Assembly (NCBI GenBank): GCA_937860145.1
Contig: CALMBF010000096.1
Coordinates: 1 to 39,124 of the forward strand
Direction of reading: 5' to 3'
DNA: 39,124 bases
DNA from: an uncultured Geobacter sp.
GTDB taxonomy: Bacteria > Desulfobacterota > Desulfuromonadia > Geobacterales > DSM-12255
This document shows, in pieces, positions 1 to 39,124 of this stretch. The position numbers were made by a program, and so were the translations under genes. Numbering within the stretch: position 1 is the stretch's first letter; every line of letters begins with the position of its first letter. The notes below the pieces were generated by a model that was given only the letters and a program-made list of their open reading frames with translations, made no database searches and was not told the origin of the DNA.

Positions 1-102
1 AGTCAGCCCTCCGCGCCGAACTCCGCCGCATGATCGTCGGCGGCGCGGTGAAGGTGGCACCGCCGACGATCATGCGGCGGAGTTCGGCGCGGAGGGCTGA
101 CT
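1..102. repeat. Perfect 43-bp inverted repeat at the window edge (fold-back)
   Basis: Bases 1-43 are the exact reverse complement of 60-102, separated by a 16-nt loop (44-59). The outer arm starts at the very first base of the window, so the true arm could be longer. The repeat lies inside the reading frame of the minus-strand coiled-coil gene, where a natural perfect 43-bp palindrome is unlikely. A contig-end fold-back artefact is the simplest reading, so the bases left of about position 60 should not be trusted as genome sequence. Confidence 0.9.
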
Positions 103-1666
103 GTTCCATGGCGGCGACCTGCCCCTGGATTTCCAGTTCGCTGGTCAACCGCTCGATCTCGGCCTGGGCCGCGGAGAGGCTCTCGGCAAGCTGGGTCTCC
201 TTCTCCCTGCTTTCGGTGGCCAGGCGCACATATTCGGTTTCCACCGCTTCCTTCTCGCCGGCAAGCCGGGCAAGCTGTTCCCCCGTTACCGTCTCTGTCT
301 CCCCCGGGCCGGCCGAGGCAATGCTCTCCAGTCGTTCGATCTGGGTCCGGGCCGTGGCGAGTTCCGCCTCCACGGCGGCGAGCTGCAGCTGCAGCTCGCC
401 TGCCCGGTCCTGCTCATACCGCAGGTTCCGGATCTCCGTATCCGCCGCCTCCAGCTGCTCCTGGATGGCGGCGTGCATGGCCTGGTCCTGCCGTGCCGCG
501 GCCAGCTCGTTTTCGGCACTTGCCAGTCGTTGCCGAAGGTCTTCCGCCCCGTGCAGCTGTTGTTCCGTTTCGTCCAGCTCTCGACGTGCCGTTGCCAGTT
601 TCTCTTCAAGGGTTGCGGCATGCCTGCGCAGCTCGTCCTCCCGCTGTTGCCCCTCCCGCACGGACTGCTCCAGGGCTGCCAGCGCAGCCAACTTCCCTGC
701 TGTTTCCGAACGGGCAGCCAGGGCCTGTTCCAGCTGCTGTTTCATGCGTGCCGTTTCCGCCTGCAGGGCGGAGAACTTTTCAGCCTCGCCGGCGAGTCGC
801 TGCTCGAGCAGGCTCTTTTCTCCCTCCAGGCGGGCGATTCTTTCCCGCTCCCCCTGCAGCGAGGCCTGCAACTGCTCCCGGGCTTTTTCCGCCGCTGCCG
901 TCTCCTGGTCGAGCCGGTGCCGCAGCTGCGCCACTTCGCCGCTCTCCTGCGTCGGGGAGGCCTGCTCCCGCTTCTTCAGCTCCTGGGCCGCCTGGGCCAG
1001 CCGCTCCTCGGCCAGCCGTTTCGCCTCCATCGCCTGCTCGCAGGCCGCCTTGAGTGCCCCCCGTTCGCTGGCACCCTGCTGTTCCGAGGTGACCTTTTCC
1101 CGGGTGACTTTTTCCAGGGCCGCCCGTGCCGAGGCAAGCTCCGCCTTCAGGCTCAGGAGCTCGGTCGTTGCCGTGACGTCCCCTTCCGTGCCGGCCGGGG
1201 CCTCATTCAGCCCGGTGCTGACGACCAGGTCCTGCGGCACGTCGATCTTCGGCGTCCTGATCGGCGGAGGCATGCGCCGCTGCGGTGCCGGTGGCCGCAT
1301 GACCCGCAACCCCTTGATGATCACCTCGCGCATGGCCGGGCTGAAGTCCAGGTTGATCTTCTGCATGGTGAAGCCCATGGCTTTGACGAACTCCTCTGCC
1401 TCGGCCAGGACCCTGGGATACTCCTGGGGTGTGGTGGCAACGAAATCGGAGGTGTAGACCAGCGTGGTCTTCAGGGCGTTGTTGAGGAGGGCGACGTACG
1501 CCTTCGTCTCCTTTTCGATGCGGGAGATGCAGATGTACGCCTCGCAGGGGTGGCCGCGGAACCGGGCATCGGGGAGGACGACTTCCGCCGTGGACTGGTG
1601 GATCTCCTGGACGTATTTCTGCGGGATGTCGAGATGGTTGAGCGAGGGGTTTATGGCAAAACCCAT
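1..1666 (-). CDS. Coiled-coil protein of unknown function, 3' end missing
   Basis: An open frame runs from ATG at 1666 to the window edge without a stop (about 555 codons). The start has a GGGGG ribosome site about 6 nt upstream. Residues 1-125 or so look globular (it begins MGFAINPSLNHLDIPQKY and contains a Cys-rich stretch with CEAYICISRIEKETKAY). A Pro-rich linker follows (about 126-145), then more than 350 residues rich in Glu, Gln, Ala, Arg and Leu with heptad character, which is a long coiled coil. There is no signal peptide or membrane segment, so it is probably cytoplasmic. I do not recognise the N-terminal domain. The last 20 or so codons fall in the fold-back at 1-59 and are probably not real. 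Function unknown; a scaffold or cell-organisation role is only a guess from the coiled coil. Confidence 0.8.
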   Translation of the reverse strand, partial: MGFAINPSLNHLDIPQKYVQEIHQSTAEVVLPDARFRGHPCEAYICISRIEKETKAYVALLNNALKTTLVYTSDFVATTPQEYPRVLAEAEEFVKAMGFTMQKINLDFSPAMREVIIKGLRVMRPPAPQRRMPPPIRTPKIDVPQDLVVSTGLNEAPAGTEGDVTATTELLSLKAELASARAALEKVTREKVTSEQQGASERGALKAACEQAMEAKRLAEERLAQAAQELKKREQASPTQESGEVAQLRHRLDQETAAAEKAREQLQASLQGERERIARLEGEKSLLEQRLAGEAEKFSALQAETARMKQQLEQALAARSETAGKLAALAALEQSVREGQQREDELRRHAATLEEKLATARRELDETEQQLHGAEDLRQRLASAENELAAARQDQAMHAAIQEQLEAADTEIRNLRYEQDRAGELQLQLAAVEAELATARTQIERLESIASAGPGETETVTGEQLARLAGEKEAVETEYVRLATESREKETQLAESLSAAQAEIERLTSELEIQGQVAAMEQSALRAELRRMIVGGATFTAPPTIMRRSSARRAD

Positions 1667-1705
1667 GGCGTTCCCCCTGATGATAATAATTTCATAACAG
1701 ACCCG

Positions 1706-1734
1706 TTTATGCCCTGTCGACCGTTTAATGTCAA
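1706..1734 (-). promoter_or_regulatory. Candidate sigma-70 promoter for the coiled-coil gene
   Basis: On the minus strand a perfect TTGACA (1734-1729) is followed after 17 nt by CATAAA (1711-1706), about 40 nt ahead of the ATG at 1666. This is a pattern match only. Confidence 0.5.
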
Positions 1735-1753
1735 TGGTTGAGATGGGTAGCTC

Positions 1754-1782
1754 TTGCCCCGGCGTGTTGTTCACACTATACT
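1754..1782 (+). promoter_or_regulatory. Candidate sigma-70 promoter for the S4/MaoC pair
   Basis: TTGCCC (1754-1759), a 17-nt spacer and TATACT (1777-1782) lie 30 nt ahead of the ATG at 1812. Together with the opposing promoter it makes this a short divergent control region. Confidence 0.5.
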
Positions 1783-1811
1783 TCCCCCTCAGATCAGATC
1801 AAGGGGTGGCC

Positions 1812-2021
1812 ATGGAAATAACGACGGACTACATCAAGCTGGACAGTTTTCTCAAGGCGGTCAGCGCCGTGGGTTCGGGGGGGGAGGCAAAAGTTCTCAT
1901 CGCCGATGGCGAGGTCAGGGTCAACGGCGAGGTCGAACTGCGCCGGGGGAGGAAGCTTCGTCCCGGGGACGTGGTGGAGTTTGCGGGCCATCGCTACACG
2001 GTGGAAGGAGAGGTGGCCTGA
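1812..2021 (+). CDS. Small RNA-binding S4-domain protein
   Basis: A 69-residue protein made almost only of an S4 fold, the RNA-binding module of ribosomal protein S4, pseudouridine synthases and the YbcJ/YaaA family. The signature is IKLDSFLKAV, then the turn VLIADGEVRVNGEVE and the basic RRGRKLRPGDVV. Stand-alone S4 proteins of this size bind structured RNA, but their targets are mostly unknown. I chose ATG 1812, preceded by a GGGGTGG ribosome site and the start of the S4 fold; a longer frame upstream would run through the promoter. The stop overlaps the next start by one base (TGATG), so translation of the MaoC-type gene is probably coupled. Location: cytoplasm. Confidence 0.85.
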   Translation: MEITTDYIKLDSFLKAVSAVGSGGEAKVLIADGEVRVNGEVELRRGRKLRPGDVVEFAGHRYTVEGEVA

Positions 2022-2497
2022 TGACGGCAGTCGGGCGCCTGGTGGCGCTGTACCGGGAAAAAATCGGCGTCGAGGTCCATGTCGGGGAGTGGCTGCGGGT
2101 GGAGCAGGACCGGATCGACGCCTTTGCCGAAGCCAGCGGCGACCGGCAGTGGATTCATACCGATCCGGCACGGGCGGCAGCCGAGTCCCCCTACGGTACC
2201 ACCGTGGCCCACGGTTTCCTGACCCTGTCGCTCCTCCCTCTCCTGACCGAAAGCAATGCCCCGGGAACCTTCGAGAGGAATTATCCGGGGATGAAGCTGC
2301 GGGTCAACTACGGCCTGGACAAGGTCCGCTTTCCGGCCCCCGTGCTCTGCGGGGCCCGGCTCCGGGCGCGGAGCGTCGTTACCGGGGTGGAGGAGGTGGC
2401 CGGCGGCGTGCAGGTCGCCTACCGGATCACCGTGGAGATCGAGGGGCAGGAGAGGCCGGCCTGCGTGGCGGAGCAGTTGTTCCGTTTGTATCCGTAG
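2021..2497 (+). CDS. MaoC-family (R)-enoyl-CoA hydratase
   Basis: A 158-residue single hot-dog-fold protein. The MaoC signature is visible near residues 29-45: FAEASGDRQWIHTDPARA, with the Asp and His that activate water in (R)-specific enoyl-CoA hydratases, followed by GTTVAHGFLTLSLLP. Family members hydrate trans-2-enoyl-CoA to (R)-3-hydroxyacyl-CoA in beta-oxidation side routes or polyhydroxyalkanoate supply. The exact substrate cannot be read from sequence. It overlaps the S4-domain gene by one base and is probably co-transcribed with it. A palindromic repeat element and a terminator shared with the convergent pyrophosphatase gene follow. The length is normal for a single-domain member. 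Confidence 0.85.
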   Translation: MTAVGRLVALYREKIGVEVHVGEWLRVEQDRIDAFAEASGDRQWIHTDPARAAAESPYGTTVAHGFLTLSLLPLLTESNAPGTFERNYPGMKLRVNYGLDKVRFPAPVLCGARLRARSVVTGVEEVAGGVQVAYRITVEIEGQERPACVAEQLFRLYP

Positions 2498-2507
2498 GCA
2501 AGCAATG

Positions 2508-2685
2508 CGGTAGCCGTCAGTTGCCTGTATTCGTGCTGCAGAGCCCTTTCTGCTCTTCCAGACTCATTCCGCTATAGCCGATAAACTCGCTGCGCTCAGA
2601 CAATATCGGCTATTACCGCTCCATGTCGTCAGGAATCGCGACGAAAGTGCCCTGAGGCACTCACTACGGCAACTGACGGCTACCG
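2508..2685. repeat. Long imperfect palindromic intergenic element
   Basis: A perfect 18-bp inverted repeat (2508-2525 and 2668-2685) encloses a second 10-bp inverted repeat, ATAGCCGATA (2574-2583 and 2604-2613), with nearly the same centre. The arms between them also match imperfectly. The central loop contains CTCGCTGCGCTCAGAC. This is the shape of a REP/MITE-like dispersed palindrome. No second copy is seen in this window. Confidence 0.7.
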
Positions 2686-2693
2686 GATACATG

Positions 2694-2729
2694 AAAGGGG
2701 CGCTGACCAACCGGTCAGCGCCCCTTTTT
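2694..2729. terminator. Terminator between convergent MaoC and hppA genes
   Basis: A 15-bp stem, AAAGGGGCGCTGACC (2694-2708) with its complement at 2713-2727, has a 4-nt loop and a T5 run on the plus strand. It sits between the ends of two convergent genes and can act on both strands, more strongly for the plus strand. Confidence 0.85.
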
Positions 2730-2750
2730 CGTGTGGTGATGTCGCCCTGT

Positions 2751-4790
<2,040 letters not shown>

Positions 4791-4850
4791 GTTGAAAAAT
4801 CCTCCTTTATGGTGCGCCTTTAGGTAAGGCTTATAGGCAAAAACGCAAAA

Positions 4851-4879
4851 TTGTTAATGGAAAAAGGCAACTTTGTCAA
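4851..4879 (-). promoter_or_regulatory. Candidate hppA promoter
   Basis: On the minus strand TTGACA (4879-4874), 17 nt, then TAACAA (4856-4851). The -10 element is poor. It lies about 60 nt from the hppA start. Confidence 0.4.
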
Positions 4880-4927
4880 CACCTTAAATGTGCGTGCAAC
4901 ATTTTTATCCGATTTTGCAAAGTGGAC

Positions 4928-4955
4928 TTGTATTGTCGGCAACTATGGCTATAAT
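4928..4955 (+). promoter_or_regulatory. Candidate promoter of the perR-like gene
   Basis: TTGTAT (4928-4933), a 16-nt spacer and a perfect TATAAT (4950-4955), about 50 nt ahead of the ATG at 5008. Confidence 0.5.
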
Positions 4956-4979
4956 TAATGCACAATAAGTCTTGACAAT

Positions 4980-4990
4980 AACAATTTGTT
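4980..4990 (+). promoter_or_regulatory. AT-rich dyad, possible PerR/Fur-type operator
   Basis: AACAA-T-TTGTT forms a short perfect dyad between the candidate promoter and the start of the Fur-family gene. The surrounding sequence is only loosely palindromic and does not match the canonical PerR box well. Autoregulation is inferred from position. Confidence 0.3.
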
Positions 4991-5007
4991 GCAATAAGCT
5001 CCCGATC

Positions 5008-5490
5008 ATGTGCGAACAGAGAGAAAAATTCATTTCCGAAAAGCTACGCCTCATGGAAGAGCTCTGCAAAAAGCATAAGCTTTCTCTCACCGTGCAGCGG
5101 CGGGCAATTCTTGAAAATCTCGCTTCCCGGACAGACCATCCCACGGCCGACCAGATCTATGCCTCCATACAGCACCGGATCAGCGGTATCTCCCGTACAA
5201 CGGTCTACCGGGTCCTGGAAACGTTCGTTCATCTCGGTCTCGCCCAGAAGATCAGCAATCCTGAAGCCAAGGCACGGTTCGATGCCGATACCAGAAGGCA
5301 CCATCACGCATTCTGCACCACGTGCGAAGAGGTCATGGACGTCTTTTCCGACACCCTGAGCACTCTTGACGTCCCCGATGTCGGTCACGATTTCGTGATG
5401 CGGGACTATTCCGTAAATTTCACGGGCCTGTGCGGAAAATGCCTCAGCGAGGCAGCGCCGGTCCGGATCACAGAAAAAGGGGTTACCTGA
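5008..5490 (+). CDS. perR: Fur-family repressor, PerR-like peroxide sensor
   Basis: A 160-residue Fur-family regulator. The N-terminal winged helix covers about residues 15-85 ([36 protein letters not shown]). The C-terminal dimer and metal domain has two CxxC pairs for structural zinc (CTTC, and CGKC near the end). The regulatory metal site reads [11 protein letters not shown]; an Asp at the RFD position is typical of PerR rather than Fur. PerR proteins sense peroxide by oxidation of iron-bound His and derepress oxidative-stress genes. I chose ATG 5008 because an upstream in-frame ATG would put coding sequence across the promoter region. The stop overlaps the rubredoxin start by one base. 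The next genes encode oxygen- and superoxide-reducing proteins, which fits a PerR role. Confidence 0.85.
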
Positions 5491-5603
5491 TGAAAAAGTG
5501 GAGATGCGTGCTCTGTGACTATATTCACGAAGGGGACGAACCGCCCGAGAGTTGTCCCGTGTGCGGTGCAGGAAGTGATCAGTTCGAGGAAGTGATCGGG
5601 TAG
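5490..5603 (+). CDS. Very small rubredoxin-type iron protein (37 aa)
   Basis: A 37-codon gene with the two rubredoxin cysteine knuckles: CVLC at residues 6-9 and CPVCG at 22-26. It begins [15 protein letters not shown] and ends in FEEVIG. It is shorter than free rubredoxins (about 52 residues) and resembles the C-terminal rubredoxin domain of rubrerythrins. The four Cys would bind one iron for single-electron transfer. It starts within the stop of the Fur-family gene (TGATG) with an AAAGGGG ribosome site. The position directly before a flavodiiron protein and a superoxide reductase suggests that it carries electrons to one or both; this is inference. Confidence 0.85.
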
Positions 5604-5631
5604 TTTAGGTTCTGCCTGCGGGCAAACGTAA

Positions 5632-5701
5632 GAATTCCAAATCATTGCGACCATGTCCGGCAAGGTTTTCTGCTGCCGGACAGGACAACGGTTTGGAATT
5701 C
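5632..5701 (+). repeat. 70-nt hairpin in front of the flavodiiron gene
   Basis: Perfect outer arms GAATTCCAAA (5632-5641) and TTTGGAATTC (5692-5701) enclose an inner stem GTCCGGCA/TGCCGGAC, giving a long interrupted hairpin. No T-run follows, so it is not a normal terminator. It ends 21 nt before the next ATG and could affect mRNA stability or ribosome access. Confidence 0.6.
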
Positions 5702-5722
5702 ATCATTTGGAGGGAGTGAAGC

Positions 5723-6937
5723 ATGAAGCCGGTAGCATTGAAAGACGACATATTCTGGGTCGGAGCTCTCGACTGGGCGGTGCGTGATTTCCACGGCTAC
5801 GAAACGCCCAGGGGGACCTCCTACAACAATTACCTCATCCTGGATGAGCAGGTCACCCTGATCGATACGGTCAAGCACGACTTCTCCGATATTACGGTGA
5901 AAAACATCTCGTCCCTTGTGGATCCTGCCACAATCGTCAATGTTGTCGTCAACCATATCGAGAACGACCATGTCACCAGCCTCGACCGGATCATGGCCCT
6001 GGCCCCCAATGCGACCATCTATATCAGCGAGAAGGGGAAACGGGGTCTGGACCGCTTCTACGACCTGAGCAAGTGGAAGATGAAGGTCGTCAAGACCGGG
6101 GATACCCTGACCATCGGCAGGCGGACCCTCAGGTTCATCGAGACGCCGATGCTGCACTGGCCCGATTCCATGTTCACCTACGTGGAGGAAGACAGAATCC
6201 TGTTCACCCAGGATGCCTTTGGCCAGCACATCGCGTCGGCAGCACGCTTCGACGACGAGTATATCGCCGACTTCTCCGATGTGGAGCTTCATGACGCCGT
6301 TGTGGACTACTATGCCAACATCCTCATGCCGTTCGGCACCATGATCAAGAACAAGATCGCCGAACTGCAGAAAATGGAGCTGGCGATAGATGTAATTGCT
6401 CCGGACCACGGTATAATCTGGAGGAAGAATCCGCAGCAGGTCCTGGAGACCTACCTGGACCTGGCCAACAGCAAGAGCGACCTCTCCGTCGCCATCATCT
6501 ACGACACCATGTGGCACAGCACGGAGAAGATGATCGTCCCCATCGCCGAGGGGATCAAGGCCGAAGGTGTCGGGGTGAAGGTCATCAAGCTGCGGGCGAC
6601 TCCCATGAGCGTGGCGATCAAGGAATTCTGGAAGTCCCGGGGCGCTCTGATAGGTTCGCCGACCCTGAACAATATAACCTACCCGTCGGTGGCTGAATTT
6701 TTGACCCACCTGCGGGGCCTGCGGCCGAAGAACCGGCTTGTCGGCGCATTCGGCAGCTACGGCTGGGGTGGCGGTGCGGTCAAGGAGATTTACGAGGAGT
6801 TCAAGCGGATGGGACTCGATTCGTCCGAGCCCGGTTTGCAGATACTGTACCAGCCGTCAAAGGCGGACGTTGATGCGTGCTTTGAGTTCGGCCGCGAGTT
6901 CGCCCGTAAGATCAAGGAGTACCATGGGAAATTCTGA
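5723..6937 (+). CDS. fprA: Flavodiiron protein (FprA-type O2/NO reductase)
   Basis: A 404-residue protein with an N-terminal metallo-beta-lactamase-like diiron domain (about 1-250) and a C-terminal flavodoxin domain (about 255-400). Diiron ligands are visible: HIENDH near residue 79, the His of [12 protein letters not shown], the Asp of [10 protein letters not shown] and the His of [12 protein letters not shown]-binding loops appear as [21 protein letters not shown] and SYGWGGGAV. Family members reduce O2 to water, or NO to N2O, taking electrons from rubredoxin; they are cytoplasmic. ATG 5723 has GGAGGGAG about 8 nt upstream. It lies between the small rubredoxin and the superoxide reductase, a normal anaerobe oxygen-defence grouping. 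O2 versus NO preference cannot be read from sequence. Confidence 0.93.
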
Positions 6938-6969
6938 CATGGCAAAACATCATCAAGGGGGAAACGAAG

Positions 6970-7350
6970 ATGGCAAAGGTTCTCGAAGTCTACAAGTGTG
7001 ATATCTGCGGCAATATTGTCGAGCTCTTTCTCTCGGGAGGGGGCCCCCTTTCCTGTTGCGGCGAACCCATGAAGCTCATGGAGGAGAATACGGTCGACGC
7101 TTCCAAGGAGAAGCACGTGCCGGTCATCGAGAAGGGTGACGGCAAGGTGACCGTGAAGGTCGGTTCCGTCCCCCACCCCATGGAAGAGGCCCACTACATC
7201 CAGTGGATCGAGATCATCGACGACGGCAAGATCTCCCGCCAGATGCTCAAGCCGGGCCAGGCACCGGAAGCGTCCTTCTGCGTGAAGTCGGACAAGGTGG
7301 TGGCGAGGGAGTATTGCAACCTGCATGGCCACTGGAAAGCCGAGGGGTAG
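6970..7350 (+). CDS. dfx: Desulfoferrodoxin (superoxide reductase)
   Basis: A 126-residue two-centre superoxide reductase. The N-terminal desulforedoxin domain carries centre I ligands CDIC (10-13) and the adjacent Cys pair in LSCCGEPM. The catalytic centre II domain follows, with KEKH (the Glu-Lys-His loop), HPMEEAHYI and the Cys/His pair in YCNLHGHW. It reduces superoxide to peroxide without making O2, normally with rubredoxin as donor. ATG 6970 has an AAGGGGGAAA ribosome site. An earlier short ATG at about 6939 is out of frame and ignored. The gene ends in front of a palindromic element and a strong terminator, which closes the oxygen-defence unit. Confidence 0.95.
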
Positions 7351-7355
7351 GAGTC

Positions 7356-7473
7356 GGGCCGCGATATTTCCGCAATCTCGGCGTTGACCTGCGGGATTCC
7401 TTGTGCGGCGTAGCGCTGCTACGCCTCCGCGTCATCCCTTGGTCGCCTTGACCTTGCGAAAATCTCACGGCCC
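7356..7473. repeat. Palindromic repeat element, intact copy
   Basis: About 118 bp that folds on itself: GGGCC(G) at one end matches (C)GGCCC at the other, the arms match imperfectly throughout, and the apex is GGCGTAGC-GCT-GCTACGCC (7407-7425). The core CTTGTGCGGCGTAGC and GCTACGCCTCCGCG recurs in the larger element at 10333-10532. REP-like dispersed palindrome. Confidence 0.75.
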
Positions 7474-7487
7474 GGATGATGATACAA

Positions 7488-7515
7488 AGGAGGGGGGGCA
7501 TCTGCCCCCCCTTTT
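7488..7515 (+). terminator. Rho-independent terminator after the superoxide reductase gene
   Basis: GGGGGGGCA (7492-7500) pairs with TGCCCCCCC (7503-7511), followed by TTTTCTTG. It lies after the palindromic element and before the LarA-family gene, so it separates two transcription units. Confidence 0.85.
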
Positions 7516-7559
7516 CTTGTCTTTACCATACCGGCGTGCTCGGGTATCATAAAAGGATT

Positions 7560-8825
7560 ATGGAACTTCATTACGGCGACAGCAGTTTCAGTATCGAACT
7601 CCCCGAGGGGAGCGGTGGCTCGGTCATCCGGGTGACCCCGACGGTGCCGGAAGCGGCGCCCGAGGCGATCATCGCCGCTGCACTGGACGGCTGCGGTGAA
7701 CAGATCGGCCGGATAGCACCCGGTGACAACGTGGTGATCGTCACCTCGGACATCACCCGCTACACGGGGAGCGAGATCTACCTGCCGCTCCTGGTGGAGC
7801 GGCTGAACCGCGCCGGCGTGGCCGACGGCCAGATCACCATCGTCATCGCCCTGGGGATCCACCGGAAGCAGACCGAGTCGGAGCACAAGAAGATCGTCGG
7901 CCCCCTCCATGGCAGGATCCGGGTGGTTGACCACGACTGCGACGACCCGGGGAAGCTGGTCCTCTTGGGGATTACGGGGAACGGCATCGAGGTGGAGATC
8001 AACCGGACGGTTGCCGAGGCTGATCACGTGATCCTTACCGGCACCATCGGGTTCCACTACTTTGCCGGGTTTGGGGGGGGGCGCAAGAGCATCCTCCCCG
8101 GAGTCGCCAGCCGCAGGAGCTGCATGGCGAGCCACTTCGCCGTGCTCAACCCGGGGGAGGGTGCCGGGAAGAACCCCCGGGCCGCCACCGGCGTCCTGGA
8201 GGGGAACCCGGTCCACCAGGCGATGGTGGATGCCTGCGCCATGGTGGAGCCGCTGTTCATCCTCAACACGGTGCTCGCCCCGGACAAGCGGCTCCTGGCC
8301 GCCTTTGCCGGCGACTGGCAACAGGCCCACGCCGCGGGGTGCGAGTACTACGGAAAAGAATTCTCCTTTGCCATCGGTGCGAAGAGCGACCTGGTGGTGG
8401 TCTCCTGCGGTGGTTTCCCCAAGGACATCAACCTGATCCAGGCCCACAAGTCCATGGAGTACGGCTCCCGGGCGCTGCGGGATGGCGGGGTCATGGTCCT
8501 TCTGGCCGAATGCCGGGACGGCTACGGCAATGCCACGTTTTTCAACTGGTTCCGCCATGCCGCTCTGGAGGAGTTCGAGGCCGAGCTGCGCAAACAGTAC
8601 GAGATCAACGGCCAGACCGCCTATTCCCTGCGGCAGAAGGCGCTCCGCTTCCGGATCATCCTCGTCTCCCGCCTCCCCCACGAAGAAGTCAGGACCATGG
8701 GGATGATACCCGCGGACGACCTGTACGAGGCGCTGGAGATGGCCGAGGAGTTTCTGCCGGAGGAGTACAGCGCCTACATCATCCCCGAAGGGGGGACGGT
8801 CCTGCCGGTGCTGCGCCAGTCTTGA
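7560..8825 (+). CDS. larA: LarA-family protein (nickel-pincer lactate racemase family)
   Basis: A 421-residue protein of the LarA family, whose type member racemises lactate with a covalently bound nickel-pincer nucleotide. Family residues are visible: TSDITR in the N-terminal half, ALGIHRKQT, the signature GFHYFAGFGGGRKSILPG with the catalytic His and the cofactor-binding Lys, and a later Lys in CGGFPKDINLIQAHK. ATG 7560 begins the conserved fold (MELHYGDSSFSIELP); the AGG before it is close. LarB, LarC and LarE, which make the cofactor, are not in this window. The next genes encode a D-lactate/glycolate-type oxidase pair, so racemisation of lactate to feed that oxidase is plausible. LarA homologues act on other 2-hydroxy acids too. 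Confidence 0.85.
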   Translation: MELHYGDSSFSIELPEGSGGSVIRVTPTVPEAAPEAIIAAALDGCGEQIGRIAPGDNVVIVTSDITRYTGSEIYLPLLVERLNRAGVADGQITIVIALGIHRKQTESEHKKIVGPLHGRIRVVDHDCDDPGKLVLLGITGNGIEVEINRTVAEADHVILTGTIGFHYFAGFGGGRKSILPGVASRRSCMASHFAVLNPGEGAGKNPRAATGVLEGNPVHQAMVDACAMVEPLFILNTVLAPDKRLLAAFAGDWQQAHAAGCEYYGKEFSFAIGAKSDLVVVSCGGFPKDINLIQAHKSMEYGSRALRDGGVMVLLAECRDGYGNATFFNWFRHAALEEFEAELRKQYEINGQTAYSLRQKALRFRIILVSRLPHEEVRTMGMIPADDLYEALEMAEEFLPEEYSAYIIPEGGTVLPVLRQS

Positions 8826-8953
8826 ACCGCCTGCTCCCCCTCTCTACCTGAAGGGGTCGCTCAAGACACCAGGCACGCACAGGATTCCTTCTCCCTTGAG
8901 AATTGGTTTTCTTCGCGCACTTTGCGCCTTTGCGGTAAGAAAGGTTTGAACGC

Positions 8954-10336
8954 ATGCTTGAACAGAGAATTCTTGCAGAGCTCAAAAACATCGTCGGTAG
9001 CGATAACGTGGCCACCGACCGCCAGGACCTGATCTGCTACGGCTACGACGCCACCCAGATGGAGTTCCTCCCGGACGCCGTGGTCCATCCCGGTTCCGCC
9101 GATGAGGTTGCCCGGGTGCTGAAGCTGTCCAACCGGGAGAAGTTCCCCGTCTTCCCCCGGGGGGCGGGGAGCGGCTTTACCGGCGGCGCCCTCCCCAAAG
9201 GGGGGGGGATCGTCCTGGTGGTGACCCGCCTGAACCGGATCCTGCGCATCGACACGGAGAACCTGGTCGCCGAGGTGGAACCGGGGGTGGTGACGGAGCA
9301 GTTCCAGATCGCGGTGGAGAAGCTCGGCCTCTTCTACCCGCCGGACCCGGCCTCCCTGAAGTTCTCCACCCTCGGCGGCAACGTGGCGGAGAACGCCGGC
9401 GGCCCCCGCTGCGTCAAGTATGGCGTGACCCGGGATTTCGTCATGGGGCTGGAGGTGGTCCTGCCGACGGGGGAGACCATCCGGACCGGCGGCGAGACCT
9501 ACAAGGGGGTGGTGGGGTACGACCTGACCCGCCTCCTCTGCGGCTCGGAGGGGACCCTGGGGGTGATCACCAAGATCATCTTCAAGCTGCTCCCCCTGCC
9601 GGAGGCGAAGAAGACCATGCTGACGGTCTTCGACTCCATCGACGGCGCCGCCAAGGCGGTCTCCACCATCATCGGCGGGAAGATCATCCCCACGACCCTG
9701 GAGTTCATGGACTATGCCACGCTGCAGTGCGTGGAGAAGCGGTTCAACCTGGGAATCCCGGCCAGCGGCCGGGCGGTGCTCCTCATCGAGGTGGACGGCG
9801 ACCGGGACCTGATCGAGAAGCAGGCGGACCGGATCCAGGAGCTGATCGCTCCCCTCGGGCTGGTGGAGTGCAAGGTAGCGAAAGATGCGGCTGAATCGGA
9901 GGCCCTCTGGAAGGTGCGCCGCCTGGTCTCCCCCTCCTTGCGGGACGTGAACCCCGACAAGTTCAACGAGGACATCGTCGTCCCCCGGAGCAAGGTGCCC
10001 GACGTCATCCGGGTCATCGAGAAGATCCAGCAGAAGTACGATATCCCCATCGTCAACTTCGGCCACGCGGGGGACGGCAATATCCATGTGAACGTCATGA
10101 TCGACAAGTCGGTCCCGGGTCAGGAGGAGAAGGCCCACGAGGCGATTGCCGAGGTGTTCCAGGCGGCCCTCGATCTGAACGGCACCATGTCCGGCGAACA
10201 CGGGGTGGGACTGGCCAAGCAGCCGTACATCCACCTGGAGCTGAAGCCGGAGCAGGTGGCGGCGATGCAGGCGATCAAGAAGGCGCTGGACCCGAACAAC
10301 ATACTGAACCCGGGGAAAATGTTTCCGTTAGGATAA
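8954..10336 (+). CDS. glcD: FAD-linked D-lactate/glycolate-type dehydrogenase subunit
   Basis: A 460-residue flavoprotein of the VAO/GlcD family. The N-terminal FAD-binding domain (about 40-220) shows PVFPRGAGSGFTGGALP and the pyrophosphate-binding TLGGNVAENAGGPRCVKYG. The C-terminal oxidase domain carries NFGHAGDGNIHVN and GTMSGEHGVGLAKQ, with active-site His residues. It oxidises a 2-hydroxy acid and hands electrons to the iron-sulphur partner encoded next. D-lactate versus glycolate cannot be settled by sequence; with a LarA homologue upstream I favour lactate. ATG 8954 has AAAGG about 11 nt upstream. The 128 bp before it holds no gene and includes TTTGCGCCTTTGCG. A 218-nt gap with a nested palindrome separates it from the partner gene. 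Confidence 0.9.
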   Translation: MLEQRILAELKNIVGSDNVATDRQDLICYGYDATQMEFLPDAVVHPGSADEVARVLKLSNREKFPVFPRGAGSGFTGGALPKGGGIVLVVTRLNRILRIDTENLVAEVEPGVVTEQFQIAVEKLGLFYPPDPASLKFSTLGGNVAENAGGPRCVKYGVTRDFVMGLEVVLPTGETIRTGGETYKGVVGYDLTRLLCGSEGTLGVITKIIFKLLPLPEAKKTMLTVFDSIDGAAKAVSTIIGGKIIPTTLEFMDYATLQCVEKRFNLGIPASGRAVLLIEVDGDRDLIEKQADRIQELIAPLGLVECKVAKDAAESEALWKVRRLVSPSLRDVNPDKFNEDIVVPRSKVPDVIRVIEKIQQKYDIPIVNFGHAGDGNIHVNVMIDKSVPGQEEKAHEAIAEVFQAALDLNGTMSGEHGVGLAKQPYIHLELKPEQVAAMQAIKKALDPNNILNPGKMFPLG

Positions 10337-10532
10337 GACACGCTTTTGGCGCCATAGCGGGTTTGCGTTCGGCCATGCCTTGTGCGGCGTAGCAATCCCT
10401 CTCTCTATCTCTCCCCCAGAGGGGGAGAGTACGCAATGCCCTCTCCCTTTGGGAGAGGGATAGGGTGAGGGTGGCTACGCCTCCGCGGATGTCCTCCGCA
10501 GACCCACTCTGGCATCCAAAATCGTGTCTTAT
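10333..10532. repeat. Palindromic repeat element split by a second repeat
   Basis: Ends ATAAGACACG (10333-10342) and CGTGTCTTAT (10523-10532) are perfect inverted copies. The arms match imperfectly inward to GGCGTAGC (10386-10393) and GCTACGCC (10474-10481), the same apex as the intact element at 7356-7473. Where that copy has a 3-nt loop this one has 80 nt of other sequence. It starts at the last codons of glcD. Confidence 0.75.
10394..10473. repeat. Two-hairpin REP-type unit inside the palindrome
   Basis: About 80 nt holding two hairpins: TCTCCCCC/GGGGGAGA, and CCCTCTCCC-TTT-GGGAGAGGG followed by ATAGGGTGAGGGT. The CCCTCTCCC/GGGAGAGGG plus GGGTGAGGG pattern is a common bacterial REP sequence. 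It occupies exactly the apex of the surrounding palindrome. Confidence 0.7.
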
Positions 10533-10554
10533 TATAGGTAAAGGCAAAAAAATT

Positions 10555-11841
10555 ATGAGTGAAAAAGATTTCAAAACAGATGCGCTCAAACGTGTCGAGC
10601 AGGAACTGAAGAAATGCGTCAAGTGCGGCGCCTGCCGGGCCCACTGCCCGGCCTTTGCCGCCTTCGGCAAGGAGCCGGCCGTGGCGCGGGGGAAGGTCGC
10701 CCTCTGCCAGCACCTCCTCAAGGGGGACATCGAGCTGGATGACGCCACCTATGCGGCCATGTCCAAGTGCCTTCTCTGCGGCAGCTGCGTGGAGAAGTGT
10801 CCGAACGACGTGCCGACCGACGAGATCGTCATGGTCGCCCGGGAAGCCCTGGCCCGCCAGCGGGGTCTGACCACCTTCCATGCCGCCGTGGGGAGGGTGA
10901 TCCGCAACCGTTCCCTGATGAAGTTCGGCGCCGCGGCTGCCCGGGTCCTCGGTCCCCTCTTCTTCAGGAAGGTGCCGGAAACCTCGGGCCTGCGCCTCCG
11001 TTTTCCCCTCCCCTTCGTCGGGGGCAAGCGGCATATCCCGCCCCTTGCCAAGACGCCGTTCCTGGAGCGCCACCCCGAGGTCATACCGGGGGAACCGGGG
11101 AAGCCGCGGATCGTCTTCTTCGTCGGCTGCATGACCAATTTCTGCTACCCCCAGGTGGGGGAGGCGACCCTGGCCCTGTTCCGGCACCTGGGGTGCACGG
11201 TGATCATCCCGAAGAACCAGCAGTGCTGCGGGCTTCCCGGCATGTCCGGCGGTGACCTGGAGACGGTGCGGGGGCTGGCGGAGAAGAACCTGGCCGAACT
11301 GGAACGGTACGAGGCCGATTACATCATGACCGCCTGCGCCACCTGCGGCGGAGCACTGCACAAGTTCTACCCCAATCTCGTCGGCAAGCGTCACCCCGAC
11401 CTGGCAGCGCGGCTGCAGGCGATCGCCGCCAAGACCGTCGATGCCGCCCAGCTTCTTCAAAAACTGGGGCTGAACCCGGAAGAGACCGGCGCCGGTGGCG
11501 ACGTGCGCATCACCTACCACGATCCCTGTCACCTGCGGACCAGGTCGATCACCAGGCAGCCCCGGGAGCTGCTCGCCGGCACCCCCGGGGTCGAACTGAC
11601 GGAGATGGAGGGGGCCGACAGGTGCTGCGGCCTCGGCGGTACCTTCAATGTCTATCACTACGACACGTCCATGCAGATCAATGCCGCCAAGAGCGACGCC
11701 ATCATCAGGACCGGCGCGACCGCCGTCGTCACCGGCTGCCCCGGCTGCATGATGCAGCTTTCCGACGGGCTCAAGCAGCGCGGCTCGGCGGTGAAAGTGG
11801 TCCACACCGTGGAGGTCCTGGCGAGAAAACTGCGCCGCTGA
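10555..11841 (+). CDS. glcF: Iron-sulphur subunit of the D-lactate/glycolate-type oxidase
   Basis: A 428-residue GlcF/LldE-like protein. Two [4Fe-4S] ferredoxin motifs lie near the N-terminus: CVKCGACRAHCP (about residues 21-32) and CLLCGSCVEKCPNDVP (about 74-89). Two CCG domains follow: GCMTNFCYPQ with NQQCCGLPG, and DPCHLRT with RCCGLGG and GCPGCMMQ. It would take electrons from the flavoprotein GlcD and pass them to quinone or another membrane acceptor; it has no membrane helix itself. I chose ATG 10555, since upstream in-frame codons run back through the palindromic repeat. AAAGG lies 11 nt upstream. A hairpin and a new promoter follow, so it probably ends the lactate-type unit. Confidence 0.9.
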   Translation: MSEKDFKTDALKRVEQELKKCVKCGACRAHCPAFAAFGKEPAVARGKVALCQHLLKGDIELDDATYAAMSKCLLCGSCVEKCPNDVPTDEIVMVAREALARQRGLTTFHAAVGRVIRNRSLMKFGAAAARVLGPLFFRKVPETSGLRLRFPLPFVGGKRHIPPLAKTPFLERHPEVIPGEPGKPRIVFFVGCMTNFCYPQVGEATLALFRHLGCTVIIPKNQQCCGLPGMSGGDLETVRGLAEKNLAELERYEADYIMTACATCGGALHKFYPNLVGKRHPDLAARLQAIAAKTVDAAQLLQKLGLNPEETGAGGDVRITYHDPCHLRTRSITRQPRELLAGTPGVELTEMEGADRCCGLGGTFNVYHYDTSMQINAAKSDAIIRTGATAVVTGCPGCMMQLSDGLKQRGSAVKVVHTVEVLARKLRR

Positions 11842-11859
11842 CCTATTCCCTACTATAAT

Positions 11860-11895
11860 GGTGGTTGATTCCAATGTTTATGGGGATCAGCCACC
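11860..11895 (+). terminator. Hairpin after glcF, weak terminator candidate
   Basis: GGTGGTTGATTCC (11860-11872) pairs with GGGATCAGCCACC (within 11882-11895) allowing G-U pairs. No T-run follows directly, so termination would be weak. Confidence 0.4.
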
Positions 11896-11926
11896 TCCCT
11901 TCCAACCCCCTGTTTGTAAATAATTA

Positions 11927-11955
11927 TTGACAGTTTATTCTTAAATCAGTATTTT
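11927..11955 (+). promoter_or_regulatory. Strong sigma-70-like promoter of the XRE-cupin gene
   Basis: A perfect TTGACA (11927-11932), a 17-nt spacer and TATTTT (11950-11955) in a very AT-rich stretch. Predicted transcription starts near 11962. Confidence 0.65.
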
Positions 11956-11962
11956 TAGCCGC

Positions 11963-11981
11963 AATAAAAACGGGTTTTATT
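11963..11981 (+). promoter_or_regulatory. Candidate operator of the XRE-cupin regulator
   Basis: The inverted repeat AATAAAA-ACGGG-TTTTATT lies just downstream of the predicted transcription start and 30 nt before the regulator's own ATG. Its place suits autorepression. I saw no second copy before neighbouring genes. Confidence 0.45.
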
Positions 11982-12010
11982 CCCTGCGTATACAGCGAGA
12001 ACGGCTACTA

Positions 12011-12574
12011 ATGTCTGAATATAATATCGGCTCGAAAATCAAGAAGCTGCGCCTGGCAAAAAAGCTCACTCTTCAGGCTGTTGCCAGGGAAACCGGCTTT
12101 TCTCCCGCGCTGATCTCCCAGATCGAAAATAATAACGTTTCCCCCCCCATCGCCACTCTCTCCAAAATAGCCAAGTTTTTCGATGTGAAGATCGGCATGT
12201 TCTTTACCGAGGACGAGGAGGAGTATCGCTACGAGGTGGTCCGCCGTGCCGAGCGCAAGCTCATCCCCCGGGTCATCTCCCGCGCCGGCACCAGCCAGGG
12301 CTACTCCTACGAATCCCTCTCCTTCCGCAAGCAGAACAAGAAGATGGAGCCGTTCCTCCTCTCCGTGACCGAGAAGGTTGCCGAGGAGAACACCTACAGC
12401 CATGACGGTGAGGAGTTCCTCTATGTCATGAAGGGGACGGCAGAGCTCCTGCTGGAGGACGAGAGGATTACCCTCGAAGAAGAAGATTGCGTGTATTTCG
12501 ACTCATCCCTCAGGCACCGGCTTCTTTCCAAAGATGGCGAAGAGGTGAGGGTGCTTGCCGTTGTGACCCGTTAG
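12011..12574 (+). CDS. XRE-family regulator with C-terminal cupin sensor domain
   Basis: A 187-residue protein with an N-terminal helix-turn-helix (about 6-60; IGSKIKKLRLAKKLTLQAVA, then the recognition helix SPALISQIENNNVSPPIATL) and a C-terminal cupin (about 110-185; ENTYSHDGEEFLYVMKG, then YFDSSLRHRLLS). This is the PuuR/SutR-like architecture in which a small molecule or metal binds the cupin and changes DNA binding. The ligand is unknown. It has its own promoter and lies directly upstream of the carboxylase/mutase genes and downstream of the oxidase pair, so it may control either. The ribosome site is weak. Cytoplasmic. Ordinary length for the family. Confidence 0.88.
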   Translation: MSEYNIGSKIKKLRLAKKLTLQAVARETGFSPALISQIENNNVSPPIATLSKIAKFFDVKIGMFFTEDEEEYRYEVVRRAERKLIPRVISRAGTSQGYSYESLSFRKQNKKMEPFLLSVTEKVAEENTYSHDGEEFLYVMKGTAELLLEDERITLEEEDCVYFDSSLRHRLLSKDGEEVRVLAVVTR

Positions 12575-12653
12575 TGACAATCGCTTAAAATCCGACAGAC
12601 AATCCCTGTTCGTACTACAGTAGAAAAATCCAATGACCGGAAGGAAGATGGAG

Positions 12654-14378
12654 ATGTCAAAAAATGCTGTCAAGCCACTGCTGAAGAACCCGTTTGATCC
12701 ACCCGAGAAGGTCGAGTTCACGATTCCCGGTGAGATATCCCGGACCACCGGCGGCTACGAAGAGGCGATGCAGGAGGGGTACGACCTCATCCAGCGCCCG
12801 ATCAAGTCGGTCAAGGTCGACCAGATCGAGAAGCAGCACTTCAAGAAACGGATGACCGTCTGGGAGCGCCTGTCGGTGCTCTCCGGCGAGAAGCCGAATG
12901 TCCTCTACCAGAACTGGGGGAAGAACCTCGATGGTGCCTCCCTGGTCACCGCCATCCTCAACATCGGCGGCCGGGACGTTGCCGTGTACGGTCACGATTT
13001 CACCGTCCGTGCCGGTTCCATCGACGCCACCAACGGTCGCAAGCTTGCCAACCTGTTCCGCCTCGCCGGGGAGAAGGGGATCCCCCTCATCGGCATGAAC
13101 GACTCGGCCGGTGCGTTCGTCCCCGCCGGGGTCGGCGGCCTTGACGGCTATGCCGAGGCATTCACCGCCCTGCGCAAGATCAGCGGCGTCGTCCCCTCCA
13201 TCATGTGCATGTTCGGCTTCAATGCCGGCGGTGGCTCCTACCTGCCCCGCCAGGGCTCCTTCGTCATCCAGCCGGCCGACACCTTCTTCGGCCTGACCGG
13301 CCCGGGGGTCGTCAAGTCCGTTCTCGGTGAGGACATCACCCCCGAGGAGCTGGGCGGGCCGAAGGTACACGGCAAGTCCGGCGTCGCCGACCTGACCGTG
13401 GCCGACGAGGTCGCCGCCCTCCGTACCGCGGTGCGCCTCCTCTCCTACATCCCGGACAACAACAGCGTGCTCGCCCCCTTCCAGGAGACCAGCGACCCGC
13501 TCGACCGGAAGACCTGGGAGATCAACACCCTGTTGAAAAAGGCCTTCAACTCGCCGACCGGTTTCAATACCCCCTTCGACATCTCGATCATCATCCAGCA
13601 GATCTGCGACCATGGCGACTATTTCGAACTGCAGCCGGAGCGCGCCAAGGAGGCGGTCACCGCGTTCGGCCGTATCGGCGGCCAGGTCGTCGGCTTCGTC
13701 GCCAACAACTCGGCCGTTGCCTCGGGCCAGATCGACTGCGACTCGGCCCTGAAGATCGCCCGGTTCAACCGCTTCTGCAACCTCTACAACATCCCGATGG
13801 TCTTCATGGAAGACACCACCGGCTTCCTCCCGGGCCGGGAGCAGGAGTCCCGCGGCATCGTCCAGGCCGGCCGCTCCATGCTCGACTCCATCGTCGACAT
13901 CCGCACGCCGCGCATCCTGCTGATCATCCGCAACGCCTTCGGTGGTGCCTACGCCTCCTACAACAACTACCCCACCGGCGCCGACCTGGTGCTGGCACTC
14001 CCCACCACCCGCCTGGCGGTCATGGGGCCGGCCGGCAAGGAGTTCGTCTACAAGGACGAACTGCGCAAGATCCGTGGCGAAGCCGCCAGCCTGGCCAAGA
14101 AGGGTGCCGAGGAGAGAATTGCCGCCGGCATGGAAGGCGGCGCTGCCAAGAAGGATGCCGAGCGGGAGGCTGCCGAGTGGCTCAAGGCCCAGGAGACCGC
14201 CCTCAATCTCCGCTACGAGAAAGAGCTGATGAACCCGAAAGAGGGTCTTGCCCTCGGCTCCATCTCGTCCATTGTCATGCCGACCGACCTGCGCCAGGTC
14301 CTTGGGGAGAACATCGCCTTCCTCATGCGTCACTACAAGGCAGTCCCCATGGGCGGACCGCAGCGGGAGTTCCACTAG
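12654..14378 (+). CDS. Acyl-CoA carboxylase, divergent carboxyltransferase subunit
   Basis: A 574-residue crotonase-fold carboxyltransferase. The N-terminal half shows [11 protein letters not shown], the oxyanion segment [17 protein letters not shown] and [10 protein letters not shown]; the C-terminal half shows [31 protein letters not shown] and [14 protein letters not shown]. It would move carboxyl from carboxybiotin to an acyl-CoA. Propionyl-CoA is the likely substrate because mutase and epimerase follow. It departs from standard PccB: the Asp after GGAY is Ala here (about residue 434), and the C-terminal part holds an extra charged stretch (about 470-525), which makes it some 50 residues longer than usual. 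ATG 12654 was chosen because AAGGA lies 8 nt before it; two earlier in-frame ATGs (12633, 12648) have worse spacing. Confidence 0.82.
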
Positions 14379-14385
14379 AAAAATA

Positions 14386-14476
14386 ACCTGCCACAGGGGC
14401 GCGGGAAAACGGACGGGCAGCGAGAGGCATGTCCCCGACTGCTTCCTGCCCTGTGCCCTGGCGGCGGATTCCAGGT
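14386..14476 (+). other. Intercistronic region with possible hairpins
   Basis: The 130-nt gap between carboxyltransferase and biotin carboxylase genes contains alternative stems (GGGCAG/CTGCCC; CACAGGG/CCCTGTG; ACCTG/CAGGT) that compete with each other. No T-run is placed to terminate until TTTTTTG near 14485. Confidence 0.35.
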
Positions 14477-14508
14477 TTTGACTATTTTTTGATTGGAGAT
14501 AGAGACAT

Positions 14509-17388
14509 ATGAACGACCTCTACATGAACAACCCCCTGATTCACCGCGATCGCCGGCTGGGTAACTCCCCGTCCGAGTGGGTCCGCTCGTTTGCCTGTGA
14601 GGATCTGAAACCGCTCATCGTCTGTCGTGGTCCCATTCGTAAGGAAGCCATGGATGTTTTCGAGGAGATGGGGATCACCCACTACGGTATCCTCCTCTCC
14701 GAGAAGGACTCCATCGTCTATGCCAATGCCCTGGCTCCGGAGCTGCGCCAGCTGACCGATTCCAACCGCGTTCACCGGGTGCCCGACTACACCGGCGCCA
14801 GCAAGGAGGAGCGGGTCGAGCGGATCGGCCAGATCATCCAGATCGCCAAGGATAACGGGTACGACTCCATCTTCGCCGGCTACGGTTTCATGGCCGAGGA
14901 CGAGGAGTTCGTCGCCGAGATCGAGAAGGCCGGTCTCTCCTTCATGGGGCCCAACTCCCGCACCCAGGCCGATGCCGGCAAGAAGGACGAGGCGAAGCGG
15001 ACCGCCCTGGCAGTAGGGGTCAGCGTCACCCCCGGCATCAACAACGTGACGGCCCGCACCCTGGTGAAGAAGCACGGTACCCGGGAGAAACTGCTGTCCC
15101 TGGCAAAGGCCGAGGGGATCGAGCTTGACCCTAAGGTGGCGAAGGACACGAAGCTTTCCCTGGAGGACCTTGCGGACGAGATCCTCTACGCCTCCTACGA
15201 GAAGGGGCTCGACCTCTATACCATCGAGGAGCTGAGTGCCCAGGTCCAGGTCGAAGTCGAGAACATGTTCCGGGAGTACCCGGGGAGCCGGATCCGCCTG
15301 AAAGCCATCGGCGGCGGTGGGGGCAAGGGGCAGCGGATCCTCGGCGCCTCCCTGCTGACGGCCAAGAACCCCACGGACAAGCAGATCAAGGAGGCCGCCG
15401 CCGAAACGCCGACCCTGGTGCGCGAGGTCCTGAACGAGGTCAAGGCCAACGGCGTGGGGGACAACAAGAACGTCCTGATCGAGCTGAACATCGAGCAGAC
15501 CCGCCACAACGAGATCCAGCTGGTCGGCAACGGCGAGTGGTGCGTGTCCCTGGGTGGCCGCGACTGCTCCCTGCAGATGCACGAGCAGAAGCTGCTGGAG
15601 ATCTCCGTGACCCAGGAAGGTCTGGCCGCTGCCATCGAGACGGCGAAGAAGGCCGGCCGCAAGGCAGAGGTGAAGGCCCTGGAGAGCGACCTCAAGGTCC
15701 TCAAGCGGATGGAGGAGGATTCCACTAAGTTCGGCCAGGCCGTCGGCCTCGATTCCGCCTCCACCTTCGAGTGCATCGTCGACCGGGACCGCTACTACTT
15801 CATGGAGGTGAACACCCGGATCCAGGTGGAGCACCGGGTCTCGGAGCTCTGCTACTCCCTCAAGTTCACCAACCCGAAGGACAAGAACGACTTTTTCATC
15901 GTCGAATCACTGGTGGAGGCCATGGCCCTGCTGGTGAAGCACAAGAAGCGGCTTCCCAAGCCGGAGCGGGTCCCCCGTTTCGGCGCCGGCGCCGAAGCCC
16001 GGCTCAACGCCACCGATGCCTCCCTCTCCCCCCATGCCGGCGGCATGATCCGCTACTGGTCAGCACCCATCGAGGGGGAGATCCGCGACGACCAGGGGAT
16101 CTGCCTGAAGAACCCGGACACGGGGATGTTCATGCGCTACAAGGTGGCCGGCGCCTATGACTCCAACATCGCCCTGCTCCTCACCAAGGGTGAGGACCGT
16201 CTCGACAGCTACCAGCACCTGGCCAAGGTCCTGGGTAAGACGACCCTGCGCGGTACCGACCTGGCCACCAACCTGGAGTTCCACTACGGTCTGGTCAACT
16301 GGTTCCTCGGTCAGAACGTCATGGCCAAGCCGACCACCCGCTTCGTCGTCCCCTACCTCACCCTGGTCGGCCAGCTGAAGGAAGAGGCGGGCAAGCTCGA
16401 CACCGTGGCGGCCTTCCTGCAGCTGAAGAAGCACTATGCCAAGAAGATGGCCGAGCAGTTCCCCGACGATTCCAAGATCGCCAAGGAGATGTCGGCAATC
16501 CTCGACCGGAAGGGGACCCTCGTCACCCGCCCCATGGACAAGCTCCTGGAAGACCCGCACCTCCTCGCCGGCTGGCTCTCCATCAACCGGAAGAATTTCA
16601 CCATGGAAAAGGGGAAGGTGGTCTGGCACGACAACCCCTTCGTCATCCTCGCCGACACCTACGACTACCTGAACATGGCCTTCGATCCGGCCGCCCCGGC
16701 TGCCGAGGTGATCTGGAGCCACGACAACGACCTGCTCCAGAAGGGGCTCCGTTTCTACACCACCCTCTCCGAGCGCTTCAAGCTCGGGCTCCACGAGTTT
16801 GACAAGCTCTCTGCCCTGCTGGCCAAGGAGAAGCCGCAGAATGGCTTCTCCCCCGAGGAGTGGGTCGAGATCCAGTCGGCCCACATGGGCTTCGAGGCCG
16901 GGCTGGAACTGCTCGGGATGCTCTTCCTCGTTGCCGAGCATGTCAAGTTCTGGGACTTCAGGGTGGAAGAGGATCTGGAAGTCACGATTCCCGACTACCT
17001 CCACGATGCCGAACTGCAGACCCGGATGAAGAAGATCCTGGTGCCGCCGCCGGCCACCAAGGCCGACGAGATCGTCGCCGTCTGCGGCGGGATGTACTAC
17101 GGCCAGGAGGCTCCCGGCCTTCCCCCCTTCGTTGCCGAGGGGATGCACTTCGAGAAGGGGCAGGCGCTCTACATCATCGAGGTCATGAAGATGTTCAACA
17201 CCGTCCGGGCCACCTTCTCCGGTACCATCGACAAGATCATCATGCAGGGTGCCGACGGCAGCATCGTCCAGAAAGGGCAGCCGCTCTTCAAGGTCACCCC
17301 GGACGAGAAGTTCGTGGAAGTCGATCCGGAAGAGCTCAAGCAGCTGAAGCGTGAGAGGACCATCGCCTACCTGAAGGCGATCGTCTAG
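14509..17388 (+). CDS. Atypical biotin carboxylase fused to a biotin carrier domain
   Basis: A 959-residue protein. Residues about 33-175 form the biotin-carboxylase N-domain (IFAGYGFMAEDEEF, FMGPNSRTQADAG). The ATP-grasp glycine loop is KAIGGGGGKGQR at about 265-276, followed by TRHNEIQLVG and GGRDCSLQMHEQK; the catalytic segment FMEVNTRIQVEHRV lies near 431-444. The C-terminus is a biotinyl domain with the biotin Lys in EVMKMF (Lys 894). Unusual points: about 60 extra residues between VTPG and the glycine loop, and roughly 300 residues of unassigned middle region before the carrier. Its length greatly exceeds ordinary AccC (about 450) or AccA3/PccA-type fusions (about 600-670). It should load CO2 onto biotin for the carboxyltransferase encoded upstream. 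ATG 14509 has GGAGAT about 9 nt upstream. Confidence 0.85.
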   Translation: MNDLYMNNPLIHRDRRLGNSPSEWVRSFACEDLKPLIVCRGPIRKEAMDVFEEMGITHYGILLSEKDSIVYANALAPELRQLTDSNRVHRVPDYTGASKEERVERIGQIIQIAKDNGYDSIFAGYGFMAEDEEFVAEIEKAGLSFMGPNSRTQADAGKKDEAKRTALAVGVSVTPGINNVTARTLVKKHGTREKLLSLAKAEGIELDPKVAKDTKLSLEDLADEILYASYEKGLDLYTIEELSAQVQVEVENMFREYPGSRIRLKAIGGGGGKGQRILGASLLTAKNPTDKQIKEAAAETPTLVREVLNEVKANGVGDNKNVLIELNIEQTRHNEIQLVGNGEWCVSLGGRDCSLQMHEQKLLEISVTQEGLAAAIETAKKAGRKAEVKALESDLKVLKRMEEDSTKFGQAVGLDSASTFECIVDRDRYYFMEVNTRIQVEHRVSELCYSLKFTNPKDKNDFFIVESLVEAMALLVKHKKRLPKPERVPRFGAGAEARLNATDASLSPHAGGMIRYWSAPIEGEIRDDQGICLKNPDTGMFMRYKVAGAYDSNIALLLTKGEDRLDSYQHLAKVLGKTTLRGTDLATNLEFHYGLVNWFLGQNVMAKPTTRFVVPYLTLVGQLKEEAGKLDTVAAFLQLKKHYAKKMAEQFPDDSKIAKEMSAILDRKGTLVTRPMDKLLEDPHLLAGWLSINRKNFTMEKGKVVWHDNPFVILADTYDYLNMAFDPAAPAAEVIWSHDNDLLQKGLRFYTTLSERFKLGLHEFDKLSALLAKEKPQNGFSPEEWVEIQSAHMGFEAGLELLGMLFLVAEHVKFWDFRVEEDLEVTIPDYLHDAELQTRMKKILVPPPATKADEIVAVCGGMYYGQEAPGLPPFVAEGMHFEKGQALYIIEVMKMFNTVRATFSGTIDKIIMQGADGSIVQKGQPLFKVTPDEKFVEVDPEELKQLKRERTIAYLKAIV

Positions 17389-17405
17389 GCTCGGGACGGA
17401 TGGGA

Positions 17406-17430
17406 GGTCTGGCGGCCATGTCGCCAGACC
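17406..17430 (+). other. Perfect intercistronic hairpin
   Basis: GGTCTGGCG and CGCCAGACC form a 9-bp stem with a 7-nt loop 17 nt after the carboxylase stop. No T-run follows, so a role in mRNA processing or protection is likelier than termination. Confidence 0.6.
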
Positions 17431-17556
17431 GGCCGCGCTGCCTGTCGCCCGATCATTGTCCGCTGCCGTGTTGCATTTGGAACCGTTCAGTGGTTGAATT
17501 ACTGTGTCGGTGCGAAATTCCTGCCTCATACACATACAAACGCACAGGAGGATGTC

Positions 17557-18192
17557 GTGAGAAAAGGTAAATTTATCGTTGTCGAGGGGATCAGCGGCTC
17601 CGGCCAGCAGGTCAAGGCGGGAATCGTTGCCCTGCACAAGGCGCTGGTCGAATTGAACTACGATGTTGTCGAATGTGCAAATCCAGATTCCGGGCGGGTG
17701 AAGGAACTGGGGATGGCGTCCATGCTCAACTGGCCGTTCGGCAAGAACGCCCGGGCTGACTTCATTTTCGAGGGTGCCGTGAGGACCGAGATCTTCAAGA
17801 ACATCGTCGAGCCGGCGCTGCAGCAGGACAAGATCGTGCTCTGCAAACAGTCGAGCATCTCCTCCCTGGCCAATGCCTGGGTAAGCGGCTACACGAAGCA
17901 TTTCGACGTCCTGCGCCACCTGGACAAGATATCCCGCGGCTTTCTCTTCGAGGACGAGATCTATCCCGACCTGACCATTTTCATGGATGTGCCCGCCGAA
18001 GAGGCATACGAGCGGATCGAGGATGTGCTGCAGATCCACCACGAGGGGGGGATTGACTATTACCGGCAGATGCGGGACTTCTATCTCAAGGAACTCCCCC
18101 GTTGGCGCGGGGTGAGGGTCGATGCCTCCGCTGCCAGGAGCGAGGAAGAGTATACCGCCGACGCGCTGGCCCTGGTCAAGGCTATCCTCTGA
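17557..18192 (+). CDS. Thymidylate-kinase-like protein with degenerate active site
   Basis: A 211-residue protein with the thymidylate kinase fold pattern: KGKFIVVEGISGSGQQ at the N-terminus, IVLCKQSSISSLANAW in the middle and YPDLTIFMDVPAEEAYERI near the C-terminus. The P-loop has Gln 17 and Gln 18 where the family has Lys and Ser/Thr. The nucleotide-binding DR(Y/H) motif is replaced by Lys-Gln-Ser (97-99), although the following SSLA remains. Both changes should abolish ordinary phosphoryl transfer, so it is probably not a working dTMP kinase. It starts at GTG 17557 with AGGAGG 5 nt upstream; an in-frame ATG at 17494 lacks such a site. It lies between the carboxylase and methylmalonyl-CoA mutase genes, suggesting a role in that module, but the function is unknown. 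Confidence 0.85.
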   Translation: MRKGKFIVVEGISGSGQQVKAGIVALHKALVELNYDVVECANPDSGRVKELGMASMLNWPFGKNARADFIFEGAVRTEIFKNIVEPALQQDKIVLCKQSSISSLANAWVSGYTKHFDVLRHLDKISRGFLFEDEIYPDLTIFMDVPAEEAYERIEDVLQIHHEGGIDYYRQMRDFYLKELPRWRGVRVDASAARSEEEYTADALALVKAIL

Positions 18193-18224
18193 GAATAGCA
18201 GTCACGGTCTTTTAATGCCTTTTG

Positions 18225-18281
18225 CATCCCCTTTCCCCTGTCGGCATTGATGGTTCCATGCCGCCACGGGTAAAGGGGATG
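18225..18281 (+). other. Long intercistronic hairpin before the mutase gene
   Basis: CATCCCCTTT...TCGGCAT pairs with ATGCCG...TAAAGGGGATG around a 10-nt loop, giving an interrupted stem of more than 20 bp. It ends about 30 nt before the mutase start. No T-run follows directly. Confidence 0.65.
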
Positions 18282-18312
18282 TTCTCATTTACCGCTAGAG
18301 AAGGAGATTGAC

Positions 18313-19965
18313 ATGAGCATTGCTGACAGGAAAAAAGTCTGGGCCGAGAAGGTCATCGCCGGTCTGGCCAAGCGTCCGGAGCGGAAAAACGAGTTCCGGA
18401 CTTCTTCGAAGATCGAAATGGAGCGCTGCTTCACCCCGGATTTCGACTACCCCGGCTACGACGAGAACCTCGGCTTCCCCGGCCAGTACCCGTATACCCG
18501 CGGCGTCCAGCCGACCATGTACCGCGGCCAGTTCTGGACCATGCGCCAGTATGCCGGCTTCGGCACCGCCAGGGAATCCAACGAACGGTACAAGTACCTC
18601 CTCTCCGCCGGCCAGACCGGACTTTCCGTTGCCTTCGACCTCCCGACCCAGATGGGGTACGACTCTGATGCCGCCATGGCAGCCGGGGAAGTCGGCAAGG
18701 TCGGGGTGGCCATCGACTCCCTCGCCGACATGGAGATCCTCTTCGACGGCATACCCCTGGACAAGGTCTCCACCTCCATGACCATCAACTCCACGGCTGC
18801 CATCCTCCTCTGCATGTACATCGCCGTGGCGGAGAAGCAGGGGGTGTCGCCGGACAAGATCTCCGGAACGATCCAGAACGACATCCTCAAGGAGTACATG
18901 GCCCGGGGGACCTACATCTACCCGCCGAAGGAGTCCATGCGGATCATCACCGACATCTTCGCCTACTGCAAGGATAGCGTTCCCAAGTGGAACACCATCT
19001 CCATCTCCGGCTACCACATCCGCGAGGCCGGCTCCAGCGCCGTGCAGGAGGTCGCCTTCACCCTCGCCGACGGTATCGCCTACGTGGATGCCGCCATCAA
19101 GGCGGGACTGGACGTGGACGAGTTCGCCCCGCGGCTGGCCTTCTTCTTCAATGCCCACAACAACCTGCTTGAAGAGGTGGCCAAGTTTCGCGCCGCCCGT
19201 CGTCTCTGGGCCAGGATCATGAAGGAGCGCTTCAAGGCCAAGGACCCCAAATCCCAGATGCTCCGCTTCCACACCCAGACCGCCGGCTGCACCCTGACCG
19301 CCCAGCAGCCTGACAACAACATCATGCGGGTCACCATCCAGGCCCTGGCGGCCGTGCTCGGCGGGACCCAGTCGCTGCACACGAACTCCCGGGACGAGGC
19401 CCTTGCCCTTCCGACCGAGGACTCGGTCCGGATCGCTCTCCGTACCCAGCAGGTCATCGCCTACGAATCGGGCGTGGCCGACTCCATCGACCCCCTGGCC
19501 GGTTCCTTCCTGGTGGAGTCACTCACCGACCAGATCGAGAAGGCAGCCCAGGAGTACATCGACAAGATCGACTCGCTGGGCGGTGCGGTGGAAGCCATCT
19601 CCCGCGGCTTCCAGCAGAAGGAGATCCAGGATTCGGCCTACGCCTACCAGCGGGCCATCGAAACCGACGACATGATCATCGTCGGGGTGAACAAGTTCAC
19701 CGTCGAGAACGAACCGGCGCCGGAACTCCTGAAGATCAAGGAAGAGGTGGAGATCGCCCAGAAGAAATCCCTTGCCGCCATGAGGGGGGGGAGGGACGAG
19801 GCTGCGGTCAAGGCCGCCCTGGCCGCCCTGCAGACCGCGGCAAAGGGGAGCGATAACCTCATGCCCCACATCCTTGCCGCGGTGAAGACCTACGCCACCC
19901 TGGGCGAGATTGCCAACGTCTTCAGAGAGGTGTTCGGCGTCCACCGCGAGACGGTGGTCCTGTAG
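18313..19965 (+). CDS. mcmA: Methylmalonyl-CoA mutase, large (catalytic) subunit
   Basis: A 550-residue TIM-barrel mutase domain. Typical segments are visible: [103 protein letters not shown] and the C-terminal FGVHRE. It interconverts (R)-methylmalonyl-CoA and succinyl-CoA by a radical mechanism needing adenosylcobalamin. The protein stops before the usual B12-binding domain (no DXHXXG motif), so it is the large subunit of the two-gene form; the small cobalamin subunit is not in the window. ATG 18313 has AAGGAGA about 7 nt upstream. It follows the carboxylase genes and precedes the epimerase gene, which fits a propionyl-CoA/succinyl-CoA route. A terminator hairpin follows at once. Confidence 0.93.
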
Positions 19966-19975
19966 TCAATCCCTG

Positions 19976-20011
19976 CGGGGGTAGCCGCCAACCGGCTATC
20001 CCCGTTTTTTT
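19976..20011 (+). terminator. Terminator between mutase and epimerase genes
   Basis: CGGGGGTAGCCG and CGGCTATCCCCG form a 12-bp stem with one mismatch, followed by T7. It stands only 18 nt before the epimerase start, so it probably lowers read-through into that gene. Confidence 0.85.
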
Positions 20012-20029
20012 GACCTGAAAGGAGTCCTC

Positions 20030-20434
20030 ATGTTGCACAAAATCAACCATATCGGCATTGCCGTGCAATCCCTTGATGCTACGGTGCCGTTCTACCGCGA
20101 TGTCCTCCGGATGCCGCTGGCCGGCATCGAAGAGGTCGCCGAGCAGAAGGTGCGCGTCGCCATGTTCGGTGTCGGCGAGTCAAAGATCGAGCTGCTGGAA
20201 CCGACGTCCGACGACAGCCCGGTGGCCAAATTCCTGGAAAAGAACGGCCAGGGGATCCACCATATTGCCTATGAAGTGGCCGACATCGAAGGTGCGATAG
20301 CATCCCTTCTCGCCGAGGGGGCGAGGATGATCGACGAGAAGCCGCGCAGCGGCGCCCACGGGACCAGGATCGCCTTCGTGCACCCCAAGAGCAGCCACGG
20401 TGTGCTGACCGAACTCTGCCAGTCGGGGCATTGA
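20030..20434 (+). CDS. mce: Methylmalonyl-CoA epimerase
   Basis: A 134-residue glyoxalase/vicinal-oxygen-chelate protein with both beta-alpha-beta modules: INHIGIAVQSL at the start, IELLEP, GIHHIAYEV and VHPKSSHGVLTELCQ. The two His and the Glu residues are the metal ligands of the family. It interconverts the (S) and (R) forms of methylmalonyl-CoA, linking carboxylase product and mutase substrate. ATG 20030 has AAAGGAG about 6 nt upstream. It follows the mutase gene after a Rho-independent terminator, so it depends on read-through or on an unseen promoter. Normal length, cytoplasmic. Confidence 0.94.
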   Translation: MLHKINHIGIAVQSLDATVPFYRDVLRMPLAGIEEVAEQKVRVAMFGVGESKIELLEPTSDDSPVAKFLEKNGQGIHHIAYEVADIEGAIASLLAEGARMIDEKPRSGAHGTRIAFVHPKSSHGVLTELCQSGH

Positions 20435-20588
20435 TGGCGGTGCGTGGTGTCCTTGTTCAGGTAGCGCAGGGAGCAGCCGCCGGGGGCTAACCGGAAGGTC
20501 GCTGTTCAGGAAAGCGGCAGAGGGCAATGAAGATTTTCGACGGACGGAACGATGCAGGTTTATTTTGTAACGATGTTTGAAAATATCC

Positions 20589-20616
20589 TTGACTTTGGTT
20601 TGAAAAACTGTATCAT
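20589..20616 (+). promoter_or_regulatory. Upstream promoter candidate of the porin gene
   Basis: TTGACT (20589-20594), 16 nt, TATCAT (20611-20616), about 350 nt before the porin ATG. Confidence 0.45.
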
Positions 20617-20705
20617 GCGGCATAGATTTTAGAACAACACGGTATTCCCCGTGCCGATACGACGGTGTTTGCGGGCGACTGTTTTGAAACATTTCAATTA
20701 GAAAC

Positions 20706-20734
20706 TTGACAATATCGTGGATCATATGTATTTT
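20706..20734 (+). promoter_or_regulatory. Main promoter candidate of the porin gene
   Basis: TTGACA (20706-20711), 17 nt, TATTTT (20729-20734). Transcription from about 20741 would give a leader of about 226 nt containing the hairpin at 20804-20844. Confidence 0.55.
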
Positions 20735-20761
20735 CACAGGGAAATTTATTTGAAGGTGTCA

Positions 20762-20797
20762 ATGATAAATTTTGTACCGGTGACATGTCCGTACTGA
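20762..20797 (+). CDS. Possible 11-codon leader peptide before the porin attenuator
   Basis: ATG 20762 to TGA 20797 encodes MINFVPVTCPY. GAAGG stands 5 nt upstream and the stop lies 7 nt before the terminator-like stem. No run of one amino acid is present, so if it acts as an attenuation peptide the signal is not a simple codon run. It may be chance. Confidence 0.25.
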   Translation: MINFVPVTCPY

Positions 20798-20803
20798 ATA
20801 ATG

Positions 20804-20857
20804 ACCCTGGACGCCTTTCCCTTTACGGGGAAAAGCGACAGGGTTTTACTTTTTTTA
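20804..20857 (+). terminator. Terminator-like hairpin in the porin leader (attenuator candidate)
   Basis: ACCCTGGACGCCTTTCCC (20804-20821) pairs with GGGGAAAAGCGACAGGGT (20827-20844) over about 18 bp with few mismatches, and is followed by TTTACTTTTTTT. It is a complete Rho-independent terminator, yet it stands downstream of the porin promoters and 110 nt upstream of the porin start. Confidence 0.75.
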
Positions 20858-20966
20858 TGCGGAAGGGATGAAAATTTACTGGAGAGGTGGTGATGACAGC
20901 GTAGTCGATCACGCAGTACGAACCCTTTTAATCCAGATGTTTACATCAACCATAAAGGAGGCATCA

Positions 20967-22343
20967 ATGAAGAAAAAGCTTGTTGTATTGACCGCAGCGG
21001 CTGCCCTCGGCGCAGCAGCAGTCCCGGCCATGGCATTCGAGAACGAGTTCCACGGGATGTTCCTCACCCAGGGCATCACCTCGAACATGTTCACCGGCAC
21101 CACCGGCACCGTCGCCGTTTCGCAGCCTAACCTCGACGCCACCAAGAATTTCGTCGACCAGCGGGCACGCCTGCAGTACATCGCCAAGGCCAGCGACGAT
21201 CTCAAGCTGGTGACCCATTTCGAACTCGATGGTCGCTGGGGTGACTCCTCGTATGTTGCTGGTAGCCGCAATGCCGGATATGCTCTCGGTGGCGATTCCA
21301 TCAACCTCGAGACCAAGAACGTCTACCTCGACTTCAACATCCCCGGTGCGCCGGTAAATGCCAAGGTCGGTCTCCAGGGGCTGAACGATGCCTATAAAGG
21401 AATCTTCGTCGGCAACGACGCGGCCGGTGCCCTCCTCACCTCCAAGCTCGGCGCCGCCACCGTACAGGCCGGCTGGTTCCGTTTCGACGATGCCCGGGCT
21501 GCCGGTCAGGCTCTTGGCAAGACGACCCGCGACTTCTCGCTCCTTGACGGCTCCGTTGCCGTCACCAAGGATATCAAGGTCGGTGCCAGCTACTACTACT
21601 ACTACGATGACAATTCATCGCTTACCGGAACGGCCACAGCGGCTAACAATGTGTTCGCCGGTAAAACAAACGTCAAGCTCAATATGTTGGGTGTGAACGG
21701 TTCAGCTGCCATGGGGCCGGTTAACGTCGATGGCTTCTTCCTCTACCAGAACGGCAGCTTCAGCGGTTCCCCTCACGTTAACGCCTTTGCCGCCAATGTG
21801 GGGGCCAAGGTGGCTGCCGGTCCCGGTGCTGTCAAGGCGAACCTCCTCTACACCTCCGGCTCCAAGAACGCTGCTGGTGGCGATTTTGGCAACTCCTTCA
21901 TCTCGGCTATGAACGATACGTCTTCAGCATACATGGAGAGCGGTATCTTCTCCGGTGCCAACACCGTCCTCCTCTTCAGGGGTAACGGTTACCGGACCTC
22001 CAACACCGACCAGTCCCTCGTTGGCGACGCGAGCAACAAGGGTACCGGTATCGCCGCTGCTTTCGTCGGCTACGATGGTGCTGTCGGCAAGGTCTTCTTC
22101 AACGCCAACGCAGCTGTTGTGGCAAACGCCAAGAAGCAGGTCAGCGGAACGTACGCCAACAAGTCCCAGTTCCTCGGCACGGAGATCAACGCCGAAGTCG
22201 GCTACAAGCTGTATGACAACCTGAAGGCCAGCGTCCAGGGTGCAACCGTGTTCCTCGGCTCCGCCTTCAGCGGCACTGACGGGGCCAACGGCTATGCCGA
22301 TCAGCCCTACCTCGGCCGCGTTATCCTGAGCTACACCTTCTAG
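20967..22343 (+). CDS. ompJ: OmpJ-like outer-membrane porin
   Basis: A 458-residue outer-membrane protein. A signal peptide is clear (MKKKLVVLTAAAALGAAAV, cleavage after PAMA-F). The mature part is rich in Gly, Ala, Asn, Tyr and alternating hydrophobic residues, as in beta-barrels, with YYYYYDDNSS in a loop, and it ends in a C-terminal Phe (VILSYTF) as barrel proteins do. I recall OmpJ of G. sulfurreducens as an abundant porin of similar size needed for metal-oxide reduction and encoded near methylmalonyl-CoA genes; this was not checked. A channel for small solutes is the safe call. ATG 20967 has AAAGGAGG 6-7 nt upstream; an in-frame ATG at 20868 would place coding sequence over the leader. 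A perfect terminator follows. Confidence 0.82.
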   Translation: MKKKLVVLTAAAALGAAAVPAMAFENEFHGMFLTQGITSNMFTGTTGTVAVSQPNLDATKNFVDQRARLQYIAKASDDLKLVTHFELDGRWGDSSYVAGSRNAGYALGGDSINLETKNVYLDFNIPGAPVNAKVGLQGLNDAYKGIFVGNDAAGALLTSKLGAATVQAGWFRFDDARAAGQALGKTTRDFSLLDGSVAVTKDIKVGASYYYYYDDNSSLTGTATAANNVFAGKTNVKLNMLGVNGSAAMGPVNVDGFFLYQNGSFSGSPHVNAFAANVGAKVAAGPGAVKANLLYTSGSKNAAGGDFGNSFISAMNDTSSAYMESGIFSGANTVLLFRGNGYRTSNTDQSLVGDASNKGTGIAAAFVGYDGAVGKVFFNANAAVVANAKKQVSGTYANKSQFLGTEINAEVGYKLYDNLKASVQGATVFLGSAFSGTDGANGYADQPYLGRVILSYTF

Positions 22344-22389
22344 GATACGCACACACTGCTTGAAAAAGCACGTGGTATGATGTGCACAG

Positions 22390-22424
22390 AAGGCGAACCG
22401 GGTTCCCGGTTCGCCTTTATTTGT
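22390..22424 (+). terminator. Terminator of the porin gene
   Basis: AAGGCGAACCGG (22390-22401), loop GTTC, CCGGTTCGCCTT (22406-22417), then TATTTGTTT. A perfect 12-bp stem. Confidence 0.9.
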
Positions 22425-22453
22425 TTGACTCGGCGCCAACCCTTTGGAATAAT
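22425..22453 (+). promoter_or_regulatory. Promoter candidate of the secreted FG-GAP-like gene
   Basis: TTGACT (22425-22430), 17 nt, AATAAT (22448-22453), right after the porin terminator and about 50 nt before the next start. Confidence 0.5.
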
Positions 22454-22501
22454 TTCCCCCCGTTGGCTGCACGACAGGAAAGAGAAAGAAGAGGACTCTC
22501 G

Positions 22502-24031
22502 ATGTTCACACGGCTTCTGTTGACAATGGTACTGCTGTTCTGCTCTCTCCCGGCCATGGCTGCTCCGGTCAGGGTTTACGTGGAAGAATTCAAGGTCACG
22601 GGAGCTGTCGGCAAGGATGACTACCGGCAGGCTCTCCAATCCCTGCTCGCATCGCGGCTTTCCGGTGAGAATGTAACCCTGGCAGGGGCAAACGAGGCAC
22701 CGGAACTGAAGATCGCGGGGACCTATATCGTGTTCGGCAAGGTGTTCAGCCTCGATGCCAGGGTCGTTACCGGGAGCGGCACATTCGTGGGAAGGGCCTT
22801 CGAGCAGGGCGAATCATCCGATGATGTCATCCCTGCGGTGGGCCGGCTGGCAGACAAACTGAGCGCGGAGATAGCCAAGCTGTCGGCTGCCGGTCCGGTG
22901 GCGCCGGCCCCCACTCCGTCCACGGGACACAAGGAGGTGACGTCGCCGGGCGTGACCGTTCCATCCGGAGCTGCTTCGAGCATCGTTCGCCCCTCCCGGG
23001 TTGAAACGGCCAAGGTCGAAGGGGACATCATCCGTGCCGCAGGGGTGACAAAGGCCGGTGAAAGCGGCATGATCGGCCAGCGCCTGGACGGGGTCATGGT
23101 TGGTATTGCCCAGCTGAAGGGCGCGGAGAAAGGGAAGCGGGACCTCGTAGTCGCACTGGAGCGGGAACTCAGGCTCTACGGGCAGGACAAGGGGCTCACG
23201 CTGCTGGCAACGGAATCGGCTTTTTCCGGGACGGAAAAGATCCTTGGCGTTGATGTCGCTGATCTTGACGGTGACGGCGTGGAGGAGTTGTACGTGACGA
23301 TCATCCAGGGTGAAAAACTGGTGTCACGGGTCTACCAGGTCGAAAAGGGTAAATTCCGGCAGATTGCCGTCAACCTTCCCTATTACTTCCGCCAGGTCAT
23401 GACGGGCTCCGGGGTGAGCCGGATCTGTGTCCAGCAGATCAGCCTTTCCGATGATTTCTATGGCGACATGTATGAACTGGTGAAAAAGGGGAATTCCTTC
23501 AGTACCAATAATCCTGTGAAACTCCCCCGTTTTGGCACGATCTTCAATGTAGCAATGCTGAAAGGGAAGGATGGCAATCCGTTGTTTGTCGAACTCCACC
23601 CGGACGGGTATCTCACGGTCTACGACGAAAAAGGTGAGAACCTCTGGAGGAGCAGTGACAAGTTCGGTGGCTCGGAGGCCTATTTCACACGGGAAGATCC
23701 GCAGAACATGCGGGTTACCGGAAGCCGGGACAGGAAGATCTTCCTTGAGCAGCGGATGGTCGTGACAAAGGATGGCACCATCATTGTCCCGAAAAACGAG
23801 GGGACGTTCGTCATCGGCGACAGCCGCTCGTTCAACAAGAACTCCATTTACGCATTTGCGTGGAACGGCGCCACCCTGGATGAGTTGTGGCATACGAAGC
23901 CGAGTCAGAACTACCTGTCAGACTTCCTGTATGACGAGGGGCAGAAGGAGCTCGTGCTGCTTGAGGTCGTGAAGAAGGCGGGAATTTTCGAAAAGGGTGC
24001 CAGTGCCATTGCCATAAAAAGGGTGGAATAG
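22502..24031 (+). CDS. Secreted FG-GAP/VCBS-like protein with TolB-like N-terminal region
   Basis: A 509-residue exported protein. It has a signal peptide (MFTRLLLTMVLLFCSLPAMA, cleavage before APVRVY). Residues about 22-125 resemble the TolB/LpoB-type N-domain, with a two-layer fold over RVYVEEF and DDYRQALQSLLASRL. A Pro/Ser/Thr linker follows (about 130-185). The C-terminal two thirds look like a beta-propeller of FG-GAP type; one calcium-like loop is clear (DVADLDGDGVEELYV, about 257-271) and other blades are weaker. No lipobox is seen, so it should be periplasmic or outer-surface soluble. The function is unknown. It has its own promoter and lies directly after the porin gene, so an envelope role is possible. 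ATG 22502 has an AGAGGA site. Confidence 0.72.
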   Translation: MFTRLLLTMVLLFCSLPAMAAPVRVYVEEFKVTGAVGKDDYRQALQSLLASRLSGENVTLAGANEAPELKIAGTYIVFGKVFSLDARVVTGSGTFVGRAFEQGESSDDVIPAVGRLADKLSAEIAKLSAAGPVAPAPTPSTGHKEVTSPGVTVPSGAASSIVRPSRVETAKVEGDIIRAAGVTKAGESGMIGQRLDGVMVGIAQLKGAEKGKRDLVVALERELRLYGQDKGLTLLATESAFSGTEKILGVDVADLDGDGVEELYVTIIQGEKLVSRVYQVEKGKFRQIAVNLPYYFRQVMTGSGVSRICVQQISLSDDFYGDMYELVKKGNSFSTNNPVKLPRFGTIFNVAMLKGKDGNPLFVELHPDGYLTVYDEKGENLWRSSDKFGGSEAYFTREDPQNMRVTGSRDRKIFLEQRMVVTKDGTIIVPKNEGTFVIGDSRSFNKNSIYAFAWNGATLDELWHTKPSQNYLSDFLYDEGQKELVLLEVVKKAGIFEKGASAIAIKRVE

Positions 24032-24077
24032 GGCAGAGGGACACGGTCCCTGCTGAAATCGTGAGCGGTAGGAGAAG

Positions 24078-24105
24078 AAGGGCGTCCCCGGGGGCGCCCT
24101 TTTTA
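24078..24105 (+). terminator. Terminator after the FG-GAP-like gene
   Basis: AAGGGCGTCCCC and GGGGGCGCCCTT pair closely and T5 follows. Confidence 0.88.
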
Positions 24106-24107
24106 CG

Positions 24108-24136
24108 TTGACATGCCATGGCTATACTGTTAGATT
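24108..24136 (+). promoter_or_regulatory. Promoter candidate of hisZ-purA
   Basis: TTGACA (24108-24113), 17 nt, TAGATT (24131-24136), 35 nt before the hisZ start. Confidence 0.55.
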
Positions 24137-24170
24137 TTGAGCGTTTTGCATCGCACCAGCGGGACTTTTC

Positions 24171-25481
24171 ATGCCATTTCACGCAGGCCCTACCAAAGAA
24201 ACTTCCATCCCTAAAGGGGTATCCGACTTTCTCCCCGAGCAGGCCGACAAGATCGGCTACATTGAGGGAAAAATCCGCACGGTATTTGAACTCTGGGGGT
24301 TCAGACGCATCATACCCCCCATGCTGGAGTTTGAAGATACCCTGTCCGTCGGTATGGACGATGAACTTCGGGAGAAAACGTTTCGTTTCGATGACCGGCA
24401 GAGCGGCCGGCTCCTGGCCATACCACCGGATATCACACCCCAGGTTGCACGCATCGAGGCAATGCGCATGGGAGGGTATCCACTGCCCCACCGTCTCTAT
24501 TACAACGGAAGGGTCCTCCGTCATGTCGAGTCCCAGTCGGGTCTGAGCCGCGAGATATTCCAGTCCGGGGTTGAACTGATCGGGCTGGATTCGCCCGAAG
24601 CGGATGCCGAGATGGTGGCGATGGCGGTGGAGGTCCTGCAGGAGCTCGGTTTCGAAGGTTTCAAGCTTGATCTGGGGCAGGTCGAGTTCTTTCGCGGGAT
24701 AATCGCAGCAGCGGGCCTTGATGAACAGGTCGCTCGACGGCTGCAGGGGGCCATTGCCAAAAAAGATGCCTCCGCGGTGAGAGAACTCCTGGAGCAGGAG
24801 CGGATATCCGATGCATCCAAGGAGGAGATTGCGTCCCTGCCAAGGCTTTTCGGTGGTATAGATGTGCTGTCAACGGCAGGAGGGACGGTACGCAATGACC
24901 GCTCCCGGCGGGCTCTTGACAACCTGGTGCAGGTCGTCGACATCCTGGGGATCCATGGCATCCGCGACCAGCTGACCATCGATCTTGGGGAGATCCGCGG
25001 GCTGCATTACCATACCGGCATCACGTTCGAGGGCTTTGTGCCCGGCCTGGGACAACCGGTCTGCGGTGGTGGCCGCTACGATACCCTGATGGCCCGCTAT
25101 GGCCTGTCCACCCCCGCGACGGGTTTCGCATTCAATCTGCTCCCCTTGCTCCACTGTCTCGAAAAGCGTCCGGAGGTTGAAGCCAGCAAGAGCCGTGACC
25201 TGCTCATCTTCAACATGCTCGAAGACCGGCGCGATGCCCTTGAGATCGCCACGGTGCTCCGCCGCAGTGGGTACTCTGTTGCCCGGGACATCATCCGGCG
25301 CGATTACGCCCAGTCCCTTGCCTATGCGGAGCGTATGAATATCCTCAGGATCATGGTCATCGGTGGCGATAACTGTGCTCACGACGAGGTCTACCTGGTG
25401 CGGGTGGCTGACGGTGCCGGTTGCATCGTGAAAAAGGCGCAGCTGCTGGCTGGCGATTGCTCGTCGATTATGTGTTTATAA
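24171..25481 (+). CDS. hisZ: ATP phosphoribosyltransferase regulatory subunit
   Basis: A 436-residue HisRS-like paralogue. It has the class II synthetase catalytic fold ([66 protein letters not shown], and motif-3-like [16 protein letters not shown]). It lacks the C-terminal anticodon-binding domain pattern of true HisRS and contains a long helical insert with a [10 protein letters not shown] segment. HisZ joins short-form HisG to make the first enzyme of histidine synthesis and gives it histidine feedback. No hisG is in the window. A candidate promoter lies just upstream and purA follows after 86 nt, probably in one transcript. The ribosome site before ATG 24171 is weak. Confidence 0.88.
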
Positions 25482-25522
25482 GGTGCGTGGCAGGCCGGCA
25501 CCGTGCGGATAACAGAATTTAG

Positions 25523-26860
<1,338 letters not shown>

Positions 26861-26870
26861 TAAAAAACTG

Positions 26871-26899
26871 TTGACCTGCAAAAGATGGTTTGATATATA
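26871..26899 (+). promoter_or_regulatory. Promoter of the tRNA pair
   Basis: TTGACC (26871-26876), 17 nt, TATATA (26894-26899), 17 nt ahead of tRNA-Lys. Confidence 0.65.
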
Positions 26900-26916
26900 G
26901 TTATTCTTGTTGCAGC

Positions 26917-26992
26917 GAGCCGCTAGCTCAGTAGGTAGAGCACCTGACTTTTAATCAGGTGGTCGTTGGTTCGATCCCAACGCGGCTCACCA
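26917..26992 (+). tRNA. tRNA-Lys (anticodon UUU)
   Basis: A 76-nt cloverleaf with encoded CCA. The acceptor GAGCCGC/GCGGCTC is perfect, the anticodon arm CCTGA-CTTTTAA-TCAGG gives anticodon TTT, and the T arm GTTGG-TTCGATC-CCAAC is perfect. Discriminator A. Confidence 0.97.
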
Positions 26993-27004
26993 TTTAATTT
27001 CACT

Positions 27005-27082
27005 GTCCCCTTCGTCTAGCCCGGCCCAGGACACCGCCCTTTCACGGCGGCGACGCCGGTTCAAATCCGGCAGGGGACGCCA
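27005..27082 (+). tRNA. tRNA-Glu (anticodon UUC)
   Basis: A 78-nt cloverleaf with encoded CCA. Acceptor GTCCCCT/AGGGGAC, anticodon arm CCGCC-CTTTCAC-GGCGG with anticodon TTC, T arm GCCGG-TTCAAAT-CCGGC, discriminator G. It lies 12 nt after tRNA-Lys and shares its promoter and terminator. Confidence 0.96.
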
Positions 27083-27090
27083 ATCGATAC

Positions 27091-27123
27091 AAAAAAGGCC
27101 CTGGGAAACCCGGGCCTTTTTTG
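27091..27123 (+). terminator. Terminator of the tRNA pair
   Basis: AAAAAAGGCCC-TGGG and CCC-GGGCCTTTTTT form a strong stem with A and T tracts on either side, so it can work in both directions. Confidence 0.9.
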
Positions 27124-27181
27124 GTTTCCAACTCTCTGCGCAGCCCCGGTGCGCAGCCTGTTGCGTCAGGAGGAGTGGATC

Positions 27182-27931
27182 ATGAGAAAAACAGTTGCTG
27201 CAGTCACGGTTCTTATGCTCGTATTTATCGGCTGCACGGCATTCGCCATGCCGGAGATGACCGGCCAGAAGGTATACAAAAACCCCGATGAACTCCCGCC
27301 GATCACCGGCAAGGTGGTGGAGGCAATCAACAGCGGCGGCTATACCTATCTGCACCTGGAAAAGGATGGCGTCAAGTCGTGGGTTGCCATTCCGGAGCTG
27401 TATGTCACGGTCGGTGACGAGGTCGAGCTCCTGGGCGGCGTAGAGATGGGCGAGTTTACCAGCAAGCCCCTGAGCAGAAAGTTCGACCAGATTATCTTCT
27501 CCAACGGCCCGACCGAGAAGTATAACAAGACGCGCAAGGAGAATGCCCACAAGGGTGTTGACATGGGCAAGCCCGCTCCGGGGAAAAAGAAGGGGAGCGG
27601 CAAGGTTGTCGAAGGGCTTAAGGTGGAGAAGGCCCCGGGGGAAAACTCCTACAGCCTCGAAGAGATCATGCAGAAAAGGACCGAGCTCCAGGGGAAAACC
27701 ATTGTCGTTCGCGGCCAGGTCGTGAAGGTTTCTGCCGAGATCATGGGCCGGAACTGGGTCCACATTACCGATGCCAGCGGCGGCAAGTGGAATAACAAAC
27801 TGGTGGTTACCACCAAGGATACCCCCGAAGTCGGCGACATCGTTACGGCGACCGGCGTATTCCACAACAACGTCGATTTCGGCGGTGGCTACTACTACGA
27901 AATCATCTTGGAGGACGCTACGGTCAAGTAG
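27182..27931 (+). CDS. Exported protein with two OB-fold-like (NrfJ-like) domains
   Basis: A 249-residue exported protein. The N-terminus MRKTVAAVTVLMLVFIGCTA is a signal sequence; cleavage after AFA is likely, though the Cys after FIG is a weak lipobox. The first domain (about 38-100: GKVVEAINSGGYTYLHLEKD, VAIPELYVTVGDEVEL, FTSKPLSRKFDQIIFS) resembles the NrfJ-related small periplasmic proteins as I recall them. After a Lys/Gly-rich linker (about 105-150), a second OB-like domain (about 165-249) has GKTIVVRGQVVKVSAEIMGR, WVHITDASGG and GDIVTATGVF. The function is unknown; a cytochrome- or metal-related periplasmic role is a guess from the NrfJ likeness. AGGAGG precedes ATG 27182. Confidence 0.75.
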   Translation: MRKTVAAVTVLMLVFIGCTAFAMPEMTGQKVYKNPDELPPITGKVVEAINSGGYTYLHLEKDGVKSWVAIPELYVTVGDEVELLGGVEMGEFTSKPLSRKFDQIIFSNGPTEKYNKTRKENAHKGVDMGKPAPGKKKGSGKVVEGLKVEKAPGENSYSLEEIMQKRTELQGKTIVVRGQVVKVSAEIMGRNWVHITDASGGKWNNKLVVTTKDTPEVGDIVTATGVFHNNVDFGGGYYYEIILEDATVK

Positions 27932-28267
27932 CCCCCCATGCCCGTTGTCCTGATTCAGTGCACATCGTGCAACCCACCGGCACCAACCGCCATCGTTATC
28001 ACCTGAATCCCGCGACGCGCCACAGAAGACAGAACATCCCGGCAGGGCACAGCCCCTGCCGGCACCATCACTGACTGACCCCTCCTGCCTTCAGTATCTC
28101 CTGATTCCGCAGTTGCAATCTCGGTTGGTGACATTGCCAATCCGTTCATATTCACGATGCTTTCCGGCAGGACGAGCGCAAGAGGTCCCGTCCGGCAGCA
28201 GTGCGTATTATTGTGCGGCCGTCATGGTCCGTACCAAGCCGATCTTGCAACCCAAAGGAATTATCAT
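27932..28267. other. 336-bp gene-free region before the helicase gene
   Basis: No supported gene. It contains one perfect 9-bp hairpin, CCGGCAGGG-CACAGC-CCCTGCCGG (28039-28062), without a T-run. A 66-codon minus-strand frame (27955-28155) has no ribosome site at its ATG and no recognisable protein. The helicase promoter must lie here, but no good -35/-10 pair stands out. DEAD-box leader RNAs of this kind are sometimes autoregulated or cold-responsive; nothing here proves it. Confidence 0.5.
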
Positions 28268-29611
28268 ATGACGTTTGATGAACTGCAACTCCTCCCCCCC
28301 ATTCTCAAGGCCGTGAAGGCGTGCGGCTATGACACCCCCACACCGATCCAGGAGCAGGCCATCCCTGTTGCCCTGGCCGGAAGAGACCTGATCGGCATTG
28401 CCCAGACGGGCACGGGGAAAACGGCCGGATTCGTCCTGCCGGCATTGCACCTGCTGGCATCCCCCCCGAAGGGTGCCGGACGCGGCCCCCGGGTGCTGGT
28501 CCTTACACCGACCCGCGAGCTGGCCAACCAGGTGAGTGATGCGGTCCGTACCTATGGCAAATTCACCCGGGTACGCAGCGGCGCGATCCTGGGAGGGATG
28601 GCCTACCGCGACCAGCTGCGGCTCCTTTCCCAGCCGGTCGACCTGATTGTCGCGACTCCGGGACGGCTCGTCGACCATCTGGAGAACGGGCGTCTCAACC
28701 TGGGACGGGTGGAAATGCTGATCGTCGATGAGGCCGACCGGATGCTGGACATGGGCTTCAGCGAGGACATGGAGAAGATCGCGTCCGCCACACCCGAAGG
28801 ACGGCAGACGCTGATGTTCACCGCCACCATGGACAAGGCCATGGCGAGGCTGGCGGGAAGCATGCTGCGCGATCCCCAGAGAGTCGAGATCGCCGGCCGG
28901 AAGGTCACCCATGATACCATCGAGCAGCGTCTCCATGTCGCCGACGACATGAAACACAAGAGTCGTCTGCTGCAGCACCTCATCGCCGACAAGGAACTCT
29001 CCCGTGCGATCATCTTTTCCGCCACCAAGAGGGATGCGGATATCCTTGCCCAGGAGCTCCTCCAGCAGGGGCACTCGGCAGCTGCCCTTCATGGCGACAT
29101 GAGCCAGGGGGCACGAAACCGGACAATCGTCAACCTCCGGCGCGGCAAGGTCAAGCTGCTGGTGGCCACCGATGTTGCCGCCCGGGGGCTTGATGTCAGC
29201 GGCATCAGCCATGTCATCAACTTCGACCTCCCCCGCTTTGCCGAGGATTATGTCCACCGGATCGGCCGTACCGGCCGTGCCGGGGCGACCGGCACGGCGA
29301 TCTCCTTCGTCTCCCTGAACGAGCTCAGCTATCTGCAGCGGATCGAGCGCTACATCGGCCAGAAGCTTCCCCGCCAGGTTATCGAGGGACTCGAGCCGAA
29401 ACGTGAACTGCCGAATTTACCCGGTGGCGGCGGCAGCAGGCCTGGTGCCCGCAGATCGGCTGGATCTGCACCGAAGCCAGATGGTGCAGGGAAACATGCC
29501 CATGGTCGTGGACAGGAGCAGAAACCGTCCGGAGATCGGCGGAAGAAATGGGGAGCTCCCCGGGAGAAACGGGATGTGATCGTTGAATATCGCCGCCCCG
29601 GCAGGAGCTAG
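28268..29611 (+). CDS. rhlE: DEAD-box RNA helicase, RhlE type
   Basis: A 447-residue helicase with every DEAD-box motif: Q motif (GYDTPTPIQEQAIP), motif I AQTGTGKT, Ia PTRELANQ, Ib TPGRL, II DEAD, III TATM (Ser-Ala-Thr type replaced by Thr-Ala-Thr), IV IIFSATK, V ATDVAARGLD and VI HRIGRTGRAG. After the two RecA-like domains (about 1-370) a basic Gly/Lys/Arg/Pro tail of some 65 residues follows, as in RhlE proteins; it helps RNA binding. It unwinds RNA duplexes in ribosome assembly or mRNA turnover. ATG 28268 has AAAGGAA upstream; an in-frame ATG at 28157 lies in the leader and was not used. It converges with the secretion operon across a shared hairpin. Confidence 0.93.
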   Translation: MTFDELQLLPPILKAVKACGYDTPTPIQEQAIPVALAGRDLIGIAQTGTGKTAGFVLPALHLLASPPKGAGRGPRVLVLTPTRELANQVSDAVRTYGKFTRVRSGAILGGMAYRDQLRLLSQPVDLIVATPGRLVDHLENGRLNLGRVEMLIVDEADRMLDMGFSEDMEKIASATPEGRQTLMFTATMDKAMARLAGSMLRDPQRVEIAGRKVTHDTIEQRLHVADDMKHKSRLLQHLIADKELSRAIIFSATKRDADILAQELLQQGHSAAALHGDMSQGARNRTIVNLRRGKVKLLVATDVAARGLDVSGISHVINFDLPRFAEDYVHRIGRTGRAGATGTAISFVSLNELSYLQRIERYIGQKLPRQVIEGLEPKRELPNLPGGGGSRPGARRSAGSAPKPDGAGKHAHGRGQEQKPSGDRRKKWGAPREKRDVIVEYRRPGRS

Positions 29612-29637
29612 AAGCAGGGAAAAAACTTGATGGAGCG

Positions 29638-29680
29638 GAGAGCGCAAGGGTGAGGCAGATGCCGCCATTCTTGCGCTCTC
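29638..29680. terminator. Hairpin between convergent helicase and gspN genes
   Basis: GAGAGCGCAAG (29638-29648) and CTTGCGCTCTC (29670-29680) form a perfect 11-bp stem with a 21-nt loop. It lacks a clean T-run; it probably serves both strands. Confidence 0.6.
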
Positions 29681-29708
29681 TCTCGTTCAGGTGGGGTTGT
29701 CGGCAGGA

Positions 29709-30551
29709 TTACTCCATCAGCGGCTTGCCCAAGGTCCCCTTGAGCGGTATCTGGTAGTGTCCCGGGGTATCCAGATACTTGGCCAGCAGCAGGAAGACGA
29801 ACTTCTGCCGTTCGAGGAAGTCCGGTTTGGGCATCAGCTCCATGGTCAACGCCAGGGGTGAGTCGGGGAGCGAGCTTCCCGGAACGATGTCCCCCTTGAG
29901 CCGTACGTAGAGTCCCTCCCCCTGGAGGGTAAAACTCTCCACGCTTCCCGTCCCGCCCCTGATGCGCAGCATCCCCTGAACGGTCTGGTAGGCGGCGTCG
30001 GGGAGCGGCGTCTCTCCCAGCTTGATTCCGCGCAGATCGACCCCCCGTGCGTCCAGCTTGACGAAGCCCGACCCTCTTCCCCTGAGACCGGAGACCTCCG
30101 CCTGGCAGTTGACGATCCCCGCTGCCCTGACGCCGGCTACCGTGGTGAAGAACGGGATCTGCTCCAGGCTCAGTCCCTGGATGTCCATCCGTAACGTGCC
30201 GCTGGCGGCAGAGGTGGCAGTGGCTGAGATCCTGCCGGAACCCGTTGCCCCCTCGATTGTGACGGCGATTATACCCCGCAGGAGGGGGACGAGCTGCAGC
30301 CTGACCGATGCCCTGTCGAGGGTAAGCAGTGGGCCCCGTGTCGAGGAGAGGGACCAGCCGGTGCCCCGCAGACCCAGCGGTAGGGCCTTGCCGAAGGATA
30401 TGGCGGAGAGGCTGAGCCCCTGTTCGGCCAGCCCCCGGTTGAGGGCGTCCAGGATGGCCTGCCGGGGGATGAAGGCGATTGTCAGCAGGATGAACAGGAG
30501 CAGGGCCGCGACGGCACCGGCCACGTACCTGGCTGTTTTCGCCGCGGTCAT
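29709..30551 (-). CDS. gspN: Type II secretion protein GspN
   Basis: A 280-residue inner-membrane protein with one N-terminal anchor (VAGAVAALLLFILLTIAFIP) and a periplasmic domain rich in beta-strands (ISFGKALPLGLRGTGWSL; LQGEGLYVRLKGDIVPGS). Length and layout match GspN proteins of delta-proteobacterial secretion operons, which are more divergent than enterobacterial GspN. It is an accessory inner-membrane component whose exact role is unclear. It is the last gene of the operon, overlaps gspM by 4 bp (ATGA) and ends at the shared hairpin near 29640-29680. The assignment rests partly on position. Confidence 0.78.
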   Translation of the reverse strand: MTAAKTARYVAGAVAALLLFILLTIAFIPRQAILDALNRGLAEQGLSLSAISFGKALPLGLRGTGWSLSSTRGPLLTLDRASVRLQLVPLLRGIIAVTIEGATGSGRISATATSAASGTLRMDIQGLSLEQIPFFTTVAGVRAAGIVNCQAEVSGLRGRGSGFVKLDARGVDLRGIKLGETPLPDAAYQTVQGMLRIRGGTGSVESFTLQGEGLYVRLKGDIVPGSSLPDSPLALTMELMPKPDFLERQKFVFLLLAKYLDTPGHYQIPLKGTLGKPLME

Positions 30552-31084
30552 CTTGTCTCCTGGGGGAGTGGCTTCAGCACCGCCCCGACGAGGGTGACAT
30601 CCAGCCTGGCCGGGTCATCGTAGCGGGTCTTGAGATTTGCCTTCTTGATAACAACCGGCCGTGTCCCCTTTTCCAGGAGGAAGAGGAGGTTGACCGCTTC
30701 ATTGGCGGTTATCCCCTCGATTCTCACCTCGGCCGCGTCCTCCACCATCCCCTGACGCTCTTCGCCTTTCACCGGCTTGACCTGGATATTCTTCCCCCTG
30801 ATGCCGGTCTCTTCCACCAGCTTGGCGAGGGAATCGTCGGTCCTGACCGCCGCAAGGCGGTTGCTCAGCCTCTGGGCATCGTTGCTGGCCACTCTGAACT
30901 GGTGGCTGAGCAGCAGGAGCTCCTTCACCACCGCCTCCCTGCCGGTACGTCTCAGTTTCATCCGGGATATCCGCTCCTGCAGCAGGGAGTAACAGAGGGC
31001 AAGGAGGAGAAGGGAGATAACGGCGACCGCCAGACGTGAGCGTGATTGCCGGTCGAGGCTGGTGTACAGCTCCATGAGCTTCAT
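30548..31084 (-). CDS. gspM: Type II secretion protein GspM
   Basis: A 178-residue bitopic protein. One membrane helix (LAVAVISLLLLALCYSLL, about 18-35) follows a short cytoplasmic head; a coiled segment and a ferredoxin-like periplasmic domain (VEDAAEVRIEGITANEAVNLLFLLE) follow. GspM pairs with GspL in the inner-membrane assembly platform and links to the GspE ATPase. Start and stop overlap gspL and gspN by 4 bp each (ATGA), so translation is coupled. Slightly longer than typical (about 160). Confidence 0.85.
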   Translation of the reverse strand: MKLMELYTSLDRQSRSRLAVAVISLLLLALCYSLLQERISRMKLRRTGREAVVKELLLLSHQFRVASNDAQRLSNRLAAVRTDDSLAKLVEETGIRGKNIQVKPVKGEERQGMVEDAAEVRIEGITANEAVNLLFLLEKGTRPVVIKKANLKTRYDDPARLDVTLVGAVLKPLPQETR

Positions 31085-32373
31085 TTGCCCACCTCCTTCG
31101 AACCGCTTCTGAAGGAGAAGCCGGTGGCGCCGTCGGAACGGCTCTTGAGTTCGCTCACCTCGAACCCGCCGAACAGGGGGGCACAGCGCGCCTTGAAATC
31201 GTTGACCCCCTGGAGGGTGCGGGCCACCCCCTTGCCGGAGACCTGCGAACCATCGATATCGATTTCGTACAACTCGGTCAGATCCTCACCCTTGGCATCG
31301 GAGAGCTTTTTCAGCACGGCGAGTACCCCCTGGGAGGACGAGGCACCGAGACGCTTGATCTCGGCCTTCATCTCGGCTACCTCGTCGACCGCCTTGCTCC
31401 GTTTGGGGAACGCCTCGCCATAGATTTTCCTAATTGACGCCTCGACCGACGTCAGATCCTTCTGTAGCAGGTAGTACCTGACACCCGATTCGGCGAACAG
31501 GAGCAGGAGGGCGGCTATGGCCAGGGCAGCGGTGAGCCGCAGCTTGCGCCGCAACTCCAGCGTGCGGCGGACGAAGGTGAGGGGGCCGCGGCGGAAGTTG
31601 ACGGGGTCGTTGGTCATGAGGTCGGCTGCGGCGGCGTACGCAGAGGCCAGGTCCCTGGCGGCAGCGGTATCCGACGGGAAACAGGCTGCCAGGGCCGGGC
31701 TGATGGGGAGAGGCGCCGAGCCGGACACCACTGCGTCCCCTCCGCTGCCGGCTAGGGAAAAGAGCTGTTCCACGGTGATCCCCTTGGCGAGCTCCACCGC
31801 GGCCAGGGTGGCGTCGAGGTTTTTGTCGATGCCACCGGGAAGGGCCCTGAGGTAGACGGGGGTCCGCCCCCTGTAGATGGCTGCTGCCTCGCCGTCCGTC
31901 AGGGCGCAGGTGGAGTCGCCCGCCGGGAGCAGATGGTGCCAGGAGAAGAGGGGAGAGGTCACTATCTCCGGATCGAGACCCGCATCGGCAAGCCTGGCGA
32001 TGTGGGGGGCCAGGCGTGTCGCGTTGCACCAGAGCGCGGCATAGGTCCCGGCTTCCAGCGGCAGTGCCTCGAAGATGAGGTCATCGCTCTCAAGGGCGAT
32101 CTCACCCTTCAGCTCGAGGGGGAGAATGTCCCGGGCCTTTTTACGTTCGCCCAGGGGGAGTTCGATCTCCCGCATGCTGAAGAGCGCTGCCGGCAGGGAG
32201 AGGATAATCCTGTCCCCCCCGGACTTCTCCTTCCAGGCGGCGAGCAGCTCCGGCAGGGGCGTTTCGTCGAGGCGATGGCGTGCCCCTTCGAGAAAGAGGA
32301 GCTGTGACCTCTGTGTGCTGAAACGGGCGACGGTCAACTCGTCCGCAGAGAACTGGATAACGGTTATGAACAT
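31081..32373 (-). CDS. gspL: Type II secretion protein GspL
   Basis: A 430-residue bitopic protein. The cytoplasmic actin-like domain (about 1-250) contains FSADELTVARFS, ILSLPAALFSMREIELPLGE and the family stretch PVNFRRGPLTFVR just before the membrane helix (LTAALAIAALLLLFAESGV). The periplasmic part ends in a ferredoxin-like domain (LTELYEIDIDGSQVSGKGVA). GspL recruits the GspE ATPase to the inner membrane. I prefer ATG 32373, which has GAGGAGAT just upstream, over an in-frame ATG at 32385 with no ribosome site; the difference is 4 residues. The stop overlaps gspM by 4 bp. It lies 48 bp after gspK, one of the few gaps in the operon. Confidence 0.88.
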   Translation of the reverse strand: MFITVIQFSADELTVARFSTQRSQLLFLEGARHRLDETPLPELLAAWKEKSGGDRIILSLPAALFSMREIELPLGERKKARDILPLELKGEIALESDDLIFEALPLEAGTYAALWCNATRLAPHIARLADAGLDPEIVTSPLFSWHHLLPAGDSTCALTDGEAAAIYRGRTPVYLRALPGGIDKNLDATLAAVELAKGITVEQLFSLAGSGGDAVVSGSAPLPISPALAACFPSDTAAARDLASAYAAAADLMTNDPVNFRRGPLTFVRRTLELRRKLRLTAALAIAALLLLFAESGVRYYLLQKDLTSVEASIRKIYGEAFPKRSKAVDEVAEMKAEIKRLGASSSQGVLAVLKKLSDAKGEDLTELYEIDIDGSQVSGKGVARTLQGVNDFKARCAPLFGGFEVSELKSRSDGATGFSFRSGSKEVGK

Positions 32374-32421
32374 ATCTCCTCGCATGTAGATGTCATCGCA
32401 GAGAGGGGGAGAGGCTGTCTC

Positions 32422-33351
32422 TCAATACTCCCGCCAGAAGAGCGTGCGGGGTGCAGAGCTGACCGACAGGTTAACGACCGCCTCGACTATCCGTGCCGTA
32501 CCGTTGACGGTTGCCTCCGAGCGGATGCGATAGATGCTCCCCCTGGTGCGCAGCGGCATTTTTATGCTGGCGACGATGGTTTCCATCCCCGCCACCCGGG
32601 TGAGTTCTCCCCTGGACTTGAACGGGGTGACCTTGCGGTAGTCGAGAATCCTCTCCACCAGGGCCTCGGTCATCTGCTCGTCAAGGGCCAGCAGTACCTC
32701 TTTCGGAGCGGTGTTGATATTGATGTACGCTCCTTCGGCAGTATCGGCGTACACGGTGACAAAGGGGCGGACCTTGGCGAGAACCGCCGGGTCGAACCAC
32801 CGCACCATGGCCAGTTCGTCACAGGTCAGAAGCGGGCCGTTGCCCGCCTTGTACGGGGGCTTGCGGGTCAGGTAGTAGGGAGACTCCGCCCCTCCCGGCC
32901 GTGGCAGGTCGTTAGTGTCAAGCCAGTCGGCCAGTGCGTCGAGCAGGTCCGCGGACCGCAGCCCCTGAGATTTGAACAGCCGGTCCGCGCTCTCCGCGTA
33001 AGCGGGGGTGAACTCCCCGTTTGGGCCGGCAACGTAATTGAGGTTGAGCTTGCCGTTTTCCTCCTCGATGGTGATGCGCAGGTCACCGCTCTCATCGGTG
33101 AGTTCCAGCGGTCTGGCCCACTGGTCCCTGAGGGAGGTGAAGTCGCCCTGGGCCGCCAGGGTCGTCTGCAGGATCCTGGCGGCCCCCTCTATCCCCGATT
33201 CTGCCAGGAGGGAGGCGCGCTGACTGTCGACGAAATTCTGCCGTGCCGTGGTATCCACGTAGACGTCGGTGATGAATTCCACGGTCAGGGCGACCAGCAG
33301 AGCGGTCACCAGCAGGGTCACCACCAGGGCAAATCCCCCCTGGCCCTTCAC
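32422..33351 (-). CDS. gspK: Minor pseudopilin GspK
   Basis: A 309-residue pseudopilin. The class III leader MKGQGG is cut before FALVVTLLVTALL; position +5 is Val rather than Glu, as expected for GspK, which caps the pseudopilus tip. The large periplasmic domain has the helix-hairpin-helix-like PYKAGNGPLLTCDELAMV, AYININTAPKEVLLAL and ILDYRKVTPFKSRGEL. The start codon is GTG at 33351, within the gspJ stop (GTGA). It works with GspI and GspJ in the tip complex. Normal length. Confidence 0.92.
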   Translation of the reverse strand: MKGQGGFALVVTLLVTALLVALTVEFITDVYVDTTARQNFVDSQRASLLAESGIEGAARILQTTLAAQGDFTSLRDQWARPLELTDESGDLRITIEEENGKLNLNYVAGPNGEFTPAYAESADRLFKSQGLRSADLLDALADWLDTNDLPRPGGAESPYYLTRKPPYKAGNGPLLTCDELAMVRWFDPAVLAKVRPFVTVYADTAEGAYININTAPKEVLLALDEQMTEALVERILDYRKVTPFKSRGELTRVAGMETIVASIKMPLRTRGSIYRIRSEATVNGTARIVEAVVNLSVSSAPRTLFWREY

Positions 33352-33980
33352 GGTACGGCTATCCTCGGAGTGGCGACCACCGAATATTCCACCGGCTTGT
33401 CATCCTCCTTCACGGTTATGGTCACCCGAACGGCCGCGGGGAGGGTCATGTTTATGGCGGTGTCCCAGCTCCGTACCCATTTGTCGCCGCTACGGCATTC
33501 GACCAGGAATCCTTCCACCTTTTCCATCTGCGGGTAACGGAGCGGTTCGGTGGTGACGTGCAGGTCCCTTGCCTGGCGGCCGAGGACCATGGTCCCCCCC
33601 TTCTCGACGATCCGGTAGCTGATGTCGACCAGATCGGAAACTGCACCCTGACCCGTTTCGGGCGGGGCAATGGCGGTCAGGGAGAGGGTCGAGGCAGGCT
33701 TGCCGTAAAGGTCGCGATCCTCGACGATGAAGCGGAAGCGCTCGTCGTTTCTCCGGTAGATGATCCCGGTCAGTTCCCGTCGGAGCAGGTCGAGGGTGGT
33801 CCGCAACTCGCGCCGGGACTCCATCCCCTCGCTGGCTGCGTCACGTCCCTTGAAGAGGGAAAAGTAGCTGCCGTAGAGCGCCGCCGTGAGGATGGCGAGG
33901 AGAGCCAGTGCCAGGAGCAGTTCGAGAAGGGTGAACCCGCGCTCCCTGGAGGGGTCAGGTTTTGGCAACGTAGCGGACAA
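33348..33980 (-). CDS. gspJ: Minor pseudopilin GspJ
   Basis: A pseudopilin with prepilin cleavage site RERG-FTLLELLLALALLAIL and Glu at +5. The periplasmic domain shows LRRELTGIIYRRNDERFRF and VDISYRIVEKGG. The frame is open far upstream, but any ATG there (34172) would overlap gspI by over 200 bp. No ATG lies close to the leader. I set the start at TTG 33980, which follows GGAGAGGAG at some distance and gives a 13-to-14-residue leader; TTG 33968 is the alternative. The start is uncertain, the identity is not. It overlaps gspI by about 26 bp and gspK by 4 bp. About 210 residues, normal for GspJ. Confidence 0.85.
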   Translation of the reverse strand: MSATLPKPDPSRERGFTLLELLLALALLAILTAALYGSYFSLFKGRDAASEGMESRRELRTTLDLLRRELTGIIYRRNDERFRFIVEDRDLYGKPASTLSLTAIAPPETGQGAVSDLVDISYRIVEKGGTMVLGRQARDLHVTTEPLRYPQMEKVEGFLVECRSGDKWVRSWDTAINMTLPAAVRVTITVKEDDKPVEYSVVATPRIAVP

Positions 33981-34293
33981 GAACCAGTTTTCTCCTCTCC
34001 TTATCCCATGTGATGGTGAAAACCATCTTTGCCACCCCCGGAATCTCTGTCGGCAGGAAACTCTTCTCCCACGAGATGTCCGGTCGCTGGGGGGCAAAGT
34101 TCCCCGTGCCGGCAGGCAGGAGGGCGAATGCCGGATCATCGATCTTCCCCCGGGCAAGGAGTATGGCGGCACTTTCGTCCTTGTCCCTGATGACGATTCC
34201 CAGGTGATAGTTGAAGGCGACGATCGTCGTCAGGATGACACCCGCCATGATGGCCAGGGCCACCAGCACCTCGAGGAGGGTAAAGCCTTTCAC
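33955..34293 (-). CDS. gspI: Minor pseudopilin GspI
   Basis: A 112-residue pseudopilin with a minimal leader (MKG) before FTLLEVLVALAIMAGVIL and Glu at +5. The C-terminal part has ISWEKSF and KMVFTITW, as in GspI. It nucleates the tip complex with GspJ and GspK. The start codon is GTG at 34293, within the gspH stop (GTGA overlap). Length typical. Confidence 0.92.
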   Translation of the reverse strand: MKGFTLLEVLVALAIMAGVILTTIVAFNYHLGIVIRDKDESAAILLARGKIDDPAFALLPAGTGNFAPQRPDISWEKSFLPTEIPGVAKMVFTITWDKERRKLVLVRYVAKT

Positions 34294-34877
34294 AGCGTCA
34301 GCTCCTCATACCCTGCCAGCACCTTGACCCGGCCATTGTTCGGGAGGGCTGCAATCGTGAACGCCTTATCCGTCCCTGTCGCCAGGTGGATGGTGAGGAG
34401 ATCGGTCAGGCCAGCAGTGCCGATATCGATGACGACCTCCCCCTCGCTGACCTTGCCGAGCCGCGGCGTGCTCACGTCGGTTATGACGACCCTCTTGCCG
34501 AGTATCTCACGGGCGAGCATCTGGTCATCGGGGGGGACCTCGTCGCCGCTGGCCAGTTTGCGGGTGATGCGCACCGTGCTGGTGGCAATGTCCAGGTGCA
34601 ACCGGTACAGGGTTTTGCCGGCCACTGCCCGTTCCTCAAGGTAGCGGAGGGTCGCCGCCACCCTGCGCGCCGAACTCTGCAGTTCCATGCTCTCGGCAAC
34701 CGGCAGCCGGGGGGCGACGAGCGCCGCGGCAACGGCGATGATGACGAGCACCACCATCAGTTCCAGCAGGGTAAAGCCACTGCAAAGGCGAGGATCGAGG
34801 ATCGAGGATCGAGGTTCGAGGAGAGCCACGACTGATATTCCTCGTTCCTCGGACCCCGGACCTCGTTCCTGTTTCAT
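34290..34877 (-). CDS. gspH: Minor pseudopilin GspH with repeat-extended leader
   Basis: A 195-residue pseudopilin; the core starts at CSG-FTLLELMVVLVIIAV (Phe at residue 35) with Glu at +5, and the C-terminal domain has LRYLEERAVAGKTLYRLHLD and VVIDIGTAGLTDLLTIHL. The leader before the cleavage site is 34 residues, far longer than the usual 5-10, because the first third of the leader and more is encoded by 7-bp repeat arrays (34789-34871). ATG 34877 overlaps the gspG stop (ATGA) as expected for coupling. GTG 34829, with GAGGAA about 9 nt upstream, is an alternative and would give an 18-residue leader. Changes in repeat number would shift the frame for either start. Confidence 0.85.
   Translation of the reverse strand: MKQERGPGSEERGISVVALLEPRSSILDPRLCSGFTLLELMVVLVIIAVAAALVAPRLPVAESMELQSSARRVAATLRYLEERAVAGKTLYRLHLDIATSTVRITRKLASGDEVPPDDQMLAREILGKRVVITDVSTPRLGKVSEGEVVIDIGTAGLTDLLTIHLATGTDKAFTIAALPNNGRVKVLAGYEELTL
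34789..34871. repeat. Opposed 7-bp repeat arrays in the 5' end of gspH
   Basis: On the plus strand, CGAGGAT occurs three times, then CGAGGTT and CGAGGAG (34789-34823). After 16 nt, the complementary-type units CCTCGTT, CCTCGGA, CCCCGGA and CCTCGTT follow (34840-34867). The two arrays can pair into a hairpin. The unit length is not a multiple of three, and the arrays lie inside the gspH leader. Confidence 0.85.
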
Positions 34878-35317
34878 TGCAGGTTCCAGTTGCAGATGTC
34901 GGCGCCTTTCCCTTCGCCCCCCTTTACCCCGTCGGCCCCGTAGGAGCAGAGGTCGTAGTCGCCGTTGGCCCCGGGGGAGATGAAGGCGAACTCGTTACCC
35001 CACGGGTCCTGGGGGACCTTCTTGCTCTCCAGGTACCCCTCGGCCTTGTAGTTTTTCGGGATGACGCCGACCGTCGGCTTGGTGACCAGGGCGGCGAGCC
35101 CCTGCTCGGTGGTCGGGTACACGGCGTTGTCCAGCTTGTAGAGCTTGAGGGCGGTCTCCAGGTTCCTGATCTGGACCTTGGCGTCGGCGATCTTGGCGTC
35201 GTCGCTCCGGCCGATGATCTTCGGCCCGACGAGGGCGGCAAGGAGGGCGAGGATGACGATGACGACCATGATTTCGATGAGGGTGAAACCGCGATTGTTA
35301 CGAATCTGTTCGGGCAT
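34874..35317 (-). CDS. gspG: Major pseudopilin GspG
   Basis: A 147-residue major pseudopilin. Leader MPEQIRNNRG, then FTLIEIMVVIVILALLAALV with Glu at +5. The GspG signature follows: ALKLYKLDNAVYPTTEQGLAALV, QDPWGNEF and the C-terminal calcium loop near GGEGKGADICNWNL. It polymerises into the pseudopilus that drives secretion. ATG 35317 has GGAGG about 7 nt upstream, one of the better ribosome sites of the operon, fitting its high expression. A 47-nt gap separates it from gspF. Confidence 0.96.
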   Translation of the reverse strand: MPEQIRNNRGFTLIEIMVVIVILALLAALVGPKIIGRSDDAKIADAKVQIRNLETALKLYKLDNAVYPTTEQGLAALVTKPTVGVIPKNYKAEGYLESKKVPQDPWGNEFAFISPGANGDYDLCSYGADGVKGGEGKGADICNWNLQ

Positions 35318-35364
35318 ATCTGAACCTCCGGGGTAGTGTGATGGCGAGCACGGTGTGACGGTCT

Positions 35365-36570
35365 CTACTTCACCAGCTGGTTGAGCTGGAAAATGGGGAG
35401 CAGCACGGCGATGACCACGAATCCTACCGCCAGCCCCATGGCCAGCACCAGCAACGGTTCCAGCAGGGAGAGGAAGCGGGTCGTGGCGGTGTTGAACTCC
35501 CCCTCGAAGGCGCTCCCCGCCTTCTCCAGCATAGCCTCCATGGTGCCGCTCTGCTCGCCGATGCCGACCATGTGCACCAGCAGGGGGGGGAAGAGGGGGC
35601 TCTTGGCCAGGCTGGCGGAGAGTTTCCCCCCCTCGATCAGGTCACTCTTCACCTCTGCCAGGAAGAGGCGGTACGCCCGGTTGACGACGGCTTCGGCGGT
35701 GATCTCCATGGCCCGGATCACCGGCACGCCGCTGCCGAGGAGAAGACCGAGGATCTTGGCGAAGCGGGAGAGGACGAGTTTCTGCAGCAGCGACCCCAGA
35801 CCCGGCAGCCTGAGGAGCAGCCGGTCCCGTTTCAGGATGAACCGCTCCTGCCGCAGCAGACGGCGGTAGAGGATGCCCGTCCCTGCGGCGAGGAGCAGCA
35901 GGAGCCACCACCCCTTGCGGACCAGGGTGCTGACCTTGATCAGGGCGACCGTTATGAGGGGGAGGGCTGCCCTGTTGTCGGCAAAGACGACGGTGATCTT
36001 GGGGATGACGAAGCCGAGGAGAAAGAGCATCACCCCGCAACCGACGACGATCATCAGCAGGGGGTAGGCGAGGGCGGTGGTCACCCGGGAGCGGACCGCC
36101 TCCTGTTCCTCCAGGAAGGTGGCCAGGCGTTCCAGCACCAGGTCGAGGGCTCCGCTTGCCTCCCCGGCGGCAACCATGCTGATGTAGCTTTCGGAGAACA
36201 GTCCCGATTCCTGGGCGAGGGCCGCCGCCAGCCCCGAACCCTCGGCCAGGCGGTCCCGCAGGCGGGAGAGGACGCTGCGCAGCTCCCCCGGTCTCTCCTG
36301 CTCCATCAGGGTCGTCACCGCTTCGTAGATCGGCATGGAGGCGCTGATCAGGGTCGCCAGGCGGCGGGTCATGAGGGCCAGTTCCGGCACTCCCGTCCCC
36401 GGCCGGAACAGCCGTCTCCGACCGCCTGCGGGGCTCTCCGCGGCAATCTCCGTGGCGAGCACCCCGTCGCTCTTCAGGCGGGCCCGGGCGTCGCGCTGGT
36501 TGTCGGCAGTGACCTCCCCGCTGGTCTCCCGACCGTCCTGCCGATACCCCTTATAGCGAAATGTCGGCAT
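35365..36570 (-). CDS. gspF: Type II secretion inner-membrane platform protein GspF
   Basis: A 401-residue polytopic protein with two repeated cytoplasmic GspF domains (about 65-190 and 270-395). Signatures: FRYKGYRQDGRETSGEV at the N-terminus, LALMTRRLATLISASMPIYE, SYISMVAAGEASGALD, and in the second repeat ARFAKILGLLLGSGVPVIRA and HMVGIGEQSGTMEAMLEKAG. Three membrane helices lie near 165-195, 215-235 and 365-395. It forms the core of the assembly platform on which GspE acts. The start overlaps the gspE end by 20 bp. Confidence 0.96.
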   Translation of the reverse strand: MPTFRYKGYRQDGRETSGEVTADNQRDARARLKSDGVLATEIAAESPAGGRRRLFRPGTGVPELALMTRRLATLISASMPIYEAVTTLMEQERPGELRSVLSRLRDRLAEGSGLAAALAQESGLFSESYISMVAAGEASGALDLVLERLATFLEEQEAVRSRVTTALAYPLLMIVVGCGVMLFLLGFVIPKITVVFADNRAALPLITVALIKVSTLVRKGWWLLLLLAAGTGILYRRLLRQERFILKRDRLLLRLPGLGSLLQKLVLSRFAKILGLLLGSGVPVIRAMEITAEAVVNRAYRLFLAEVKSDLIEGGKLSASLAKSPLFPPLLVHMVGIGEQSGTMEAMLEKAGSAFEGEFNTATTRFLSLLEPLLVLAMGLAVGFVVIAVLLPIFQLNQLVK

Positions 36571-38113
36571 AGTCGTCCTGGGTCACGCGGAGGACCTCTT
36601 CGATGGTGGTGATGCCGGCCGCGGCCTTGGCCAGGCCGTCGTCCCGCAGGGTCCGCATGCCGCGGGAGATGGCGTACTCCTTGATCTCGGCGGTCGAGCT
36701 GCGGCGGATGATCATGGAGCAGAGCTCGCTGTCCACGGGGAGCATTTCGTAGATGCCCGTTCTGCCGATGGTCCCCAGCTGGAAACAGCGGTCGCACCCC
36801 CGGCCCCGGTAGAGTTTTTCCGGCAGGGTGATGCCGGCGTAACTCCGCTCCGGACGGTACTCCTCGCGGCAGTGGGGGCAGATGACCCGTACCAGCCGCT
36901 GGGCGACCACCGACGAGAGGGTCGATGCGACCATGAACGGTTCGATACCCATGTCGATGAGGCGGGTAATGGCGGTGGCCGCATCGTTGGTGTGCAGGGT
37001 GGAGAGGACGAGGTGGCCGGTCAGGCTGGCCTGCATGGCTATCTCGGCGGTTTCCGCGTCGCGGATCTCGCCGACCATGATGATGTCCGGGTCCTGGCGG
37101 AGAATGGAGCGGAGTCCCTGGGCAAAGGTGAGGTCGATTCTGGGGTTGACCTGGATCTGCCCCACCCCCGGCAGCTGGTATTCGATCGGGTCCTCGATGG
37201 TGATGATGTTCTTGTCCGGCGAATTGATGCGGGTGAGGGCACTGTAGAGGGTGGTGGTCTTGCCGCTCCCCGTCGGCCCGGTCACCAGGATGATGCCGCT
37301 GGTCCGGCGGAGCAGCTTCTCCATGAGGCCGTTTTCACGCTCCCCCATACCGATGTCGGTGAGGGAGAGGACCCCCCGCTGCTTGTCCAGCAGGCGGAGC
37401 ACCGTCCGCTCGCCGAAAAAGGTGGGGATGAGGGATACGCGGATATCCACCTCCCTCCCCGCGACGATGACCCTGAAGCGGCCGTCCTGGGGGAGGCGTT
37501 TTTCGGCGATGTTCAGTCCCGCCATGATCTTTACCCGGGAGGCGAGGGCCTCCTGGATGATCTTGGGGGGGGAGAGCATCTTGTAGAGGATGCCGTCGAC
37601 CCGGAACCGGACGTCCAGCTCCCGTTCGAACGGCTCGATATGGATGTCGCTGGCCCGCTCCTTCACTGCCTGGAACAGGATGGAGTTGAGGAGGCGGATG
37701 ACCGGGGCTTCGTCGGTCAGGTCCATCAGGTCCTTGGGGTGGGAGAGTTCGGAAGCGATGGTGGAGAGGTCTTCCGCCTCCAGTTCGGCCACCACCTCCT
37801 GGGCCGACCCGGCCTGGCGGGCGTAGAGCCGGTTGATGGCGGCCAGCACCTCGTCGCGGGGGACGACGAGCCCCTGCACCGGCAGGCCGAGGGCACCCTG
37901 GAGCTCGTCCAGGGCGAGGAGGTTGGTCGGTTCGCCGATCGCGACCAGGAGCCGGCCATCCTCTTCCCGGAGGGGGAGGAGCAGGTTGTTCCGGGCAAAG
38001 GCGAGGGGGAGGCGGGCGAGCCACGCGGTGTCGACCATGCTGTCGTCCACCGTTGGAGCCGAGGTGAACCCGAGCCGGGCGGCGATGTTCTGGATGTCCG
38101 TTGCGTCTGTCAT
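36551..38113 (-). CDS. gspE: Type II secretion ATPase GspE
   Basis: A 520-residue cytoplasmic ATPase. The N-terminal GspE/PilB domain covers about 1-140. The core has RASDIHIEPFERELDVRFRVDG, Walker A GPTGSGKTTTLYSAL, the Asp box IITIEDPIEYQL, Walker B DPDIIMVGEIRD and the His box TGHLVLSTLHTNDA. A zinc-binding tetracysteine follows (CPHC and CDRC, about 405-440). It powers pseudopilus growth. The gene lies 24 nt after gspD and overlaps gspF by 20 bp. Normal length. Confidence 0.97.
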   Translation of the reverse strand: MTDATDIQNIAARLGFTSAPTVDDSMVDTAWLARLPLAFARNNLLLPLREEDGRLLVAIGEPTNLLALDELQGALGLPVQGLVVPRDEVLAAINRLYARQAGSAQEVVAELEAEDLSTIASELSHPKDLMDLTDEAPVIRLLNSILFQAVKERASDIHIEPFERELDVRFRVDGILYKMLSPPKIIQEALASRVKIMAGLNIAEKRLPQDGRFRVIVAGREVDIRVSLIPTFFGERTVLRLLDKQRGVLSLTDIGMGERENGLMEKLLRRTSGIILVTGPTGSGKTTTLYSALTRINSPDKNIITIEDPIEYQLPGVGQIQVNPRIDLTFAQGLRSILRQDPDIIMVGEIRDAETAEIAMQASLTGHLVLSTLHTNDAATAITRLIDMGIEPFMVASTLSSVVAQRLVRVICPHCREEYRPERSYAGITLPEKLYRGRGCDRCFQLGTIGRTGIYEMLPVDSELCSMIIRRSSTAEIKEYAISRGMRTLRDDGLAKAAAGITTIEEVLRVTQDDYADISL

Positions 38114-38137
38114 GGTATCGGAAACGGTGAGCGGTGG

Positions 38138-39124
38138 TCACCGCTTCACCGGCAGCTCCTTGTCGAGAGTTAACGGACGGTCCATCAGGACCGCTTCGTC
38201 GAATTTCTGCCTCTGGTTGCCGGAGACTTCGGACATCTCCTGGGCACCGCGGACGATGCGGGGGGTGAGGACGATCATCAGGTTGGTCTTGGTCCGCCCC
38301 ATGTGCTTGGTCTTGAAGAGCCAGCCGAGGAGGGGGATGTCCCCCAGCAGCGGCACCTTGTCGACGGTCTCCTGTAACTGGTCCTGGATCAGCCCGCCGA
38401 TGACCACCGTATCCTTGTCCTTGACAACGACCGAGGTCTTGGCCGAACGCTTGGTCGTGGTGATATCGGCCGCTGCCCCTTTGCTGGTCGCGTCCTTGAC
38501 CGCCGAGATCTCCTGGTAGATGTCGAGCTTGACATACTCACCTTCACTGATCTGGGGGGTGATCTTCAGGCTGATGCCCGTATCCTTCCGTTCCACCGAC
38601 TGCTGGGAGAGGCCTGTGGATGACAGGTTGGTGCTGGAGATGAACGGTACGTTCTCCCCCACGAAGATCTCCGCCTCCTTGTTGTCCGACGTCATGATGG
38701 TCGGGGTCGAGAGGACGTTGACCGCGCCGTGGGATTCGAGCGCCTTGACCACGCCGGCAATATTGACGGCGGTGCCGGCAAGGTCGGGAATGGTGATGCT
38801 CGCGGCTTTGAGGGCGGCCAGGATCCCGGAGAGGTCAGAGCCGGTAAAGACCCCCTGGGGGTCGAAGGCACCTACGGCAGTGACCGTGCTGGTCGCCGCC
38901 CCCGCTGCTACGCCCCACTTCACCCCGAGGTCGCGGAGTTTGTCCAGGGAGACCTCGGCGATCACCGCCTCGACGAAGACCTGGCGACGGCGCTTGTCCA
39001 GCTTCTGCACGACCTGGAGCAGGTTCTGGTAATCATTGGGAGATGCCATGATGACCAGGGAATTGGTCGCCTTGTCCGGGGTGATGGTGATCTTTCCCCC
39101 TTCGAAGGGGGACTGCTGGGGGGC
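38138..39124 (-). CDS. gspD: Secretin GspD, 5' part outside the window
   Basis: The frame is open to the window edge, giving the C-terminal 328 residues of the outer-membrane secretin. It begins within the last N-domain (ITPDKATNSLVI, QVVQKLDKRRRQVFVEAVIAEV) and continues through the secretin barrel domain: VLSTPTIMTSDNKEAEIFVGE, GISLKITPQI, the gate and lip region, VVIGGLIQDQ, KVPLLGDIPLLGWLFKT and LMIVLTPRIV. It ends in KR before TGA at 38138. GspD forms the outer-membrane exit channel. The signal peptide and N0-N2 domains must lie beyond 39124, together with gspC if present. Confidence 0.95.
   Translation of the reverse strand, partial: APQQSPFEGGKITITPDKATNSLVIMASPNDYQNLLQVVQKLDKRRRQVFVEAVIAEVSLDKLRDLGVKWGVAAGAATSTVTAVGAFDPQGVFTGSDLSGILAALKAASITIPDLAGTAVNIAGVVKALESHGAVNVLSTPTIMTSDNKEAEIFVGENVPFISSTNLSSTGLSQQSVERKDTGISLKITPQISEGEYVKLDIYQEISAVKDATSKGAAADITTTKRSAKTSVVVKDKDTVVIGGLIQDQLQETVDKVPLLGDIPLLGWLFKTKHMGRTKTNLMIVLTPRIVRGAQEMSEVSGNQRQKFDEAVLMDRPLTLDKELPVKR

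Follow-up and report, generated by a model that had tools for sequence, protein, structure and literature searches.

A putative pseudoenzyme with a thymidylate kinase fold encoded between carboxylase and methylmalonyl-CoA-mutase-type genes in Geobacterales

What does a thymidylate-kinase-like protein do when its gene lies between the genes of an apparent acyl-CoA carboxylase and a methylmalonyl-CoA-mutase-type subunit, and its nucleotide motifs lack the usual catalytic residues? The question is raised by an uncultured Geobacter sp. (Desulfobacterota; Geobacterales), in which the gene lies on contig CALMBF010000096.1 of assembly GCA_937860145.1. The whole contig stretch of 39,124 nucleotides was analyzed and is called the window here. 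An earlier note, made from the letters of the window, proposed a kinase fold that had lost phosphoryl transfer and been reused, possibly as an assembly or repair partner of the mutase in place of MeaB, or as a sensor of a CoA ester or nucleotide. The protein is designated TMKL, and thymidylate kinase is abbreviated TMK. No paper on TMKL was found in the open-licence PubMed Central papers searched. A pseudoenzyme of known fold is a known kind of protein, and the TMKL variant and its operon place appear to be undescribed in that literature.

The gene cluster

In the window the regulator gene comes first, followed by those for the carboxyltransferase, biotin carboxylase, TMKL, mutase, and epimerase, which completes the set. 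The features are as follows.

12011–12574, + strand: HTH (XRE) and cupin regulator, first gene of the cluster (HTH_3, 50.3 bits; Cupin_2, 48.2 bits).
12633–14378, + strand: carboxyltransferase subunit, 581 aa (Carboxyl_trans, 340.8 bits).
14509–17388, + strand: divergent biotin carboxylase and biotin carrier subunit, 959 aa (CPSase_L_D2, Biotin_carb_N, and Biotin_lipoyl).
17546–17551, + strand: TMKL ribosome-binding site, AGGAGG, read directly.
17557–18192, + strand: TMKL, 211 aa, GTG start, a putative thymidylate-kinase-fold pseudoenzyme by sequence, profiles, and predicted fold.
18313–19965, + strand: methylmalonyl-CoA-mutase-type large subunit, 550 aa (MM_CoA_mutase, 777.5 bits; TIGR00641, 813.3 bits).
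19975–20005, + strand: strong terminator-like hairpin after the mutase gene, with a 13-pair stem and a T run.
20030–20434, + strand: methylmalonyl-CoA epimerase (TIGR03081, 170.8 bits; cut-off 114.95).

The hairpin is the only + strand site listed over positions 11700–20900 in a promoter and terminator scan that is weak (5 sites overall against a mean of 8.0 in shuffles). The same weak scan lists nothing promoter-like or terminator-like on the + strand in the stretch from the carboxylase genes to the mutase gene.

The carboxylase pair scored far below every NCBIfam cut-off listed, the best values being 176 against 965 bits for the biotin carboxylase and 333 against 998.8 bits for the carboxyltransferase. 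Residues ~152–297 of the biotin carboxylase carry no Pfam domain, a hint of an insert. Judged by sequence, the pair seems to form a divergent class of acyl-CoA carboxylase common in the order. Its substrate is probably propionyl-CoA because mutase and epimerase genes adjoin. The carboxyltransferase is 87–92% identical among operon relatives that hold the gene whole. Relatives whose contig extends so far have an HTH-cupin regulator ahead of the carboxylase genes, save at locus L187 of genome G016, where none was found. The biotin carboxylase gene of genome G006 (G006:C4:248070-250948) is split into two overlapping frames by a frameshift or an assembly error.

A thymidylate kinase relative

TMKL scored 33 bits against PF02223, over the Pfam cut-off of 27, and 26 of 26 orthologues matched this family at E ≤ 0.001. 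Among the NCBIfam profiles, TIGR00041 alone was matched (E ≤ 1 for the TMKL of the window, E ≤ 0.001 for 26 members), and TIGR00750 (MeaB) gave no match. TIGR00041 is the dTMP kinase equivalog. TMKL scored 59.2 bits against its cut-off of 83.25, which was missed by all 27 orthologue rows. The score against PF01712 (dNK) was 12.8 bits, under the cut-off of 27. A phmmer search of the PDB returned 25 sequences at E ≤ 0.1, of which 24 are TMKs (best 3ld9, 1.5e-10).

An AlphaFold2 model of TMKL had a mean pLDDT of 89.3 and a pTM of 0.87. Its input alignment held 39 rows, made up of 23 TMKL orthologues, 6 sister proteins, and 10 normal Tmks. With this model, all 50 of the Foldseek matches listed were TMKs. 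The best VIA-align 2 match was the Thermus thermophilus TMK, with Z 22.7 and rmsd 1.9 over 177 residues. By sequence and by predicted fold, TMKL is a relative of thymidylate kinase.

The former active site

According to PMC3169407, the TMK P-loop motif is GX4GK(S/T), and the enzyme also has an acidic P-loop residue and a catalytic Arg, located in the P-loop in type I and in the LID in type II. The corresponding features of TMKL are listed below, with counts based on one TMKL copy per genome in 26 genomes.

17605–17610, + strand: codons 17–18, Gln-Gln, at the place of the P-loop Lys-Ser/Thr, by direct reading (Lys in 0/26).
17680–17697, + strand: NPDSGR, residues 42–47, a signature of the family close to where TMK has EPGG, found by column conservation.
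17770–17784, + strand: EGAVR, residues 72–76, with Arg76 invariant in 26/26.
17842–17856, + strand: CKQSS, residues 96–100, at the place of the C-D-R-F/Y motif (K97, Q98, and S99 each in 26/26).
18019–18051, + strand: LID-like segment EDVLQIHHEGG, residues 155–165, without Arg (0/26 against 10/10 normal Tmks).

Residues 11–20 read GISGSGQQVK, with Gln17-Gln18 where TMK has Lys-Ser/Thr. Residues 96–99 read Cys-Lys-Gln-Ser within the strand VLCKQSS, and Lys-Gln stands at the place of the TMK Asp-Arg. Direct reading thus bore out both substitutions described in the earlier note, GISGSGQQ for the P-loop and Lys-Gln-Ser at 97–99 for DR(Y/H).

The earlier note left it to be seen whether these changes recur in homologues. 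The loss of the P-loop Lys and the Lys-Gln replacement do so in all 26 orthologues, but the exact Gln-Gln pair occurs in only 20, the others having PQ, AQ, LQ, QH, QS, or PR. Residue 17 is Q in 22, P in 2, A in 1, and L in 1. Residue 18 is Q in 23, H in 1, S in 1, and R in 1, so that Ser/Thr is found at this position in a single orthologue (Ser in L014). Gln-Gln was therefore rejected as a conserved motif: the loss of Lys is universal, and its replacement is not. The P-loop acid of TMKs is also absent from all 26 (residue 13 is S in 19 and N in 7), as are the DR pair and, over residues 155–168, the LID Arg. All 10 of the aligned normal Tmks from the same genomes have the Glu, Lys, Ser/Thr, Asp-Arg, and LID Arg.

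Five of the six NPDSGR columns are invariant over the 26 orthologues, and the remaining column is kept in 25. Arg76 is also invariant across the 39-row alignment, normal Tmks included. NPDSGR and VLCKQSSISSL have almost no entropy, and the values are low for the GISGSG backbone, EGAVR, and the LID; residues 17–20 stand at 0.70 against a protein mean of 0.69. The pocket has thus been rebuilt and fixed, and only the old ATP-phosphate contact drifts.

TMKL shares with bacterial type II TMK the fold, the domain length, the EG..GSG loop backbone, the Arg of the ADR/AVR helix, and the PDLT strand. It differs in having none of the P-loop acid, P-loop Lys, DR, and LID Arg, in carrying NPDSGR for EPGG, and in falling under the dTMP kinase cut-off. 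One would not expect TMK chemistry to proceed once these elements are gone, and the sequences argue strongly that TMKL is non-catalytic. The earlier proposal is supported in that phosphoryl transfer has very likely been lost from a TMK fold.

A point against a wholly dead protein is Lys20, present in 21 of the 26 orthologues (otherwise Thr in 4 and Arg in 1). The start of the helix after the P-loop aligns with two more residues than that of TMK, and Lys20 in this longer helix start could conceivably contact phosphate in a shifted register. TMKL might be an enzyme of altered chemistry, such as a transferase or hydrolase, that does without the canonical Lys and Asp-Arg. The strict invariance of the pocket, which resembles that of an active site, the Lys97 that replaces Asp throughout, and Lys20 itself are in keeping with such an enzyme; all tested phosphate-handling elements of TMK are lost, but for Ser18 of L014, and this reading is judged quite unlikely.

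Distribution and selection

Of 141 genomes in the order, 26 have a TMKL orthologue, with 67–91% identity. They amount to 27 copies, as genome G020 carries two. Geobacter argillaceus ATCC BAA-1139 is a named strain with TMKL (locus L037). In the class, the TMKL group (group 1) occurs in 26 of 277 genomes, all 26 within the order, and no new TMKL was found in a draw of 395 genomes from the phylum. A scan of an 84,980-species collection used exact peptide patterns, which pick up close relatives only. All 10 close matches are named Geobacter, Geobacteraceae, Desulfuromonadales, or Deltaproteobacteria, and 5 further matches are remote (25–28%).

No in-frame stop was found in TMKL in the 26 genomes. 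Values of dN/dS are 0.02–0.23 in the 14 closest pairs listed and 0.02–0.09 in the closest six, and TMKL is under purifying selection. A normal tmk elsewhere, for which the earlier note had advised looking, is present over cut-off in 25 of the 26 genomes; none was seen in G013, which is 81% complete. The normal tmk of G004 (G004:C136:32314-32916) has one TAG within the frame.

A local sequencing or assembly error was rejected as the source of the changes because Lys and Asp-Arg are missing from all 26 orthologues in 26 genomes. Homologues with an intact P-loop in the same operon place, named beforehand as the sign of such an error, number 0 of 26. The gene could instead be a functionless, decaying tmk copy or a passenger, as the patchy presence of TMKL on the carboxylase tree and the variability of residues 17–18 might suggest. 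The open frames and the low dN/dS speak against decay, a decaying pseudogene was rejected on the latter, and a functionless gene is extremely improbable. Catalytic residues lost in all 26 orthologues, open frames, purifying selection, and a tmk elsewhere together point to a real, selected pseudoenzyme.

The patchiness amounts to 6 changes in 36 rows of the carboxylase tree, which covers 25 of the 26 TMKL genomes (G020 was omitted because its carboxylase piece is short). TMKL was rejected on this count as a marker of one carboxylase clade.

A conserved gene place

At all 26 TMKL loci, the biotin carboxylase/carrier gene lies directly upstream and the mutase gene directly downstream. The orthologues span four family codes and occupy this one gene place throughout, so that the position beside the mutase, whose conservation in many genomes the earlier note had put in question, holds generally. 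The median gap is 82 nt to the carboxylase gene (25 places) and 97 nt to the mutase gene (23 places).

A carboxylase relative (E ≤ 1e-60) occurs in 123 of the 141 order genomes, and mutase-type proteins likewise occur in 123 of 141. TMKL is missing from 97 of the 123 carboxylase-bearing genomes, 13 of which have a sister family. At 126 carboxylase places examined, the mutase lies downstream on the same contig at 106, with TMKL between in 23; carboxylase hits that were fragmentary (8) and the weaker mutase hits did not enter this count. Wide carboxylase-mutase gaps might hide a divergent TMKL, but none was seen among the open reading frames of the 15 TMKL-less gaps read (L119–L131, L133, and L134). 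A small antisense zinc-ribbon frame (~70 aa, beginning MQCPVCKN) is present in 14 of these 15 gaps, L123 being the exception. It has relatives, many of them remote, in 94 of 141 order genomes (E ≤ 1e-6).

Genome G020 has two TMKL-mutase segments (G020:C22 and G020:C111), each beginning in a carboxylase tail at a contig end. The operon thus seems duplicated there, TMKL included. G001 has another copy of the carboxylase (L185), which stops at a contig end and is uninformative on TMKL.

Relatives outside the operon

The sister family, group 2, is TMK-like and 30–37% identical to TMKL. It was found in 13 genomes of the order and in G162 and G163 of the class, together 15 of the 277 genomes of the class. 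Its neighbors vary, and its loci include L032–L035, L114–L116, and L137. Its loops read GSGKL, GSGRL, GTGRY, GTGTS, or GTGKL, and the DR place reads CKN, CKS, or CKH. Group 2 forms the sister clade of TMKL (support 100/98), apart from normal Tmks and a third, TMK-like pair. Both families have KGK..V.EGI.GSG, PD.GR, and CK at the DR place. Group 2 was not seen beside a mutase gene at the six loci examined.

No order genome was seen with both TMKL and group 2, against 2.4 expected (p 0.06), and the same comparison limited to carboxylase-bearing genomes gave p 0.04. These values are only suggestive of mutual exclusion in the order. In the window's genome, positions 6948–8325 of locus L117 (G000:C163) hold tandem TMK-like genes with P-loops GSGKS and GSGRS. 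The pair recurs in several order genomes, and its neighbors in L117 are presumably CHAD- and Ppx-like genes from a look at their sequences.

TMKL might serve another process, unrelated to its neighbors. The 97 carboxylase-bearing genomes without it and the location of the sister subfamily elsewhere in the genome fit such a role, but the constancy of one gene place in 26 of 26 orthologues makes it very unlikely. A free-standing sensor of a CoA ester or nucleotide, acting on the HTH-cupin regulator or elsewhere and merely carried by the operon, is an unlikely reading. It would explain why the old acceptor pocket is rebuilt and invariant and why a related subfamily is found outside the carboxylase operon, but Pfam and NCBIfam profiles gave TMKL neither a domain for binding DNA nor one for output.

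Carboxylase or mutase as partner

The MeaB/ArgK-type GTPase (TIGR00750) is a mutase chaperone of the P-loop fold class, and its genes are linked to mutase genes. Pfam found no B12-binding domain in the 550-aa mutase large subunit. On contig C89 of the window's genome (L188, 2558–4506), a 132-aa B12-binding protein adjoins a MeaB, next to a gene that we take from its sequence to be CobO-like. The two proteins are likely the small subunit of the mutase and its chaperone.

TMKL could therefore be a partner of the B12-dependent mutase that acts in assembly, cofactor loading, or repair, or that links the separate large and B12-binding subunits. This reading draws on the mutase gene directly downstream at every locus and on the split mutase, whose B12-binding subunit lies elsewhere beside MeaB. 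Against it, MeaB is present over cut-off in 25 of the 26 TMKL genomes (none was seen in G130, 79% complete). In G124, the TMKL operon includes MeaB, just downstream of the mutase. The G124 mutase is of a different, long type (54% identity), yet TMKL is kept there, and the G124 carboxylase is 84% identical. MeaB and TMKL are alike in their P-loop fold class and in their linkage to the mutase, which for MeaB was seen in G124, and differ in that TMKL has no TIGR00750 match and no P-loop Lys. TMKL as a replacement for MeaB was rejected on the MeaB occurrences and the G124 operon, and a role in MeaB's stead in the assembly or repair of the mutase is not supported.

Divergent mutases were also found in G130, with pieces of 61–72% identity, and in G016, at 67% over 74 aa; contig ends cut both of them. 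In G124, G130, and G016, the 3 of 26 genomes with an other-type or divergent mutase, the carboxylase is 81–85% identical. The carboxylase is a steadier neighbor of TMKL than the mutase is.

Short flanks confined the distance comparisons to the C-terminal 425 residues of the carboxylase and the N-terminal 400 of the mutase. For tree distances, the correlation between TMKL and the carboxylase is r 0.70 (Mantel 0.0005), and that between TMKL and the mutase is r 0.08, or 0.375 without G124 (23/26 genomes). Raw distances gave r 0.70 with the carboxylase against 0.50 with the mutase, with a bootstrap difference of 0.04–0.38 (22/26 genomes). The mutase varies little (mean distance 0.094 against 0.228 and 0.321), which can itself lower a correlation, so the distances lean toward the carboxylase without proving it. 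The weaker correlation with the mutase still counts against a mutase partner, and such a role is considered unlikely.

Other observations count against the carboxylase. TMKL lies about equally close to the mutase gene, its presence on the carboxylase tree is patchy, and the 97 carboxylase genomes that lack TMKL indicate that the carboxylase can dispense with it.

Proposed role

The fixed place behind the carboxylase and the constancy of this arrangement where the mutase changes make an accessory role at the carboxylase the best bet, and they argue for it with moderate strength. TMKL probably helps or regulates this enzyme instead of making DNA precursors. In its specific form the favored reading, held tentatively, makes TMKL a TMK-fold protein without catalysis that serves the upstream acyl-CoA carboxylase as an accessory or regulatory subunit, in the manner of NDUFA10.

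PMC8762328 describes NDUFA10 as a nucleoside-kinase-family subunit of complex I that has ERS in its DR(Y/H) loop and is proposed as a nucleotide receptor. The two proteins share a kinase fold with an altered DR(Y/H) loop, ERS in NDUFA10 and KQS in TMKL. NDUFA10 belongs to the deoxynucleoside kinase branch and is a proven subunit, whereas TMKL belongs to the TMK branch and is a candidate subunit. By its sequence, TMKL is not a member of the NDUFA10 family and would at most work like NDUFA10.

In the carboxylase reading, TMKL would be co-produced with the carboxylase subunits and would dock on the enzyme. The rebuilt nucleotide pocket (NPDSGR, Arg76, CKQSS, and the LID) would hold a ligand, either a nucleotide or a CoA ester, or a partner surface. 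That ligand or surface would stabilize or tune the carboxylase, as proposed for NDUFA10 in complex I. The invariance of the rebuilt pocket hints faintly at a ligand or partner loop held there.

A bolder form of the proposal would make TMKL an independently arisen bacterial counterpart of NDUFA10, a ligand-sensing subunit of an acyl-CoA carboxylase through which the carboxylase flux into the methylmalonyl-CoA pathway would respond to a nucleotide or CoA ester bound in the old nucleotide pocket. This is possible but doubtful.

Profile libraries offer no label but thymidylate kinase, which very likely misnames the family in all 26 genomes and would mislead metabolic models. If TMKL is a carboxylase subunit, nucleotide kinase folds would have been recruited a second time into a core metabolic enzyme as subunits without catalysis, and TMKL would provide a small, tractable system for asking what a dead kinase pocket senses.
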